This document shows, in pieces, positions 1 through 64,000 of a stretch of 64,000 nucleotides of DNA; within the stretch, counting starts at the first letter, position 1; each line of letters begins with the position of its first letter. Source of the DNA: Chitinophaga cymbidii (lineage in GTDB: Bacteria > Bacteroidota > Bacteroidia > Chitinophagales > Chitinophagaceae); contig NZ_BKAU01000001.1 in the NCBI RefSeq assembly GCF_007992715.1, positions 496,001 through 560,000 on the forward strand. Reading direction: 5' to 3'. The notes under the pieces are model-generated. The model ran no database searches. It was not told the origin of the DNA and was given only the letters and a program-made list of their open reading frames with translations. Position numbers and translations under genes: made by a program.

Positions 1-580
1 GCAATTGTGGACAGGTTTGTTACAGGGAGATGAAAGCTTGTTTTACAGGTTGTATGACACACTCTACACAGGAGTCCTAGCCTATGGTCTGAAATTCTCT
101 CCGGACCGCGAACTTGTAAAAGACGCTATTAACCAGACATTCCTGTACCTGTGGCAGAAACGCGCTTCGCTGCCGGATGCACAAAGTCCGCAAGCATACA
201 TTCTTACCGCTTTCAAAAGACGGCTCATCAGCATGCTCGAAAGCCGGCAAGGAATCCCCTCTTCATCCGGATGGCCCGAAACCTGGAACGAGCCCGCAGA
301 AACGTCGCATGAGCAAGTGCTTGTGCACCAGGATGATACTTACCGGTTACAGGAAACCGTATCCGCCGCTATTGCGTCGCTCCCGCCGCGGAAACAGCAA
401 CTGATCCGCCTGAAATACCTGGAAGGTCTCAGCTACCGGGAAATTGCCGTGCGCACCCGCCTGAGCGAGCGCACGATCTATAATAAACTGCATGAAGCCG
501 TCAAAACGCTGAGAACGCAGCTGGCGGACACTGACACTCCCTATCCTTCCGTATTGACGGCACAATTGGCCCTTCGCTAA
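1..580 (+). CDS. ECF RNA polymerase sigma factor, 5' end cut by window edge
   Basis: This is a sigma-70 family factor of the extracytoplasmic-function class, which directs RNA polymerase to promoters of an envelope-signalling regulon. The N-terminal part resembles sigma region 2 (helices around LLQGDESLFYRLYDTLYTG). The C-terminal part is a clear region 4 helix-turn-helix (LPPRKQQLIRLKYLEGLSYREIA, then LSERTIYNKL). The frame is open to the left edge and the TTG at base 5 is probably internal, so a few N-terminal residues are missing. A FecR-type anti-sigma gene starts 66 bp downstream, followed by an STN-type TonB receptor. That is the standard arrangement for trans-envelope control of a receptor operon, so this factor probably drives the genes up to about 8.7 kb. 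Confidence 0.93.
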   Translation, partial: QLWTGLLQGDESLFYRLYDTLYTGVLAYGLKFSPDRELVKDAINQTFLYLWQKRASLPDAQSPQAYILTAFKRRLISMLESRQGIPSSSGWPETWNEPAETSHEQVLVHQDDTYRLQETVSAAIASLPPRKQQLIRLKYLEGLSYREIAVRTRLSERTIYNKLHEAVKTLRTQLADTDTPYPSVLTAQLALR

Positions 581-646
581 AAAAATTTCCCTTTTGAAGG
601 GTAAAAGTTGACCCGCGCCCCCCTCTTCCTATAAAAGCCCTCTTGC

Positions 647-1666
647 ATGCAGCAACCTGTTACCATCGAATACCTGGTAAGCGATGAAACTTTTATAGCC
701 TTCTGCCTTGGAACAGATCCGGATGCCATTGCGTACTGGACACAAAAAGAGCAGCAGCATCCGCAACATTATGCAGTATACCGGGAAGCCCGGGAACTCG
801 TAATGGCCCTGCATGCGTACAGTCAGGCCAAAGAAATAGAAGAAGAAGCATCCAAACTGAAAGCATTGCTGCATGGGCCGGACGAAGCCGTTATGGCCGC
901 CGATGCTATACCTGACGACCGGCGCATACAATGGCGGGTACCCGTTGCCGCCGCTATTGTACTGCTGGCGGGCATCTACTGTTTTCTGCTGCTGCGCAGG
1001 CCCGCAGTTACCTTAATAATGGTGCAGACCAGCGCCGGAGAAACGAAGCAGATCAGCCTGCCGGACGGTTCTTCCATATGGCTGAATGCGGAAAGCCGCC
1101 TGCAATACCCGAAGCCATTCGGGCAAAAGCGCGAGGTCGCACTCCTGGAAGGGGAAGCTTATTTCGATGTGATGCATGATGCGGAAAGACCTTTCCTGGT
1201 TACAACCCCTTCAGGCATGCGAGTGCTGGACATCGGAACGGCATTTAACGTAAAAAGCTACACGGCATTGGAGGAAGAAAGCGTGGGTGTCGTAACCGGG
1301 GAAGTATTACTAAGCCATCCGGGGCATCCCGGGAAAAGCCGTCTGAAGGCAGGAGAAGGCGGTATCGTTGATAAACGCTCCGGTACACTCAGGCTCGCGC
1401 ATTATTCGGGCGAAGCCGCAGGATGGATGAACGGCAATATTGTGCTGAACGATGTCAGCTTCCGTGAATTACAGCTGGTGCTCCGGAATACCTTTAAAAT
1501 ACAATTACTGTTCAGCGACACCGCCATGGCGGATTGCAGGATCACCACCTCCTTCCGCCGCAATGAAAAAATAACGGACATATTACGCACTTTAAAAATA
1601 GTATACGGCATCTCTTATACCACCCGCGGAGATACGATCCGCCTGAAGGGCACGCCCTGTACATGA
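647..1666 (+). CDS. FecR-family anti-sigma factor
   Basis: The 339-residue protein is a single-pass inner-membrane regulator that would hold the upstream ECF sigma factor and receive a signal from the outer-membrane receptor. It has a cytoplasmic N-terminal segment, one hydrophobic span at about residues 98-116 (VPVAAAIVLLAGIYCFLLL), a periplasmic FecR domain at about 125-220 (SLPDGSSIWLNAES, GEAYFDV, and the typical IGTAFNVKSY), and a C-terminal DUF4974-like domain (FRELQLVLRNTF to the end). Its stop overlaps the start of the TonB receptor gene in an ATGA arrangement, indicating translational coupling. Family membership is secure; the signal sensed is not evident. Confidence 0.94.
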   Translation: MQQPVTIEYLVSDETFIAFCLGTDPDAIAYWTQKEQQHPQHYAVYREARELVMALHAYSQAKEIEEEASKLKALLHGPDEAVMAADAIPDDRRIQWRVPVAAAIVLLAGIYCFLLLRRPAVTLIMVQTSAGETKQISLPDGSSIWLNAESRLQYPKPFGQKREVALLEGEAYFDVMHDAERPFLVTTPSGMRVLDIGTAFNVKSYTALEEESVGVVTGEVLLSHPGHPGKSRLKAGEGGIVDKRSGTLRLAHYSGEAAGWMNGNIVLNDVSFRELQLVLRNTFKIQLLFSDTAMADCRITTSFRRNEKITDILRTLKIVYGISYTTRGDTIRLKGTPCT

Positions 1667-4665
1667 AACTCATAGGAATGAATAAAGGGATCATCATATT
1701 TTGCTGGTGCCTTGGTTGTTTAATGACAGCCGGAGCGGAAAGTCATGCCCGGCAGTCGCAGGACAGACGGTATGACATCAACATCAAGGCCGGTACGCTG
1801 GAAGAAGCGCTCCGCCAGATCAGCAGCATCACCAGGCTGAGCCTGACCTACAATCCGAACGACGCCCGGCAGATACGGATAAAAGCGATGGTTGCCCGGC
1901 AGGAAAGCATTCAGCTGATCCTTGGCAGATTATTGAATGGCACCGGTTATACCTTCCTGGTAAACGGCCCGCAGGTGCTGGTATATAAAGAAAGAACACA
2001 TCACGCCAATCCGCCCGTCGTTAAAAAAACGGCGGAGCCAATCCTGCTGACGGGAAAAGTGGTGGATGAAAAAGAGCAACCACTGGAATTTGCATCCGTA
2101 AAGATCAGGGAAACCGGGAGCCTGCTGACAACCGGCAGCGAAGGTGTTTTTCAGCTGGAGATACCCGAACATCTTCCGGTGATACGCATTACCGTGACAT
2201 ACGTAGGCAAACGCACCATAGAAAAAGTGATCGAACGAAAAGAATACAGCCGGCCGCAACTATTCCGGATGCAAGACCTCAGCCTTTCCCTCGAAGGCGT
2301 GCAGGTAACCGGTGTACAGAAAGCATTACAATCCAACTCCTCCATCGTATTCGACCGTGAAGCCATCGAACAGTCGCAGGCATTCAGCATGGCCGACATT
2401 CTGAACAACCTGCCCGGCAAAGAGATCAAGGCGCCCAATCTGCACCAGGTACAAACCCTTACGCTGCGTACAAGCGCTGACGCCGCCGCGGGAATGAACA
2501 ACTCCCTCGGCACAGCATTCATCGTAGATGACATTCTGCTCTCCAACAACGCCAACATGCAAACGAAAAGCATTGGAAAATACGGCAGAACCCCAATCTC
2601 CCAGGCCGGCATCGGCAGCTTTGACGTTCCGTTTACCGGGCTGGACCTTCGGGATATTCCGGTGAATAATATTGAAAGGATAGAAGTCATATCCGGCATT
2701 GCCTCCGCGCAATACGGCGATATCACCAACGGCGCCGTGATCATCGACCGGCAGGCAGGCAAAAACGCTTTGCAATTGGGAATCGGCATCAGCGGATATT
2801 CTACCCAGTATTCACTTTCGAAAGGTCTGGCGCTCGGCAAAAAACTGGGCGCATTAAACCTCTCGGCAAACTATCTCAAAAGCAACCAGAATCCGACAAC
2901 CAACCTGCAAACTTACGGCCGCATGAACCTGGGGTTGATGTGGACAGACCACTTCGGTAAAAACATCAAGAATACGGTATCTGTCGATTACAGCTTTCGC
3001 AATGACGATATCAGGGTAGATCCCGAAGACAACAGAGAAAAGAAAACATACATCAAAAGCCGGAACATCCGCATTTCAAACCGTACCGCTTTTACCATTC
3101 ATCATGATTACCTGAAACGGATCAGCCTCAGCATGGGATACAGCAGCGGCAGCCAGGAATCCTACACGCAATACGCCTTCAACAGCGATCCGAAGCCAGT
3201 GGCGGACAAAGACACCACCGGCATCTATGAAGGTTATTATATTCCCGGCATCTACACCTCGATAGATCATATCATGGGCAAACCGGAGAACTTCAACGGA
3301 AACCTTGTTATCAATGGCGAGGTCACCACCGGACAGATCCTGCATCAGCTAAGCACAGGCGCCAATCTCTACATCTCCAATAACGGCGGAAAGGGAGTGA
3401 TCGTAAACCCCGACGCGCCCCGTTTCGCCAACCAGAACTTCCAGAACGAGCGCCCTTACAGCTTCAACCTGATGCCGGCCATTATCAACAGCGGGTTCTT
3501 CCTGCAGGATAATTTTGAATCGACGGTGGCGGGACGCACATTGACGACGAACGCCGGATTGCGGTATGATGTGCAGAATGGACAGGGCACCCTGCAACCT
3601 CGTCTGAATATGGGCTATCGCCTTAACAAAGCCTGGCAGCTGACATTTGGATATGGCCTTGCCACCAAAGCGCCTACCATGGCCTACCGTTATCCCGGCC
3701 CCATTTATTTCGACCTCCCTTTGCTGGAAGTATATAACGCCGATCCCGCCAGGCGCGTTTTCCTGGTATATACCGAAAAACTCCTGCCGGACAACAGCTC
3801 GCTCAAGCCAATGAGATCCAGCCAGCTGGAAGGCGGTGTGAAATACAATGGCGGCTGGTTTAACAGCTCCCTGTTCGCGTACTACAAACGCAACCGCAAC
3901 GGCTTCTCCACCACAGAACAGTTTAAAACATTCCAGCTGCCGGTATACGACTACAAGATCGAAAACGATCAACTCGTTTACTGGCAGACGGATAGCGTGG
4001 CTACTAAGTTAAGCGCGGCCCTGCGTTATAACAGGGTCACGAACGGCACGTCCAGTAATGACATCGGTGTGGAATGGTTCATCAATACGCAACAGGTAAA
4101 ATCGATCCGCACCAGCTTTTCGATGGTGACCAGCTTCAGCTTCAGCGATTTCACCAATAATTTTCAACGGCTCAAATTTGCGGATGCAGACCTTCAGTCA
4201 CTGCACAACGTGATGTACGGCGTTTACCCGGTTACGCAGTATAAATACTGGTCTCTCTCCAGCAAGTTCAATACCACCACGCATATTCCCAAACTGGGCT
4301 TTATTGTAAACATCGCTACGGACGTATTCTTCACACGGCAGCGGAAAAGCAGGAATGGCAGTCAGATGCCGTTGGGATATGCCGATCTGCAAAGCAATTA
4401 CTATGCGTTCGGCCCGCATTCGGACGCAGATCCCGTATACCTGGCATTAGGCGCGTACGACACGGAAGATGCCGATGGATCGGACCCTTTTTATCTGAAT
4501 TTCCATTTACAGGTAGCCAAAGAGATCAGGAAGAAGATCCGGTTCTCCGTGCGCGCCTATAACATATTCAACTTACGCAGCCGGGTATATAATCCGGCCA
4601 CAGATGCTGTAAGATCATTAAGAGAACCGGTTAGCGTTTCCGGAGAAATATCATTCAAATTCTAA
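1663..4665 (+). CDS. STN-domain TonB-dependent outer membrane receptor
   Basis: This 1000-residue receptor starts with a signal peptide ending near residue 30. A secretin/TonB short N-terminal (STN) domain follows at about 35-112 and is the part that contacts FecR-type proteins. Next come a carboxypeptidase-D-like regulatory repeat at about 130-215 (GKVVDEKEQPLEFASVKI), a plug domain at about 225-360 (IERIEVISGIASAQYGDITNGAVI), and a 22-strand-type beta barrel to the terminal aromatic residue. The STN domain together with the adjacent sigma/FecR genes makes this a transducer as well as an importer. Whether the cargo is a ferric or heme compound or another nutrient cannot be read from sequence. 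The start overlaps the FecR stop by 4 bp. Confidence 0.94.
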   Translation: MKLIGMNKGIIIFCWCLGCLMTAGAESHARQSQDRRYDINIKAGTLEEALRQISSITRLSLTYNPNDARQIRIKAMVARQESIQLILGRLLNGTGYTFLVNGPQVLVYKERTHHANPPVVKKTAEPILLTGKVVDEKEQPLEFASVKIRETGSLLTTGSEGVFQLEIPEHLPVIRITVTYVGKRTIEKVIERKEYSRPQLFRMQDLSLSLEGVQVTGVQKALQSNSSIVFDREAIEQSQAFSMADILNNLPGKEIKAPNLHQVQTLTLRTSADAAAGMNNSLGTAFIVDDILLSNNANMQTKSIGKYGRTPISQAGIGSFDVPFTGLDLRDIPVNNIERIEVISGIASAQYGDITNGAVIIDRQAGKNALQLGIGISGYSTQYSLSKGLALGKKLGALNLSANYLKSNQNPTTNLQTYGRMNLGLMWTDHFGKNIKNTVSVDYSFRNDDIRVDPEDNREKKTYIKSRNIRISNRTAFTIHHDYLKRISLSMGYSSGSQESYTQYAFNSDPKPVADKDTTGIYEGYYIPGIYTSIDHIMGKPENFNGNLVINGEVTTGQILHQLSTGANLYISNNGGKGVIVNPDAPRFANQNFQNERPYSFNLMPAIINSGFFLQDNFESTVAGRTLTTNAGLRYDVQNGQGTLQPRLNMGYRLNKAWQLTFGYGLATKAPTMAYRYPGPIYFDLPLLEVYNADPARRVFLVYTEKLLPDNSSLKPMRSSQLEGGVKYNGGWFNSSLFAYYKRNRNGFSTTEQFKTFQLPVYDYKIENDQLVYWQTDSVATKLSAALRYNRVTNGTSSNDIGVEWFINTQQVKSIRTSFSMVTSFSFSDFTNNFQRLKFADADLQSLHNVMYGVYPVTQYKYWSLSSKFNTTTHIPKLGFIVNIATDVFFTRQRKSRNGSQMPLGYADLQSNYYAFGPHSDADPVYLALGAYDTEDADGSDPFYLNFHLQVAKEIRKKIRFSVRAYNIFNLRSRVYNPATDAVRSLREPVSVSGEISFKF

Positions 4666-4678
4666 AAATCAAAAGTAT

Positions 4679-6013
4679 ATGAAAAAAAATATCTGCCTGG
4701 TATTGGCAGGGCTGTTGGGACTGCTGGCAGCCTGTAGCAAAAAAGACGACGGCCTGAGGCCGGTATCCATCACCGTTAAGCTCGCTCCGGCGGCTGAAAT
4801 GGGAGCCATCGACATTCCTTATAAAGGAGCCGTGATCACCATTTCAAACCTCACCACCGGTCAATCATATAAAGACAGCCTGGCTGTGGAAACAGACCAG
4901 GTTACTTTCGCCAGCGTAGTGCCCGGCAGCTATGACGTAGCGGTACGTCTGAACGTGTCCGCCGCCGATTACGAAGCCGTCACCGGCATCAAGGCCGATG
5001 GGTCCGTATTCTTTTCCGGTGCCGCCAACGCACAGTCTGCCGTTGCGGAACAGAACACCATCAATGTAAGCCTCCGCACCGGTAGCGGAGAAGGCAGCTG
5101 GGTCATCAAACAGATTTATTACGCCGGTTCAGACACCAAAGATGGCGCCCTCTTCCGCGACCAGTTCATTGAATTGTACAATAATTCTGCGGACGTATTG
5201 TATGCGGACAGCCTGTACATCTGCCAGGTGGAAGGCGTTAATACAGCGATGGAAAAGATCGATATGAGCAAGCCATACTATCTGCCAACAGGTCAGTGGG
5301 ACTGGACGAAAGCACCCGGCATGGCGGACGCTAATGCCAATACGGACTATATCTATGCAGGCGCCCTCTTCCGCATTCCCGGAACCGGCAATACCTACCC
5401 GGTACAGCCCGGTGAAAGCATTATCATTGCCGCTACAGCGATCAACCATAAAGTGCCCTACGTTGGCACCAACGGTACAACATATTCTGTACGCAACCCT
5501 GACCTGACCGTAGACCTGAGCGGTGCTGATTTTGACGTGTACATGGGCGACCAGCCCGGCGTAAACCCGCTCGGAACAGACCTGAAAACAGACAAAACAC
5601 ACCTGACCGTTATCCTGAATTCGAGCCGCGACCTGGTGCTGGATAACCCCGGCCGGGAAGGCTTGCTGATCTTCAAGTCCAACGCAGATATTACCACCTG
5701 GAAATCGTTCAAATCACCGGACAACCTGGCTTCCGGAAAGCTCAGGGTGCAAATGCCGAAAAGCGCCATGAATATTTTTGATATCGTGGAAATGCAGCCG
5801 ACGGAGCAGACCAAACGTGTTCCGAAAAGGATCTCCCTGGACCAGGACGCCGGCTTTGCTTATGTAACCGACGGCTCCTATTCATCACAGTCGCTGCTTC
5901 GCAAAACACAGAAAAAAGAAGATGGCAGAACCGTTTTGCAGGACACAAATAACTCATCTGTAGATTTTGTGACCATCACGGCAGACCCTTCCGGAAATGC
6001 TTTTGTGCAATAA
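4679..6013 (+). CDS. DUF4876-like surface lipoprotein with lamin-tail-like region
   Basis: The 444-residue protein starts with a lipoprotein signal peptide (lipobox LAAC, Cys19), so it should be anchored to the outer membrane. An early beta-sandwich-like segment (residues about 30-140) resembles carboxypeptidase regulatory folds. A middle region starting near GSWVIKQIYYAG and containing FIELYNNSADVLYADSLYI looks like a lamin-tail-type beta domain, matching my memory of DUF4876 proteins. It sits 13 bp after the TonB receptor and shares a TAATG junction with the next gene. By position it may be a surface partner of the receptor, in the way SusD serves SusC, but its ligand is unknown. Confidence 0.78.
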   Translation: MKKNICLVLAGLLGLLAACSKKDDGLRPVSITVKLAPAAEMGAIDIPYKGAVITISNLTTGQSYKDSLAVETDQVTFASVVPGSYDVAVRLNVSAADYEAVTGIKADGSVFFSGAANAQSAVAEQNTINVSLRTGSGEGSWVIKQIYYAGSDTKDGALFRDQFIELYNNSADVLYADSLYICQVEGVNTAMEKIDMSKPYYLPTGQWDWTKAPGMADANANTDYIYAGALFRIPGTGNTYPVQPGESIIIAATAINHKVPYVGTNGTTYSVRNPDLTVDLSGADFDVYMGDQPGVNPLGTDLKTDKTHLTVILNSSRDLVLDNPGREGLLIFKSNADITTWKSFKSPDNLASGKLRVQMPKSAMNIFDIVEMQPTEQTKRVPKRISLDQDAGFAYVTDGSYSSQSLLRKTQKKEDGRTVLQDTNNSSVDFVTITADPSGNAFVQ

Positions 6014-7575
6014 TGAAGATGACCAGACATTTTTTCAATATAAAGATCATGCTGGCAGGATCGCTGCTGATACTGTCTGCCACCGCTACGGCGCAGGTGC
6101 AGACGGTATCGGACAGCATCTGGCTGTTCCGTCCTGCGCAGGCGGACTATTGGCAAACCGTGGGTTCCGTAACCGGACTGGTGAGCTACCCCGTATCAAA
6201 CACCGGCATGTTCTCGCTTGCCGGGCACCTGGAAGATGGCGGATTGCGGCAGGCCCAGGTTCCGCAGCAGCACAGGGACGTTACGTTTTCAACCACCGGC
6301 ATACGTACCCTGCAACGGTTCAGGGTATATGGAAAGTTCACCTACCAGCGCAGCAGCCAGGATAGCCTCTCGTGGTCACTGATGGGCATGCCGGACCATA
6401 CACGTCCTTTTTATTATGCAGCCGGCAAAGCGGGCAGTTTCGAGCGGCAGTTGTATGATATCAGCGGCCGTGTTGCCTATACGCTGAAAGAGAACCGCCT
6501 CTTTGTGGGATCAGGTGTGGAATACCTGTACAATACCGCTCACCGCTCTGAAGATCCGAGGCCCTCTGTAAAGAACTTTTCGCTGGTGCTGAAACCGGAG
6601 CTGTCCTGGCAAAAAGGGCGTCACGTTGCCGGCATTATGGCGCAGTGGGGATACGGTTATGAAAGCAACAGCATCAAATACATCAATTCCAGGTATCAGA
6701 ACAACTATGACAGCTATCCCGAACGCCGGACCTGGCTGATGATGGGGATGGGATACATGCAGCCGCGGGCGAGTAACAGCCAGCAAATGGATGTACGGGT
6801 ACGCATACTGGGTGGCGCCCTGCATCATGTATACAACGGAGTGGACTGGCAATGGAAAAACAGTCTTGCATGGGAACGCCGTAAAGACAAATATGGCAGT
6901 CCATCCTCCACCAGCGTCAGAGATCTTGAATGGGCTGCTTATACGCTGGACAATTACCGTTTGAATATCAGCGCAGCAAAAGGTCTGCAACATACGGTCC
7001 GCCTGGAAGCCATGCATAGTACCGGCAATGACTTCAACGTCTTCACCGGTTCGCCCCTGTTGCCGGCGCTCAATGCGCAGAATTACCGGTACCGGTTCAG
7101 CAGCGTATTGCTGGACTACGGAAAAACAGGCATAAAAGGCATCGGCTGGGGAACCACGTTGCAATGGCAACAGTCAGACCGGAAAGACTTTGTAACAGCC
7201 CATTCCCTGCGCTACACCCATCTCACACCAATGATCTTCGGTGAATTATACGGTGGTAAAAGCTTTTATCTGCAATTGAAAGGCGGCGTACGCTGGCCGA
7301 TGTCCACATCGGTAAATATACTACCCACCCAACGAACCGCATTCTCAACGGAGGTGGTATACCGGGATTATTACTATTGGTCTTCCACCACAGGAATATT
7401 GCAGCTGAACGCGAATTACATCAACCGGAAAATAATTGCTAAAATGCCCGCGGGAGTGGGATTGAAAATAGCATATGACCGCCTGCTTCAGGAAGCGGAG
7501 AGAATGGTGACAGACGTGCCTGAAATAGGCCCGTACAGGATACAGGGCGAATTAAGTTTCAGTTTTTATCTTTAA
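6013..7575 (+). CDS. DUF6850-like outer membrane beta-barrel protein
   Basis: The 520-residue protein has a signal peptide (cleavage probably after TATA near residue 25). The rest is rich in alternating aromatic and polar strands and ends in a terminal aromatic strand (LSFSFYL), as expected for an outer-membrane barrel. It resembles the DUF6850 proteins that I recall beside DUF4876 genes. Its ATG overlaps the previous stop codon by one base; an alternative ATG lies 6 bp downstream. The tight coupling suggests that the lipoprotein and this barrel work together. No catalytic motif is visible and the function is unknown. Confidence 0.72.
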   Translation: MKMTRHFFNIKIMLAGSLLILSATATAQVQTVSDSIWLFRPAQADYWQTVGSVTGLVSYPVSNTGMFSLAGHLEDGGLRQAQVPQQHRDVTFSTTGIRTLQRFRVYGKFTYQRSSQDSLSWSLMGMPDHTRPFYYAAGKAGSFERQLYDISGRVAYTLKENRLFVGSGVEYLYNTAHRSEDPRPSVKNFSLVLKPELSWQKGRHVAGIMAQWGYGYESNSIKYINSRYQNNYDSYPERRTWLMMGMGYMQPRASNSQQMDVRVRILGGALHHVYNGVDWQWKNSLAWERRKDKYGSPSSTSVRDLEWAAYTLDNYRLNISAAKGLQHTVRLEAMHSTGNDFNVFTGSPLLPALNAQNYRYRFSSVLLDYGKTGIKGIGWGTTLQWQQSDRKDFVTAHSLRYTHLTPMIFGELYGGKSFYLQLKGGVRWPMSTSVNILPTQRTAFSTEVVYRDYYYWSSTTGILQLNANYINRKIIAKMPAGVGLKIAYDRLLQEAERMVTDVPEIGPYRIQGELSFSFYL

Positions 7576-7615
7576 AATGGTCTGATAAACGATAAGGAAG
7601 TATTAAATCACTACA

Positions 7616-8725
7616 ATGAAAAGCATCTCGATTGTATTGTCCATGCTGTTGCTGATCGTGTTCATGTGCTCATTGAACCCGAAGCAGGACAGTTTAAGAG
7701 CATTGTACGAAAGACCCGTCAGCGAATGGCCGCGCCCCGTGATAGACAGCGGCGTGCAATGGAAAGAGCTGGAACCGCTGGAACCCGATACCAGCCTTGT
7801 TACGCAGTTAAAAGATCCCCAGGTCGATCTTGGGAGAATACTCTTCTTTGATCCGCGTCTTTCCGGTTCCAAACAAATATCCTGTAGCAGTTGCCACGAT
7901 CCGGACCTGTCCTGGGGAGATGGCCGCCGCGTATCACTTGGCCATGATCATCTGCAAGGCTCCCGGAATACGCTGTCCCTCCTGAATGTAGCCATCCACA
8001 AGGAGTTTTTCTGGGACGGAAGGGCCGGTTCACTGGAAGCACAGGCACTCAGCCCCATTGGCGCGCATCACGAAATGAATATGCAACCGGAAGTGCTGCC
8101 CAAAACACTCCGGGAAATAACCGGTTATGCTCAACTATTCAAAGCAGCCTATGGCAATGACAGCATTAATATGGACCGCATACAGCGCGCGCTGGCAGCA
8201 TTTGAAAGCACCATCCGCAGCCGCCGCAGCCGTTTCGATCTTTTCATGAACGGCAATTATAAACGGCTTTCCGATGAAGAAATACATGGCCTCCACCTTT
8301 TCCGCACAAAAGCGCGCTGCATGAACTGCCATAACGGCCAGTATATGACCGATAACCAGTTTCATAACATCGGTCTTACCTATTACAAAAGAAAATATGA
8401 AGACCTTGGCCGCTATCATATAACCGGCAACCCTGCGGATGTGGGCCGCTTCCGTACGCCCTCTCTGCGGGATGTAATGCTGACCCGCCCCTGGATGCAT
8501 AATGGTCTATTTGATAATATCGATGGCGTCATTAATATTTATAACAGTGGCATGCAAATGATGAAACCCAAGCCGGGACAGGAAAAGGATTCCCTTTTTC
8601 CCCGTACGGACCCGCTCATGCAACCGCTTGACCTGACCCCTGAAGAGAAAAAGGCACTGGTGGCGTTCCTGCACGCCATCACCGGCGTGCCGTATAAAAT
8701 GAGGAGGCCCACCCTTCCGGAGTAG
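7616..8725 (+). CDS. Di-heme cytochrome c peroxidase (CcpA/MauG family)
   Basis: The 369-residue protein has two c-type heme attachment motifs, CSSCH (residues 90-94) and CMNCH (235-239). It also has the family segments LGRILFFDPRLSGSKQISC, FFWDGRAGSLEAQA, and RFRTPSLRDVMLTRPWMHNG. Such enzymes reduce hydrogen peroxide in the periplasm, or oxidise other substrates in MauG-type members. A hydrophobic N-terminus (residues 1-20) gives export; a lipobox is not convincing. The 40-bp gap to the preceding barrel gene suggests that it closes the same operon, which links a redox enzyme to a sigma/FecR-controlled uptake system. The substrate is not known. Confidence 0.93.
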   Translation: MKSISIVLSMLLLIVFMCSLNPKQDSLRALYERPVSEWPRPVIDSGVQWKELEPLEPDTSLVTQLKDPQVDLGRILFFDPRLSGSKQISCSSCHDPDLSWGDGRRVSLGHDHLQGSRNTLSLLNVAIHKEFFWDGRAGSLEAQALSPIGAHHEMNMQPEVLPKTLREITGYAQLFKAAYGNDSINMDRIQRALAAFESTIRSRRSRFDLFMNGNYKRLSDEEIHGLHLFRTKARCMNCHNGQYMTDNQFHNIGLTYYKRKYEDLGRYHITGNPADVGRFRTPSLRDVMLTRPWMHNGLFDNIDGVINIYNSGMQMMKPKPGQEKDSLFPRTDPLMQPLDLTPEEKKALVAFLHAITGVPYKMRRPTLPE

Positions 8726-8779
8726 AGGCGGAAAATACCGCCCCTGCTCCCTCCCCAAAAAAAGTGCTTTAGTCTACAA

Positions 8780-8838
8780 TTTTGGTGGCGAAAAAATACC
8801 CTACCTTTATCCCGCTGGCAGAAAAACAGCCACCAAAA
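8780..8838. repeat. 10-bp perfect inverted repeat in a 261-bp intergenic region
   Basis: TTTTGGTGGC (8780-8789) pairs exactly with GCCACCAAAA (8829-8838) across a 39-bp loop. The loop holds TACCTTTA (8801-8808), close to the Bacteroidota -7 consensus. The rest of 8726-8986, between the peroxidase and permease genes, shows only a short GGCGG/CCGCC hairpin just after the peroxidase stop. The repeat could be a regulatory stem or operator for the permease gene; nothing decides this. Confidence 0.4.
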
Positions 8839-8986
8839 CATCCTTAAATGCAGTAAAAGCAGTTAAGGAAAAGGAACCAATCATCACGCAAAACCAACAT
8901 TAAAAAAAACGCAATTGTCCGCACCCCCGCGGCTTATTCCTTGCTGTGATAAGTATTTCTTCCTTTTTCCGTGCGCTGCATGAAGG

Positions 8987-9835
8987 ATGCACTATTTCAC
9001 GAAAATTGTTTGCAAGGACATGGACCTGCTGTCTGTATTATTATTAGTTGGACTCGGATTTTTTATCGGCACCTTCGGTACGCTGATCGGTGCCGGCGGA
9101 GGTTTTATTCTGATGCCGCTTTTGCTGCTGATGTATCCCGATATGCCGCCCGATGTCCTTACCAGTATCTCTCTTTCCGTCGTCTTTCTGAATGCAACAT
9201 CAGGTTCCATTGCCTATGCCCGCAAGAAACGCATCGATTACCGCTCCGCGCTCATCTTTGCCGTTGCCACACTGCCCGGCGCCATCGCCGGCGCCATGAT
9301 CACTACGGTGATGTCACGCCACGTTTTTAACATCATCCTCGGCGTATTGCTCATTGCCGTATCCGTTTTCCTCATGCTGAAGCCCCAACAGGGTGCTTAT
9401 GCGGGGAAAGTGAACCGTGGCAAGTGTGTGGACAGGCACCTGGTGGAACGGACGGGCGAAGAGCACCGTTTTTCTTTCAACATCTGGACGGGCATCCTGA
9501 TCAGTTTTCTTGTGGGATTTGTGAGCAGTCTTTTAGGCATTGGCGGCGGTATCATTCATGTGCCGGCGCTGATCAGCCTGCTGAATTTCCCGATCCACGT
9601 AGCTACGGCCACTTCGCACCTGATACTCGCTGTGATGGCGCTCGCCGGCACAGTGGTGCACATGATCCAGGGCAGCTTCTGGGAAGGCTGGCAAACGGCT
9701 GTTTCTATCGGCACGGGTGTGGTGATTGGTGCGCAGTTGGGCGCGGGACTGTCTTCCCGGGTAAAACCTAAAGGCATCATACTTGCACTGGCGGGGGCTT
9801 TGCTGATAGTAGGCGTACGGCTGATATTCGCCTGA
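8987..9835 (+). CDS. TSUP family (TauE/SafE-like) membrane permease
   Basis: This integral membrane protein belongs to the sulfite exporter TauE/SafE family, whose members move sulfur-containing or small organic anions. It shows two homologous halves, each starting with a glycine-rich signature: GLGFFIGTFGTLIGAGGGFILMPLLLL near the N-terminus and GFVSSLLGIGGGIIHVPAL near residue 175. Six to eight hydrophobic spans are apparent. The listed start gives 282 residues, but the ATG at 9020 (MDLLSVLLLVGLGFF) is a more natural start directly before the first span. It ends 5 bp before the convergent purine permease gene. The substrate is not inferable. Confidence 0.88.
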   Translation: MHYFTKIVCKDMDLLSVLLLVGLGFFIGTFGTLIGAGGGFILMPLLLLMYPDMPPDVLTSISLSVVFLNATSGSIAYARKKRIDYRSALIFAVATLPGAIAGAMITTVMSRHVFNIILGVLLIAVSVFLMLKPQQGAYAGKVNRGKCVDRHLVERTGEEHRFSFNIWTGILISFLVGFVSSLLGIGGGIIHVPALISLLNFPIHVATATSHLILAVMALAGTVVHMIQGSFWEGWQTAVSIGTGVVIGAQLGAGLSSRVKPKGIILALAGALLIVGVRLIFA

Positions 9836-9840
9836 GCAGG

Positions 9841-11169
9841 TTACTGCAATAAAAAACTCAATACAAATAACACCGCCAGTACGTACATCACCGGGCTGAT
9901 CTTCCGGTACTGGCCGGTAAAAACCTTCAGTAATACATAGGAAAGCATGCCGAATACGATCCCTTCGGCAATGCTATACGTGTAAGGCATCATAACGATG
10001 GCCAGGAAAGCAGGCACCGCTTCGGTCGTATCTTCAAAATTTATCTTCGTGACCGCCCCCATCATCAGCATGCCCACAATGATCAGCGCGGGCGCTGTTG
10101 CCGCGGCGGGGATCATGGCGAACAGCGGCGCAAAGAACAAAGCCAGCAGGAACATTCCCGCCACCGTTACGGCCGTCAATCCCGTTCTTCCGCCGGACGC
10201 AATGCCGCTGGCGCTTTCCACATAAGCCGTTACCACGCTCGTGCCCAGCAATGCCCCGGCCGTAGTGCCCACCGCATCCGCAAACAAAGCCTGTTTGGCC
10301 CGCGGAATACGCCCCCGGCTGTCCAGCAGCCCGGCCTTGTTACAAAGCCCGATCAGCGTGCCTACCGTGTCGAAGAGATTTACCATCAGCAGTGTAAAGA
10401 GAATGACCACCATGTCCAGCGAAAATATTTTGCTGAATTCCAGTTGAAAAGCGATAGGTGATAAAGACGGCGGCAGGCTCACGAGCGAGCCGGAAGCCGG
10501 CCAGTGCGTAACACCCAGCAGCATGCCGGCCACTGTTGCTACCAGTATCCCGATCAGCAGGGCAGCGTTCACTTTCCGGTACATCAGCACGGCGCTGACG
10601 ATCAGTCCGGTCAGCGCGATCAGCGGTCCGGCGCTGGTGATGTCCCCGATTTGCAGGATCACGCCGTCCAGCTTCCCTTCCCCCACATGCCGCATGCCCG
10701 TTTCAATGATGCCGGCATTCGCCATCCCGATCAATGCGATCAGCAGGCCGATACCCACTGAAATGGCGTGTTTGAGGTTTTCGGGGATGCTGTTGATGAT
10801 CGCTTCGCGGATATGGAAAAGAGAAAGAAAGATAAAGATGATGCCTTCCAGGAAAACGGCCGTCAGCGCAAACTGCCAGCTGTAGCCCATTTGCAGCACG
10901 ATGGTATAGGCGAAAAAAGCATTGAGCCCCATCCCCGGCGCGAGGCCGATGGGAAGCCTGGCATACAGCCCCATGACGAGGGTGCCAATGGCCGCGGCGA
11001 GCGCCGTTGCCGTGATGAGCGCGTTGAAATCCATGCCGGTGCGGGAAAGGATCATGGGGTTGACCACCAGGATGTAGGCCATGGTGGAAAAAGTGGTCAG
11101 GCCGGCCAGCAATTCCTTTTTGACGGTCGTACCGTGCTCGTGTAAACGAAAGAAATCTCGCATGAACAA
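9841..11169 (-). CDS. NCS2/AzgA-type purine (hypoxanthine/guanine/adenine) permease
   Basis: The 442-residue protein has about 12-14 hydrophobic spans and the signatures of the AzgA/PbuG branch of nucleobase transporters: ELLAGLTTFSTMAYILVVNPMIL near the N-terminus, PIGLAPGMGLNAFFAYT in span 3, NLFDTVGTLIG, and GTSVVTAYVESASGIASGGRTGLTAV. These proteins import purine bases with protons. Translation starts at 11169 or at the second ATG, 11163. It is divergent from the helicase gene (47-bp gap) and convergent with the TSUP gene. The exact base transported is not determined. Confidence 0.92.
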   Translation of the reverse strand: MFMRDFFRLHEHGTTVKKELLAGLTTFSTMAYILVVNPMILSRTGMDFNALITATALAAAIGTLVMGLYARLPIGLAPGMGLNAFFAYTIVLQMGYSWQFALTAVFLEGIIFIFLSLFHIREAIINSIPENLKHAISVGIGLLIALIGMANAGIIETGMRHVGEGKLDGVILQIGDITSAGPLIALTGLIVSAVLMYRKVNAALLIGILVATVAGMLLGVTHWPASGSLVSLPPSLSPIAFQLEFSKIFSLDMVVILFTLLMVNLFDTVGTLIGLCNKAGLLDSRGRIPRAKQALFADAVGTTAGALLGTSVVTAYVESASGIASGGRTGLTAVTVAGMFLLALFFAPLFAMIPAAATAPALIIVGMLMMGAVTKINFEDTTEAVPAFLAIVMMPYTYSIAEGIVFGMLSYVLLKVFTGQYRKISPVMYVLAVLFVLSFLLQ

Positions 11170-11216
11170 AGGTTAAATTTTTTTATCGCTTCCCATCTTC
11201 CTAATTTCATATCCGC

Positions 11217-13658
11217 ATGAAAAACACACCCGGATGGCAGGCGATAGAACAGTGGCTGGCGGCAAAGGAGCTGAAGCCGTTTGCTTTCCAGGAAGAAGCC
11301 TGGGAACATTACCTGTCAGGCCGCTCGGGCCTTGTAAACGCCCCTACGGGTTTTGGCAAGACCTTCTCCATGTTCCTCGGCGTGCTCATCCGCTGGATGA
11401 ACGAACAGCCGGACTATCGCCACAAGACAAATAGCGGGCTGCAGCTGCTGTGGGTAACGCCCCTGCGCGCGCTCGCCAAAGATATCGGCAGGGCTATGGA
11501 AGAAGCCCTGCATGAACTGCACATTCCCTGGAAAGTGGGCATCCGCAGCGGGGACACGGCTACGCATATACGTGAACAGCAGAAAAAGCAAATGCCCGAA
11601 GTGCTCATCATCACCCCCGAATCCATTCACATCCTGCTGGCGCAAAAAGAATATCCGAAACGGTTTGCCGGTTTGCATACAGTGGTGGTGGATGAATGGC
11701 ATGAGCTGCTTGGCAGCAAACGCGGTGTGCTGGTGGAACTCGGACTGAGCCGCCTGAGAGGTCTGCACGGCGAGCGGTTGCAGACCTGGGGGATCTCCGC
11801 CACCATCGGTAACCTGGAAGAAGCGCTGGAAGTGCTGATGGGGCAATCCGTCCATGAGAAGGCCATCGTCCGGGCAGAGGTGAAGAAAGAAATAGCCGTT
11901 CATTGCATCCTGCCGGATGAAATTGAAAAATATCCCTGGGCGGGACATATGGGCCTCAAGCTGCTGCATAAAGTGCTGCCCGTGATACAGAACAGCCGGA
12001 CCACCCTGCTGTTCACCAATACCCGCGGCCAGTCGGAGATCTGGTACCAGCAGATACTCAAACAATGCCCCGAGCTGGCCGGCGCCATTGCATTGCATCA
12101 CGGCTCTATTGACGCCGAGTTGCGGATATGGGTGGAAGAAGCGCTGCACACCGGCACCCTGAAGCTGGTCGTTTGTACCTCCAGCCTCGACCTGGGCGTG
12201 GATTTCCGTCCCGTTGACACCGTGATACAGGTAGGCAGTCCAAAAGGCGTAGCGCGGTTCCTGCAGCGGGCAGGCAGAAGCGGCCACCAGCCGGACGCGG
12301 TGAGCAACATCTGGTTCCTGCCCACACATTCCCTGGAACTGGTGGAAGCCGCCGCGCTGAAAGACGCCATGAAAATCAACTTCATTGAAAGCCGCATGCC
12401 CGTTGTGCTGGCCTTTGACGTGCTGCTGCAATATTTAATGACGCTTGGCGTATCCGACGGCTTCAATGCTGATGAAATATGGAAAGAGGTCACTTCCACT
12501 TTCTGTTACCGCGACCTGCTGCCGGAAGAGTGGCAGTGGATACTCGCTTTCCTCACTACGGGCGGAGAAGCGCTGCACAGCTATGACGAGTTCCGCAAGC
12601 TGCACCTCGTGGGAGATCAGTATCATTGCGTCAGCAAGCAACAGGCGCTGCGCCACCGCCTGCACATCGGCACCATCGTCAGCGATGCGATGCTCAAAGT
12701 GCGGTTCATGACCGGCGGGTTCATCGGGCTGATCGAAGAATATTTCATCTCGCGGCTGTCGCCGGGCGATACATTCAGCCTGAGCGGACAAAACCTCGAA
12801 TACGTGATGATCAAGGATATGACGGTGATCGTGCGCAAGTCAAAATCCAGGAAAAGTATCGTGCCCAGCTGGAACGGCGGCCGCATGCCGCTCTCCGCCA
12901 ACCTCGGTATGATGCTGCGCCGCAAGTTCCACGAAGCGATGTCCGGCGCCGCGCGGGAAGAAGAAGTGCTCATCCTGCAGCCGCTGTTCGAGCTGCAGCA
13001 GGCGCTTTCCCATATTCCGCTGGAAGACGAGCTGCTGATGGAACAGATCGAAACGAAAGACGGATATCATCTTTTTGTATATCCTTTTGAAGGACGGCTG
13101 GTGCACGAAGTGATGGCTACATTGCTGGCCTGGCGCATCAGCCAGCGCCACCCCATCTCCTTCTCCATCGCCATGAACGATTATGGATTCGAGCTGCTGT
13201 CCGACCAGCCCATTCCTGTAGATGACACCAATGCACAGGAACTTTTTTCCTCCGAAAAACTGACGGAAGACCTGCAGGCCAGCGTGAACGCCACGGAAAT
13301 GGCGCGGCGGAAGTTCAGGGACATTGCGGTGATAGCGGGACTGATCTTCCAGGGCTTTCCGGGAAAACACAAGGCCAACCGGCATCTGCAATCTTCCGCT
13401 TCGCTGCTGTTCAATGTTTTTCATGACTACGATCCGCAGAACATCCTGCTGCGGCAGGCATTCAACGAAGCATTCTTTTACCAGATGGAAGAAGCGCGCC
13501 TCCGCGACACCATGGAACGCATTTACCGCAACAAGATCGTGATCACCTTCCCGCAGCGGCTGACGCCGTTCTGCTTCCCGATCAAGGTAGACAGCCTGCG
13601 GGAACAGCTGACCAGCGAAAAGCTGGAAGACCGTATCAAAAAAATGATCGTGTGGTGA
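11217..13658 (+). CDS. Ligase-associated DNA damage response DEXH-box helicase (Lhr-like)
   Basis: The 813-residue superfamily-2 helicase has Walker A APTGFGKT (residues 42-49), motif II DEWH (159-162), motif III WGISATIGN, and a C-terminal RecA domain with QRAGRSGHQ. The long tail corresponds to the Lhr-type winged-helix and DUF4145-like region. In the known ligase-associated repair cluster such a helicase accompanies an ATP-dependent DNA ligase, an exonuclease and the PdeM phosphoesterase. Here only PdeM follows, 85 bp downstream; ligase and exonuclease are absent from this window. Length and all motifs are intact, so the gene should be functional. Confidence 0.93.
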   Translation: MKNTPGWQAIEQWLAAKELKPFAFQEEAWEHYLSGRSGLVNAPTGFGKTFSMFLGVLIRWMNEQPDYRHKTNSGLQLLWVTPLRALAKDIGRAMEEALHELHIPWKVGIRSGDTATHIREQQKKQMPEVLIITPESIHILLAQKEYPKRFAGLHTVVVDEWHELLGSKRGVLVELGLSRLRGLHGERLQTWGISATIGNLEEALEVLMGQSVHEKAIVRAEVKKEIAVHCILPDEIEKYPWAGHMGLKLLHKVLPVIQNSRTTLLFTNTRGQSEIWYQQILKQCPELAGAIALHHGSIDAELRIWVEEALHTGTLKLVVCTSSLDLGVDFRPVDTVIQVGSPKGVARFLQRAGRSGHQPDAVSNIWFLPTHSLELVEAAALKDAMKINFIESRMPVVLAFDVLLQYLMTLGVSDGFNADEIWKEVTSTFCYRDLLPEEWQWILAFLTTGGEALHSYDEFRKLHLVGDQYHCVSKQQALRHRLHIGTIVSDAMLKVRFMTGGFIGLIEEYFISRLSPGDTFSLSGQNLEYVMIKDMTVIVRKSKSRKSIVPSWNGGRMPLSANLGMMLRRKFHEAMSGAAREEEVLILQPLFELQQALSHIPLEDELLMEQIETKDGYHLFVYPFEGRLVHEVMATLLAWRISQRHPISFSIAMNDYGFELLSDQPIPVDDTNAQELFSSEKLTEDLQASVNATEMARRKFRDIAVIAGLIFQGFPGKHKANRHLQSSASLLFNVFHDYDPQNILLRQAFNEAFFYQMEEARLRDTMERIYRNKIVITFPQRLTPFCFPIKVDSLREQLTSEKLEDRIKKMIVW

Positions 13659-13707
13659 TCCCGCGGCTGCCTCCAAAAAATGAATTTCCTGCCCGCTTCA
13701 ATTCCTG

Positions 13708-13715
13708 TAAATTTG
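13708..13715 (+). promoter_or_regulatory. Candidate -7 element for pdeM
   Basis: TAAATTTG matches the Bacteroidota -7 consensus TAnnTTTG and lies 28 bp before the pdeM start. No good -33 TTTG is seen at the usual distance, so this is a weak call. It would allow pdeM to be transcribed apart from the helicase gene. Confidence 0.35.
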
Positions 13716-13743
13716 CAAACATCATTGAAAACAGCATTGAATA

Positions 13744-14394
13744 GTGGAAGACATTTCATTTGAGTGGAGAGAACAGCACTGGCGGCTGTCTGCCGGGCGG
13801 GCGGTGTACTGGGAAGAAGAGCAGACATTGATCGTAGCGGACCTGCATGTGGGCAAGTCCGCGCACTTCCGGAAAGCCGGCATTGCGGTTCCGGCGAATA
13901 TTGTGCAGGAAGATCTGTACCGTTTGCAGCAGCTGATCACAAAATATCATCCCACGCGGATCATTGTGGTGGGCGACATGTTCCATAGTTCCGCGAATAA
14001 TGATGTAGTATATTTCAAACTGTGGCGGCAACAGTTTCCCCATATTCCTTTTTTGCTCATCACCGGCAATCACGATATTCTCGCCCCCGATCTGTACGAC
14101 GAGCTGGACATCCGGTTGCAGGATACGTTAAGCCTGCGGAATATCTTTTTTGTGCATGATGCGGCGGATACGCCCTCAACCCTGGATAACCAGTACGTAT
14201 TTTCAGGACACATTCATCCGGGGGTGCGCCTGGTGGGTTACGGAAAGCAAAGCCTGCGGCTGCCGTGTTTTTATTTTGGTCCGGATACGGCTGTGCTGCC
14301 GGCTTTCAGTCATTTTACAGGCACGTATTCCCTGGAACCGGAGCCATCTTCTGCGGTGTTCGTGATAGCGGAGAAGAAGGTGTTCCGGGTGTAG
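13744..14394 (+). CDS. pdeM: Ligase-associated DNA damage response endonuclease PdeM
   Basis: The 216-residue calcineurin-like metallophosphoesterase carries the metal-binding motifs in order: ADLHVG (Asp33, His35), GDMFHS (Asp78), GNHD (108-111), a central His, and GHIHPG near residue 156. PdeM is the nuclease/phosphoesterase partner of the Lhr-like helicase in ligase-associated repair. Translation must start at the GTG, because an in-frame stop lies immediately upstream (TAG overlapping the GTG region) and no ATG fits. It ends 8 bp before the convergent hepT remnant. Confidence 0.9.
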   Translation: MEDISFEWREQHWRLSAGRAVYWEEEQTLIVADLHVGKSAHFRKAGIAVPANIVQEDLYRLQQLITKYHPTRIIVVGDMFHSSANNDVVYFKLWRQQFPHIPFLLITGNHDILAPDLYDELDIRLQDTLSLRNIFFVHDAADTPSTLDNQYVFSGHIHPGVRLVGYGKQSLRLPCFYFGPDTAVLPAFSHFTGTYSLEPEPSSAVFVIAEKKVFRV

Positions 14395-14402
14395 TGTTTC
14401 TG

Positions 14403-14743
14403 TTAATCGATTAAATTTCTCAGTTTCAGGATGAGATCTGGCAGGAAGGCATTCTTTATTTCCCAAACAATGGCATAGTCTATCCCAAAATAATCATGTA
14501 CGATCCTGTTTCTGAAACCTCTTATCCGGTGCCAGTCTATATCAGGATGTTCCTCTTTAAATTCTTCCGGCAAACGGTTAGCGGCTTCACCAATGATCTC
14601 GAAGTTTCTGATGACCGCATCTATAACCATGCTATCCTTCACAAACTGATCGTACGACAGGTTCTTTGTATAAGACAGGATTTTGTTGCCGCTTTCAAGA
14701 ATGTCCTCCCCTCCACAAGCAGCCGGGGTTGCCGTCTAGACAT
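14403..14743 (-). pseudogene. hepT: HepT-like HEPN toxin, frameshifted by a 5-bp duplication
   Basis: Read from the ATG at 14743-14741, the protein starts MSRRQPRLLVE and then shifts frame and stops early. In the other frame it resumes as DILESGNKILSYTKNLSYDQF and runs to the normal end. The break is at 14705-14714, where the coding strand has GGAGG twice in tandem; removing one copy restores a 111-residue HepT. The catalytic motif RNRIVHDY (RX4HXY, including the tyrosine AMPylated in known systems) is intact in the downstream part. An internal GTG at 14642 could give a 79-residue remnant with the motif. The start overlaps the mntA stop by 8 bp, as in intact modules. A sequencing error is the alternative explanation. 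Confidence 0.8.
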
Positions 14744-15026
14744 AGACTATTTCGGGTTCAATTTCCTTATAATATTTCTGCTTGATGCCGTTTTTGGAAA
14801 CGAGATCAACCGGCCTTTTTATTTTTTTTTCGAGGTAATCCGCCAGGTCGATAAATTCAATACCAATGGGCTGACTAAAGTCTACAATGATATCTACATC
14901 ACTGGAAGGCGAAAAATCATCCCGCACAACGGAGCCAAATAACCCGATCGAACTGATATGATATTTATCGATCAATTCGGGCTTCAGTTGCATAAGCACT
15001 TGCTTTATGGTCCTCAAATCCGTCAT
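14736..15026 (-). CDS. mntA: MntA-like nucleotidyltransferase antitoxin
   Basis: The 96-residue minimal nucleotidyltransferase has the exact GSX10DXD signature (Gly31-Ser32, Asp43 and Asp45, in GLFGSVVRDDFSPSSDVDI) and the later acidic strand. MntA neutralises HepT by transferring AMP groups to its HXY tyrosine. I choose the ATG at 15026 (MTDLRTIKQ) because it matches the usual family N-terminus; an upstream ATG at 15047 would add seven residues. The gene is intact while its partner hepT is frameshifted, the order expected when a toxin-antitoxin pair decays. Confidence 0.87.
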   Translation of the reverse strand: MTDLRTIKQVLMQLKPELIDKYHISSIGLFGSVVRDDFSPSSDVDIIVDFSQPIGIEFIDLADYLEKKIKRPVDLVSKNGIKQKYYKEIEPEIVYV

Positions 15027-15080
15027 ATTACAAATATAATCAAACATTTGAACGTGACAGACTCATTCTACAGATAAAAA

Positions 15081-15111
15081 AAGGTGCCGGGGGAGAAAAG
15101 CCCGGCACCAG
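15081..15111 (-). terminator. Rho-independent terminator of the LexA/CI-like repressor gene
   Basis: A 9-bp perfect stem (GGTGCCGGG 15083-15091 with CCCGGCACC 15101-15109) with a 9-nt loop is followed, on the minus strand, by a run of seven T. It lies 70 bp after the repressor stop. The remainder of 15027-15177 holds nothing else recognisable. Confidence 0.85.
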
Positions 15112-15177
15112 GTTAATGGTTAACCCAGAGGGGAACGCACAATGGAGCTGTTCATTGCATATAATTGGGGAGGATGA

Positions 15178-15933
15178 TCAATTTTTCATTTGTTTCTTCA
15201 GCAGGCTTACCTGTTCCTGCAACTGGTTGACCATACCGGCGAGGTGGTTAACGCTCATGCGGTGTTGCTGGCCCATTTTCTGGATCACCGCATCGGCCTG
15301 CCAGATCTCCAGCACTTCGTCCATATTAACAGGATACGGATCGTATTGCGGATTATCCGATACCAGCGTCACCTTGCTTTTGGAGCGGTTGCTTTTCAGT
15401 ACACGTTTGTAAACGATGCCTTCGCGGTTGGTGACCACGATGTAGGCTTCATTGTTCCGGATGTCTTCCCATCCTTCTACTTTATGGCAAACCACTACGG
15501 AGCCGGATGGAGTGGGCAGCATGGAGTCCCCCGCGATCTCGAAGGCCCGGTAGCTGCCTGCGCCCAGCATGGGCAGCGTGAAAGTGTTCAGCTCTTCAAT
15601 AAATTCATCGTCATTGAAGCCCGCCAGGTAACCGGCGGCGGCCTTTACCGGAACAAACACCACATTCTGCCGGTTATTGTTCCCCAGCTTTTGCTGACGG
15701 CGGCGCTCGAGGAAGCTCTCTTTCTGAGAGCTGAGGTCACGGCGCAGCAGATCATCGATCGATACGCGGAACATATCACTGACCTGTTCCAGTACTTCGG
15801 TGCGCGGTTCAGCCCGTTCTTCTTCATACGCTCCGAGTAACGAGCGTTTGATATTCAAACGGTCTGCAAATTCCTGCTGCGTCCAGCCCTTTTGCTTGCG
15901 CAGATATTTCAGATTACGGCAAACAGTAGACAT
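15178..15933 (-). CDS. XRE-type repressor with LexA/CI-like self-cleaving S24 domain
   Basis: The 251-residue protein has an N-terminal XRE helix-turn-helix (about 6-62; LRKQKGWTQQEFADRL) and a C-terminal S24 peptidase domain. It has every feature of autocleavage: an Ala-Gly site in KAAAGY (Ala100-Gly101), the nucleophile Ser137 in GDSML, and Lys176 in VYKRV. Ser-Lys spacing is 39 residues, close to the 37 of LexA. A short predicted coiled coil ends the protein (about 225-250). Two CTAA-N5-TTAG palindromes sit in its own promoter and two more before the polymerase operon at 17.4 kb. I infer a damage-responsive repressor of that operon and of itself, cleaved with RecA help. A phage CI origin is possible, but there are no phage genes nearby. 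Confidence 0.9.
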   Translation of the reverse strand: MSTVCRNLKYLRKQKGWTQQEFADRLNIKRSLLGAYEEERAEPRTEVLEQVSDMFRVSIDDLLRRDLSSQKESFLERRRQQKLGNNNRQNVVFVPVKAAAGYLAGFNDDEFIEELNTFTLPMLGAGSYRAFEIAGDSMLPTPSGSVVVCHKVEGWEDIRNNEAYIVVTNREGIVYKRVLKSNRSKSKVTLVSDNPQYDPYPVNMDEVLEIWQADAVIQKMGQQHRMSVNHLAGMVNQLQEQVSLLKKQMKN

Positions 15934-15950
15934 CCCTAAATTATTTAGTA
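15934..15950. promoter_or_regulatory. Putative repressor operator A (CTAA-N5-TTAG)
   Basis: CTAA at 15936-15939 and TTAG at 15945-15948 form a palindromic core with a 5-bp spacer, directly adjoining the repressor start codon. Its centre is 23 bp from operator B. The same core recurs twice before the Y-family polymerase gene. Binding would block early transcription of the repressor gene. Confidence 0.65.
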
Positions 15951-15956
15951 CGACAA

Positions 15957-15973
15957 TGCTAACAAAATTAGCA
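15957..15973. promoter_or_regulatory. Putative repressor operator B (TGCTAA-N5-TTAGCA)
   Basis: This is the most symmetric copy, with 6-bp perfect arms (15957-15962 and 15968-15973). It covers the -7 box of the repressor promoter, which predicts autorepression. Confidence 0.72.
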
Positions 15974-15995
15974 AATTATTTTCATAATAACCAAA
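15963..15995 (-). promoter_or_regulatory. Repressor gene promoter (TTTG-N21-TAATTTTG)
   Basis: On the minus strand TTTG (15995-15992) and TAATTTTG (15970-15963) match the Bacteroidota -33/-7 consensus, with a 21-bp spacer. Transcription would begin near 15955, about 22 bp before the start codon. Operator B lies on the -7 box and operator A just downstream of the likely start point. Confidence 0.65.
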
Positions 15996-16044
15996 TATAT
16001 CTTCTTCACAACGCTTATTTTTGCTCCGGACAAACTCAATTATT

Positions 16045-16506
16045 ATGCAACATACTCTGGTGATCATCCATTCACTTGTAAGATGGCTGATCCTGCTATT
16101 CGGTATCTGGGCCGTTATTCGTGCATTCATCGGCGTTAGCGGCAAGTCCGCCTACGGCGCTTCGGACGCAAAAGCCGGGCTTTTCTTCATGATCTTCCTG
16201 GACATCCAGATGCTGCTGGGCATCCTTCTCCTGTTCGTGAGCTCGATGGTTAATTTCAGTGACATGGGAGTGACCATGAAAACACCCCATCTCCGCTTTT
16301 TTACGGTAGAGCACACGATCATGGCCATCATCGCCATTGCGCTGGTGCATATCGGCCGTGGTAAGATCAAGAAACTCACTGATGACGCCAAAAAGCACCG
16401 TACCGCACTGATATTTTTCGGCCTTGCGCTGATCGTTATCCTTGCCCTCATTCCCTGGCCGTTCCGGGAAGCACTAGGTCACAGAAGCTGGTTCCCACAG
16501 TTCTAA
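16045..16506 (+). CDS. Small four-helix membrane protein, cytochrome b-like
   Basis: The 153-residue protein starts at the ATG at 16045 (MQHTLVIIHSLVRWLILLFG); an upstream in-frame ATG at 16021 would only add residues before the first span. Four hydrophobic helices are visible, with histidines in helix 1 (HTLVIIHSL) and helix 3 (VEHTIMAIIAIALVHIG), which could bind heme or simply resemble such families. A TATTTTTG -7-like box lies at 16016-16023. The gene is divergent from the repressor gene and shares its operator region, so it may respond to the same signal. The function is unknown. Confidence 0.72.
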   Translation: MQHTLVIIHSLVRWLILLFGIWAVIRAFIGVSGKSAYGASDAKAGLFFMIFLDIQMLLGILLLFVSSMVNFSDMGVTMKTPHLRFFTVEHTIMAIIAIALVHIGRGKIKKLTDDAKKHRTALIFFGLALIVILALIPWPFREALGHRSWFPQF

Positions 16507-16521
16507 GCCATCCGGTATTCA

Positions 16522-16567
16522 TAAAAAAAGTAAGAACAGGAATAGCTCCCGTTCTTACTTTTTTTTA
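16522..16567. terminator. Bidirectional terminator between convergent membrane-protein genes
   Basis: GTAAGAAC (16530-16537) pairs with GTTCTTAC (16551-16558), with GGA/TCC inside after one mismatch, and is flanked by A7 on the left and T9 on the right. It can therefore terminate both the four-helix protein gene and the convergent SdpI-family gene. Confidence 0.9.
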
Positions 16568-16584
16568 TGCTTGCCAAAGAAAAA

Positions 16585-17259
16585 TTAACCCTGCGTTTTG
16601 TAGTATTGCCGGTAAGAATAAATATAAGGCAGGGCCGCCAGCGCGCCCGCCGCAAAAATAAACAGGAACACGCCGCTGACCACCGTGAGGAATATTCCCC
16701 CCACGATGATGCCGATCCCCACAAATATCCATAGCAGGCTGGCCATCCGGTGCGTTTCCTTCCAGATGCCGTCGTCTTTCAGCGTCCAGGGCGTACGCAC
16801 GCCCACAAAATTGTTAGGCTCCAGTCGGCGCAGGTAAAAACCGATCAGCACGATCAGTATGCCCACTCCCGCAAACACCCATTTTTCCAGGAACAATTCC
16901 CGGCCGATGCTGACCAGGTAAATGATCATCGACGTAAAAACAGCGAGATAAATATGTATCCTGAAACGGATGGCGTAATAGGCGCGAACGTGCGCGATAA
17001 CGTCCGCTTCCGTGGTATCATCTTCACCGGGGCGGGGAATATAGCGGAAAAGAAAATACAGCAAACCGTTCGTGAAAAAGAGGAAGATCATCAGCAGGAG
17101 AAATTCGCTTTTGTCCCCCGCCCTGTCCGGCACACCATTCAGGTTGAAATTGGTGGGAATGATCTCCGGCAGGCTGTTCCAGATCGCCCCGAGATACACC
17201 ATCGGCAGTATCAAAAGTGCCAGCAACAGCACTTCTTTAAAAAGGTCTGTTTGTTTCAT
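16585..17259 (-). CDS. SdpI-family integral membrane protein with DUF1648 segment
   Basis: The 224-residue protein starts at the ATG at 17259 (MKQTDLFKEVLLLALLILP), the point where typical family sequence begins. About six hydrophobic spans are present. The early segment PEIIPTNFNLNGVPDRAGDKSEF fits DUF1648, and LRRLEPNNFVGVRTPWTL is the SdpI hallmark. In Bacillus, SdpI gives immunity to the SDP toxin and senses it; most other homologues have no known role. It is divergent from the polymerase operon, sharing the 131-bp region with two putative operators. Confidence 0.86.
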   Translation of the reverse strand: MKQTDLFKEVLLLALLILPMVYLGAIWNSLPEIIPTNFNLNGVPDRAGDKSEFLLLMIFLFFTNGLLYFLFRYIPRPGEDDTTEADVIAHVRAYYAIRFRIHIYLAVFTSMIIYLVSIGRELFLEKWVFAGVGILIVLIGFYLRRLEPNNFVGVRTPWTLKDDGIWKETHRMASLLWIFVGIGIIVGGIFLTVVSGVFLFIFAAGALAALPYIYSYRQYYKTQG

Positions 17260-17331
17260 GGCTGCTTTGAAATTAGTTCTATTATAATCTACAGTTATCA
17301 GGCCAATATGTTTTAAAAGTGGGAAAATAAT

Positions 17332-17348
17332 TACTAACATTTTTAGTT
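17332..17348. promoter_or_regulatory. Putative repressor operator C (CTAA-N5-TTAG)
   Basis: CTAA 17334-17337 and TTAG 17343-17346 are separated by 5 bp. The right half lies where a -33 element is expected for the polymerase operon. Its centre is 19 bp from operator D, so both faces could be occupied together. Confidence 0.62.
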
Positions 17349-17350
17349 TA

Positions 17351-17367
17351 TGCTAATATTTTTAGTA
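17351..17367. promoter_or_regulatory. Putative repressor operator D (TGCTAA-N5-TTAGTA)
   Basis: The left arm is identical to operator B, and the CTAA/TTAG core is at 17353-17356 and 17362-17365. It fills the space before a -7-like box TAATTTAG (17366-17373), 24 bp ahead of the polymerase start codon. Occupancy would block the promoter. Confidence 0.7.
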
Positions 17368-17390
17368 ATTTAGCTATAAAGACATGAGTT

Positions 17391-18623
17391 ATGTTGCTGG
17401 ATGATCAGCGCACGATCGCGCATTTTGATATGGACAGCTTCTTTGTTTCGGTGGAGTGCAAGAAAGATAACAGCCTGAAGGGCAAACCACTGCTCGTAGG
17501 CGGGCGGAGCGACCGGGCGGTGGTGGCGGCCTGCAGCTATGAAGCGCGGAAATTTGGCATTCATTCCGCTATGCCCATGAAAGTGGCGTTGCGGCTTTGT
17601 CCACATGCGATCATCCGCGGCGGGGATATGGAAGAATACAGCAAGCACTCCCGCGAAGTAACGGAGATCATTGCCGGCTCCGCGCCTTTATATGAGAAAT
17701 CTTCGATCGATGAGTTTTATCTCGATCTGACGGGGATGGATAAATATTTCGGATCGTTGAAATGGACGAGCGAGCTGCGGCAGAAGATCATGAAGCAGAC
17801 CAGCCTGCCGGTGTCGCTCGGCATGGCGTCCAACAAGATGGTTTCAAAGGTGGCCACTAACGAAGCGAAGCCAAACGGGCAATTATCGATTCCCTTCGGG
17901 CAGGAAAAGATCTTTCTTGCGCCGATGGCGATCGAAAAAATACCGATGGTCGGTAAGGAAACAGCCGCGCAGCTGAAACGCAGGGGTGTGGAAACGGTAC
18001 GGACGCTGAGCGAGATACCGATCGGTCTGCTCGAAGCCTGGATGGGGAGGAACGGCATTGCGCTCTGGAAGAAAGCGAACGGCATCGATGAATCACCGGT
18101 GGTCCCCTACCACGAGCAGAAATCGATCTCCACGGAGAATACTTTCGGTTCGGACACGATCGATATGGAATTTCTGCATTGCGAGCTGGTGCGGATGACG
18201 GAAAAAATTGGGTTCGAGCTGCGCTCCCAGAACAAGCTGACGGGATGCGTGACCGTGAAGATCCGGTATTCGGATTTTGAAACGGTGACCCGGCAGATGA
18301 GCATTCCTTACACCGCCAGCGATCATATCCTGCTGGAAAAAGTAAAGGAGCTGTTCAACCGGCTGTACGACAGAAGGTTGCTGGTACGGTTGATCGGCGT
18401 GCGTTTCAGCCACCTGGTGTCCGGCAACTACCAGATCAGCCTGTTCGACGACACACAGGAAATGATCTCGCTGTACCAGGCGATCGACAGCATCAAAAGC
18501 CAGTATGGCTGGCAATACCTGATGCGGGGCAGCAGCAAGGCCGCGAAATTTGAGGAGAAGCTGATGCCTTACCAGAAAGATAAAAACGAGCTGATCATGA
18601 AAAAGCGTTACCCCGGTGTTTAA
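17391..18623 (+). CDS. dinB: Y-family translesion DNA polymerase (DinB/ImuB-like)
   Basis: The 410-residue polymerase has the catalytic motifs AHFDMDSFFVSVE (Asp13) and SSIDEFYLDL (Asp107-Glu108), the helix-hairpin-helix thumb region (IPMVGKETAAQLKRRGVETV), and a little-finger domain. QISLF near residue 350 matches a beta-clamp-binding motif. Catalytic residues are intact, so it should be an active lesion-bypass enzyme, unlike ImuB proteins, which lack them. It sits 18 bp before a DnaE2-like polymerase gene, and two operators matching those of the S24 repressor lie in its promoter. Start: ATG at 17391; the ATG at 17384 is out of frame. Confidence 0.93.
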   Translation: MLLDDQRTIAHFDMDSFFVSVECKKDNSLKGKPLLVGGRSDRAVVAACSYEARKFGIHSAMPMKVALRLCPHAIIRGGDMEEYSKHSREVTEIIAGSAPLYEKSSIDEFYLDLTGMDKYFGSLKWTSELRQKIMKQTSLPVSLGMASNKMVSKVATNEAKPNGQLSIPFGQEKIFLAPMAIEKIPMVGKETAAQLKRRGVETVRTLSEIPIGLLEAWMGRNGIALWKKANGIDESPVVPYHEQKSISTENTFGSDTIDMEFLHCELVRMTEKIGFELRSQNKLTGCVTVKIRYSDFETVTRQMSIPYTASDHILLEKVKELFNRLYDRRLLVRLIGVRFSHLVSGNYQISLFDDTQEMISLYQAIDSIKSQYGWQYLMRGSSKAAKFEEKLMPYQKDKNELIMKKRYPGV

Positions 18624-18641
18624 CCCGTTCAATGAATCGAG

Positions 18642-21629
18642 ATGTACCTGAATTGTAAAACATGGTTCAGCCTGCGGTACGGCACGATCAGCACCAGGCG
18701 GCTGGCCGCGCTCGCAAGGGAATACGGCATTACGTCCCTCGCGTTGACCAATATCAACGCTACAACGGACGCATGGATGTTCGTCAGGGAATGCCGTGAG
18801 CAGGGGATCAAGCCGGTACTGGGACTGGAATGCCGCAACGGTCATACTTTCCGCTATATCCTGCTGGCGCGGAACATGGAAGGCTGGCTGCAGATCAACC
18901 GCTTTTTATCGGCGCACCTGATGAGTGACACGCCATTCCCGGAGCAGGCGCCTTTTCTTCCGCATACGTTCGCCGTGTACGCCTGGGGAGCGCGCCCGGT
19001 GGAAACGCTGGCCCCGCACGAGCTGGCCGGCGTGAGGCCGCGGGAAGTGAACAAGCTCTTCCGCACGGATACGAAGCGGTACGCTAACAAGCTGGTGATC
19101 CTGCAGCCGCTCAGCTTCCTCGATGCCGGCCAGCATCAGCTGCACCGCGTGCTGCGCGCGGTGGACAATAACCTGCTGATCAGCCAGCTTCCGCCGGAAG
19201 AAACAGCAGGCCCCGATGAATGTTTTATTTCGCCCGCCCGCCTGCTGGAACATTTTTCGGAGCATCCCCATATTGTGCGGAACACGCTGCTGGTGATGGA
19301 AGCCTGTGAGATCGATTTCCGGTTCGGGCAGAACCTCAATAAAAAATGTTTCACCGGCAGCCGGGCGGAAGACCGCGAACGGCTGCGGGAACTGGCTTTG
19401 GAAGGAATGGCCCTGCGCTATGGGACCGATAACCGGGAAGCACGGGAAAGAGTGGAGAAGGAACTGTTTATTATCGATCAGGCGGACTTTTCCGCCTACT
19501 TCCTGATCACCTGGGATATTACCCGGTACGCCCGGCACCGGGGGTTTTTCTATGTAGGCCGGGGCAGCGGCGCCAATTCCATTGTCGCCTATTGCCTGCA
19601 GATCACCAATGTAGATCCCATTGCGCTGGACCTCTATTTCGAGCGCTTCCTGAACCCGCACCGCACCGCGCCGCCGGATTTCGATATCGACTTCTCCTGG
19701 GCCGACCGCGATGATATCATACAATATATTTTTTCCCGGTATACGGAAGAACATACCGCATTAATGGGGACCGTAGCCACTTTCCAGACCAATGCCATCG
19801 TGCGGGAACTGGGCAAAGTATACGGCCTTCCCAAACAGGAAATCGACAAAATCCTCGAAAACCCCTACCAGGTGAAGCTTGGGGAAGACAGCGTACACCA
19901 GCGCATTATCACATACGGTAAAATGCTGGCGAACAAAAACGAGGCCTTCCCCAATCACCTGAGCATCCACGCCGGCGGCATCCTCATCAGCGAAGCGCCC
20001 ATCCATCAATACTGCGCCACGCACATGCCGCCCAAAGGATTCAGCACTGCGCAAATGGACATGCACATGGCCGAAGCTACCGGCCTGCACAAATTCGATA
20101 TCCTCAGCCAGCGCGGCCTCGGGCATATCCGCGATTCGCTGGACATGATCCGGAAGAACAAGGGCGTGGAAATCGACATACACAACGTGGAGCCATTCAT
20201 GCAGGATGAAAATGTGCAGCATGCATTGCGCACTGTGAACACCATCGGCTGCTTTTATATTGAATCGCCCGCCATGCGGCAGCTGTTGAAGAAGCTGGAA
20301 TGCGATGACTATATCACCCTGGTAGCCGCCAGTTCCATCATTCGTCCCGGTGTAGCGCAGGCCGGCATGATGCGGCAGTATGTGCAGAACTTCCATGCGC
20401 CGGATAAGGTGAATTACCTCCACCCCGTCATGAAAAAGCTGCTGGCGGAAACATACGGCGTGATGGTATACCAGGAAGATGTGATCAAGGTAGCGCATCA
20501 TTATGCGGACCTCGACCTGGCAGATGCGGACATTCTGCGCAGAGCCATGGCCGGCAAGTACCGCGGGGAAGATCATTTTTCAAAGATCAGGGAGCTGTTT
20601 TTCGGGAACTGCGCCAGGCTCGGGCGACCGGAAGCCGTCAGCCAGGAAGTATGGCGGCAGATCGCGAGCTTCGCGAACTTTTCTTTTTCCAAAGCGCACT
20701 CCGCCAGTTTCGCCGTGGAAAGCTACCAGAGCCTCTACCTGAAAACCTATTTCCCCGCCGAGTTCATGGTGGCCGTGATCAACAACTTCGGCGGGTTCTA
20801 CAACCGGGAGCTGTATTTCCGCGAACTGGCAAAAACCGGCGTACAGATCTTTCCGCCCTGCATCAACAACAGCGATTACCTTACCAGCATCAGCGGCAAC
20901 GATGTATTTACGGGATTCATTCATGTGGACCGGCTGGAAGAAGCCTGGATCAAAAAAGTGCTGAAGAACCGGGAAACCGAAGGCGCTTTCATCAGCCTTG
21001 AAAATTTTGTGGAACGTGAGAATCCCGCGCCGGAACAGCTGGAAATACTGATCCGCATCGGCGCATTTAACTTTACCGGCCACACGAAAAAAGAACTGCT
21101 GTGGAACAGTTCCGCCCTCCTGAAAAATCTTCCGCCGGACGAATGGAAGCCGCGCCTGTTCCGCGAGCCTTCGCGTGACTGGACGCTGCCGGACCTTGCC
21201 TATCACCGGCATGAAGATGCTTTTGACGAGATCGAGCTGCTGGGGTTTCCGCTTTGCTCGCCCTTCGAAGTGCTGGAACATGACCAGCGCCATTATCTGC
21301 CGGGCGCGGAGTTTGCGCAGCATCTCGGCCAATCTGTATGCACGCTCGGTTACCTCGTGTGCCTCAAACATGTTTATACCAGCAAGAACGAACCGATGTG
21401 CTTCGGAACGTTCCTTGACCGGGACAGCACGTTCATGGACACGGTGCATTTCCCCGACAGCCTGAAAAATTATCCTTTCCAGAAAAGTGGTTTTTATATC
21501 CTGGAAGGCAAGGTGATCGAGGAATTCGGCGTGTATTCGCTGGATGTGCACCGGATGCGGAAGATCGGGTACTTCGAGGACAGGCCCATGGAAACGGGGA
21601 AGCTGCGCGGCAGTTTGAGCCGGTTATAA
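18642..21629 (+). CDS. DnaE2-like error-prone DNA polymerase III alpha subunit
   Basis: The 995-residue C-family polymerase has the palm motif PPDFDIDFSW (catalytic aspartates Asp348 and Asp350), GRGSGANSIVAY, the FSFSKAHSASFA segment and a C-terminal OB-like region. It is about 160 residues shorter than replicative DnaE. The N-terminal PHP domain is degenerate: NCKTWFS stands where a His-x-Ser metal motif is usual, and LALTNIN where TDH-type ligands are expected, so PHP metal binding looks lost. Paired with the Y-family polymerase it forms a mutagenesis cassette comparable to imuB-dnaE2. Both are probably derepressed together after DNA damage. Confidence 0.9.
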   Translation: MYLNCKTWFSLRYGTISTRRLAALAREYGITSLALTNINATTDAWMFVRECREQGIKPVLGLECRNGHTFRYILLARNMEGWLQINRFLSAHLMSDTPFPEQAPFLPHTFAVYAWGARPVETLAPHELAGVRPREVNKLFRTDTKRYANKLVILQPLSFLDAGQHQLHRVLRAVDNNLLISQLPPEETAGPDECFISPARLLEHFSEHPHIVRNTLLVMEACEIDFRFGQNLNKKCFTGSRAEDRERLRELALEGMALRYGTDNREARERVEKELFIIDQADFSAYFLITWDITRYARHRGFFYVGRGSGANSIVAYCLQITNVDPIALDLYFERFLNPHRTAPPDFDIDFSWADRDDIIQYIFSRYTEEHTALMGTVATFQTNAIVRELGKVYGLPKQEIDKILENPYQVKLGEDSVHQRIITYGKMLANKNEAFPNHLSIHAGGILISEAPIHQYCATHMPPKGFSTAQMDMHMAEATGLHKFDILSQRGLGHIRDSLDMIRKNKGVEIDIHNVEPFMQDENVQHALRTVNTIGCFYIESPAMRQLLKKLECDDYITLVAASSIIRPGVAQAGMMRQYVQNFHAPDKVNYLHPVMKKLLAETYGVMVYQEDVIKVAHHYADLDLADADILRRAMAGKYRGEDHFSKIRELFFGNCARLGRPEAVSQEVWRQIASFANFSFSKAHSASFAVESYQSLYLKTYFPAEFMVAVINNFGGFYNRELYFRELAKTGVQIFPPCINNSDYLTSISGNDVFTGFIHVDRLEEAWIKKVLKNRETEGAFISLENFVERENPAPEQLEILIRIGAFNFTGHTKKELLWNSSALLKNLPPDEWKPRLFREPSRDWTLPDLAYHRHEDAFDEIELLGFPLCSPFEVLEHDQRHYLPGAEFAQHLGQSVCTLGYLVCLKHVYTSKNEPMCFGTFLDRDSTFMDTVHFPDSLKNYPFQKSGFYILEGKVIEEFGVYSLDVHRMRKIGYFEDRPMETGKLRGSLSRL

Positions 21630-21658
21630 AAGGGAAGGCCGCCGGGAATATTATACTG

Positions 21659-21691
21659 AACGTTTTGCAAGGGCATTCTGCTCAAAACGTT
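21659..21691. terminator. Inverted repeat after the dnaE2-like gene, possible terminator
   Basis: AACGTTTTG (21659-21667) pairs with CAAAACGTT (21683-21691) over a 15-nt loop, followed by only a short T run on the plus strand. It may end the polymerase operon. Confidence 0.5.
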
Positions 21692-21703
21692 TTGCCGGAC
21701 AAA

Positions 21704-21737
21704 TGAAAAGGGCGCACCGGTGAAGGTACGCCCATGA
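21704..21737 (-). terminator. Terminator of the aspartate kinase gene
   Basis: GGGCGCACC (21710-21718) and GGTACGCCC (21725-21733) form a 9-bp stem with one mismatch; TTTTC follows on the minus strand, 25 bp after the aspartate kinase stop. Confidence 0.6.
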
Positions 21738-21757
21738 AATATTTGTGAAACTGCTGG

Positions 21758-23080
21758 TCAATCCAGGTTGAACAAACCTTTGTTCAGCAGTTGCAATGTA
21801 CGTTCCTTGTACTGGCCGTTCACGAGGATGGAAATATTATGACGGCTGCCGCCATAAGAGATCATCCGCAGCGGTATCTCGTTCAGGGAATCGAACAGTT
21901 TTTTAATGATGGAAGGCGTGGCCGCCACTTCATTCCCAACGATGGAAACGATCGCCTGGTGGTGATCCAGTTCCACGGTACCGAAGGGCTGCAGTTCTTT
22001 CAGTATCTGCTCCAGGTTCTTCTGATCGTCAATTGTAATGGACACGGCCACTTCGGAAGTGGTGATCATATCGATGGGCGTACGGTATTTTTCGAATATC
22101 TCGAAGATCTTGCGCAGGAACCCGTAAGCCAGCAGCATACGGCTGGATTTGATCTTGATGGCGATGATGCCGTCTTTCGCGGCGATCGCTTTTGCACCGT
22201 CGCCATTCGGCAGTTCGGTGATGATGGTGCCTTTGGCGTCCGGCTGCATGGTATTGAGCAGCTTCACCGGGATGTTGAAGTGCTGTGCGGGCCAGATGGA
22301 CGCGGGGTGCAGGATCTTTGCGCCGAAGTAGGCCAGCTCGGCCGCTTCGTCGAAAGACAGCTGATCGATCGGGAAAGTTTTCTTCACTACCCGCGGGTCG
22401 TTGTTATGCATGCCGTCGATGTCCGTCCATATCTGTACTTCAGAAGCCTGGATGGCCGCGCCGATGAGGGAAGCGGAATAGTCGCTGCCGCCGCGTTTCA
22501 GGTTGTCGATCTCGCCTTTTGCATTGCGGCAGATGTATCCCTGGGTGATGAACAGGGTCTGGCCTTTCTGCTGTTCGATCAATGCGGTCAGCCGCACTTT
22601 CATGCGCGGGATCTCCGGTTCCTCGAACTCGTCGATGCTCATGAAGTCCAGCGCCGACAGCAGCACAGCGTTGATGCCGGCTTCTTCCAGGTAAGCGCAG
22701 AACAGCTTCGTGGAAAGCAGTTCGCCCTGCGCCAGGATGTCTTTGTTCAGCGCTTCGTTGAAAGATATCTTGAGAATGATGTTGAGGAATTCGAAATGTT
22801 CGTCTATAATGGCTGTTGCCTTCTCACGGCCTGCCGCTCCGCTCACCAGCTGTTCAGAAAAAGCGCGGTAGTGGCTTTCCAGCTTGTCTATCTGCTGTTT
22901 GGCCTGCACCTTTTTACCTTCGGAAAGAGACTGGCTGATCTCAACAAGGGCATTGGTGGTGCCCGATAAAGCGGACAATACCACGATCTTGGCATCAGGG
23001 TCCGCTGTTATCAACTTCGCTACGGCATGCATACGCTCCGGTTTTCCAACCGAGGTTCCGCCAAATTTCAAGACTTTCAT
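21758..23080 (-). CDS. Aspartate kinase (LysC-like, monofunctional)
   Basis: The 440-residue kinase phosphorylates aspartate, the first step towards lysine, threonine, methionine and diaminopimelate. It starts with the diagnostic MKVLKFGGTSVG, has the aspartate-site segment FITQGYICRNAKGEIDNLKRGGSDYSASLIGAA, and ends with two ACT domains (about 305-440) that normally bind a feedback inhibitor. No homoserine dehydrogenase domain is fused. The neighbouring Ldh-type dehydrogenase gene ends upstream on the same strand and is not a known partner. Which amino acid inhibits it cannot be read by eye. Confidence 0.94.
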   Translation of the reverse strand: MKVLKFGGTSVGKPERMHAVAKLITADPDAKIVVLSALSGTTNALVEISQSLSEGKKVQAKQQIDKLESHYRAFSEQLVSGAAGREKATAIIDEHFEFLNIILKISFNEALNKDILAQGELLSTKLFCAYLEEAGINAVLLSALDFMSIDEFEEPEIPRMKVRLTALIEQQKGQTLFITQGYICRNAKGEIDNLKRGGSDYSASLIGAAIQASEVQIWTDIDGMHNNDPRVVKKTFPIDQLSFDEAAELAYFGAKILHPASIWPAQHFNIPVKLLNTMQPDAKGTIITELPNGDGAKAIAAKDGIIAIKIKSSRMLLAYGFLRKIFEIFEKYRTPIDMITTSEVAVSITIDDQKNLEQILKELQPFGTVELDHHQAIVSIVGNEVAATPSIIKKLFDSLNEIPLRMISYGGSRHNISILVNGQYKERTLQLLNKGLFNLD

Positions 23081-23101
23081 TAGTTGTTAAAGTATATATG
23101 C

Positions 23102-24178
23102 TTAAAAATCGATTTTAAATTTCATCGCTACTTCACCGAGATCTTTTACCACCGGTTCCAGCAACGGTATGCCACTGATCCGCCGGTCGGCTTCCATTTC
23201 CCGCTCCGGATCGCCGGGTATCAGCACTTTTTCCTGTCCCGCTACGGTTTCCGCGCTCCTGAAACGGTTGATCCAGGTGTCCATATGTTCCTTGAACTCG
23301 TCCGCCGGGCGGAAGGCATCTACCCGCATGGCGCCGAAGAAATGGCCCAGCCCTTTGCCCACCGGGTCCGGCGGCAGGGGCAGGAAACTCACGAACGGCG
23401 GCGCCCAGGGGCCGTAGTTGGCGCCTGAAAGCACGGCCGAAAATATATCAACTATTGCACCCAGACAATACCCCTTGTGACTGCCGTGCTCGCGGTCGCC
23501 GCCAAGCGGCAGCAAAGCCCCGCCGCTCTTCAGTTCATTGGGATTGCTGCTGGGAATGCCGACTTTGTCCTGTATCCAGCCAAGCGGCGCTTCCTGCTGC
23601 TTGCGCTGCAGTATTTCCAGCTTGCCGTTGGCTGCGGTGGTCGTGGCAAAATCCGCCACAAAGGGCGGCTGCTCTTTGGCCGGAATAGCTACGGCGATGG
23701 GATTGGTGCCGAGCATCCGCTCCGTGGCAAAGGTGGGCGCCACGAGGGGGCTGGCATTGGTCATGGCCATACCGACCATATCATGTTCCAGCGCTTTCAT
23801 CGCGTGGTATCCCGCAATACCGAAGTGATTGGAATTGCGGACGCTGACCCAGCCCGTACCGGCCGTTTGGGCTTTGCTGATCGCCACCTGCATGGCAAAA
23901 GGCGCCACCACCAGGCCGAGGCCGCTGTCCCCGTCCACTACCGCCGTGCTCGGCGATTCGTGAACGATACGGATATCGGGCGTGGCGTTGATGCGGCCTG
24001 CTTCCCAGAGGCGAACGTAGCCGGAAAGCCTTGCAACACCGTGTGAATCAATCCCCCGGAGGTCGGCGGACAGCAATACGGTGGCGGCCAGCCGCGCCTG
24101 GTCCTGCGGGCAGCCGATCTTTATAAAAACTTCTTCTGTAAATGTGCTGAGATGCTCGTAGGAAAAAACTTGCTCCAT
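23102..24178 (-). CDS. Ldh family (malate/lactate/ureidoglycolate) NAD(P)-dependent dehydrogenase
   Basis: The 358-residue enzyme belongs to the non-Rossmann malate/L-lactate dehydrogenase family. The family segments are seen in order: DLRGIDSHGVARL (substrate-binding Arg and His near residue 45), VDGDSGLGLVVA, RNSNHFGIAGYH (catalytic His), GTNPIAVAIPA, and the GSHKGYCLGAIVDIFSAVLSGA cofactor region. The family uses several 2-keto/2-hydroxy acids, so the substrate is left open. The ATG at 24178 lies 9 bp after the DUF3467 gene, which suggests co-transcription on the minus strand. Confidence 0.93.
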   Translation of the reverse strand: MEQVFSYEHLSTFTEEVFIKIGCPQDQARLAATVLLSADLRGIDSHGVARLSGYVRLWEAGRINATPDIRIVHESPSTAVVDGDSGLGLVVAPFAMQVAISKAQTAGTGWVSVRNSNHFGIAGYHAMKALEHDMVGMAMTNASPLVAPTFATERMLGTNPIAVAIPAKEQPPFVADFATTTAANGKLEILQRKQQEAPLGWIQDKVGIPSSNPNELKSGGALLPLGGDREHGSHKGYCLGAIVDIFSAVLSGANYGPWAPPFVSFLPLPPDPVGKGLGHFFGAMRVDAFRPADEFKEHMDTWINRFRSAETVAGQEKVLIPGDPEREMEADRRISGIPLLEPVVKDLGEVAMKFKIDF

Positions 24179-24187
24179 TCTTGTAAA

Positions 24188-24496
24188 TTATGCCTGTGCG
24201 GTGGGCCCGCCGAAGTTCATGGGAACGGTAACCGGTTCCTGGTCCTGGATCGTACCGTGGGCGGATTCATATTTTTTGATATTGTCCACCATGGCTTTCA
24301 TCAGGCGTTTGGCGTGCTGAGGCGTCAGAATGATGCGGGATTTCACTTTTGCCTTGGGTAAACCGGGCATCACATTGATAAAATCCACGACAAATTCGGA
24401 CGGAGAATGGGTGATAATAGCCAGGTTGGCATAGGTGCCGTCCGCTATTTCCTCGCTCAATTCAATATTGAGCTGCTGCTCATTTTGATTTTCCAT
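24188..24496 (-). CDS. DUF3467 family protein
   Basis: The 102-residue protein starts at the ATG at 24496 (MENQNEQQLNIEL). The core matches DUF3467 as I know it: an acidic start, GTYANLAIITHSPSEFVVDF, MPGLPKAKVKSRIILTPQHAKRLMKAM. These small cytoplasmic proteins are widespread in Bacteroidota and have no assigned function. The frame stays open far upstream, but that part translates the tandem repeats at 24.6 kb and is not coding. Confidence 0.88.
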   Translation of the reverse strand: MENQNEQQLNIELSEEIADGTYANLAIITHSPSEFVVDFINVMPGLPKAKVKSRIILTPQHAKRLMKAMVDNIKKYESAHGTIQDQEPVTVPMNFGGPTAQA

Positions 24497-24583
24497 GGTA
24501 CAAAAGTAAAGAACCCCTTCGGGATTTGCAGGCTTGTTTTTTTGAATATCGGGGAATTGGAAGGACGGGCCGCCGCGGGGGCG

Positions 24584-24759
24584 GCGAAATAATGCGGGTT
24601 GGCCGGGAGCAGCCGGAGGACGGGCGAAATGCAGCCGAGGTAACCATCGGAGAGCAAGCGAAATAATGCGGATTGGCCGCAAGCAGCCGGAGGACGGCGA
24701 AATGCAGCCGAAGCAACCATCGGAGAGCAGGCGAAATATGCAGTTGGCCGCGAGCAGCC
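24584..24759. repeat. Intergenic tandem repeat, about 2.4 copies of a 73-74 bp unit
   Basis: Two near-identical units (24584-24657 and 24658-24730) and a partial third (24731-24759) each start GCGAAAT and contain GCAGCCGGAGGAC and AACCATCGGAGAGCA. A second GCGAAATGCAGCCG inside each unit shows a shorter period nested within. It fills most of the 334-bp gap between the DUF3467 gene and the SusD terminator and encodes no plausible protein. Confidence 0.85.
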
Positions 24760-24765
24760 AGGGAA

Positions 24766-24797
24766 AAAACAAGCCCGGCGCAAGACAGCGCCGGGCC
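24766..24797 (-). terminator. Terminator of the SusCD operon
   Basis: A 9-bp perfect stem (GCCCGGCGC 24773-24781, GCGCCGGGC 24788-24796) with a 6-nt loop is followed on the minus strand by TTGTTTTTT. It lies 34 bp after the susD-like stop. Confidence 0.85.
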
Positions 24798-24830
24798 CTT
24801 ACCAATTTCTATAAAAGTAAACGATTGGGG

Positions 24831-26312
24831 TTAAGGTTTGTCCCACCAAAGCCTGGTGGATAATTCGTCCGGCCCCTGTGCGGCGACAATGGCCTTATAA
24901 TTTTCGGTATTGAGATCGCGTTCGGTACTGATATAACATTGCCTGCGGGGTATCTGTCCACCTACATTCACCGCATCCGGCGCGGGGGACAATACCGGGT
25001 AGCCGGTCCTCCGCCATTCCGCCCAGGCTTCGTAGCCGTTGCCGAGGTAGAAATTGATCCATTTCTGCGTCTGAATCCTTTCCAGCTTCTGCGCCGCAGT
25101 TTGTGCCGGCAGCAGCACAACGGCCGGTGATAAAGGATAAACGGTGGTGTCGGTTTCAGCTACCGTGTTTTTTGCCAGTACATTCCATTTTTTGATGGAA
25201 GCGATAATGCCTTTGTTGTACCAGCTGATCGCTTCCGCGTCCCCACCGGGTATCCAGCCGATGAGCGCCGCTTCCGCCATCGTAAAACATACCTGTGCGT
25301 AAGAGGTAAGAATGCTCGGGAAGGCTTGTCCGGCCGGCACCGTGCCGATCAGGCTGTACGCCGAAGTGGAAAATTGCTCGTTCACGCCATAGGGAACGCC
25401 CTTGTAGGTGCCCGGGGCATTGGCGGGAGAACGGGCGAAGATCGGCAGGCGGGGGTCCGCCATCGCTTTCAGCTTGTCTATGAACACTTCGCTGACGCCG
25501 TAGTCGTAACGGCTTCTGTAGTTGGTGTACCAGGGACTCTCGAAAGCCTGTGTGGCCTGGTAGCTATAAGTAGCATCATCATCAATGCTGGTCATCAGTC
25601 CTGCCGCCACAGCTTCCTGGAAAGCGGTGCGTCCCGCCTCGGCGTCTTCTGTTTCCGAGATGCGCAGCGCGGCGATCGCGCGGAGGGAATTGCCCCATCT
25701 CTTCCAGCGTTGCCAGTTGCCGTCAAACAGCGGATCATTGGGCATGGCGGTGGTGATCTGCGCGGGCGCTTCTTTTAATTCTTTGAGCAGATCGGCGTAG
25801 ATCGTTTTCTGGTCGTCGAATTTCGGTTTGATGTTTTCCGTGCCTTGCAGCGCTTCGGAGTAAGGGATCGCGCCCCATCTATCCGTCATTGTCAGCATAA
25901 GAAATGCGCGCAAGGTACGCGCATGGCCGAGCTGATTGGCATTCGGACTGTTATCCGTCACCTCTTTGGAATCTTTTGTTTCAGGATCGGTATTCAGCTC
26001 GATGATCCGCGTTAGGTCCATCAGCGGGCCGGTGTAGATCGCGTTGTAGCTGTATTCCCGGTTAAAGTACCGGGATTCGTTGTTGTAGATAAATTCCGCG
26101 AGGTGCTGCACGTACAGCTGGCCGCCGGCCGCATTGGTAACACCTGCGAGGCCGACCACGGCGCTGCCGAAAAGGAACTTGGTACTTGGCTGCGGGGGCG
26201 TGTTGGGATTCACGTTCATATCCCCGAAATCCTTCTTGCAGGATACGGCGGCTGTCATGAAGATTCCCAGCATCGCCGCAGAAGCCATATATTTTAAGCT
26301 GATGAGTTTCAT
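24831..26312 (-). CDS. SusD/RagB-family surface nutrient-binding lipoprotein
   Basis: The 493-residue lipoprotein (lipobox AVSC, Cys25) has SusD-type organisation: an N-terminal FGDMNVNPNTPPQPS region, TPR-like helices including HARTLRAFLMLTMTDRWGAIPYSEAL, and a C-terminal segment with EAWAEWRRTGYPVL. It caps the SusC transporter encoded 18 bp upstream and captures glycans or other oligomers at the surface. No glycoside hydrolase, peptidase or regulator gene adjoins this pair, so its ligand cannot be inferred from context. Confidence 0.94.
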   Translation of the reverse strand: MKLISLKYMASAAMLGIFMTAAVSCKKDFGDMNVNPNTPPQPSTKFLFGSAVVGLAGVTNAAGGQLYVQHLAEFIYNNESRYFNREYSYNAIYTGPLMDLTRIIELNTDPETKDSKEVTDNSPNANQLGHARTLRAFLMLTMTDRWGAIPYSEALQGTENIKPKFDDQKTIYADLLKELKEAPAQITTAMPNDPLFDGNWQRWKRWGNSLRAIAALRISETEDAEAGRTAFQEAVAAGLMTSIDDDATYSYQATQAFESPWYTNYRSRYDYGVSEVFIDKLKAMADPRLPIFARSPANAPGTYKGVPYGVNEQFSTSAYSLIGTVPAGQAFPSILTSYAQVCFTMAEAALIGWIPGGDAEAISWYNKGIIASIKKWNVLAKNTVAETDTTVYPLSPAVVLLPAQTAAQKLERIQTQKWINFYLGNGYEAWAEWRRTGYPVLSPAPDAVNVGGQIPRRQCYISTERDLNTENYKAIVAAQGPDELSTRLWWDKP

Positions 26313-26330
26313 ATCTGCTTCGGTTTGATG

Positions 26331-29300
26331 TTAGAAATTAACTTTTACGTTAAACCCGATGGACCTGGTGCCGGGCAGCTGGCCGCCTTCCAGCCAGGAG
26401 GTTTCCAGTTCTGAAGGGTCGAAACCTTTTGCCTTGGTGTAGATCAGCCAGAGGTTCTGCCCGATCACGGAAACGCTCAGCCCTTTGATCGGCGTCCGCT
26501 GGAAAATACGGGACGGCAGCGTGTAGCCGATGGACAGCTCACGGAGTTTGACGTACGTAGCGTCGTACGTCCAGTTTTCCCAAAGCGAGAACAGGTAGGA
26601 TTCGTACAGGTCTTTCGTGTCCGCGTATACTTCATTCGGCTTGCCGGTATTGGCATTGATCGCATCGAGCCGGATGCCGCCGCCTTCATCTACGGGATCG
26701 CGCTTGGGATTGCCTTTGTCGTTATTGCCCACGGTTTCTATACCAAGACCGGAGCCTGCGTTGAACATCTTCGAGATAGAAACAAACCGGCCGCCGATCT
26801 GGAAGTCCGTTGCGAAATTCAGGAAGAAGTTCTTGTAGGTGATACCGGAAGAAATACCGCCTGTCACATCCGGCGTTACATAACCGAGTTCCTTCGTGTT
26901 GGTCATCAGCGGATAACCGTCATCATCCACCAATATCTTCTGCGTAGCGGAATCGCGCTGGAAACCGCCGCCGATGATCAATCCGTAAGATTGTCCTTTC
27001 ATCGCATTCAGGGAAACGCGCGGGGAACCTACGAAACCGAAGGACAGCGCGGAACCGTCCAGCGCCACCTGCAGGTTGTTGATATCTCCATACAGCGAAA
27101 CCACCTTGTTCTTGAAGAAAGCAAAGTTGACATCGATGTCCCAGTTAAAATCTTCTGTTTTGACGGGCGTTGCGCCGATGGAGAACTCCCATCCTTTATT
27201 CGTCATTTCACCCGCGTTGATCACCTGGCCGGAATAGCCGGATGAATTGGGCAGGGAGATATTCACGATCTGGTCGATGTTACGGCGGAAGAAATAGTTT
27301 ACATCCACCCTTGCGCGGTTGTTGAAAAATTGCAGTTCAGTGCCTATTTCGTAGCTGGTGGACAGCGCAGGCTTCAGGTTGTCGTTAGGCCGCGTGTCCG
27401 GCACGTTCTGACGGGCGTAGGTCACCGTGGCGGAGCCTACCGACTTGGGGAAGTTGGTACCGAGCGGGAACGTTTCGTATACATTGTACGGATCAACGTC
27501 GGAACCCAGGCGTGCCACGGAAGCGCGCAGCTTACCGAAGCTCAGCACATTCCTGTTGCTGAACAGCTCGGTGAATACAAATGCGCCGGACACACCGCCA
27601 TAAACATACGAGTTGTTGTTATCCGGCAAAGTGGACGAAATATCGTTGCGGATAGACACGTCCAGGAACAACATATCGCGGAACCCCGCGGACGCATATC
27701 CGAAAAGGCTGTTGGTCTGGCGGTTGGACATAAAGTTGGTGGCTACTTTTTCGTTCAGCGAGTTGCTGACGTTGTAAACGTTCGGCACAATGAAGCCGCC
27801 GGCAGTGGCGGCAGTAACAAGGTAACGCTTGCGTTTGTTGATTTCTCCGAACACCCCGGCCCTGAAGGAAATATCGTTGAAGGTCCTGTCGTACTCGAGG
27901 CTGGCAAGGTAGCTGGTTTCTGTACGCTTGTCCTCATTCGTGCTGAACGAAGCGGGGTTCAGCGTGAAGGAGGCCACGCGGTTATCCCCGTTGAAATTCA
28001 CAAAAGTTCCGCGGCCGATAACGGAAGCTTTAAAGCCGTTGAGGAAGCTGTATGCGAGGGTCAGATGGCCGAACACGGTCTGCTCGTAATTGTTCCGCAC
28101 GTTTTCATATGCTTCGGTGTAGGGATTGTCCCAGTACTTCGGCGTAACATTCGTGGGTGATGTGATGTTCCAGCTGCGGAAGCTTCCATCGGAGCGTTTA
28201 TAGTATTCTTTCAGCTTGTCCGTTTCAATGTTCCGGTGGAACCACTGGTTGAAGGAGCCCGCGGTCTGCGTGCCATATCCTTCCCGCGGAATGTTGAACC
28301 CGTATTCATACACGTAGTTCACGTTGGTGGATACGGTCAGGTTCTGCGTCAGGTCCACGGAGCCGGTGTAAGTCACCCAGTTCTTCTGCTGTTTGGAGTT
28401 GGGAATTACACCGGTGCGGGTGAGGTTGGTGAAGGAAAAGCGGTTGCTGTACCCGTCCCCGTTCTTTGAAAAAGCAACGGTGGTGTTGTTGGCGACGCCT
28501 GTTTCAAAATAGTCGCGGACGTTGTTCTTCTGTGCCACAAAGGGTTTCAGCTTACCGAAATCGGCGCCTACGGTGGGGTCCCAGGCGTACCAGGGCGCAT
28601 GCATGGTGCCGTCCAGTTTCGGGCCCCAGCTTTCATCCACTTCATAGTTATAATACCTGGCGCCGTCCAGTACTTCCAGCACCGGGTTATGCAGCGCGGG
28701 ATTGTACTCGAAAACGTTCCATTCCTGGGAGCTTCCGCCACCATATTCATTCTGGTATTCCGGTAGCACGTACACTCTTTCGAAAGTGGTGGTGTGGTTC
28801 AGCGTTACCCCGATGCCGGAGCCGCCGGATTTTTTGGTGGAGATCACCACGGCGCCTTCCGATGCGCGTTGCCCGTACAAGGCAGTGGCAGCAGGGCCTT
28901 TAAGAACGGTGAGCGATGCAACATCATCCGGGTTGATGGAAGAAACCGGTGTGATCACGCCGTCCACCACATAGATGGGATTGCCACCGGTGAGATTGTT
29001 CACACCACGCAGGCGGATCTGGGTGGTGCCGAACTTCGCGCCGGAGCCGCCGCGCAGCTGCACGCCAGCCACTTTACCGGCAATCGCGGTGTTGAGGTCT
29101 ACCTGCTTTGTTTGTGTGATCTTGTCTGATTTGATCTCCTGCACCGCATAACCGAGCGACTTTTTCGCCCGGTTCACGCCCAGTGCGGTTACCACTACTT
29201 CCTGCAGGCTTTGGGCATCGGAAGCAAGTGTGACGTTGAAGGAAGTTTGTGAGCCTACCGGGATTTCCTGTTGAAGGAACCCAACGCTCCGGATGATCAG

Positions 29301-29507
29301 GATAACATCGTCGCCGGAAACAGGAAGCGAAAAATTCCCGTTTTGATCAGCAGTAGTTCCCGAAGTGGTGCCTTTAATCTGTATAGTGGCAAACGCAACC
29401 GGAGATCCGTCGTCTCCTACCACTTTACCTGTCACCCGGCGCTGCTGTGCGAACGCCAGGCTGACACTCACCATAAGCATGGTGAAAAACAGCAAAGCTT
29501 TTTTCAT
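26331..29507 (-). CDS. SusC/RagA-family TonB-linked outer membrane transporter
   Basis: The 1058-residue protein has a signal peptide ending at AFA (about residue 20), a carboxypeptidase-like regulatory domain (about 24-100; RVTGKVVGDDGSPVAFATI), a plug with the SusC signatures LQEVVVTALGVNRAKKSLGY and LRGVNNLTGGNPIYVVDGV, and a large barrel ending SIGFNVKVNF. It has no STN domain, so it is probably not itself coupled to a FecR protein. It is the first gene of the SusCD pair, behind a long leader with repeated short motifs. Confidence 0.95.
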   Translation of the reverse strand: MKKALLFFTMLMVSVSLAFAQQRRVTGKVVGDDGSPVAFATIQIKGTTSGTTADQNGNFSLPVSGDDVILIIRSVGFLQQEIPVGSQTSFNVTLASDAQSLQEVVVTALGVNRAKKSLGYAVQEIKSDKITQTKQVDLNTAIAGKVAGVQLRGGSGAKFGTTQIRLRGVNNLTGGNPIYVVDGVITPVSSINPDDVASLTVLKGPAATALYGQRASEGAVVISTKKSGGSGIGVTLNHTTTFERVYVLPEYQNEYGGGSSQEWNVFEYNPALHNPVLEVLDGARYYNYEVDESWGPKLDGTMHAPWYAWDPTVGADFGKLKPFVAQKNNVRDYFETGVANNTTVAFSKNGDGYSNRFSFTNLTRTGVIPNSKQQKNWVTYTGSVDLTQNLTVSTNVNYVYEYGFNIPREGYGTQTAGSFNQWFHRNIETDKLKEYYKRSDGSFRSWNITSPTNVTPKYWDNPYTEAYENVRNNYEQTVFGHLTLAYSFLNGFKASVIGRGTFVNFNGDNRVASFTLNPASFSTNEDKRTETSYLASLEYDRTFNDISFRAGVFGEINKRKRYLVTAATAGGFIVPNVYNVSNSLNEKVATNFMSNRQTNSLFGYASAGFRDMLFLDVSIRNDISSTLPDNNNSYVYGGVSGAFVFTELFSNRNVLSFGKLRASVARLGSDVDPYNVYETFPLGTNFPKSVGSATVTYARQNVPDTRPNDNLKPALSTSYEIGTELQFFNNRARVDVNYFFRRNIDQIVNISLPNSSGYSGQVINAGEMTNKGWEFSIGATPVKTEDFNWDIDVNFAFFKNKVVSLYGDINNLQVALDGSALSFGFVGSPRVSLNAMKGQSYGLIIGGGFQRDSATQKILVDDDGYPLMTNTKELGYVTPDVTGGISSGITYKNFFLNFATDFQIGGRFVSISKMFNAGSGLGIETVGNNDKGNPKRDPVDEGGGIRLDAINANTGKPNEVYADTKDLYESYLFSLWENWTYDATYVKLRELSIGYTLPSRIFQRTPIKGLSVSVIGQNLWLIYTKAKGFDPSELETSWLEGGQLPGTRSIGFNVKVNF

Positions 29508-30137
29508 AAAAAAAAGTTCAGATTTTGGATGATAAACAACTAGTTTCTAAAAATTGGCGGATACTGGTTTAGATTTTTCTCAAGTCATAAAAAGGATTTA
29601 GAAGTTGATGAGCCTTAAAAAACAGTTTAATGATCGACACTGCATTCAATAAGTTCATACAGGTTTTACGGGTTAGTGATGAGGCACGCGCATGTCTTTC
29701 CCTTTAAACAGTTAATCTTTTAAATGTTTATCACCTGGGTTACCCTAAAAAAATAAAAAATGAGCAGGCAGAAGAATGGCTAGTCCTTTACCGCAGTTCC
29801 TGCTGTTGTTCTAGGTTTTTGTTGTAATCTGATACATGCTTACGGGTTTAGATTTAGATGTTGATACTTGACTTTGTGTAAAGGACTTCGGTTGTCCTTA
29901 TCTCTTTCAGATTTTGGATTCTATTCGTTCTCAGATCTTGGATGTCTACTGTAATTTAATAATTTTTCCATTTCACAAAATCAACGTGGTTAATTTTTTG
30001 TTAAAGAACGTACTTGATAATTTCATATCTAAATGATATCCAACTAGATAAGTTCATAAAAATTCCTGAAAAAAATTTCTTCCTCCACTTCCCGCATGCT
30101 CTGCTGAAAAAAAAGTAACGGGAGAAAGCATTTACCG
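29508..30137. other. 630-bp AT-rich leader/intergenic region upstream of susC
   Basis: No credible gene is present. Two motif families recur. CAGAT(T/C)TTGGAT occurs at 29519-29531, 29908-29919 and 29932-29944. ACNGGTTTAGATTT occurs at 29563-29576 and 29842-29855, and once more at 42795-42808 before the amidohydrolase operon. A small hairpin AAGGAC/GTCCTT with a UUCG-like loop is at 29881-29899. These may be regulator sites or leader RNA elements of the susC transcript. I could not identify a clean promoter. Confidence 0.55.
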
Positions 30138-32153
30138 TCAAAACTCCCACTGCATCTGTACTTGCAGGTTACTACGCTTGTTTCCCGGAATAAGGTCCCA
30201 ACCAGATCCGGTACCCTCGGCATCCGGGTACACGCCGTGCTGCCAGCGGCACCACAGCGCTAAATCTTCCGAAAGGCGGCACTGCGCTTGTGCCTGCACA
30301 GACCACCCTTTGCCGGACAGGCGCAACAATGAGTTGTCCCCCGGAAACCCTTGCCCGGAAAGGAAAACGCCCTCTCCTTCCGCTGTATCAAACCAGGTAT
30401 GCCCCGCCGAAAAGCGCCATGCTTTTTTCCACTTCACCTGCCATTGCTGGTGTACCATCCAGGATTCCTGCCCGGTTTGATGATAGCGGCCCGCCAGCAC
30501 CCTGCATTTCCACGCAACGGACGGCAACGGCTGCATACTGAACTGGCAGCGCAGCTGCTGCCTTGGGCGGCGGATCACATGGTATGGCGGCAACTCATGT
30601 TCAGGAGCATTCTGCGGTTTGTTTTCATAGCGGTATTGTATTGTCATTGCCGTTGTTTTATCCGGATGCCAGGCCAATGCCATCAGTGCGTCATAACCGC
30701 CGGATGGCTTGCTGACCCTGTATCTCAGCCAGGGAAAACGGAATACATCGGCATAGGCTGATAACTCCCAGCGTGAGCCCCACTTCAACAGCAAAGCCGT
30801 GTACAGACCGGATTCGTTTGAAACGGTACTGCTTTCCCCGAATGCGTTGCCGTATAACGTTTGGTACGCGGGATCTTCATGCCGGTACAGCAGCGCCACG
30901 TCCGCGCCATGCGCCAGCGAAGCGAGCATTCCCTGCAGGAACGCGACGCGCCCATGTTTATCCGCCGCCACTTCACCGAAGAAATGAAAATTACGCCAGC
31001 CAAAAGCATGGTCCAGGCTCGTGTTGAAATAGGTGTTGCCTTCAAATCCAAACAACTTGTACATGTCATCACTCTTGCGCAAGGTTTTCGAAAACCGGTG
31101 CATCATTACATTCCAGGCGAGGTGCCCGTTCCCCTGCCGCCATTTCACCACAGCCCCGGCGCTATGCTGCAATATGTTTCCCTGCAGCGCCAGCTCCGCC
31201 GCCGTCCGGTGATACCCGGTACTGACAAGCGATCCGCTGTATTCACCAATGGCGGAATCACCCGGACTACGCGCATCCAGGCGCCGGCGGGACCCAAAGC
31301 CCGTCACCTCCCACCGCCCGCGCTGCCACGTCATCCCCAGGCCCCTGTAAAAAAAGAACTCGCCGGCGGAAGCGTAAGGCCGGAGCACATCACCTTCCCT
31401 TTTAACCTGCATGACCACCGCGCTTTTTCCGAATGCGAGGCCATGCCACTGCACAAGCCCCTGCCCCATATTCACCGTGAAATCGCCAAGCGCCAGCGCT
31501 TTCACGCGGCCCATCCGTTGCAGGAAAACATGCCAACCATAATGATCAAACCCCTTCCGCTGCGCGCCCCGGAAAAACTGCTCGCCCGCGTCCTTTTCCA
31601 TCACCAGCCCCCAGCTGGCGTAGCGGGACAACTGGTAGCGATAGCGCAGCATGATCCTTTCTGCGCTTCCGTTGTAATGCGCACCGGCGCTGTCGTTGTG
31701 CAAATACCCTTTTGCCGTTTGCAGTGGCCGGAAATACCGCAGCAGCACAACATGCTTTCCCCTGGTCACATAATCTTTCCAGGTATAGTAGGGCTCCAGT
31801 TCCGTGCCTGCTTCCACAAACGGCAGCAGGCGGCGTATAAGCGGAAGATCAAAACCCGGCACAGCCTGCAGCTCGTAGATACTGATCAGCGGTCCCAATA
31901 ATTTCCTGTAAAGCAGGAACTGCGACACCTGCAACGCATCCAGCAAACCCAGTGACTGCAAAGCCCCCGCGTCAGCCGTATTCAGGTTCAGCCGGCGGCG
32001 CGCGAACGCCTGCAATGTTTGCGTATGTTCATCCTCCTCCGGCAGCGGCACTTCCTGATCCGTTTGTTCCCCCAATTGCTCCAGCTGCGCCGATGTTTCT
32101 TCCTCCTGCGCATATACCGTGATGCAGAACATGAAGCACACAACGGTCATCAT
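30138..32153 (-). CDS. Exported helix-hairpin-helix protein with a C-terminal outer-membrane-barrel-like region
   Basis: The 671-residue protein starts at the ATG at 32153, which forms an ATGA overlap with the preceding gene; a longer upstream reading lacks a signal peptide. A short signal (MMTVVCFMFCITVYA) is followed by a ComEA-like helix-hairpin-helix pair at about 40-105 (RRLNLNTADAGALQSLGLL, then YELQAVPGFDLPLIRRLLPF). The long remainder is rich in aromatic beta strands and ends WEF, as in outer-membrane barrels. HHH domains usually contact DNA, so a role in DNA handling at the cell surface is possible, but in this family it is unproven. Confidence 0.76.
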   Translation of the reverse strand: MMTVVCFMFCITVYAQEEETSAQLEQLGEQTDQEVPLPEEDEHTQTLQAFARRRLNLNTADAGALQSLGLLDALQVSQFLLYRKLLGPLISIYELQAVPGFDLPLIRRLLPFVEAGTELEPYYTWKDYVTRGKHVVLLRYFRPLQTAKGYLHNDSAGAHYNGSAERIMLRYRYQLSRYASWGLVMEKDAGEQFFRGAQRKGFDHYGWHVFLQRMGRVKALALGDFTVNMGQGLVQWHGLAFGKSAVVMQVKREGDVLRPYASAGEFFFYRGLGMTWQRGRWEVTGFGSRRRLDARSPGDSAIGEYSGSLVSTGYHRTAAELALQGNILQHSAGAVVKWRQGNGHLAWNVMMHRFSKTLRKSDDMYKLFGFEGNTYFNTSLDHAFGWRNFHFFGEVAADKHGRVAFLQGMLASLAHGADVALLYRHEDPAYQTLYGNAFGESSTVSNESGLYTALLLKWGSRWELSAYADVFRFPWLRYRVSKPSGGYDALMALAWHPDKTTAMTIQYRYENKPQNAPEHELPPYHVIRRPRQQLRCQFSMQPLPSVAWKCRVLAGRYHQTGQESWMVHQQWQVKWKKAWRFSAGHTWFDTAEGEGVFLSGQGFPGDNSLLRLSGKGWSVQAQAQCRLSEDLALWCRWQHGVYPDAEGTGSGWDLIPGNKRSNLQVQMQWEF

Positions 32154-32917
32154 TCCTTTCCCCATGCCACCATCATTGAAGGCGTGATCCCCAAAGGCAG
32201 GTGATAGCTGCCGCAAACATTGATCCGCAGATCGCCCACACGATAACCGATCCCCGCAAACTGCATTGCCGGCTGCGTAACAAAACCGCCCATCGCCCAG
32301 AACCTCGTCACCGGCCGGTATGCGATGCAAATGCGTGTGGACAACGGCATGGAAGCCTCCTTCCTCCATTCCCCCTCCACCAGGAACTGCGGCGAAGGCT
32401 CATACCCCAGCCCCGCTACATACACCGCCGGCGGACCTCCACTGCCGGAAGGATTGAATATCTGCAACCCGATCCTGCAATGCTCGGTCAACCGCCCAAC
32501 AAGCCCGATCCTCCCGCTCACGCCCCCTGCACCGTAGCCCGGCATCCGCGTCCGCCTGTAATCCAGCTGCAGCCCCGCTTTCAGACGATTCCCCAACGGC
32601 AGGGCGTACGCCAGCCCCACCCACTGCTCCCGGTACAATGCATACCCGTATTGCCACAACATCATCCCCAATACACCGGACGAAACCGGCATCCCTAACG
32701 TCAACGCATATCCGCTCATTTCTTTCAACAGAAACCTGCGCTCCGAAAAAATACCGATGGAAAGATGATGAAGGTCCGCCAGCGAAGCCGTGTTCCTGAA
32801 CTGCGGGACCATCTGTGAAAAGCTCCGGCTGTAAGCCCCCGGGAACGGCGATTCGGGGACCTGCGCAAATAATACGTGCGCATAAAAGGCACAAACAATG
32901 ATCAACATATACTGCAT
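32150..32917 (-). CDS. Predicted outer membrane beta-barrel protein of unknown function
   Basis: The 255-residue protein starts at the ATG at 32917, directly before a clear signal peptide (MQYMLIIVCAFYAHVLFA). The mature part has repeated short amphipathic strands with glycine turns (LKAGLQLDYRRTRMPGYGAGG, RIGLVGRLTEHCRIGLQIFN), typical of small barrels and reminiscent of PorV/PorQ-like proteins without matching one securely. Its stop overlaps the start of the HHH protein gene by 4 bp, so the two are translationally coupled and probably act together. Confidence 0.65.
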   Translation of the reverse strand: MQYMLIIVCAFYAHVLFAQVPESPFPGAYSRSFSQMVPQFRNTASLADLHHLSIGIFSERRFLLKEMSGYALTLGMPVSSGVLGMMLWQYGYALYREQWVGLAYALPLGNRLKAGLQLDYRRTRMPGYGAGGVSGRIGLVGRLTEHCRIGLQIFNPSGSGGPPAVYVAGLGYEPSPQFLVEGEWRKEASMPLSTRICIAYRPVTRFWAMGGFVTQPAMQFAGIGYRVGDLRINVCGSYHLPLGITPSMMVAWGKE

Positions 32918-32980
32918 AGCTGTGGTTGAACAAACAAAAAAATAGTACGCAGTAAAAGTAGGAGAAGCACGCATCCGCGC

Positions 32981-33032
32981 CAAAAAAAATATCTCCGGAT
33001 TTCGGAGATGAATGTGCGAAATCCGGAGATAT
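32981..33032 (-). terminator. Terminator of the deoxynucleoside kinase gene with a 16-bp stem
   Basis: A 16-bp perfect inverted repeat (32989-33004 with 33017-33032, 12-nt loop) is followed on the minus strand by eight T. Part of the left arm can also pair locally (ATCTCCG with CGGAGAT, 32991-33009), giving an alternative smaller hairpin. Confidence 0.88.
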
Positions 33033-33048
33033 AAAATATTGAAATCCG

Positions 33049-33681
33049 TTAGAACAAGCCGTGCAACTCGGAATCTATCCGCGAGATAACCTCGCCCAGA
33101 TCTTCGTCCCTGTCCGGGAATTTATTCTTGTCCACATCAATGATCAGCAACGGTCCATCCTGGTACTTCTCTATCCAGGAATTGTAAAATTCGTTCAGCC
33201 GTTTAAGATAGTCCAGGCGGATATTTTCTTCGTATTCCCTTCCTCTTTTCTGTATCTGCGCAACGAGCGTAGGCACCGACGCCTGCAGGTAGATCAGCAG
33301 GTCCGGCGGCTTTACCATCGATTTCAGGGTTTCGAAAAAGTTGAAATAATTATCGAAATCGCGTTTCGTCATCAGCCCCATTTCGTACAGGTTGGGCGCG
33401 AAAATGTGGGCATCTTCGTAGATGGTGCGGTCCTGTATCACGGTTTCTTTCCCATGCTGAATGTCTACCAGCTGCTTGATGCGGCTGTGCAGAAAGTATA
33501 TCTGAAGGTTGAATGACCAGCGGGGCATGTCATCGTAAAAGTCGATCAGATATGGGTTGTGCTCAACATCTTCGAACTGGGGCGTCCACCGGTAGTGTTT
33601 CGCCAACATTTCCGTAAGCGTGGTTTTTCCTGCGCCGATATTGCCGGCTACCGCAATGTGCTTGATCTTATTTTTTGCCAT
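33049..33681 (-). CDS. Deoxynucleoside kinase (dNK family)
   Basis: The 210-residue enzyme phosphorylates deoxynucleosides in the salvage pathway. It has the P-loop GNIGAGKT (residues 13-20), the family motif VIQDRTIYEDAHIFA (the DRS/ERS-type substrate motif, here DRT), and the LID segment RGREYEENI. It resembles the deoxyadenosine/deoxyguanosine kinases common in Bacteroidota, but specificity cannot be settled by eye. It stands alone, 33 bp after the trpS stop, with its own strong terminator. Confidence 0.92.
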   Translation of the reverse strand: MAKNKIKHIAVAGNIGAGKTTLTEMLAKHYRWTPQFEDVEHNPYLIDFYDDMPRWSFNLQIYFLHSRIKQLVDIQHGKETVIQDRTIYEDAHIFAPNLYEMGLMTKRDFDNYFNFFETLKSMVKPPDLLIYLQASVPTLVAQIQKRGREYEENIRLDYLKRLNEFYNSWIEKYQDGPLLIIDVDKNKFPDRDEDLGEVISRIDSELHGLF

Positions 33682-33714
33682 GCATGGGGGAATAATGTAA
33701 CAAGTTATGGAAAA

Positions 33715-34719
33715 TCAGTAATAGTTAATACCCATTAATTTACGGGCTTCCTGCAGGGTCCTGGTGGCGGACTCCCGGGCTTTTTCAGCGCCCTGGCGCA
33801 TGATGCGGTTCAGGTAAGCCTGGTCCTGGCGGATGCTTTCCGCCTTTTCGCGGATGGGCGCGATGAAGGCCACCATATCTTCCGCCAGCTGCTTTTTCAT
33901 ATCGCCGTAGCGGATGCCGCAGTTATTGAATGCATCTTCGAACGTTTGCACGGTCTCCGGGGCCGATACAAGCCGCATCAGGGTAAAGAGGTTGGCAATA
34001 TAATCAGGCATCAGGGAATTGGGCTCCTGCGGGCCCGCGTCGGTTTTTGCTTTTTTGATCTTGTTACGGATCGCATCATCCGTATCACTGAGGTAAAGCG
34101 TAGCGTTCTCGTTCTCGCTCTTGCTCATCTTGCCGTTCCCGTCCAGGCTCATGATCCTTACAAGATCGTCGCCATAATTGAATGCCACGGGTTCGGGGAA
34201 AAGATAGCCGTAACGGTTATTGAAGCGCTGCGCGAAGTTGCGGCTCATTTCAAGATGCTGCTCCTGGTCTTTCCCTACCGGCACTTTCAATCCGCGGTGG
34301 ATGAGGATGTCGGCGGACATGAGCACGGGGTACGTCAGCAGTCCCGCGTTCACGTTATCAGGGTTCTGGCGCACCTTGTCCTTGAACGTCGGCACTTTTT
34401 CCAGCTCTCCCTTGTACGCCATCATGTTCAGCAGCAGGTACAGCTCCGCGATCTCCGGTACGTCGCTTTGCGCATACAGGATCACCTTCTCCGGGTCCAG
34501 GCCGGAAGCAATATTCTCCGCCAGCACCCTGAACACGTTCCCCCGCAGATCCTTCGGATCGGGATGCGTGGTGAGGGAATGCCAGTCCGCCACAAAGAAG
34601 TAACAGTTAAACTCTTCCTGCATCCGTATATAGTTACGGATGGCGCCAAAATAATTTCCCAGGTGTAAAATACCGGTAGAGCGGATGCCGCTGACAACGA
34701 TTTCTTTTTCCTTTCCCAT
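33715..34719 (-). CDS. trpS: Tryptophanyl-tRNA synthetase
   Basis: The 334-residue class I synthetase charges tRNA-Trp. The HIGH-type motif is HLGN (residues 19-22, in STGILHLGNYFGAIRNY) and the KMSKS loop is intact (GNGKMSKSE, about residue 190). I place the start at the ATG at 34719 (MGKEKEIVVSG), four codons inside the longest reading, because the family begins there. It is divergent from gatC. No T-box or other leader element is recognisable in the 106-bp gap. Confidence 0.96.
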   Translation of the reverse strand: MGKEKEIVVSGIRSTGILHLGNYFGAIRNYIRMQEEFNCYFFVADWHSLTTHPDPKDLRGNVFRVLAENIASGLDPEKVILYAQSDVPEIAELYLLLNMMAYKGELEKVPTFKDKVRQNPDNVNAGLLTYPVLMSADILIHRGLKVPVGKDQEQHLEMSRNFAQRFNNRYGYLFPEPVAFNYGDDLVRIMSLDGNGKMSKSENENATLYLSDTDDAIRNKIKKAKTDAGPQEPNSLMPDYIANLFTLMRLVSAPETVQTFEDAFNNCGIRYGDMKKQLAEDMVAFIAPIREKAESIRQDQAYLNRIMRQGAEKARESATRTLQEARKLMGINYY

Positions 34720-34825
34720 ATCGGGGCGCAATTTAAGAAATTTTTAACCCGTAACTTTGCCAACTGGTCACATTTATCACATATATTGATACTATTTATT
34801 AGCTTTAATACGTTAATTTGAACTT

Positions 34826-35116
34826 ATGGAAGTGAATGACGCACTGATACAGCAACTGGCTACGCTGGCAAGGCTGGAGATCAATGCCGGTGAAAGCGAA
34901 GAGATCCGGCACGACCTCCAACGGATGATCACGTTCGTGGAGAAGCTCGGGGAGCTGGATACCACCGATGTAAAACCCTTGCTGCATATGACCTCTGACA
35001 CCAATGTGATGCGGGAAGACGAAGTGCTGCCGCTGATCAGCCGGGAAGAAGGCCTGCAGAACGCCCCCTCGCACAACGAGGAATATTTCAAAGTCCCTAA
35101 AGTAATCAAGAAGTAA
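34826..35116 (+). CDS. gatC: Asp-tRNA(Asn)/Glu-tRNA(Gln) amidotransferase subunit C
   Basis: The 96-residue small subunit of GatCAB has the usual pattern: an N-terminal helix ([15 protein letters not shown]), [17 protein letters not shown], and a C-terminal VPKVIKK. GatC stabilises the complex that converts misacylated Glu-tRNA-Gln or Asp-tRNA-Asn. The gatA and gatB genes are not in this window. It is followed after 4 bp by an ABC ATPase gene, so the two share a transcript although their roles look unrelated. A TAACTTTG -7-like box lies at 34752-34759. Confidence 0.94.
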
Positions 35117-35120
35117 AGCC

Positions 35121-35831
35121 ATGGCCAATTCCGTCATCCATCTGGAAGAAATCCGCAAAAGCTATTTTATCGGCAAGAACGAACTGCCCGTGCTCAAAGG
35201 CGTGTCGCTTGATATTTTCAAGAACGAATACGTTGCCCTGATGGGCCCCTCCGGCTCCGGCAAATCTACGCTGATGAATATCCTTGGCGCGCTGGACACG
35301 CCCACTTCGGGCAAATACGTGCTGAGCGGCCATGATGTGAGCAAGATGGAAGACAACGACCTGGCCCGCATCCGCAATAAAGAGATCGGCTTTGTATTTC
35401 AGCAGTTCAACCTGATGCCCCGCCTTTCCGCCCTGGAAAACGTGGCCGTACCACTGATCTACGGCGGCATCGGCAAGCGTGAAAGAGAAGAAAAGGCAAG
35501 GGAAATGCTGGAAAAAGTGGGACTGGGCGACCGTTACAAACATAAACCCAACGAGCTTTCAGGCGGACAGTGCCAGCGTGTGGCCATTGCCCGCGCCCTG
35601 GTGAACTCCCCTTCCCTGATCCTGGCGGACGAGCCGACGGGTAACCTGGATACGAAGACTTCCATCGAGATCATGGAGATATTCGGGAAGATCCACGATT
35701 CCGGCAATACGGTGGTGCTGGTAACACATGAAGAGGATATTGCGGCGCATGCCAAACGTGTGATCCGCCTGCGGGACGGCGTAATTGAATCCGACCGGCT
35801 GAATGAGCATGTGGTCGTCGCGGCGCATTAA
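35121..35831 (+). CDS. ABC transporter ATP-binding protein (LolD/MacB type)
   Basis: The 236-residue ATPase has Walker A GPSGSGKS (42-49), the Q-loop in [19 protein letters not shown], signature [10 protein letters not shown], Walker [17 protein letters not shown] and the H-loop VLVTHEED. These place it in the MacB/LolD/FtsE group, which drives transfer of lipoproteins or substrates across the envelope. No permease gene is adjacent, so it must pair with a permease encoded elsewhere. It closes the gatC transcript ahead of a strong terminator. Confidence 0.93.
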
Positions 35832-35855
35832 ACCCTGCATTGAACATATTTTGAC

Positions 35856-35886
35856 AAGGCAACAGCTTCTGTTGCCTTTTTCTTTT
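35856..35886 (+). terminator. Terminator after the ABC ATPase gene
   Basis: A 10-bp perfect stem (AAGGCAACAG 35856-35865, CTGTTGCCTT 35869-35878) with a 3-nt loop is followed by TTTCTTTT, 25 bp after the stop codon. Confidence 0.9.
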
Positions 35887-35913
35887 GCGTAACTTCGTAA
35901 AAACCCGAAGATC

Positions 35914-36474
35914 ATGGCACTGAAGATATATACCAAGACCGGCGACAAAGGCAAAACCTCCCTCATCGGGGGCACGAAAGTCTCCAAAAGCCACCTCCGC
36001 ATTGAAACCTACGGTACCGTAGACGAACTGAACTCCTGGATGGGCCTTGTGAACGACCTGATGACCGAGCGGCCGGTAAAGCTACTGCTGAAAGAGGTGC
36101 AGGACCGCCTGTTTACCGTCGGCGCCTCCCTGGCCTGCGATCCTGAAAAAGAAACCAAAATGAGCATTCCGGACCTGCATGCGGAGGACGTGAAGGTGCT
36201 GGAAGATGCCATCGACGCCATGAATGAAACGCTCCCGGAAATGAAATTCTTCGTACTGCCCGGCGGGCATGTGTCCGTTTCCCACTGCCACGTCGCCCGC
36301 TGCGTCTGCCGCCGCGCCGAAAGGCTCTGCGTGGCCATGAAGGAGCAGGATATGTTCGTAGAGCCGTTGGTGTTACAATACCTGAACCGCCTCAGCGACT
36401 ATCTCTTTGTATTATCAAGATATGCCGCCCACCTGCATCATGTGGAAGAGGTGCCCTGGAAGCCCCGGGTATAA
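35914..36474 (+). CDS. Cob(I)alamin adenosyltransferase, PduO type
   Basis: The 186-residue enzyme transfers the adenosyl group of ATP to reduced cobalamin to make coenzyme B12. The N-terminal ATP-binding motif is KIYTKTGDKGKTSLIGGTKV, and later family segments are ETYGTVDELNSWMG, FVLPGGH and ARCVCRRAERLCVA, with NRLSDYLFVLSRYA near the end. It stands between two terminated or weakly linked units, with tyrS starting 42 bp downstream. No B12 riboswitch is recognisable in the short upstream gap. Confidence 0.94.
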   Translation: MALKIYTKTGDKGKTSLIGGTKVSKSHLRIETYGTVDELNSWMGLVNDLMTERPVKLLLKEVQDRLFTVGASLACDPEKETKMSIPDLHAEDVKVLEDAIDAMNETLPEMKFFVLPGGHVSVSHCHVARCVCRRAERLCVAMKEQDMFVEPLVLQYLNRLSDYLFVLSRYAAHLHHVEEVPWKPRV

Positions 36475-36516
36475 TCCCTCAAAAAATTGTAGGTTTGCAC
36501 AAATTTTTTGTCTTTC

Positions 36517-37800
36517 ATGAATCTTATCAAGGAATTGCGCTGGCGGGGCATGGTGCAGGATATCAAGCCAGGCACGGAAGAACAGCTGCAAAAAGAAATG
36601 GCCACCGGTTATATCGGTTTTGACCCTACCGCGGATTCGCTCCACGTGGGCAACCTGGTGCCGATCATGCTACTGGTACACTTCCAGAAAGCCGGGCACA
36701 AACCACTGGCGCTGGTCGGCGGCGCTACCGGCATGGTGGGCGACCCCTCTTTCAAAGCAGAGGAAAGAAAGATGCTCGACGAAGAGACGCTGCAGCATAA
36801 CCAGCGCTGTATCAAGGCCCAGCTGGAACGCTTTCTCGATTTCAACCCCTCCCGCGTGAACGCCGCGGAAATGGTGAACAATTTCGACTGGTTCAAGGGC
36901 ATCAGCTTCCTGAACTTTATCCGCGACGTGGGCAAGCACATCACGGTGAACTATATGATGGCGAAGGATTCCGTGAAGAAACGCCTGGAAGGCGACAGCG
37001 GGATGTCTTTTACCGAATTTTCCTACCAGATGATCCAGGGATACGATTTCCTCCACCTGTACAATGCCAAGAACTGCAAAGTGCAGATGGGCGGTTCGGA
37101 CCAGTGGGGCAATATCGTTACCGGCACGGAACTGGTGCGCAGGATCGCCGGTGGTGAAGCCTATGCTTTCACCTGCCCGCTGATCAAGAAAGCGGACGGT
37201 ACCAAGTTCGGCAAATCGGAAAAAGGCAATATCTGGCTCGACCCGAAAAAAACATCTCCCTACGAATTTTACCAGTTCTGGCTGAACGCCTCTGATGAGG
37301 ACGCGGAAAGTTATATCCGCATCTTTACTTTCCTCGAAGAGCCTGTTATCAATGCGCTTATTGAAGAGCACCGGCAGGACCCGGGCCGCCGCACCCTGCA
37401 GAAGCGCCTGGCCAAAGAAGTGACCAGCTTCATTCATGGCGAGAACGAATACGAATTTGCGATCAAAACTTCCGAGATACTCTTTGGCAATGCCTCCGTG
37501 GAAACACTCAAATCCCTCACAGAAGAACAACTCCTGCAAGTGATGGCCGGCGTTCCGCAATTTGAAGTGAGCGCTGCCGACATCGCCGCGGGTAAAGACG
37601 TGGTAACGTTCCTCGCGGAAACCGGCATTTTCCCCAGCAAGGGCGAAGCGCGCAAAACCATCCAGTCCAACGGCGTAAGCATGAACGGCAGCAAGGTGGC
37701 GGCCATAGACCTGCCGATCAATAATGAAGTACTGATAAATGGCAAAACCATCCTGTTCCAGAAAGGAAAGAAAAATTACTTCCTGGTGAGAGTAGTGTAA
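36517..37800 (+). CDS. tyrS: Tyrosyl-tRNA synthetase
   Basis: The 427-residue class I synthetase charges tRNA-Tyr. It has the HIGH-type motif HVGN (43-46), the tyrosine-site segment [13 protein letters not shown] followed by [11 protein letters not shown], a KFGKS version of the KMSKS loop, and a C-terminal S4 RNA-binding domain ([22 protein letters not shown]). I choose the ATG at 36517, since the longer reading needs a TTG. A TAGGTTTG -7-like box at 36490-36497 lies upstream. A strong terminator follows the stop. Confidence 0.96.
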
Positions 37801-37821
37801 CGCCTGCAAAATACGTTTACG

Positions 37822-37855
37822 GCGGCGCGGTCTGTTCAGGCCGCGCCGCTTTTTA
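37822..37855 (+). terminator. tyrS terminator, overlapping the 3' end of the rhodanese gene
   Basis: A 9-bp all-GC stem (GCGGCGCGG 37822-37830, CCGCGCCGC 37841-37849) with a 10-nt loop is followed by five T. The right arm and T run are also the last codons of the convergent rhodanese gene. Confidence 0.92.
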
Positions 37856-38207
37856 TTTCACTTTCCACAGGAAATCCTTTCCGCAGCCATACGGAGATCC
37901 CCGCCGTCATCACGTACACATGCTCGAACCCCATGTTCCTGGCCCGCTTCGCGGCATAAGGCGCCGCGCCGCACAGGGCGTCTGAACAGTAGAACACCAG
38001 GGTCGCGGCTTTGTCCGGCGCGAGATCGCTGGCGGAATAATCGCCAGGGTCCAGGTGCGTAGCGCCGGGGAGGTGATGGCGCCGGTAGCTGGAAACGGGT
38101 GTATTGTCGTAAATATAAAAGTCCGGCTGCTGCAGGCGTTCCCGCACTTCCTCCGCCGGGATCTCGGCCAGGCCGAATAAACGGGTGGTGGTGATCCTCA
38201 TTTTCAT
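37836..38207 (-). CDS. Rhodanese-like domain protein
   Basis: The single-domain protein has the rhodanese fold pattern: FYIYDNTPVSSYRRHHLPGATHLDPGDY, then the strand TLVFYC. The active loop is CSDALCGAA, supplying a likely catalytic cysteine, and VYVMTAGISVWLRKGFPVE ends the fold. Such proteins move sulfane sulfur or bind phosphorylated partners. The start is uncertain: ATG at 38207 or 38201, with a TTG further up. The last codons coincide with the tyrS terminator stem. Confidence 0.83.
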   Translation of the reverse strand: MKMRITTTRLFGLAEIPAEEVRERLQQPDFYIYDNTPVSSYRRHHLPGATHLDPGDYSASDLAPDKAATLVFYCSDALCGAAPYAAKRARNMGFEHVYVMTAGISVWLRKGFPVESEIKSGAA

Positions 38208-38287
38208 CTTTTTCCACAAATGTGCGGCGGGGGTGTGACAAGGGTATGTCAGCAGGGAAGCAAAAAAAAGGCGGGGCGGACAAACGA

Positions 38288-38320
38288 AAGCCGGCCGCCC
38301 GGTTTTCGAGCAGCCGGCTT
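38288..38320 (-). terminator. Possible terminator of the amidohydrolase operon
   Basis: AAGCCGGC (38288-38295) pairs with GCCGGCTT (38313-38320) across a 17-nt loop, and TTTCGTTTG follows on the minus strand. It lies 17 bp after the stop of the 432-residue amidohydrolase gene. The T run is interrupted, so this is a modest call. Confidence 0.55.
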
Positions 38321-38336
38321 CATGTTTATTGATCTT

Positions 38337-39635
38337 TTAGTTCAAATCATATTTATACTTGTAGCGCTCGTACAGCTGCTTGTGCTTGTCTTCCAGGCTC
38401 ACGCTGCGGCCCTGTATGAACGCGCGGGTGATCACGCTGGATTTCATATCCAGGATATCGCCCTTGCTCACTACAATATTCGCGTCCTTGCCTACCTCGA
38501 GGGAGCCCGTCTTGTCCGCGATTCCCAGTATCTTCGCGGCATTCAGCGTGATGGCGCTCAGTGCTTCCTCTTTGCTGAGGCCATAGGCGCCCGCCGTACC
38601 CGCATTGAATGCAAGGTTACGTTGCTGCCAGAACCCTTCGTTACTGATACAGAACAGGATGCCGGCCTTTTGCAGCTGCGCGGCCGTCTTGTAAGGCTGG
38701 TCCACATCATCGTCCTGCATCACGGGGAGGCTGTGCGGCTGGTTGAGAATGACCGGAATGCCCTGCTCCTTCAGCACATCCGTGACCATCCAGGCATCCG
38801 TGCCGCCAACGATCACCACATCGAAATTAAATTCCCGCTTAATATCCGCCGCCACCAGCATTTCCTTCACCAGGTCGCAGTGGATGAAAAGTTTCTGCGT
38901 GCGGTCGAACAGCCCTTTTACGGCTTCATATTTCAGGTTGGTGGATTTGTGTTTGCTTTCCGCGAGGTATGCCTTCGCATCGCGGAAGAACGCCTTCACG
39001 CCGGAGATCCGTTCCATGGCGGCTTTGACGGCATCGCCGGAAGGGCCGGGGGCGGAGGCGCCGAAGGGATTGCCCCTCGCCATCAGGCGGGGCATATTGA
39101 AGTGAATGCCGTTATCGGTCTTGTACGCCGCATCCTCCCAGTTCCAGGCATCGAGCTGCACTACGGAAGAGCTGCCACTCAGCAAGCCGCCCTGCGGCAC
39201 TACCTGCGCCAGCAGGATGCCGTTGGAACGCAGCGTGGCGATCACTTTTGAATCCGTGTTGTAGGAAACGATGGAACGCACGGAGGGATTGATGTCCCCT
39301 ACTTCCACATAATCATTGGTGGAGCGCACCGCTTCCACTTCCGTGAGTCCGAGGTTGCTTTCCGGCACAATGATGCCGGGATAGATGTGTTCGCCGTTCA
39401 CGTCGAAGACCTTTACATCTCCCTGTGGAACGGGCACATCGCTGCCTACGGCGATGATCTTGCCGTTTTCAAAAGCGATGATGCCGTTGTTGATGACCTG
39501 GCCGTTGCCGACGTGAATAGTAGCGTTGCGCAGGTAGATCCTCCCCTCCTGCGGTTTGGCGGGATAGATGGTTTCCTGGGCCTGCAGCTGTATGCAGGCG
39601 GTTAGACCGAGTATATAGAAAAACAGTTTTTTCAT
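38337..39635 (-). CDS. Exported amidohydrolase-like protein without the HxH metal motif
   Basis: The 432-residue protein has a signal peptide (MKKLFFYILGLTACIQLQA) and the composite-domain start of metal-dependent amidohydrolases (YLRNATIHVGNGQVINNGIIAFENGKIIAVG). After the usual IYPGII the sequence reads VPESNLGL, where an HxH metal pair would normally stand. The closing ALSAITLNAAKILGIADKTGSLEVGKDANIVV is typical. It is therefore probably non-hydrolytic or differently metallated. It follows the 1029-residue gene by 23 bp and resembles that protein's N-terminal half, suggesting an assembly of active and inactive subunits. Confidence 0.84.
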   Translation of the reverse strand: MKKLFFYILGLTACIQLQAQETIYPAKPQEGRIYLRNATIHVGNGQVINNGIIAFENGKIIAVGSDVPVPQGDVKVFDVNGEHIYPGIIVPESNLGLTEVEAVRSTNDYVEVGDINPSVRSIVSYNTDSKVIATLRSNGILLAQVVPQGGLLSGSSSVVQLDAWNWEDAAYKTDNGIHFNMPRLMARGNPFGASAPGPSGDAVKAAMERISGVKAFFRDAKAYLAESKHKSTNLKYEAVKGLFDRTQKLFIHCDLVKEMLVAADIKREFNFDVVIVGGTDAWMVTDVLKEQGIPVILNQPHSLPVMQDDDVDQPYKTAAQLQKAGILFCISNEGFWQQRNLAFNAGTAGAYGLSKEEALSAITLNAAKILGIADKTGSLEVGKDANIVVSKGDILDMKSSVITRAFIQGRSVSLEDKHKQLYERYKYKYDLN

Positions 39636-39658
39636 GATGATGTGATTTTCCGGTTAGG

Positions 39659-42600
39659 TTATCCTTCTTGTTCCAGATCTTGCAGGATGTGATGCTGATG
39701 CCCACCCTGCAGGTCTTCACAGTGATAGATCTCTTCGCGGGAAGGGACGGGGCGCTGCGTGGGGGCGCCTTTCTTTTTCTCGCCGAGCATTTTGCCCATC
39801 AGCCTGTTCCGTTCCGCGGCAATGCGGGCGCGCAGTTCCAGATCTTTTTCCATATCGAAGTACACGATGCCGTCTACAATGGTCTTTTCCGCTTTGGCGT
39901 AGATGCTCAGCGGATGATCGCTCCAGAGAACGAGGTCTGCATCCTTACCGGTTTTTATACTGCCGATGCGGTCCGCCACATGCAGGAGCTTTGCGGGGTT
40001 GAGGGTGACCATCTTCAGCGCGTCCTCTTCATCCATGCCGGCGTATTTCACGCTCTTCGCGGCTTCCTGGTTCAGGCGGCGCGCCATTTCGGCGTCATCC
40101 GAATTGATGGCAACGGTAAGACCTACACGTTGCATCAGCGAGGCATTTTGCGGGATCGCATCGATCACCTCCATTTTATACGCCCACCAGTCCGCAAACG
40201 TGGAAGCGCCCGCGCCGTGCGCTTTCATCTTGTCCGCCACCTTGTAGCCTTCCAGGATGTGGGTGAAGGTATTGACGGTGAAACCAAAGCGGTCGCCGAT
40301 CTTCAGCAGCATGTTGATCTCGCTCTGCACGTAGGAGTGACAGGTGATGAAACGTTTTTTGTTCAGTATTTCCACCAGCGCGTCCAGTTCCAGGTCGCGG
40401 CGTTTATTGGGACCGGCCTTTTCGTAATCCCTTGCGCGGGTGAATGCGTCTGCCAGCACCTGTTCCACGCCCATGCGGGTCTGTGGGAAGCGCGTACGCT
40501 GGCGGTCGCCCCAGTTGGATTGTTTTACGTTTTCGCCCAGTGCGAACTTGATAAAGCCGTCCCAGTCCCCGAACTTCAGCTGCTCCGCATTCGCGCCCCA
40601 GCGCAGCTTGATCAGTTGCGACTGACCGCCGATGGTGTTCGCGGAGCCGTGCAGCAGGTGGGAAGACGTAACGCCGCCGCTCAGCTGGCGGTAGATGTTC
40701 ACGTCATCCGGGTTGATCACGTCCGCAATGCGCACTTCGGAGGTAACGGACTGCGTGCCTTCGTTCACGCCGCGGGAAATGGCGATGTGCGAGTGCTCGT
40801 CCAGCAAACCGGGTGTAAGGTGTTTGCCGGTGCCGTCTATCACGCGGGCTTTGCCGGCAGACAGTCCTTTTCCTATCTGTACGATCTTTCCCTTGCGCAC
40901 CAGCACGTCCGTTCCTTCGAGTTTTCCTTCCTGCTCGTTCGTCCATACCGTGGCGTTGCGGATCAGGATGTCTTCCTGCTGCGGGAGCGTTTCATATCCG
41001 TAGCCGGAAAAGGGATAATACATCTTTCCGATATCGGCAGGCTCTTTCTTCTTCACGCTGTCCGCCTTTGCTACAAAAGCTTTGGTGAAAGTAGCCTTCC
41101 AGTTAACAGGTTGTCCTTTATCGTCCAGTCCCGTTCCGGACCATTCGGGCGTGATACCCGGCGCCTGGCTGATGGCGCCGCTGAGCCGGATCTGGCGTTT
41201 GTTGTCTTTTGTCAGGTTGATGATCAGGCTTACCAGCTGGCCTTCCACTTCGATCTTTCCGGGGATGGTATCTTTATTGACGATGGAAAGCGCTGCCGGC
41301 GTCCCTTTCACTTCCACGGGATAGGTGGCGGTGCTGCCGGCTTTCGTCAGCACGATGTTGTAGGAACCGCGCAGGTCGGTCCATCCTTCCGTTTTCAGGA
41401 TGTACTGGTTGCCCTGTACCCAGTTCTGGAAGAATACGGTCTTTTCCGCGAACACGGGGCCGGAGGTGATGAGAAAGTTGGCGAGCTTTCCGGCATCCAG
41501 GCTGCCTACCTGGTCGTAGACCTTGAGCAGGGTGGCCGGTGTTTGTGTAAGGGCTTCCAGTGCTTTTTGCTCGCTCAGGCCGTATTGCAGCGCTTTGCGC
41601 AGGTTGGCGAGGAATTGTTTTGTATCGCGGAGGTCTGCGGCGGTGAGGCAGAAGGGGATGTTTGCTTTTTCGAAGGCGCCGGGGGCCGAGGGAGCCATTT
41701 CCCAGTGCTTCATGTCTGCCAGCGCCACAAAGCGCGCATCGTTCGGATCTTCCACGTCGATGGCCTGCGGGAAGTTCAGCGGCAGGATGAAGGTGGCTTT
41801 GGTGGCGGCCATTTCCGTGATCCGCTGGTATTCGGTGCCGTTGCCCTTGATAACGTACTGCACGCCGAACTCGTCCCCTATCTTGTCCGCCCGCAGGGCG
41901 TTCCATTTATCATTGGCTTCGAATATCTGCACATACTGCTGGTTGTCGTTCCATGCCTGAAGGCTCATGTTAAGCCCTTCTGCGGCGGGTTTCGATTTGT
42001 ACCATTGCGCGTCCAGGTATTGCTGGCGCAGCAGCGCGATGGTGCCCATCAGCGAACTGGGATAATCCTGTGTGGAAGAACCTTTGCTGAAGGAATAATG
42101 CGCGGATATCCTGCCGCGGAGAACGGCCTTGTTTTCTCTTTCGGAGGACAGGCTCACCAGCGCGCCGGTGCCCCTTGCGATGCCGTCTTCCCGGTGCGTC
42201 AGCACCGTACCGAAACCTTGCTCACGCAAAGCTTTCGCCTTGTTTTCGTCTGTACCGAAAAGCTCTACGGCATTCACTTCGCTTTTGATCGCCTGGTTCC
42301 AGTTATAAGCCCCTTTGGTGGCGGACAGGAACTGCGGGCCGGAGCTGCTTCTGCTGCCGGACACGCGCGGCGGAACGGCGGGCATGCCGTAATCGCTGTA
42401 AATATCCAGGAAAGAAGGATAAATGTACTTTCCTGTGCAATCGATCACTACCGCATCTTCAGGCACGGCAACGCCGGCGCCAGCGGCAACGATCCTGCCG
42501 TCGCGGATCACCAGCGTGGCATTGGAAAGCGTTGTCTTCGCATCTTTTACGAGGGTAGCATGGGTAAAGGCATAACAGCCTTCGCGCGGTTCGGCGACGC

Positions 42601-42748
42601 CGTTCACCGGCCAGGTTTCCTGGGCGGAAACGCGCGTTCCGGCCAGCAAAAGCCCGATAACACCGCAGACGGTCATCAACCGCAAACGGCGCTGCATTTT
42701 TCCGCTTACCGGTTCAGGGACGCCGGCAGGCAACAGATTTGATCTCAT
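39659..42748 (-). CDS. Large exported protein of two fused amidohydrolase-like halves
   Basis: The 1029-residue protein has an N-terminal export signal (alternative start ATG 42697, directly before MQRRLRLMTVCGVIGLLLAG). The first half (about 50-450) has amidohydrolase beginning and end segments, but DIYSDYG replaces the HxH motif. The second half, from about residue 590, has an intact motif in LTPGLLDEHSHIAIS, then the family's later His and Asp regions, and closes with LHVADRIGSIKTGKDADLVLWSDHPL. Such enzymes hydrolyse amide or dipeptide bonds; the substrate is unknown. It is first in a two-gene operon with a half-length homologue. Confidence 0.86.
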   Translation of the reverse strand: MRSNLLPAGVPEPVSGKMQRRLRLMTVCGVIGLLLAGTRVSAQETWPVNGVAEPREGCYAFTHATLVKDAKTTLSNATLVIRDGRIVAAGAGVAVPEDAVVIDCTGKYIYPSFLDIYSDYGMPAVPPRVSGSRSSSGPQFLSATKGAYNWNQAIKSEVNAVELFGTDENKAKALREQGFGTVLTHREDGIARGTGALVSLSSERENKAVLRGRISAHYSFSKGSSTQDYPSSLMGTIALLRQQYLDAQWYKSKPAAEGLNMSLQAWNDNQQYVQIFEANDKWNALRADKIGDEFGVQYVIKGNGTEYQRITEMAATKATFILPLNFPQAIDVEDPNDARFVALADMKHWEMAPSAPGAFEKANIPFCLTAADLRDTKQFLANLRKALQYGLSEQKALEALTQTPATLLKVYDQVGSLDAGKLANFLITSGPVFAEKTVFFQNWVQGNQYILKTEGWTDLRGSYNIVLTKAGSTATYPVEVKGTPAALSIVNKDTIPGKIEVEGQLVSLIINLTKDNKRQIRLSGAISQAPGITPEWSGTGLDDKGQPVNWKATFTKAFVAKADSVKKKEPADIGKMYYPFSGYGYETLPQQEDILIRNATVWTNEQEGKLEGTDVLVRKGKIVQIGKGLSAGKARVIDGTGKHLTPGLLDEHSHIAISRGVNEGTQSVTSEVRIADVINPDDVNIYRQLSGGVTSSHLLHGSANTIGGQSQLIKLRWGANAEQLKFGDWDGFIKFALGENVKQSNWGDRQRTRFPQTRMGVEQVLADAFTRARDYEKAGPNKRRDLELDALVEILNKKRFITCHSYVQSEINMLLKIGDRFGFTVNTFTHILEGYKVADKMKAHGAGASTFADWWAYKMEVIDAIPQNASLMQRVGLTVAINSDDAEMARRLNQEAAKSVKYAGMDEEDALKMVTLNPAKLLHVADRIGSIKTGKDADLVLWSDHPLSIYAKAEKTIVDGIVYFDMEKDLELRARIAAERNRLMGKMLGEKKKGAPTQRPVPSREEIYHCEDLQGGHQHHILQDLEQEG

Positions 42749-42794
42749 GTTCGGTTTTTTTGTTTAGATGATGGCTGATAAATTTCAGGCCGGC

Positions 42795-42808
42795 ACAGGT
42801 TTAGATTT
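42795..42808 (-). promoter_or_regulatory. Copy of the ACNGGTTTAGATTT motif before the amidohydrolase operon
   Basis: This 14-bp element, 47 bp upstream of the operon's start, repeats a motif found twice in the leader of the susC-like gene at 29.5-29.9 kb. The identity to the 29842-29859 copy extends to GGTTTAGATTTAGAT. Its nature is unknown. Confidence 0.4.
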
Positions 42809-42938
42809 AGATCGGGTGATGCCGGCATTACAGCAACAAGTGTTAAATTTACCAAAACATTGATCGCATCATATACTATTTTCGTATAAATTTTACGAAC
42901 GGTATGATGCCGCCGGAAAAACCATTAATCTGACTGTT

Positions 42939-43361
42939 ATGGAAAAAAAGATCTGGATGATGATGCTCCTGCTTTTTGCAGCGTTTGCCGTACACGCGCA
43001 GGATGTTGCGGCCAAGCCGAAGAAAGAAAGATGGGACGCCGCCGGCAAGGCGGACAAGATGAGCGACAAGCTTTACCGGGAACTGAACCTCACGAAAGAA
43101 CAAAGCAGGCAGATCCACGACATCAACGAAGATATTGCGCGCCGCCGCGATGAAACCCGCAAGAACACTTCCCTGAGCACCCGCGAACGGATGCAGGCGC
43201 AGCAATCCCTGAATACGGAGCGCAACAACCGGTTCAAAAGCGTACTCACACCAGCGCAGTATAAAAAGTGGAATGACTGGGAAATGAAGAAGAAAGAGCA
43301 GCTGGAAGAGAAAATGGACCGCAGGCAGGACAAGAAAGACGCCCGTAAATCCAATCACTGA
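42939..43361 (+). CDS. Small exported Spy/CpxP-like helical protein
   Basis: The 140-residue protein has a signal peptide (MEKKIWMMMLLLFAAFAVHA) and a highly charged helical mature part. It contains LNLTKEQSRQIHDINEDIARR and SVLTPAQYKKWNDWE, each similar to the LTxxQ motif of periplasmic Spy/CpxP chaperones and metal-responsive relatives. The C-terminus is strongly basic and acidic (EEKMDRRQDKKDARK). Its stop overlaps the start of the glycerate kinase gene by one base, so both share a transcript. No specific role can be assigned. Confidence 0.72.
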   Translation: MEKKIWMMMLLLFAAFAVHAQDVAAKPKKERWDAAGKADKMSDKLYRELNLTKEQSRQIHDINEDIARRRDETRKNTSLSTRERMQAQQSLNTERNNRFKSVLTPAQYKKWNDWEMKKKEQLEEKMDRRQDKKDARKSNH

Positions 43362-44644
43362 TGGAACGGTACACCCGGCAAGCCATTGATATATTCCGCC
43401 ATGCGGTGGCTGCGGCACAGCCGCGGCAATTCATGCGCACCTGCTTTGAGCCGGGCCTCATTCCGCCACAGGCGCGCATCCTCGTAGCCGGTGCGGGCAA
43501 AGCCTCCGCGGCCATGGCGCAGGCAGCGGAAGAGATATGGGGAGAACAGATCACCGGCGGCATGGTGATCACCAACCGGCAGGAGCCGCTGCCGCTGCAA
43601 AAAGTGCGGCAGGTGCAGGCCGCGCATCCGGTGCCTGATAATGACAGCTTACTGGCAACGGACATGTTGCAGGATATGATCGCCGGAGCGAAGCAAAGCG
43701 GTGAGGAAACCATTATTCTTTTTTTATTGTCCGGCGGCGCTTCTTCCCTGATGGCGGACGTACCGCCCGGGTCTTCGCTAACGGAGGTCCGCCAATTGTT
43801 CGATGACCTGCTGAAAAGCGGTGCGGACATCCGCGAGATGAACACCGTCCGCAAACACCTCTCGCGGGTAAAAGGCGGGCAGCTGGCGCGAAGCGCCTAT
43901 CCCACCCGCATATTCTCCGTCATCCTGTCCGATGTTCCGGGCAACGACCCCGCGGTGATCGGTTCCGGCCCCACAGTGCCCGACCCTACCACCTTTGCGG
44001 ACGCCTGGGACATCCTTGAAAAATACCGGCTCGTTGCAACGCTTCCCCCCGGCCTCCGGAAACACCTGGAACAGGGGCTGGCCGGCAGCATTCCAGATAC
44101 GCCCAAACCCGGCGACCATGCGTTCGCCCATTCCCGTTATACCGTGGCCGCCAGCAACCACCTGGCGCTGGAAGCCGCCCGGCAGCACGCGGAAAAGCTC
44201 GGCTACCACGCGCAGATACTCACGGATACCGCCACAGGCGAAGCCAGAACACTGGGCATGTCGCTCGCCAAACATGCGATGGACTACTACGGGCCATACC
44301 CCGCCTGCCTGCTTGTGGGCGGAGAAAGCACAGTAGTGGTGAAAGGCGGCGGACTGGGTGGCCGCAACCAGGAACTGGCGCTGGCCGCCGGCATCGCATT
44401 GAAAGACACACCTCATATCACCTTCCTCTCCGCGGGAACCGACGGGATAGACGGGCCCACAGACGCCGCGGGCGCCGTTGTCAATGCCCGCATCATGCAG
44501 TCCGCACCCGACCCGCTGCCATACATGGAGCAAAACGACAGCTATCATTTCTTCGAAAAAACGGGTACGCATATCAAAACCGGCCCTACGCAGACGAATG
44601 TGATGGATATTATGGTGATCCTTATACAGGAACCAGTATCATAA
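43361..44644 (+). CDS. Glycerate 2-kinase (DUF4147/MOFRL family)
   Basis: The 427-residue enzyme makes 2-phosphoglycerate from glycerate and ATP. The N-terminal DUF4147 domain shows ILVAGAGKASAAMAQAAE, LFLLSGGASSLM, MNTVRKHLSRVKGGQLA and VILSDVPGNDPAVIGSGPT. The C-terminal MOFRL domain has GGRNQELALAAG and SAGTDGIDGPTDAAGA. The start overlaps the preceding stop (TGATG). A mannonate dehydratase gene follows 240 bp later, so sugar-acid use may be a local theme, though the two steps are not consecutive. Confidence 0.94.
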   Translation: MERYTRQAIDIFRHAVAAAQPRQFMRTCFEPGLIPPQARILVAGAGKASAAMAQAAEEIWGEQITGGMVITNRQEPLPLQKVRQVQAAHPVPDNDSLLATDMLQDMIAGAKQSGEETIILFLLSGGASSLMADVPPGSSLTEVRQLFDDLLKSGADIREMNTVRKHLSRVKGGQLARSAYPTRIFSVILSDVPGNDPAVIGSGPTVPDPTTFADAWDILEKYRLVATLPPGLRKHLEQGLAGSIPDTPKPGDHAFAHSRYTVAASNHLALEAARQHAEKLGYHAQILTDTATGEARTLGMSLAKHAMDYYGPYPACLLVGGESTVVVKGGGLGGRNQELALAAGIALKDTPHITFLSAGTDGIDGPTDAAGAVVNARIMQSAPDPLPYMEQNDSYHFFEKTGTHIKTGPTQTNVMDIMVILIQEPVS

Positions 44645-44653
44645 GACCACCCT

Positions 44654-44796
44654 GCATGTACCATATACATGTGACGGATCAATAGCGGGCTGAAACCTGA
44701 TCAACGGCATGCACCATACGCATGTACCGGATCAATAGGGGGCTGACATGGCACTAACGCCACAGCACCACCTGCACCGGATCAATGGCTGGCCTG
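44654..44796. repeat. Three imperfect direct repeats before the mannonate dehydratase gene
   Basis: Two 40-bp copies (44654-44693 and 44707-44746) share GCATG, ACCATA, CATGT and CGGATCAATAGNGGGCTGA. A third, shorter copy CGGATCAATGGCTGGCCTG lies at 44778-44796. Spacing between cores is 53 and 50 bp, about five helical turns. They occupy most of the 240-bp gap and could be regulator sites or decayed repetitive DNA. Confidence 0.7.
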
Positions 44797-44884
44797 TACC
44801 GGCACGCGGCCATAATTTTCCCTTCAGGAGTTTGCATATCTGGCTTTTGATTCTATTTTTGGGGACAATTTAAAATTCCCAAAT

Positions 44885-46057
44885 ATGATGAGAATGGAAC
44901 AGACCTGGCGCTGGTTCGGGCCGAAAGACCCTGTGAGCCTGTCAGATATCCGTCAGGCGGGCGCTACAGGGATCGTTACCGCGCTGCACCATGTCCCCAA
45001 CGGTGTCGTATGGACGAAAGAAGACATCCTGCAACGCAAACAGGAGATAGAAGCCGCCGGCCTTACCTGGTCAGTCGTGGAAAGCGTACCCGTGCATGAG
45101 GATATCAAAACCCAAACCGGCCGGTTCAAGGAATACATCAAAAACTATCAGCAAAGCCTCCGCAACCTCGCGGCCTGCGGCATTTATACGGTAACGTACA
45201 ACTTCATGCCGGTGCTGGACTGGACCCGCACCGACCTTGCCTATACTGTGGAAGACGGTTCAAAGGCGCTGCGGTTCGACAAAGCACAGTTCATGGCTTT
45301 CGACCTGTTCATGCTGCAAAGGCCCGGCGCGGAAAATGATTACTCCGAAGCGGAGATATCCCGCGCCAAAGAGCAGTTCGACAGCATGACGGACGATGAA
45401 AAAAGCCTCCTGCAAAGAAATATCATCGCAGGGCTGCCGGGCTCCGAAGAAAGCTTCACGCTGGAGCAGTTCCAGGCGGCACTGGACAAGTATAAAGACA
45501 TCGACGCCATCAAGCTGAAGCTGCACCTGTTCTATTTCCTGCAACAGATCGTACCGGTAGCCGAAGAAGTGGGCATCAAACTGGCCATCCACCCGGATGA
45601 TCCTCCCTTCCCCATCCTCGGCCTGCCCCGCGTGGTGAGCACCGAACAGGATGCGCGCGAGCTGCTGGCTACCGCTCCTTCTCCCGCAAACGGGCTTTGC
45701 TTCTGCACCGGCTCCTATGGCGTGCGGAAAGACAACGACCTGCCCGGCATGGTGGAACGCCTCGGCGACCACATCCACTTCATCCACCTGCGTGCCACCA
45801 AACGCGATGCCCAGGGCAACTTCTACGAAGCTAACCACCTGGAAGGCGATGTGGACATGTTCTCGGTGGTGAAGAGCATATTAACGGTCATGAATAAACG
45901 TAATGTGTCCATTCCCATGCGCCCGGACCACGGGCACCAGATGCTGGATGACCTCCAAAAGAAAACAAACCCCGGATACAGCGCCATCGGGCGTTTGCGG
46001 GGGCTTGCGGAGCTACGCGGACTGGAAATGGGGATCGCGAAATCAACCGGAAAATAG
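44885..46057 (+). CDS. uxuA: Mannonate dehydratase
   Basis: The 390-residue enzyme dehydrates D-mannonate to 2-keto-3-deoxygluconate in glucuronate breakdown. Family segments are clear: [91 protein letters not shown] and PMRPDHGHQ, which contain the metal-binding His and Cys. The start may be 44885, 44888 or 44894 (MEQTWRW). Other hexuronate genes (uxaC, uxuB, kdgK) are not in the window. Three direct repeats lie in its upstream region. Confidence 0.95.
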
Positions 46058-46129
46058 AACCGGCCCGGAATGAAATGATACGGCGTGGAGCCGCTTAAAC
46101 AAGATGGCATTCACGTCACCAAATAAGCA

Positions 46130-46159
46130 GGGGCCGACCAGTACTGGTCAGCCCCGTTT
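46130..46159. terminator. Hairpin between the convergent uxuA and tolC-like genes
   Basis: GGGGC (46130-46134) and GCCCC (46151-46155) enclose the 14-bp palindrome GACCAGTACTGGTC (46136-46149). Only GTTT follows on the plus strand, so termination strength is uncertain. Confidence 0.55.
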
Positions 46160-46186
46160 AACACACACTACGAAAACAACTACTTC

Positions 46187-47467
46187 CTATCTCCAGAATT
46201 CGTTGCCGTTCAATTGTAACAAAGCCAGGCTTGATATCGATAACTGATATTGATATTGTATTTTGGCCAGCTGCGCTTCCAGCATGGAGGTCTGCGCATT
46301 TTGCAGATCGAGGTAAGTGATCACCCCGTTTTTGTAGCGGCTTTGCGCCAATTGCAAAGCGCGCTGCGCCTGCTGCAGCAGCGCTTCGGCCGTCAGCAGC
46401 CTTTCCTTGCTGGCCGTTACTTCCGACTGCTGCTGGATGACTTCCTTGCGTAAATTATTTTTTACATCCTGCGTGTTCCATTTGGCCACTTCCACCTGCT
46501 GGGCGGCCATGCGTTCCTGCGTGCGCAGCTTTTTGCCGTGAAAGATCGGCACGGAAAGGCTGACGCCCGCATTGTAATTAAATTTCGGTGTGTTCACGTC
46601 CGGCAGAAAGCCGTTCTTGTAGCCGGTGCCCGCATCCAGGAAAAGAGATGGTTTGTACTGCGTTTTGGCAAATTCCACGCCCATGGACGCTACATTTTCC
46701 TTTTCGATGGCGGTCTTCACCGTGCTGTTATTCAAAAATCCTTCATCCGCCAATACCACGCCTGCTACGGGCCATTCAAAACTGGCATGGATGGAATCCT
46801 GTAATGTATCGCCGGTATAGTATTCCAGCGTTGCCAGTTCTTTCCGCAGCGCGTTCACATAGTCTACTTTTTTATTGCGGTAAGATTCCAGTTTCACGCG
46901 GGTGTTCAGCAGGTCGAGGTCGATCGCATCGCCGTGCTTCAGCTTGTTTTCCACCATTTGCTCCGTTTCTTCCAGCAGCTTGATGTTGGCTTCCTGCACA
47001 GTGATGTTGTCATTTAGATAGGCGATGCCGAGATAGGCATTGGCCACCTGGTAGGCCAGCTGTTCCTTCACTTCCGAAGTCTGTGCCCCCAGCAGCTTTG
47101 CTTCCGCTTCGTGCTGGTGAATACGGCTGCCCGTTTTCCCGAAATCCAGCAGCAGCTGCCGGGCTTCAATACCGGCATTCACGTTTTCGGAAGGCACCGG
47201 CTGAAAGGTGAAATCACTGCCGGGCAGCTGTATTTTCGGAACGGGGTACACGTGCATGTAGCTGGCGGTACCGTCTACCGTTGGCAGGCGGTCTGCCTTT
47301 GACAGCTCTATTTGTCCCGCTGCAATGCGCTGCTGCGTTTCCATCGACCTGACCTTTGCATAATGATCAAAAGAATGCTGCACCATCTCTTTCAGGTCTG
47401 CCGGCGCTACCTGCGCGGAAGCATGAAGAGAAATAGCGGATAATATGATGATGAATATCTTTTTCAT
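46187..47467 (-). CDS. TolC-family outer membrane efflux channel
   Basis: The 426-residue protein starts at the ATG at 47467, directly before its signal peptide (MKKIFIIILSAISLHASA); longer readings overlap the emrB-like gene. Two TolC repeats are visible, with the coiled-coil segments QRIAAGQIELSKADRLP, LGIAYLNDNITVQEANIKLLEETEQMV and ALQLAQSRYKNGVITYLDLQNAQTSMLEAQLA. It forms the exit duct for the EmrA/EmrB-type pump encoded immediately upstream (13-bp gap). Confidence 0.94.
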   Translation of the reverse strand: MKKIFIIILSAISLHASAQVAPADLKEMVQHSFDHYAKVRSMETQQRIAAGQIELSKADRLPTVDGTASYMHVYPVPKIQLPGSDFTFQPVPSENVNAGIEARQLLLDFGKTGSRIHQHEAEAKLLGAQTSEVKEQLAYQVANAYLGIAYLNDNITVQEANIKLLEETEQMVENKLKHGDAIDLDLLNTRVKLESYRNKKVDYVNALRKELATLEYYTGDTLQDSIHASFEWPVAGVVLADEGFLNNSTVKTAIEKENVASMGVEFAKTQYKPSLFLDAGTGYKNGFLPDVNTPKFNYNAGVSLSVPIFHGKKLRTQERMAAQQVEVAKWNTQDVKNNLRKEVIQQQSEVTASKERLLTAEALLQQAQRALQLAQSRYKNGVITYLDLQNAQTSMLEAQLAKIQYQYQLSISSLALLQLNGNEFWR

Positions 47468-47480
47468 GATTGACATTTGT

Positions 47481-49061
47481 TTAGTGCGCATGTTCCGCCG
47501 CTTCTTTCATGGCAGTTGCGCTCAGGTTGCGTTTTTTAACAAAGAGCATTAACGGTAACACACATACGAAGAATATTCCCACGAAACGGAAAGCATCCAG
47601 GTAAGTGAGCACGTATGCATGTTTATTGACCAGTCCTTCCAGCATGGCAAGCCCGCCCTGCTGCGCCTGCGCGGCGCTCATGCCTTTCGCGGCCAGGGCG
47701 TTCGCGCTCTGCTTCAGGCGCTCCATGGCGATGGGGTTGTCGCTGTTGACGTACGTCAGCAACTGTGTACGGTGCAGCGCATACTGGCTGGCCACATAAG
47801 TGTTCATAAATGCGATCCCGAAAGAGCCGCCCAGCTGCCGGAGCATGTTGTTGATGGCGATGCCCTGCGGCATTTCCATGGGCGTCAGTCCGGATACGGC
47901 CTGGTTCGTCAGCGGTACGCTCAGCATGGCGGAACCAACGCCGCGCAGCAGCAACGGCGTGAAAAAGAACATTACGCCGGCTTCCGGACTGGCGGTAGAC
48001 ATCCAGAAGCAGAATATGGCGAACATCATAAAACCTCCGGTGATCAGGTATTTCGGCGGTACGCCCCGCTGTATCATCTTCCCCACCATCGGCATCATTA
48101 CGGCCGCCATTACAGCGCCGGGAAACAGGGATTCACCGGTAAGCGTTGGCGTGTAATTCATCACGCGCTGCATCCACACCGGGTAAACGAACATCGAGCA
48201 GTAGATGCCGAGGCCCATGATGAACGTGAGCAGCGTGGTGATGGCGAGCGTGCGGTTCTTCAGCACTTTCAGGTTCACTGCCGGCGCATCCGTTGTAAGC
48301 TCCCACCAGATGAACAGGATAAAAGCGACGACCGCGGCGGTCGTGAGCACCACAATATGTTTCGCGGCAAACCAGTCTTCCGACTGCCCTTTTTCAAGAA
48401 TGTACTGCAGGCTGCCTACCCAGATGATGAGCAGGAGTATGCCGATGTAATCGATCTTGATGGCTTTCCGGTCGATGTTATATTCGTTCTCCTGCTTATC
48501 GATAAAAGAGAAAACAAGAAAAGCGGCGATGATGCCTACCGGCACGTTGATATCGAAGATGAGCGACCAGTGGAAGTTGTCCACTATCACACCGCCCAGC
48601 GTAGGGCCGATAGTGGGACCGATGATCACGCCCATCCCGAAGATGGCGGAAGCGATCGGCCGCTCTGAAATTTCAAAAGTGTCGAATAATATGGATTGGG
48701 AAGTGGATAACAGCGCACCGCCGCCTATGCCCTGCAGGAAGCGCCAGGCCACCAGCTCCCATAGCGAGCCGGACATGCCGCACATGTAAGACGAAAAGGT
48801 GAAGATGAGAATGGACGTGAGATAATAGTTCTTACGCCCGAAATACGAAGCGAGGAACCCCGTCATGGGTATGACGATCACGTTGGCGATGGCGTAGGCC
48901 GTGATCACCCAGGAAGCATCTTCGATGGTGGCTCCCAGGTTGCCGCTGATCTGCGACAAGGCTACGTTCACAATGGTCGTATCGATCAGCTCCAGCATGG
49001 TGGCGGAAATGACCGTAGCCACTATGATCCACTTCGCGAATCCTTTCGGTTTTGGTGACAT
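47481..49061 (-). CDS. DHA2-family drug:H+ antiporter (EmrB-like)
   Basis: The 526-residue major facilitator has about 14 hydrophobic spans. Motifs typical of DHA2 are present: ELIDTTIVNVALSQI in span 1, WVITAYAIANVIVIPMTGFLASYFGRK, WRFLQGIGGGALLS, and motif C GPTIGPTLGG. It exports hydrophobic compounds through the EmrA adaptor and TolC channel encoded on either side. The gene lies 4 bp after the emrA-like stop and is controlled from the promoter at 50.15 kb. Confidence 0.95.
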   Translation of the reverse strand: MSPKPKGFAKWIIVATVISATMLELIDTTIVNVALSQISGNLGATIEDASWVITAYAIANVIVIPMTGFLASYFGRKNYYLTSILIFTFSSYMCGMSGSLWELVAWRFLQGIGGGALLSTSQSILFDTFEISERPIASAIFGMGVIIGPTIGPTLGGVIVDNFHWSLIFDINVPVGIIAAFLVFSFIDKQENEYNIDRKAIKIDYIGILLLIIWVGSLQYILEKGQSEDWFAAKHIVVLTTAAVVAFILFIWWELTTDAPAVNLKVLKNRTLAITTLLTFIMGLGIYCSMFVYPVWMQRVMNYTPTLTGESLFPGAVMAAVMMPMVGKMIQRGVPPKYLITGGFMMFAIFCFWMSTASPEAGVMFFFTPLLLRGVGSAMLSVPLTNQAVSGLTPMEMPQGIAINNMLRQLGGSFGIAFMNTYVASQYALHRTQLLTYVNSDNPIAMERLKQSANALAAKGMSAAQAQQGGLAMLEGLVNKHAYVLTYLDAFRFVGIFFVCVLPLMLFVKKRNLSATAMKEAAEHAH

Positions 49062-49065
49062 ACGA

Positions 49066-50109
49066 TCAGTATTTTAAGGCCACTTCCACGCTCAGGCCGG
49101 CACGGAGCTTGTCGAGGTATTGGTCTGCGTTATCAATTGCGATCTTTACGGGAACGCGCTGTACGATCTTTACGAAATTGCCGGTAGCATTGTCCGGCGG
49201 GAGCAGCGAAAATTTGGCGCCTGTAGCGCGGGAAATGGCGGTCACCTTGCCTTTCAGGGCAAGATCGCTGAACCCGTCCACTTCAATATCGGCTTCCTGC
49301 CCTACGTGTATGTGTTCCAGTTGTGTTTCCTTGAAATTGGCGACAATGTAAAAGCCGTTCTCATCAACAATTGTAAAAAGGCTTTGCCCGGCCTGTACAT
49401 ATTGCCCCGGCTCTACATTCTTTCTGCCGATGCGGCCGGTGATGTTGGCGGTGATCTTCGTGTAGCCGAGCTTGAGCTTCATTTGTTCCACTTCGGCCTT
49501 TTTACTGGCTACGAGCGCTTCGGCCTGCGTAACTTTCGCAGCGGCTACCTGTACAGAAGACTTTGCCAGCGTGATATTGTCCTGCGCCGCCTGGTATTGT
49601 TTGTCGTTGGTGAGGCTGGTGGCTTTGGTATCGTCCAGCTGACGGTTGGTGATGGCCTGATCATTAAAAAGGCTCTGATCGCGGTTAAGATCGGCCGCGG
49701 CTTTGTTTTTCTTCACCAGCGCCACCTGTGCGTTGGCTTCCGCCACATTGATGCCGGCATTAGCATTGGCGAGGCTGGCGCGGGCAGACAGCAGGTCCGC
49801 TTCCGCCTGCCGGTAATCGGCTTCCGCCTGTTGCAGCTCGATGCGGTATTCTTCATCGTCGATCATCACCAGTGTGTCCCGCTGCTTTACATTGCCATAA
49901 TCCTGTACGTACAGGTCTTTTACATACCCTGAAACCCGGGCGATGACAGGCGCGGAATGCCCTTCTACCTGCGCATTGTCCGTTGTTTCATGGTGGCGGG
50001 CGTACAGCCACTGGCGTATCCCGAAGATGGCCCCGATCAGCAGGATGGCGATGAAAATGAGCCGTACGGCCAGTTTTCCCTTACGGGGACTTGCATTTGC
50101 AGTTTCCAT
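49066..50109 (-). CDS. HlyD/EmrA-family membrane fusion protein
   Basis: The 347-residue protein starts at the ATG at 50109 (METANASPRKGKLAVRLIFIA). It has a short cytoplasmic tail, one span (about 14-32), a lipoyl-type half (APVIARVSGYVKDLYVQDYGNVKQRDTLVMIDDEEY), a long coiled coil, the second half (YTKITANITGRIGRKNVEPGQYVQAGQSLFTIVD), and a beta-barrel domain. It links the EmrB-like pump to TolC. It is first in the operon, with a well-formed promoter and a palindrome directly upstream. Confidence 0.94.
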   Translation of the reverse strand: METANASPRKGKLAVRLIFIAILLIGAIFGIRQWLYARHHETTDNAQVEGHSAPVIARVSGYVKDLYVQDYGNVKQRDTLVMIDDEEYRIELQQAEADYRQAEADLLSARASLANANAGINVAEANAQVALVKKNKAAADLNRDQSLFNDQAITNRQLDDTKATSLTNDKQYQAAQDNITLAKSSVQVAAAKVTQAEALVASKKAEVEQMKLKLGYTKITANITGRIGRKNVEPGQYVQAGQSLFTIVDENGFYIVANFKETQLEHIHVGQEADIEVDGFSDLALKGKVTAISRATGAKFSLLPPDNATGNFVKIVQRVPVKIAIDNADQYLDKLRAGLSVEVALKY

Positions 50110-50148
50110 TGTAGTGTGTGTTTTTGTAGTATTGTGTGTTAAACGACG

Positions 50149-50180
50149 CAAAGGTAAACTGAGTTTACCAAATAGACAAA
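50149..50180 (-). promoter_or_regulatory. Promoter of the efflux operon (TTTG-N20-TACCTTTG)
   Basis: On the minus strand TTTG (50180-50177) and TACCTTTG (50156-50149), 20 bp apart, match the Bacteroidota consensus exactly. The predicted leader is about 35 nt. The palindrome at 50153-50169 overlaps the -7 box. Confidence 0.72.
50153..50169. promoter_or_regulatory. Palindromic operator, probably for the MarR regulator
   Basis: GGTAAAC (50153-50159) and GTTTACC (50163-50169) are perfect 7-bp arms around TGA, a size and symmetry typical of MarR dimer sites. The site lies over the -7 box and spacer of the efflux promoter and 16 bp upstream of the marR -33 element, so it should repress efflux and possibly tune marR. 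Confidence 0.75.
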
Positions 50181-50184
50181 TAAG

Positions 50185-50215
50185 TTGACCTTTTAGGTGT
50201 AAAAGATTAAATTTG
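50185..50215 (+). promoter_or_regulatory. Promoter of the marR-like gene (TTG-N20-TAAATTTG)
   Basis: TTG (50185-50187) and TAAATTTG (50208-50215), separated by 20 bp, fit the consensus. A transcript would start near 50222, about 50 nt before the ATG. Confidence 0.65.
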
Positions 50216-50271
50216 CATGACAAAAGGGTTTTGCTATTTTGGGGAAATCGGGATCACAAACCAATTCAATT

Positions 50272-50757
50272 ATGACAAATTCAGCGTTAGACAAGAAGTT
50301 CCTGGAAATGATGGAGCGGCGGCCGCGATTACTGATACGGCTGCTGGGGCTCGTCAAGAAGGACCTGGATATCCGGTTAACGGAAAAGATGCAGGCGGCG
50401 GGTTACGGCGATTTCAAGATCGGGGACATGGTACTGCTCGCCAATATTTTGCCGGAGGGTACGATCAACAACGAGCTGGCAAAAAAGGCAAGGATCACCA
50501 AACAGGCTATGAGCAAGGTGGTGAAAAACCTGGTGAACACAGGTTTTATTTACACCCGCAAGCATGAAACGGATAACCGGGCTACGGTCATCTGCCTGAC
50601 GGACAAAGGCAAAGAGCTGCTGATCGATGCGTATGCCCAGATAGAGGAGATCCAGCAATATTATGTGGGTATTATCGGTGAACAGGACGCAGAAGTGTTG
50701 CGGGATATCCTGTACCGGCTGGTGGTGGAGATCCACCCGCAGGCAGTTGGTAAATAG
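50272..50757 (+). CDS. MarR-family transcriptional regulator of the efflux operon
   Basis: The 161-residue protein starts at the ATG at 50272 (MTNSALDKKFLEMM). The winged-helix core is clear: VLLANILPEGTINNELAKKARITKQAMSKVVKNLVNTGFIYTRKHETDNRATVICLTDKGKELL, with the recognition helix and the wing ending in DNRA. The divergent EmrA/EmrB/TolC operon and the 17-bp palindrome between them indicate that it represses the pump until it binds an effector, probably an aromatic or lipophilic compound. Its stop abuts the convergent stop of the CHAT gene with no gap. Confidence 0.93.
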   Translation: MTNSALDKKFLEMMERRPRLLIRLLGLVKKDLDIRLTEKMQAAGYGDFKIGDMVLLANILPEGTINNELAKKARITKQAMSKVVKNLVNTGFIYTRKHETDNRATVICLTDKGKELLIDAYAQIEEIQQYYVGIIGEQDAEVLRDILYRLVVEIHPQAVGK

Positions 50758-53454
50758 TCAGCGCCACTTTTTTACAGTGAAAAATATTATCGGACCTAAA
50801 ACTACAGCGAGTATCAACCACATATACCAGACTCCACCTTTTTTTTCCACCGCCACCGCATGATGATGACCGATATAGGTCAAAGCCGCCCAGTAGTAAG
50901 GGAGCTTTAGCTGCTGCCGTATTTCTTTGTCGCGCAGCCATTGCAGCTTTGCGGCATGCAGTGCTATCATGGGATTTTTGGCGGACGGCAATTGTTCGTA
51001 GAAATCCCCGGTGAGCCTTGCCGCGGCGGCGTCATGCACATTCCATAGTCCCGCTACGATACCTGTGGCGCCGGAAGCGGTGAACTCGCGGGCGAGGCTG
51101 ATGATCCCTTCGCCCTCGGCCAGCATGCCCTGGCCGGTGCGGCAGGCGCTCAGCATAATAAGGCCGGGATGGAATTTCCGCGCATACAGCTCGAAGAGGA
51201 AAAAAGGTCCGTCCGCCAGTTGGATAGCGGGCAACTGCTGATCGCCCTGTAAAAATGCATGGGTACTGAGATGCAGGATGCCGCCTTTCCCAAGCTGCTC
51301 GCGGAATACCGCCAGCGTGGCGGATTCATTGCGAAAATATTGCCCTTCCATCCGGCTGTGCACGGCTTCGTATTCCTGTGCCACAGCGGGCAGTTCCGGG
51401 CTTCCGGCGGCTTTGGAAATAAAGAAACCGGTAACGCCCTTTTCTGTGCTGGTCTGTTGTTGCTGCTGCCACCAGGTTTGCAGCGAATAGGCCAGTCCGG
51501 TGGCGGCTTTCTTCGCCAGGAAGGGCCATTGGCCGATATCCCTGTTGTACACGCTGTCCGTGAGCAGGGCGTCGAAGGGAATATAACCGAGGCGTCCATC
51601 CGGTATCAGGAGGTATTGCTTTGCGGGAACCGTATCGTTCCATATCCACCTGAATATGTTGTATGCTTCGCGGCAATATGCGCGCGGGTCATTCTGCATG
51701 GCTTGCGGGCCGTTGTGAAAATAGCGGGCAACAAAGGACTGCAGCGCTGCCTGTTTCTCCGCGCCGTTATCCAGCCGCCTTACGGCGCGGATACCGCTGC
51801 GTTGCAGGTCGATGATGTAAAGGTGATCTTCTCCCGCGAAAAAGCTTTTAACGGTCAGATCTTCGGGGAGGTCCGCCGGCTGAAAGGTATTTGCGGGGTC
51901 TTTTGTGAAATAGGCGGGATATTTTTCTTTTAACTGTTCCTGTATGAGGGATAATTCGTAGGCCAGCGCGGCTCTTTGCCGGCGGGCATTCGCATCGTCC
52001 TGCAGGGCAAGTTCACGGTCGTAATACGCTACGGCCTGCTGCAGCTGGCGTTGCCGGTCCAGCAGCGTATCGTTCATACGCAAGCGGCTGTTCTGCATGT
52101 TGGATTGCAATTCTTCCAGCAGCACCTGCGCTTTGCTGCGCTCCATAACATCCAGCATGATGCCGGTGTACTTTGCGTCTTTCGTGCGTTCCCACAGGAG
52201 GTAGGCAGTGTTCATCGCTTTTTCCGCCAGTGCGCGGCTGTGGCGCTGGTGCAGCAGGCGGGTGGCGCGGCTGAAAAATTCACGGCGCAGGCGTTGTTCT
52301 ACCCCGAAGATCAATCTGTATCCGTGCAGGGCTTCTTCGAGCTGTTTGTCAGTTGGTCCGGCATTTTTTGATCCTGCTGTTGCCGGGCCCTGCATTTGCA
52401 GTTTTTTCGCGGCCTGCAGCATCCCATCCGCCTTTCCCTCCAACGCATCCGCCAATGTAAACTCCCCGTACAACTGATTTTCCGCGGGCCAACCGGCAAC
52501 ACCGGGGATCAGCAACGCTATCGCTTTATCAAAATGTTCCGTGCGCATTTGCCGCTGCAGGTCATTCCGGCCCATCTTCACCAGCAGCCTGGCCTTTTCG
52601 CGCTTCCTCGCACCGGGGTAATGTTGCTCCATCACTTTCAAAGCATCCCTGAAAAACCTGTCCGCCGCGTGATAACGTTGCTGGCTATACGCAATATCAC
52701 CGGAAACCTGCAGCGCGGAAGCCAGCCAATAGCCCGCATTCTCTCCCTTCGCGCCTTTCAGCAGCCGCACCGCTTCGCGGGCATGCCATGCGGCGCTGTC
52801 CGTCTTTCCCATCTGAAGATATACGTCCGCAATGGTGGAATGGAGCAATCCCGGCACCTGCGCATGTGCAAGTCCCATTCTGGCATGCCGCAGCGCTTCT
52901 CCGTACTGCTCGCGCATCTGCTCCGCCACCGCAAGGTTGCCATAGGCAGACGCCATCTGCAGCCGGTCTTTCCGCTGCCCGGCGATCTCTATCACTCTGG
53001 AATGAATGAACGCGGCGCGCTCGTAGTCGCCGAGGCGGGTATAATTATTGCCAAGCGGCTTGAGCACATATTCCAGTATGTCCGTTTCCGTTATAGGTGA
53101 CTCGTTGTAGTAGCGGTAGGCGGTTTCGTAGGCGGCAATAGAAGGGAGGATGTTGCCGGCATAGAGCTGATAATATCCCTGGTAGGTGAGCATATCCAGC
53201 CAGGCGGCCCTTTCATAGTCATTCGCCGGTACGCGCCAGGCGCGCTGCTGCAGGCTCATCAGCAGCGGCAGTCTTACCACCGGTTCTTCCACGGCATAGT
53301 CCAGGTTCACAAAGATCCATTCTTCGAGATTATCTTCCTGCTTTAACGTATCCAGCCGGGCCTGCAAGGCGGCCGGCAAAGTGGTGGTGTCCGCATACGA
53401 ATTTGCAGACAGGCTCAGCAGAAGGATAAATAATGCGGTACGGATAAGGATCAT
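50758..53454 (-). CDS. Exported, membrane-anchored TPR-CHAT caspase-like protein
   Basis: The 898-residue protein has a signal peptide (residues 1-21, LLSLSANSYA), tetratricopeptide-like helices from about 90 to 330, a helical linker (about 440-520), and a C-terminal CHAT domain (about 590-860). The caspase-type dyad is intact: His732 in LHLSTHAF and Cys771 in LSACRTGQG, followed by GIVAGLWNVHD. One span (about 877-893, WLILAVVLGPIIFFTV) then a basic tail anchors it in the inner membrane, placing TPR and protease domains in the periplasm. It lies 16 bp after the PKD protein gene, in an operon divergent from an ECF sigma pair. CHAT proteins are proteases in the known cases; the target here is unknown. 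Confidence 0.9.
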   Translation of the reverse strand: MILIRTALFILLLSLSANSYADTTTLPAALQARLDTLKQEDNLEEWIFVNLDYAVEEPVVRLPLLMSLQQRAWRVPANDYERAAWLDMLTYQGYYQLYAGNILPSIAAYETAYRYYNESPITETDILEYVLKPLGNNYTRLGDYERAAFIHSRVIEIAGQRKDRLQMASAYGNLAVAEQMREQYGEALRHARMGLAHAQVPGLLHSTIADVYLQMGKTDSAAWHAREAVRLLKGAKGENAGYWLASALQVSGDIAYSQQRYHAADRFFRDALKVMEQHYPGARKREKARLLVKMGRNDLQRQMRTEHFDKAIALLIPGVAGWPAENQLYGEFTLADALEGKADGMLQAAKKLQMQGPATAGSKNAGPTDKQLEEALHGYRLIFGVEQRLRREFFSRATRLLHQRHSRALAEKAMNTAYLLWERTKDAKYTGIMLDVMERSKAQVLLEELQSNMQNSRLRMNDTLLDRQRQLQQAVAYYDRELALQDDANARRQRAALAYELSLIQEQLKEKYPAYFTKDPANTFQPADLPEDLTVKSFFAGEDHLYIIDLQRSGIRAVRRLDNGAEKQAALQSFVARYFHNGPQAMQNDPRAYCREAYNIFRWIWNDTVPAKQYLLIPDGRLGYIPFDALLTDSVYNRDIGQWPFLAKKAATGLAYSLQTWWQQQQQTSTEKGVTGFFISKAAGSPELPAVAQEYEAVHSRMEGQYFRNESATLAVFREQLGKGGILHLSTHAFLQGDQQLPAIQLADGPFFLFELYARKFHPGLIMLSACRTGQGMLAEGEGIISLAREFTASGATGIVAGLWNVHDAAAARLTGDFYEQLPSAKNPMIALHAAKLQWLRDKEIRQQLKLPYYWAALTYIGHHHAVAVEKKGGVWYMWLILAVVLGPIIFFTVKKWR

Positions 53455-53470
53455 GCCATCTTAAAGATAG

Positions 53471-55504
53471 CTAAAATCTCCAGATGCCGTAGATGAACAG
53501 CCGCTGCTGCGGTTCCTTGAAGTATTGTATCAAACGTACGCCCAGTGAAGGTCCGGCGCGCACCATGCCGAGGTTTACATCGGCAAACAGGCCGCCGTCC
53601 CATGAAACGAAGCTGTCGCTCCTGCCCTTCTCGATGTTCTCAAACCGTTGCGGGGTCCTTGTATCCGGTATAGGCATGGCAGTTACCACCTTTCTTTCTT
53701 CTACTTTTTCAGATACGAGCACGTTGGCGATCATGCCCGCGCCAACACCTACCCAGCTTTTCAGGTTATACCGGAAGTGCAGCGGCACCACGTCTACATT
53801 CAGGCGGCTCGCCCGTTCATATAACGCTCTCGACTGTATGATATATTTCCCTGCGCCGATGGCGGTATCCCGCTGATCGCGCGTGGTGGATACCAAAGTT
53901 TCGCGGCGTTGGGGCACGCTGAGGTACAGCTCCGCCTGGAAGTAAGGTTTGTAGGGTGCATATGCGGATATCGTTACGCCCACCGTGCCCGCGGGGAGGC
54001 CCAGCGGCAGCTCCGTCTTTGCGAATCCTTTTCCATATCCCACGATCAGCCCGGGTGACAGGCCCGGTTTAAAGCTGCCTTTCGAGCGGTTGGTGATGAC
54101 GGGTTCATTCTTGTCGAACACAATAGCGGCCTGGCTGCTGAAAGGCAGCTTCTTCAACTCTTTGCTGAACCGCACCTTGTATTTAATGAAGCCTTTGGTG
54201 GAATCGGGATCTTCCACGCCTTCCTGCTGCATGCCTTTGAGGTAGATGTTGTTGAAAACGAAAAAGATGCTGTCCTGCCGAACGATCGTATCCAGGCAAC
54301 TCTGGCGTTCGTATGCGGAGTCGCACATCACGCAGCGCGGCGAGTAATCCGTGATCTCAAGCGTTTGTCCGTTGAGCATGCCCGGTACGGCGATGCCGAT
54401 GGCTACCTTGCTGGCCGGGCCTTTGCCGGTGTTCTGGAACTGCACTTTGTAGTTCAGTTCGCGTTTCTTACCCACAAAGCGGTAGTTCATGCGGCGGTTC
54501 TTCAGCTGCATCCTGTTCGGATCGTGCGAGGCCACGATCTGCATTTCCAGATCATATTGCGCTAAGGGCATGAGCGGATCATCGGGGATGAACATGCCGC
54601 TGACGGTTACAACGGCGTTGGTGTCTTTGATCATCTCCGGCGTGGTTTCCAGCGTGAGGAAGAGAAATTTTTCTTCTCCGGCTTGCAGGCCTTCCACGCG
54701 CCAGGCGTGCTGCTCGCGGAACAGCGCTTTCTTTTCCGCCAGCAGGGCGGATACGGCCGTCTTTCGCAAGGGGTCTATCCAGGGTTGCGCGGAAGGCCCT
54801 GCAGGCGGGGAATACGGGTTTTCCGCCGAAGCGTAGAAGGGCGCCACGGCCAGGTCTTCCGCGAAAGCCCGGTTCAGCAGGTCTTCACCCGGCGCCATCG
54901 CCAGTGCGGAATCCGCTTTGAACTTCCGTTCGCCGTGATGGGCGCGCTCTTCCAGCAAAGCAAAGTTCTTCTGCGAAAACTGCCTTTCATTGTAAAACAA
55001 TAACAGCGACCCGCTGATGTTGCCGGCGCCACCGGGGTGGCGGTATCCGATGATGGTCACCATTTCCTCGCCGGGCTTCGGCATGCGGTTGATCTTCATC
55101 GCCAGCATGTCTGACGCGGCGAAAAAGGAAGAAGAAGGCGTGGTGGCCGCGTAGAGGGTCTTTTTTACTTTGATGCGGCGGGGCTTGCTTTTGGGCGCTT
55201 TGCCGTCGTCGTAATTATTAGTGGCGTACAAGCGGATGTCGTACGTGCCGGTGTCTTTATAATGATGTTCGGGCTGCGGGGCAAAGCTGAAAGTGCCGTC
55301 GCCAAACTCCCAGTAATGGGAATAAAATGCTTCGGGAGCGCCCGCGATCTGCCGCAGGGGGCGCAGTTCCGCCTTCAGCGTGGCTTTATTTTCCTCTTGC
55401 TCTATATTGATAACTGCAGGGATGGTATCGGGTGCGGGACGCTGTTGCGCCACGGCCTGGAAGCTGATCATCCACAAACAACCTGCCCATATTTTTCTCA
55501 ACAT
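53471..55504 (-). CDS. PKD-domain envelope protein
   Basis: The 677-residue protein starts at the ATG at 55504, directly before the signal peptide (MLRKIWAGCLWMISFQAVA). A PKD domain is at about 30-120 (SHYWEFGDGTF, HHYKDTGTYDIRLY). A middle region looks like a conserved-repeat or Ig-like segment (LNYKVQFQNTGKGPASKVAIGIAVP). The last 150 residues have barrel-like strands (VGVGAGMIANVLV, DVNLGMVRAGPSLGVRLIQYF) ending in WRF, suggesting an outer-membrane or surface location. It is first in the two-gene operon with the CHAT protein and may be its partner or substrate. Its function is otherwise unknown. Confidence 0.78.
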   Translation of the reverse strand: MLRKIWAGCLWMISFQAVAQQRPAPDTIPAVINIEQEENKATLKAELRPLRQIAGAPEAFYSHYWEFGDGTFSFAPQPEHHYKDTGTYDIRLYATNNYDDGKAPKSKPRRIKVKKTLYAATTPSSSFFAASDMLAMKINRMPKPGEEMVTIIGYRHPGGAGNISGSLLLFYNERQFSQKNFALLEERAHHGERKFKADSALAMAPGEDLLNRAFAEDLAVAPFYASAENPYSPPAGPSAQPWIDPLRKTAVSALLAEKKALFREQHAWRVEGLQAGEEKFLFLTLETTPEMIKDTNAVVTVSGMFIPDDPLMPLAQYDLEMQIVASHDPNRMQLKNRRMNYRFVGKKRELNYKVQFQNTGKGPASKVAIGIAVPGMLNGQTLEITDYSPRCVMCDSAYERQSCLDTIVRQDSIFFVFNNIYLKGMQQEGVEDPDSTKGFIKYKVRFSKELKKLPFSSQAAIVFDKNEPVITNRSKGSFKPGLSPGLIVGYGKGFAKTELPLGLPAGTVGVTISAYAPYKPYFQAELYLSVPQRRETLVSTTRDQRDTAIGAGKYIIQSRALYERASRLNVDVVPLHFRYNLKSWVGVGAGMIANVLVSEKVEERKVVTAMPIPDTRTPQRFENIEKGRSDSFVSWDGGLFADVNLGMVRAGPSLGVRLIQYFKEPQQRLFIYGIWRF

Positions 55505-55607
55505 AAAAAGGTATTTAGGATATATACCGTCAATATATATCTTTTTATAACAAGATGATAAACAAAGCGCTCCATTTGTTACCCCGGATTTTAATATCTT
55601 TAAACAT

Positions 55608-56189
55608 ATGTCCACCCACAACGTCCACGCAGACCAACATTACGTCCATGCCCTGCTGCAAAACGACACGCAGGCGGTGGCGGAGATCTACCGGCGGTTT
55701 GCCGGCAAGGTGAAATATTACATCCTGCAGAACAACGGTACGGCGGATGATGCAGCCGACATCTTCCAGGAATCCCTCGTGGATATTTACAACCAGGCGA
55801 AATATAAAGGGCTGCAGCTGACCTGTCCGTTTGAGCCGTTCCTGCTGATGGTTTGCAAGCGCAAGTGGCTCAACGAATTGAAGAAAAAAGGGCGGCAAGG
55901 GGTAACAAAAGACATCGACGGGCAATTTGATATAGGCGAAGACAGCTTCCGGGATGCGGAAAAAACCTGGGCCGACAATGAGAAGGCGCGCCTTTTCAAG
56001 ACCATGCTGGAGCAAATGGGAGAACGCTGCAAAGAGATCATCAAACTGTCGCTGACGGACAAGCCGCAGGAGGAGATCGCTGCGGCGCTGGGCGTGACGT
56101 ACGGGTATCTCCGCAAAAAGAAATCCGAATGCATGGCTTCGCTGGTGGCCGCTATTAAAGAAAACCTTTCAAAATGGGGACTGACATGA
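55608..56189 (+). CDS. ECF RNA polymerase sigma factor beside the CHAT locus
   Basis: The 193-residue factor has region 2 (VAEIYRRFAGKVKYYILQNNGTADDAADIFQESLVDIYNQA, where the DAADIFQE helix is diagnostic) and region 4 (MLEQMGERCKEIIKLSLTDKPQEEIAAALGVTYGYLRKKKSECM). Its stop overlaps the next start (ATGA), pairing it with a membrane-spanning TPR protein that looks like its anti-sigma factor. It is divergent from the PKD-CHAT operon, with 103 bp between start codons, so that operon is a likely target. Confidence 0.92.
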   Translation: MSTHNVHADQHYVHALLQNDTQAVAEIYRRFAGKVKYYILQNNGTADDAADIFQESLVDIYNQAKYKGLQLTCPFEPFLLMVCKRKWLNELKKKGRQGVTKDIDGQFDIGEDSFRDAEKTWADNEKARLFKTMLEQMGERCKEIIKLSLTDKPQEEIAAALGVTYGYLRKKKSECMASLVAAIKENLSKWGLT

Positions 56190-56908
56190 ACGACATCGAT
56201 TATGAACTGATAGAGCGCTATCTCTCCGGGGATATGTCCGCGGAAGCGAGGGCCGCATTCGAAACGCGGATGCTGGTGGAGCCCGCGCTGAAAGATGCGG
56301 TGCAGCATTATGCGGAAGTGCAGGATTCCCTGCGGCAGTCGCTGAAAGACGACCCGCAGCGCGAGCAGCTGAAGCAGACGCTGGAAAGCAACCGGCATGT
56401 TTTCCGCGAAGCAAAGCGCATTCCCCTGCGCCGGTATTACATCACGGCGGCTTCCATTGCCGCAGTGATAGCGGTAGTGCTGTTCTGGAGCCCCTGGCAG
56501 CAGGACGTATACCAGCAGTTCGGCGTACAGGAAATGGTATCACCCGCGGAGCGCGGCAATGCATCCGACAGCCTGCTGCAAAGCGCATCGGCGCATTTCA
56601 ACCATCACCGTTATGAGCAGGCGATCGATGATCTCAACAAAGTCATCGAACATCATCCGGAAGATGCATTCGCCATTTACTACCGCGGCCTGGCTTACCT
56701 CGAAAACAAACAAAGCGACTATGCGCGGGCGGACCTTGAGATGATCTACAACGGCGAGTCCGTCTTCAAATACGAAGCTGCTTTCTATATCGCCCTGAGC
56801 TATTTCAGGGAAGATAAAAAAGATCAATGCCGCAACTGGCTGGAAAAAATCCCGGCGGAAGCAGGAGATACGCATGAACGGGCGCAGCGCCTGGCGAAGG
56901 AATTGTAA
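56186..56908 (+). CDS. Anti-sigma-like membrane protein with periplasmic TPRs
   Basis: The 240-residue protein starts at the ATG at 56186, overlapping the sigma factor stop. The cytoplasmic N-terminus (MNDIDYELIERYLSGDMSAEARAAFETRM) resembles zinc-free anti-sigma domains. One span lies at about 85-101 (YITAASIAAVIAVVLFW). The periplasmic part holds TPR-like helices at about 130-235 (AHFNHHRYEQAIDDLNKVIEHHPEDAFAIYYRGLAYLE). No FecR domain is present, so it would not be switched by an STN receptor. I infer that it restrains the ECF factor and is released by a periplasmic event, perhaps involving the exported CHAT protein. Confidence 0.8.
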   Translation: MNDIDYELIERYLSGDMSAEARAAFETRMLVEPALKDAVQHYAEVQDSLRQSLKDDPQREQLKQTLESNRHVFREAKRIPLRRYYITAASIAAVIAVVLFWSPWQQDVYQQFGVQEMVSPAERGNASDSLLQSASAHFNHHRYEQAIDDLNKVIEHHPEDAFAIYYRGLAYLENKQSDYARADLEMIYNGESVFKYEAAFYIALSYFREDKKDQCRNWLEKIPAEAGDTHERAQRLAKEL

Positions 56909-56937
56909 AAAAAGATGCCGGCTCAGACGAGACCGGC
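56907..56937 (-). terminator. Terminator of the GH95 gene
   Basis: GCCGGCTC (56917-56924) pairs with GAG-CCGGC (56929-56937, one bulged A) around AGAC. Seven T follow on the minus strand, close to the stop of the convergent TPR gene. Confidence 0.6.
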
Positions 56938-56998
56938 CTTATCATATTCCACGTCTACAGTATATCCTGAATTAATGATGTACATGATCTGACCGCCT

Positions 56999-59482
56999 TC
57001 ATTCCGCAACAATTTCATACGTTCCTTTCGCTACGGCGATATTGTAATCATATACTTTTTTCAGGGGAAGCACGGGCAACCGGCTTTCATCCCTGATCAC
57101 GGCATTCACCGGATAGCCATAATCATGATACGGCTTCCCGGTCTTTCCCGCTCCGGCCGGCACTTTGATGCGCACCGGTATATTTGTCCGCACGATATCA
57201 CTTCCGCCATTATATAAAACGGAACGGATGACCGCTTTTGTAAGCCGGCCGTCCTTCCATGAAATATCCACTTCATACCCTCCTTTCGCTTTCAAGCCTT
57301 TTACGCTGCCTTCCGGCCACGCGGCGGGCAAGGCGGGCAGCAGGTGCAGTACGCCATCATGGCTTTGCAGCAGCATTTCCGTAATGCCGGAAGTAACGCC
57401 AAAGTTACCATCTATCTGGAAAGGCGGATGCGCGTCCAGCAAATTGGCGTAGGAACCGCCGCTGACGCCTTCCATGGTAGCGAGTAAGAGCTGCTTATTG
57501 AGCATCGTATAGGCATGATCGCCGTCTTCCAGCCGGGCCCACCAATTCACTTTCCATGCTTTGGACCAGCCTGTGCCGCCGTCCCCACGAAGTAACAAGC
57601 TTCGTTTAGCCGCCGCCGCGAGTGCGGGTTGCCGGCGCGGCGTGATGCTGTTGCCGGGGAACAATCCATATAAATGCGAAAGATGGCGGTGCTCATCCTT
57701 CGGATCGTCCCAATCTTCCGACCATTCCTGCAACTGACCGTATTGACCCGTCTTAAAAGGCTGCAGGTCTTTGAGCACAGCGGCCATCCGGTCGCGGAAG
57801 GCTTTGTCCTTTCCGAGAATATCCGCGGCGGTGATGGTGCGGTTCAGCAGATCGTGAATGATGGCGATGTCCATCGTGGCGGCGATGCTCACGGAACCGG
57901 TGCGTTTACCGTCCACCCGGAAATTGTTTTCGGGCGAGGTAGACGGGCTGGTCACCCATTTGCCCTGCGGGTTCTTTATCAGCCAGTCCAGCATAAATTC
58001 AGCGGCGCCTTTCATCAGCGGATACGCTGTATTAGCCAGGAATTGCCGGTTGCCGGTATAGGCATAATGTTCCCAAAGGTGGCGGCAGAGCCATGCTCCG
58101 CCCATCGGCCAGATGGCCCAGCGCGGGTTCCCTTGCGGATCGCGCCAGTCGAAGCCGCCCGCAGGCGTTGATACCGCCCAGATATCGGAATTATGATGCG
58201 CCGTCCAGCCCTTCATGCCATAGTTCACAGTGGCGGTGCGTTGTCCGTTGCGTGCCAGCTGATGGATGAACTGGAATAGCGGCGTGGCGCATTCGCCCAG
58301 GTTGGCCGTTTCCGCCGGCCAGTAATTCATTTCTGTATTGATGTTGATGGTATAGTTGGAGCCCCAGGGCGGCTGCATACTGTCGTTCCACAGGCCCTGC
58401 AGGTTCATGGCCGGCCCGCCTTTGCGCGATCCGGCTATCATGAGGTAGCGGCCATACTGGTACAGCAGCGTGATCAGCTGCGGATCGCGGTGGCCGCCTG
58501 CCAGTGTATATTCACGTAAACGTATATCCGTTGGCTTTAGTGCGGAGGAATCGGCGCCGAGGTCCAGCTGCACGCGGTTGAAAAGCGCGGCATGGTCTTG
58601 CTGATGCGCCTTTAAAAGGGCGTCGTAAGAGCCGGCGTTGGACAATGGCTGCAGGGCTTCCCGCGTTTCGTTGAACGGATGATGGAAGCTGGTGCCGATG
58701 GAAACGAGCAATACGGCTTCGGTGGCGCGGCTGATGTGCAGACCTTTTTCATCCGTACGGCTGCTGCCGTCTTTCAACCGGGCCTGTACATGCACTTCAT
58801 AGCGGACGCCTTTTGATCCGTCATATTCGATCTGCCGCGGGTCGTAGCTGCGATGGGGAACGTAAGAGGGACAGCGGCCGGACATGATCACATGCGAAGC
58901 ATCCCGCGACGCCACTTTGTTGGGCATCGGGTTGTTGAACTCCGCGTGAAACGACAGCCTTCCGGGCTGGCTGCTTTTCCAGCGGATCACCAGCAATTGC
59001 GCCGGGTAGCTGATGAAAGCTTCTCGCGTATATTCAACGCCGTTAGATATGTACTTCACTGTAGACATGGCGGTCCTGAGGTCAAGTGCTCTTTCGTATG
59101 ATTCAATGGAAGAAATAGTTGAGTCGTTCTTCAGCAACAGGCTCCCCAGTGTGAGATAACGGGCGGTATAAGGACCCATCATTTCCCTGCTGAGGGTATC
59201 TGCTTTCATATATTCACCGTTCCACAATGCTTCCCGTACCTGCGGCAGCACAGCTTTCGCGCCAGGGTTCGTTCCATCTGACGGGCCGCCGCTCCAGAGA
59301 AACGCTTCATTCAGTTGTAATTCTTCTTCCTGCAATTTCCCGAAAACCATCGCGCCGATCCGGCCATTCCCAAGGGGAAGCGCCTCATTCCAGTTCATTG
59401 CAGGCTGATGGTACCACAGTTTCAGTTGGGCAGATGCCGGTAATCCAGTGCTCCATATCAACAACAAAAATAGCGATCTCAT
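56999..59482 (-). CDS. Glycoside hydrolase family 95 (alpha-L-fucosidase/galactosidase type)
   Basis: The 827-residue exported enzyme (signal [18 protein letters not shown]) has the GH95 layout: an N-terminal beta domain ([28 protein letters not shown]), then an (alpha/alpha)6 barrel with [20 protein letters not shown], the [13 protein letters not shown] motif, [10 protein letters not shown] and [13 protein letters not shown], and a C-terminal beta domain. Family members remove alpha-L-fucose or alpha-L-galactose from glycans. It follows the GH144 gene on the same strand after 82 bp, but has a LacI-type palindrome 23 bp before its start, suggesting separate control. Confidence 0.94.
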
Positions 59483-59504
59483 AACGTGTAGCTATGCCAA
59501 GTTA

Positions 59505-59520
59505 TGCAATCGTTTGCATT
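59505..59520. promoter_or_regulatory. LacI-type operator before the GH95 gene
   Basis: ATGCAA (59505-59510) and TTGCAT (59515-59520) flank TCGT, giving the even-length palindrome with central CG that is typical of LacI-family sites. A -7-like TAACTTGG overlaps it on the minus strand (59505-59498). No LacI-family gene is in the window. Confidence 0.6.
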
Positions 59521-59564
59521 ATTTAACACATTTTTTTATCTTTTTTTTATACCGGATTAGCTTT

Positions 59565-60881
59565 TCAGGGGGCTTCCGCGGGGATGGCGGGACTGGTGAA
59601 CCCCAGCCGCTGCAACCCCTGCCGTATCTCCGGGCAGCTCATGAACAAGCGCCACAGCAGCCCGCTCCGGTAATTTTCGATCATCACCACGACCGGCCCC
59701 TGGTCGATGGCAAGGTACTGGTAGTCGAACCAGTTGTTCGTTTCAGAAAAGGCATCGTAAAAACCATATTCCCCCCAAAGCCGGTCCCCTACCGCATGAT
59801 AGAAATATTTCAGCGCCTGCATGGAGTACTCCGGCGTGTAGGGAAAAGAAGAAAGTGCAGCCGTGGGCGTTATAACACCGAGATCGTTCGTAGGGGAATG
59901 GGCGTTATAGAATTCGTGGTTGTCGCTGGCCGTCAGCCCCCAGCAATCTTCGCCATAGCCTTTGAAACCTTTGGGGTTGTTGATGCAATACTGGCGGTTG
60001 ATGAGGGTATGATTCCGGTTCTGCTCCCAGTAATCGGCGTAGCGGTCTTTCAGCCCGCGCGGGTCGAGGCCGAGAAAGGAGTAATGCGCGAAAAAGAGCG
60101 GCCCGCCGTAATCGAAGCCCAGCGGGAGTTTGATACCGAGATATTCCTTTCCGTTTAGGAAATGGTTGCTCACGGCCCAGCCCTGGTGGTATACTTTCGG
60201 GTTGATGGGAAAATTGGGGGAAGAGGCGGCGAGCACATAGGTGATGAGGCATTCGTTCCAGCCGCGGACCTGGTGGTTCATGCTCCAGCCGTTGTTCGGG
60301 GACCAGTGCCAGTAGAGGATGTCCTGCCCGTCCCGCGTATACCAGTTCCATTCCGCATCGTTCCACAGCCAGTTGATCTTGTTCCGCAGCTCCTGTTCTT
60401 TCGGATCATCTTTATCGAAATACTGCCGCACGCACAGCAGCCCCTGGAACATGAAAGCGGATTCCACGAGGTCGCCGCCATCGTCTTTACGGCTGAAGGG
60501 GATGGTTTTGCCGGTGGCGCCGTCCATCCAGTGCGGCCAGATGCCATGATAGTGATCGGCTTTCTGCAGGAAGTTCACGGTCTTCAGTAACCGCTCCAGT
60601 CCTTCCTCCCGCGTGATAAATCCGCGCTCTATCCCTACGAGAATGGCCATCACGCCAAAGCCCGAACCACCGATGGTCACCACCTCCGGCGTGGTGGTGC
60701 GTTCGGGTGCGAGTCCGGATACCGGGTGCGCGAATTTCCAGAAATAGTCAAACGTGCGCTGCTGCACGAGTGTTACCAGCGCGGAATCTCCCAGTTCCGG
60801 GCGGGGAGCTTTTTTCTTTTTCTGGGCGGCGGCCTGCTGCACGAGCGCCGCCAGGCAGATGACCAAAAGTATCTTTCTCAT
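59565..60881 (-). CDS. GH144-type endo-beta-1,2-glucanase
   Basis: The 438-residue exported protein (signal MRKILLVICLAALVQQAAA) matches the glucoamylase-like PF10091/GH144 family. Segments include QQRTFDYFWKFAHPVSGLAPERT, GGSGFGVMAILVGIERGFI, FSRKDDGGDLVESAFMFQGLL, WNECLITYVLAASSP and YGEDCWGLTASDNHEFY. GH144 members cleave beta-1,2-glucans, with characterised examples from Chitinophaga. Its start overlaps the SusD stop (TGATG), so the glucanase, SusD and SusC form one operon and beta-1,2-glucan is the likely target glycan. Some related proteins have other glucan specificities. Confidence 0.88.
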   Translation of the reverse strand: MRKILLVICLAALVQQAAAQKKKKAPRPELGDSALVTLVQQRTFDYFWKFAHPVSGLAPERTTTPEVVTIGGSGFGVMAILVGIERGFITREEGLERLLKTVNFLQKADHYHGIWPHWMDGATGKTIPFSRKDDGGDLVESAFMFQGLLCVRQYFDKDDPKEQELRNKINWLWNDAEWNWYTRDGQDILYWHWSPNNGWSMNHQVRGWNECLITYVLAASSPNFPINPKVYHQGWAVSNHFLNGKEYLGIKLPLGFDYGGPLFFAHYSFLGLDPRGLKDRYADYWEQNRNHTLINRQYCINNPKGFKGYGEDCWGLTASDNHEFYNAHSPTNDLGVITPTAALSSFPYTPEYSMQALKYFYHAVGDRLWGEYGFYDAFSETNNWFDYQYLAIDQGPVVVMIENYRSGLLWRLFMSCPEIRQGLQRLGFTSPAIPAEAP

Positions 60882-62374
60882 CAGTTATAGCCGGGGTTTT
60901 GTTTCAGTCGGTTATTACTCAAAAGTATCTGTTCCTGCGGAATGGGGAACAGCTCGTGCCTGCCATCCACAAAATTCTTTCCGTGCGCGCGCATCACCTG
61001 TCCCGCGCGGCCCTGGCGCACGAGATCCCAGAAGCGGTCATGCTCCATAGCCAGCTCCACCCTGCGTTCTTTCCATATCGCCATGCGCAGGTCTGCCTGT
61101 CCCGCCGCGGTGGTATTGGGAAGACCGGCGCGGCGGCGGACGATGTTCAGCTTCGCGATCGCCTCACCGGTATTGCCGAGTTCGTTGGCGGCTTCCGCAT
61201 AGATCAGCAATATTTCGCCGTAACGCAGGATGCGCAGGTTCTTCGGGGTGCGGTCCGGGTTGCCGCAGTAAGGCTCCTGCGTGCGGCTGTGATAGGCTTT
61301 GTAGTTGTAGCGGTCGTTCTCCACAGAGTCCCGCGAAGGTACTCTGAAGCCGTCCCACAGGAAGGTGCCGTTCGGTTGTATGGTGATGATGGTGGCGTCT
61401 TTTCTTTTATCACCGGGTTCATAAGCGGCCACGAGATCCGCCGAAGGATTGTTGAATCCGAAGCCGAAATCCGTCCACCCCATTTTCGCGCGGATGCCCT
61501 GTGAATTGGCGTATATCTGGATAGCGGCGTCGCAGGCGGCGTTGGTGCCGGTCTGCACTTCAAAGATCGATTCAATGGAGTTGGCGCCTTTTGTACGCCA
61601 GATATCGGCGTAGTTGGAGAGCGTATCATAGAGCCCGGAGTTGATCACTTCGCCGGAAAGGTCGAACGCCTGCTGCCAGTTTTTGCGGTACATGTACACC
61701 TTCGCCAGCATGCCCTGCGCCGCGCCTTTGGTGGCCCTTCCCACTGGTGTGGCGCCTTTCAGCGGCAGATGGTCTACGGCGAATTGCAGATCGCTGATGA
61801 TGAGCGCGTAAATATCGTCCGCGGAGGCGCGCGTCTGGATGCTGTCTGAATTGGCTTCTTCCGGCGCGGGCACTTTATCGATCTTCGGTACGCCGCCGAA
61901 AGTGCGTACGAGGTTGAAGTAGAAATAACCGCGCAGGAAGCGCACTTCGCCGATAAGCCTGTTCTTTTCCGTTTCTTCGAGCGGACTGAGCGGCAGCTTG
62001 TCCAGCGCCTGGTTGGCGCGGGCGATGGCCTGGTAATAGCCCGTCCAGAAATTCTGTACGTTCTGGTTGGAAGGGCCGTAGGTGAAGTTATCGATCTCCA
62101 GCGCGGGACCGTAATCCTGCGGCGTGCTGCCTTTGTCCGCGTCGTCGCTGACGATGCTGGTGATCACCACGAACTGCAGGCCATGCACATCCGGACCGAA
62201 ACCGCCGAGCCACATGATGTTGTAAACGCCGTTCACCAGGTCCACAGCCGCATTGGGGTTGGTGCGTATTTCTTCCTCGGTGACGCGGCCCTGCGGGGGC
62301 ACGTCCAGGAAGCCTCTGCCGCAACTGAAACTGATCAGCAGGAAAAAAGCGGGTATGATGACATATTTTTTCAT
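60881..62374 (-). CDS. SusD/RagB-family lipoprotein of the GH144 locus
   Basis: The 497-residue lipoprotein (lipobox SFSC, Cys18) has canonical RagB/SusD sequence: GFLDVPPQGRVTEEEI, IARANQALDKLPLSPLEETEKNRLIGEVRFLRGYFYFNLVRTFGGVPKID, and the C-terminal ILRYGEILLIYAEAANELGNTGEAIAKLNIVRRRAGLP with RRVELAMEHDRFWDLVRQG. It binds the target glycan at the surface for the SusC transporter encoded 12 bp upstream, and its stop overlaps the glucanase start. Confidence 0.96.
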   Translation of the reverse strand: MKKYVIIPAFFLLISFSCGRGFLDVPPQGRVTEEEIRTNPNAAVDLVNGVYNIMWLGGFGPDVHGLQFVVITSIVSDDADKGSTPQDYGPALEIDNFTYGPSNQNVQNFWTGYYQAIARANQALDKLPLSPLEETEKNRLIGEVRFLRGYFYFNLVRTFGGVPKIDKVPAPEEANSDSIQTRASADDIYALIISDLQFAVDHLPLKGATPVGRATKGAAQGMLAKVYMYRKNWQQAFDLSGEVINSGLYDTLSNYADIWRTKGANSIESIFEVQTGTNAACDAAIQIYANSQGIRAKMGWTDFGFGFNNPSADLVAAYEPGDKRKDATIITIQPNGTFLWDGFRVPSRDSVENDRYNYKAYHSRTQEPYCGNPDRTPKNLRILRYGEILLIYAEAANELGNTGEAIAKLNIVRRRAGLPNTTAAGQADLRMAIWKERRVELAMEHDRFWDLVRQGRAGQVMRAHGKNFVDGRHELFPIPQEQILLSNNRLKQNPGYN

Positions 62375-62386
62375 GATGAACGTGGT

Positions 62387-64000
62387 TTAAAAGGTAACGT
62401 TAAGACCTACCGCATAGGTGCGCGTTGTCGGGTAAGGTTGCAGCTCGATGCCCGCTTCCAGCGGACTGGCGTTGTTCTGCGTGGAGATGAAGCCGTTGGA
62501 CCGCGGGTTGGATGAGATCATCTCCGGCGAAAAACCGCTGAACTGTTTTACGGTGAACAGGTTCTGGGACGTGAGATAAATTCTTATCCGCTCAAATTTG
62601 ATCCTTTCCATCAAACCCTTCGGCAGCGTGTATCCCAGTGTGATATTGTTCAGCCGGAAAAAGCTGCCGGATTCCAGGAAGTAAGTGGATGCGGGCATAT
62701 TCGCGGCGAGTATCCTGGGGTCTGTGGATGAAGGCCGGTCTGCTCTCCAGCGTTTATCCGCATAATCTGCTTCCACATTATCTGTCGTTTCGTACCGGTA
62801 AGCCTTTTTGCCGTTGTAGATCTTGTTGCCGGCATTGCCGTAAAAATCGAGGCTCAGGTCCGCGCCTTTGTAATTCACGCCTGCGTTGATGCCGTAGTAG
62901 AATTTAGGTTGATAGGAGCCTGCGAATATTTTATCATCATTATTGATAACGCCATCATCGTTCGCATCGCGATACTTCAGGTCGCCGGGTTGCGCATCGG
63001 GCTGTATCTTTTCTCCGTCTTTATTCACATATGCATCGATCGCGGCCTGATCCACAAATACGCCCTGGGATTCCAGGATGTAAAAGCTGCCGATCGGGTG
63101 GCCGCTGGCGGTTTGCGTGATATTGCCCTGCTGGCCCACGCCTCCGCGGAACAGCGGCTGGCCCTGGTTCAGACCGGTCACTTCATTTTTGTTGAAAGTG
63201 AGGTTGCCGCCGACCGTGTAATCGAAGTCATCGCTGATGTTGTCTTTCCATTGCAAGGTAAACTCCCATCCTTTGTTGGTAAATGAACCGGCGTTGGTGA
63301 TGTATTCATTGTCCGGATCGCCCAGCAGGCCGGGTATGCGCACGCCTACCAGCGCGTCGATGGTTTGCTTGTTGTAATAGTTGATCTCACCCGTCAGCCT
63401 CCGGCCGATGGAAGAAAATTCCAGGCCGATGTCGTATTCTTCCGTTGTTTCCCATTGCAGGTTGCGGTTCTTGATGTCTGAAAGGCTGGTGCCAAGCGTG
63501 GGCTGTCCGCCGAAAAAGTACAACAGCCCGGAGCTGGCGGTGAGGATGTAGAGGTTCGATTCGATGTTGTCATTCCCGATCCGTCCCCAGCTGCCGCGCA
63601 GCTTCAGGAAATCGAAGACCTGCTGTTCGCGCATGAAATTTTCCTGCGACAGTACCCAGCCCACGCCTACGGCCGGAAAGTAGCCGTTCCTGTTCTCCGA
63701 CGGAAAACGGGAGGAAGCGTCGTTCCGGAACGAGGCGGTGAGCAGGTATTTGTCCTTATAAGCATAATTCAACCGGGCCAGGATGGAAGTGCGGGTGTAT
63801 TTGTCGCCTTCGGCCGTGTTGGTGGATGAATTGGGGTCTCCGGCAATGAGGTACCAAAGGTCTTCGCTCATGGGTACATTCCGGCGGCTGGCCTCGATGT
63901 ACTCGCCTGTATATTGTTGCGCCGTGTAACCGGCCAGTACGGTCAGATCATGATCGCCGAAGCGCTGCTGGAAAGTGGCGGTGTTATCCCACAACCAGTC
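62387..64000 (-). CDS. SusC/RagA-family TonB-linked transporter, 5' end beyond the window
   Basis: Only the C-terminal 535-odd residues are in the window; the frame stays open to the right edge. The visible part is beta barrel, with typical SusC segments LNYAYKDKYLLTASFRNDASSRFPSENRNGYFPAVGVGWVLS, NYYNKQTIDALVGVRIPGLLGDP, NAGSFTNKGWEFTLQWKD, PGDLKYRDANDDGVINNDDKIFAG, and a closing YPTTRTYAVGLNVTF. Signal peptide, regulatory domain and plug must lie upstream. It is the transporter of the beta-1,2-glucan-type locus with the adjacent SusD and GH144 genes. Confidence 0.95.
   Translation of the reverse strand, partial: DWLWDNTATFQQRFGDHDLTVLAGYTAQQYTGEYIEASRRNVPMSEDLWYLIAGDPNSSTNTAEGDKYTRTSILARLNYAYKDKYLLTASFRNDASSRFPSENRNGYFPAVGVGWVLSQENFMREQQVFDFLKLRGSWGRIGNDNIESNLYILTASSGLLYFFGGQPTLGTSLSDIKNRNLQWETTEEYDIGLEFSSIGRRLTGEINYYNKQTIDALVGVRIPGLLGDPDNEYITNAGSFTNKGWEFTLQWKDNISDDFDYTVGGNLTFNKNEVTGLNQGQPLFRGGVGQQGNITQTASGHPIGSFYILESQGVFVDQAAIDAYVNKDGEKIQPDAQPGDLKYRDANDDGVINNDDKIFAGSYQPKFYYGINAGVNYKGADLSLDFYGNAGNKIYNGKKAYRYETTDNVEADYADKRWRADRPSSTDPRILAANMPASTYFLESGSFFRLNNITLGYTLPKGLMERIKFERIRIYLTSQNLFTVKQFSGFSPEMISSNPRSNGFISTQNNASPLEAGIELQPYPTTRTYAVGLNVTF

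Follow-up and report, generated by a model that had tools for sequence, protein, structure and literature searches.

A CI-type S24 repressor that very probably governs the DNA-damage response of Chitinophaga and a nearby polymerase operon

Sanchez-Osuna et al. (2021; PMC8565304) gave the name non-canonical LexA to a set of CI-like S24 repressors and derived CTAA-N5-TTAG as their binding motif. Binding was proved in a relative by gel shifts and site mutants, mitomycin C induction was shown in relatives by RT-qPCR, and the Chitinophagaceae were named among the families with large regulons; the tested repressor is a Pontibacter protein (WP_025606010.1). A DinB-DnaE2 pairing has also been published for Bacteroidetes (Timinskas and Venclovas 2019, PMC6511836; PMC12926913), and a 2026 survey (PMC12926913) describes genomes with DnaE2B as lacking imuA and imuB.

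The 64 kb stretch of Chitinophaga cymbidii DNA analyzed here (the window) encodes an S24 repressor that very probably serves as the master switch of the Chitinophaga DNA-damage response, near one of the mutagenic polymerase operons that it would control. The best reading, with a probability of about 0.94, is that this protein is the Chitinophaga non-canonical LexA of the CTAA-N5-TTAG clade, predicted to run a full SOS regulon that includes the polymerase operon of the window. Its probable orthology with the published family is based on architecture, motif, and taxon. The relevant features are as follows.

15178..15933, minus strand: probable non-canonical LexA, 251 aa, HTH_3 (CI/XRE type) plus S24 peptidase, assigned by domains and residues
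15936..15948, minus strand: proximal operator upstream of the repressor gene, CTAAATAATTTAG in gene orientation, exact motif
15959..15971, minus strand: distal operator upstream of the repressor gene, CTAATTTTGTTAG, containing the -7-like TAATTTTG
17334..17346, plus strand: distal operator upstream of dinB-dnaE, CTAACATTTTTAG, exact motif
17353..17365, plus strand: proximal operator upstream of dinB-dnaE, CTAATATTTTTAG, with the -7-like TAATTTAG directly after it
17391..18623, plus strand: Y-family polymerase DinB/PolY, 410 aa, IMS and IMS_C domains, possible RecA-N-terminus-like tail
18642..21629, plus strand: short C-family polymerase DnaE, DnaE2B-like, 995 aa, assigned by operon and size

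Operators and promoters in the window

The palindrome CTAANNNNNTTAG (CTAA-N5-TTAG) is present in four copies in the window, at exactly the coordinates given in the original prediction, which had been made from raw sequence. In 100 shuffles of the window the average is 0.41 copies and the highest count 3; none reaches four. Tolerating one mismatch adds just two scattered sites, a number that 98 of 100 shuffles equal or exceed. The longer left arm TGCTAA, attributed to two copies, is indeed found at two of the four.

Promoters of Bacteroidota follow the consensus -33 TTTG / -7 TAnnTTTG. The original prediction placed one operator over the repressor's -7 box, and the distal operator holds TAnnTTTG in all 24 Chitinophaga-type promoters, the window included; a TTTG lies 17-26 bases further upstream in 22 of these 24. 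The placement of an operator ahead of the dinB -7 element is likewise borne out, as the proximal operator is directly followed by TAATTTAG, one mismatch away from TAnnTTTG, and the exact element occupies this position in 12/22 dinB promoters. Dimers of the repressor would bind these palindromes, which lie side by side, 18-24 bp apart, at several promoters. Once bound, the repressor would cover the -33/-7 region of both its own promoter and the dinB-dnaE promoter, blocking RNA polymerase.

The polymerase operon and a second cassette

The window operon combines an active-looking PolY with an active-looking DnaE, as judged by alignment: the acidic residues that we take to be catalytic are present in DinB and in DnaE (Asp). 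No imuA-like gene was found in the operon. By eye, the PHP histidines of this DnaE are degenerate. The DinB tail displays 31 residues of ungapped similarity to the RecA N terminus, but 29 of 2000 shuffles score equally high, making the RecA-like tail suggestive only. Of the 36 best DnaE matches within the genus, 12 carry flagged stop codons; none of these stops falls within the aligned part at the 30 loci examined, so the genes were not read as broken. The two polymerases agree with the PolY + DnaE2 pair described for Bacteroidetes, and the operon would produce a DinB-DnaE2B(-RecA) translesion mutasome.

The original prediction compared the operon with imuB-dnaE2 cassettes, a comparison that calls for some qualification. 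An imuA-imuB-dnaE2 cassette with CTAA-N5-TTAG sites does exist on another contig (C5), although its ImuA scores 69.2 bits, under the NCBIfam cut-off of 150. The window pair departs from an ImuA-ImuB-DnaE2 cassette in the presence of the DinB catalytic residues and the absence of imuA. Its DnaE might nevertheless be an ordinary ImuA-ImuB-type DnaE2 that lost imuA locally, a reading compatible with the short DnaE, the degenerate PHP histidines, and an operon shared with a Y-family protein. This is improbable given the separate cassette elsewhere in the genome, the ∼30% identity between the two DnaE proteins, and the retention in DinB of catalytic residues that ImuB lacks. The PRK05672 profile gives the window DnaE 464 bits versus 1399.6 bits for the cassette DnaE2, with a cut-off of 939.

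ImuB occurs alongside a window-type DnaE in 25/36 same-genus genomes. The evidence leans slightly toward Chitinophaga keeping both ImuA-ImuB-DnaE2A and DinB-DnaE2B(-RecA), both controlled by a single non-canonical LexA with paired operators. The apparent coexistence of two DnaE2-type mutasomes under one repressor in 25 of the 36 same-genus genomes sampled is the aspect most likely to interest specialists. The co-occurrence of window-type DnaE and ImuB is a modest addition to the known picture.

The repressor and its regulon

A profile search places HTH_3 at residues 8-62 of the repressor and Peptidase_S24 at residues 98-210. The match of the N-terminal domain to PF01381 (51.4 bits, cut-off 23) upholds the claim of an XRE-type rather than a LexA-type DNA-binding domain. 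The LexA wHTH (PF01726, LexA_DNA_bind) has no match in the genome at E 0.001, leaving no sign of a canonical LexA at that threshold. The predicted autocleavage residues are also confirmed: Ala100-Gly101, Ser137, and Lys176 are invariant in 16/16 aligned sequences. A structure model of moderate confidence (mean pLDDT 69.7, pTM 0.45) displays a helical N-terminal domain, the S24 beta domain, and an extra C-terminal helix (228-250) after it. In fold searches the model has local matches to the C-terminal domains of LexA and lambda CI and to the N-terminal domains of ImmR/SinR; longer matches have rmsd > 12, and phosphonate enzymes are also matched. The genome encodes three S24 proteins, of which only the window repressor combines the HTH, Ala-Gly, Ser, and Lys. 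One of the others is UmuD (PRK10276, 112.6 bits over 110).

The whole genome has 25 copies of CTAA-N5-TTAG, 21 of them beyond the window's four, so that the restriction of the motif to two promoters is true of the window and false of the genome. Twelve of the 25 can be assigned upstream of SOS-type genes; in addition to the repressor and dinB-dnaE, sites precede recA, imuA-imuB-dnaE2, a splB-like gene (PA0069-family radical SAM), a parE-like gene, umuD, and probably radC, the umuD and radC sites being seen in this genome only. The genome-wide count is uninformative because a reversed control pattern is commoner (45 versus 25), and for the same reason the remaining 13 sites may be chance occurrences.

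Conservation at orthologous promoters was used instead, in sets of best-matching relatives that are neither random nor independent samples. The motif is kept at both promoters of the window. At least one site is present at the repressor promoter of 78 of 80 relatives, mostly labelled Chitinophagaceae or its genera, and at least two in 59/80; the exact site is absent at two loci (L081 and L087). Orthologous dinB promoters carry sites as an operator pair in 21/22 cases (exception L052), and imuA promoters of same-genus genomes carry sites in 21/24 (exceptions L169, L171, and L173). Among same-genus genomes, sites precede recA, the splB-like gene, and the parE-like gene in 30/30 cases each. Eleven permuted half-site controls yield 0-6 per promoter set, and the reversed pattern is found at 2/80 repressor promoters, 1/22 dinB promoters, and 0/29 imuA loci (four of which are repeats). 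These data extend the promoter evidence for CTAA-N5-TTAG across Chitinophaga, with permuted-motif controls.

They also bear on the proposal, made in the original prediction, of a dedicated mutagenesis regulon in which the repressor controls only itself and dinB-dnaE, like the minimal regulons of HdiR and UmuDAb. Within the window the motif does occur at these two promoters only, and dinB lies <8 kb from the repressor in 22/23 Chitinophaga-type loci. The proposal is rejected as very unlikely in view of the 21 further genomic sites and the motif at 111/114 recA, splB-like, parE-like, and imuA promoters. Equally unlikely is a purely local role for the repressor, as a CI remnant of a prophage or mobile element, with another regulator reading the motif: its N-terminal domain does resemble phage, ICE, and SinR-type repressors, but its own promoter keeps sites in nearly all of those mostly Chitinophagaceae relatives, the published family binds CTAA-N5-TTAG (PMC8565304), and the only other HTH-S24 protein found, an unlikely reader, lacks the Ala-Gly site, and the 15 kb examined for it contain no motif.

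Binding and damage induction have been shown by others in relatives. As a non-canonical LexA, the repressor of this species would respond to RecA filaments formed after DNA damage. The filaments would trigger self-cleavage at Ala100-Gly101 via Ser137/Lys176, releasing the repressor gene itself, dinB-dnaE, and the other genes with upstream sites listed above, radC probably among them.

Comparison with described systems

The SOS-like Bacteroidota circuit proposed from the window, run by an XRE/CI-type S24 repressor through CTAA-N5-TTAG, is supported by sites, residues, and conserved promoters. Its implied novelty is not: an earlier study (PMC8565304) had already described this repressor family with the exact motif, reported gel shifts and mitomycin C experiments in relatives, and noted its presence in Chitinophagaceae; a published SOS system was independently rediscovered from raw sequence. 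Canonical E. coli-type LexA shares the SOS role and an S24 domain with autocleavage residues, but differs in its DNA-binding domain, which here is HTH_3. HdiR, UmuDAb, and Francisella FddR are likewise non-LexA S24 repressors controlling DNA-damage genes; the first two have minimal regulons (PMC8565304), unlike this system, and FddR belongs to another clade (PMC13148647).

The closest relative is the CTAA clade of non-canonical LexA (PMC8565304), with which the repressor shares the CI-type HTH plus S24, the Ala-Gly and Ser/Lys residues, the extra C-terminal helix, and CTAA-N5-TTAG operators that are sometimes paired and also present in its own promoter. The predicted regulons have recA, dinB, imuA-imuB-dnaE2, splB, umuD, topoisomerase IV, and probably radC in common. 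No substantial difference was found; umuD here has no adjoining umuC, and no UmuC was recognized among the genome's three Y-family genes.

The polymerase operon resembles the Bacteroidetes PolY2-DnaE2 / DnaE2B-PolY-RecA mutasome (PMC6511836, PMC12926913) in its active-looking Y-family polymerase and DnaE, its lack of imuA, and perhaps its PolY tail, whose likeness to the RecA N terminus is suggestive. It differs in genomic context, as the absence of imuA/imuB described for DnaE2B genomes (PMC12926913) does not extend to this genome or to the same-genus genomes with ImuB. If true, the coexistence of both mutasomes would contradict that description and offer a natural system for asking why one cell needs both.

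Motif sites in the window and the genome

The four CTAA-N5-TTAG sites of the original prediction were confirmed in the window (C1:496001-560000) at the coordinates given there, against 0.41 expected, and they form two pairs.

15178-15933, minus strand: repressor gene, with site pair 1 on its 5' side
17391-18623, plus strand: dinB, with site pair 2 on the 5' side of this gene and dnaE
18642-21629, plus strand: dnaE

Genome-wide (6.63 Mb, 18 contigs, completeness 100, contamination 0.47), the motif occurs 25 times and a reversed control pattern 45 times; the total thus shows no enrichment. Twelve of the 25 sites are placed 5' of SOS-type genes on the strength of their position and the genes nearby, and the other 13 are unassigned. 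A regulon of two promoters, as first proposed, is too narrow, since sites also precede recA, imuA, splB-like, parE-like, umuD, and radC genes.

Table. CTAA-N5-TTAG sites in this genome and in promoters of relatives (up to 300 bp 5' of the start, with a minimum of 100 bp of sequence). Promoter sets come from the best-matching relatives; they were not drawn at random and, the species being related, do not count as independent.
Gene; sites here; relatives with motif; relatives with two sites; pair spacing
Repressor; 2; 78/80; 59 (two or more); 20-24 bp
dinB-dnaE; 2; 21/22; 21; 18-19 bp
imuA-imuB-dnaE2; 2; 21/24; 12; 21-23 bp
PA0069-family radical SAM gene (splB-like); 2; 30/30; 27; 21-23 bp
recA; 1; 30/30; 0
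parE-like gene; 1; 30/30; 1
umuD; 1
radC; 1

NCBIfam cut-offs are passed by recA, radC, umuD, and the radical SAM gene, which we take to be the splB of the 2021 paper by Sanchez-Osuna et al. The parE-like gene, which Pfam identifies as a type II topoisomerase B subunit, passes none and is followed by a topoisomerase A-like gene. ImuA reaches 69.2 bits where the cut-off is 150; ImuB was identified by its Pfam IMS domain and absence of catalytic residues. For umuD and radC, inner ATGs were taken as the starts; the longest frames would put the sites at the very start. With the motif at its start, umuD (G000:C1:990190-990660; L038:6190-6660; PRK10276 over cut-off) looks like an orphan, because no umuC lies downstream and none of the three Y-family genes in the genome adjoins it. 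A further site (G000:C3:1317-1329, locus L023), ~110 bp 5' of the assumed start of a 2'-5' RNA ligase-like gene, possibly marks an extra regulon member or arose by chance.

Conservation and promoter anatomy

The repressor-operator system is real and well conserved. Relatives keep the motif at both promoters of the original prediction, and exact sites are absent from only two repressor (L081, L087), one dinB (L052), and three imuA (L169, L171, L173) promoters. As controls, each of 11 permuted half-site palindromes occurs in between 0 and 6 promoters of a set, and the reversed pattern in 2/80 repressor and 1/22 dinB promoters (250 bp).

The Bacteroidota promoter consensus is TTTG at -33 and TAnnTTTG at -7. 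The distal operator contains TAnnTTTG in all 24 Chitinophaga-type repressor promoters, with TTTG 17-26 bases upstream in 22. An exact TAnnTTTG directly follows the proximal operator in 12 of 22 dinB promoters; the other 10, including that of the window, are one or two bases off. Because the operators overlap or adjoin these -7-like boxes, bound repressor would overlie RNA polymerase contact regions at both promoters.

Repressor and polymerases

The repressor combines HTH_3 and Peptidase_S24 domains. When it is aligned with 15 homologues (63-94% identity), none departs from Ala100-Gly101, Ser137, or Lys176. An organism name is given for four homologues at 94-98% identity, and in each case it is Chitinophaga. 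An AlphaFold2 model (mean pLDDT 69.7, pTM 0.45) has an all-helical N-terminal domain, a low-confidence linker, an S24 beta domain, and a helix at 228-250; local Foldseek matches include the C-terminal domains of LexA and lambda CI and the N-terminal domains of ImmR and SinR. No LexA wHTH protein was found in the genome, whose three S24 proteins are the repressor, UmuD, and a 230-aa HTH-S24 protein lacking the Ala-Gly site (G000:C1:914150 region; L028:9100-9789), with no CTAA-N5-TTAG within the 15 kb fetched around its gene.

Within the 8 kb fetched around the repressor, DinB is present in 22/23 Chitinophaga-type loci (L041-L063; L044 is labelled Flavihumibacter) and in 0/57 more distant loci, many with short flanks. 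Partial matches to DinB and DnaE in L050 and to DnaE in L063 are possibly assembly frameshifts. Also close to the repressor are ligase-associated DNA damage response DEXH helicase and endonuclease PdeM genes (11217-14394), with no exact CTAA-N5-TTAG on their 5' side. Adjoining the repressor (14403-15047) are an MntA/HepT-like nucleotidyltransferase gene and a short HepT-like gene (79 aa), over Pfam and under NCBIfam cut-offs.

The window DinB has acidic residues that the ImuB of contig C5 lacks; a 31-residue stretch of its tail is similar to the RecA N-terminus, with a score reached by 29 of 2000 shuffles. The window DnaE, one of three in the genome, keeps the catalytic Asp residues, is about 30% identical to the C5 DnaE2, and scores 464 bits with PRK05672 versus 1399.6 for the latter (cut-off 939). 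This DnaE type occurs in all 36 same-genus genomes; identity is 63-100% in 33 of them and only 48-56% in G009, G014, and G031. Both identity levels are found in G005, G020, and G030, so the weaker form is possibly a second subtype. ImuB occurs in 25 of the 36, among which only G031 has solely the weaker DnaE, and across 23 genomes from other genera of the order it gives one weak match (E 4e-4). Two DnaE2-type mutasomes, imuA-imuB-dnaE2 and dinB-dnaE, apparently coexist under one repressor.

Comparison with known systems

The repressor and motif are already described. Parts of PMC8565304, the sole return of a literature search with the motif string, report the same motif and repressor architecture, induction by mitomycin C, and gel shifts in which a Pontibacter protein was assayed on dyad and spacer mutants. 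They also describe large regulons with CTAA-N5-TTAG sites in Hymenobacteraceae, Sphingobacteriaceae, and Chitinophagaceae. The original prediction recognized a real system correctly, but its two-promoter view gives way to a full SOS set. Sections of two other papers describe the pairing of an active Y-family polymerase with DnaE2 in Bacteroidetes (PMC6511836) and tabulate genomes, Bacteroidetes included, with DnaE1 and two or three DnaE2 (PMC3919608). Literature searches, judged mostly from their listings, brought up no recognizable paper that treats the two mutasomes jointly in Bacteroidetes. Their apparent coexistence is a small addition to the known system.
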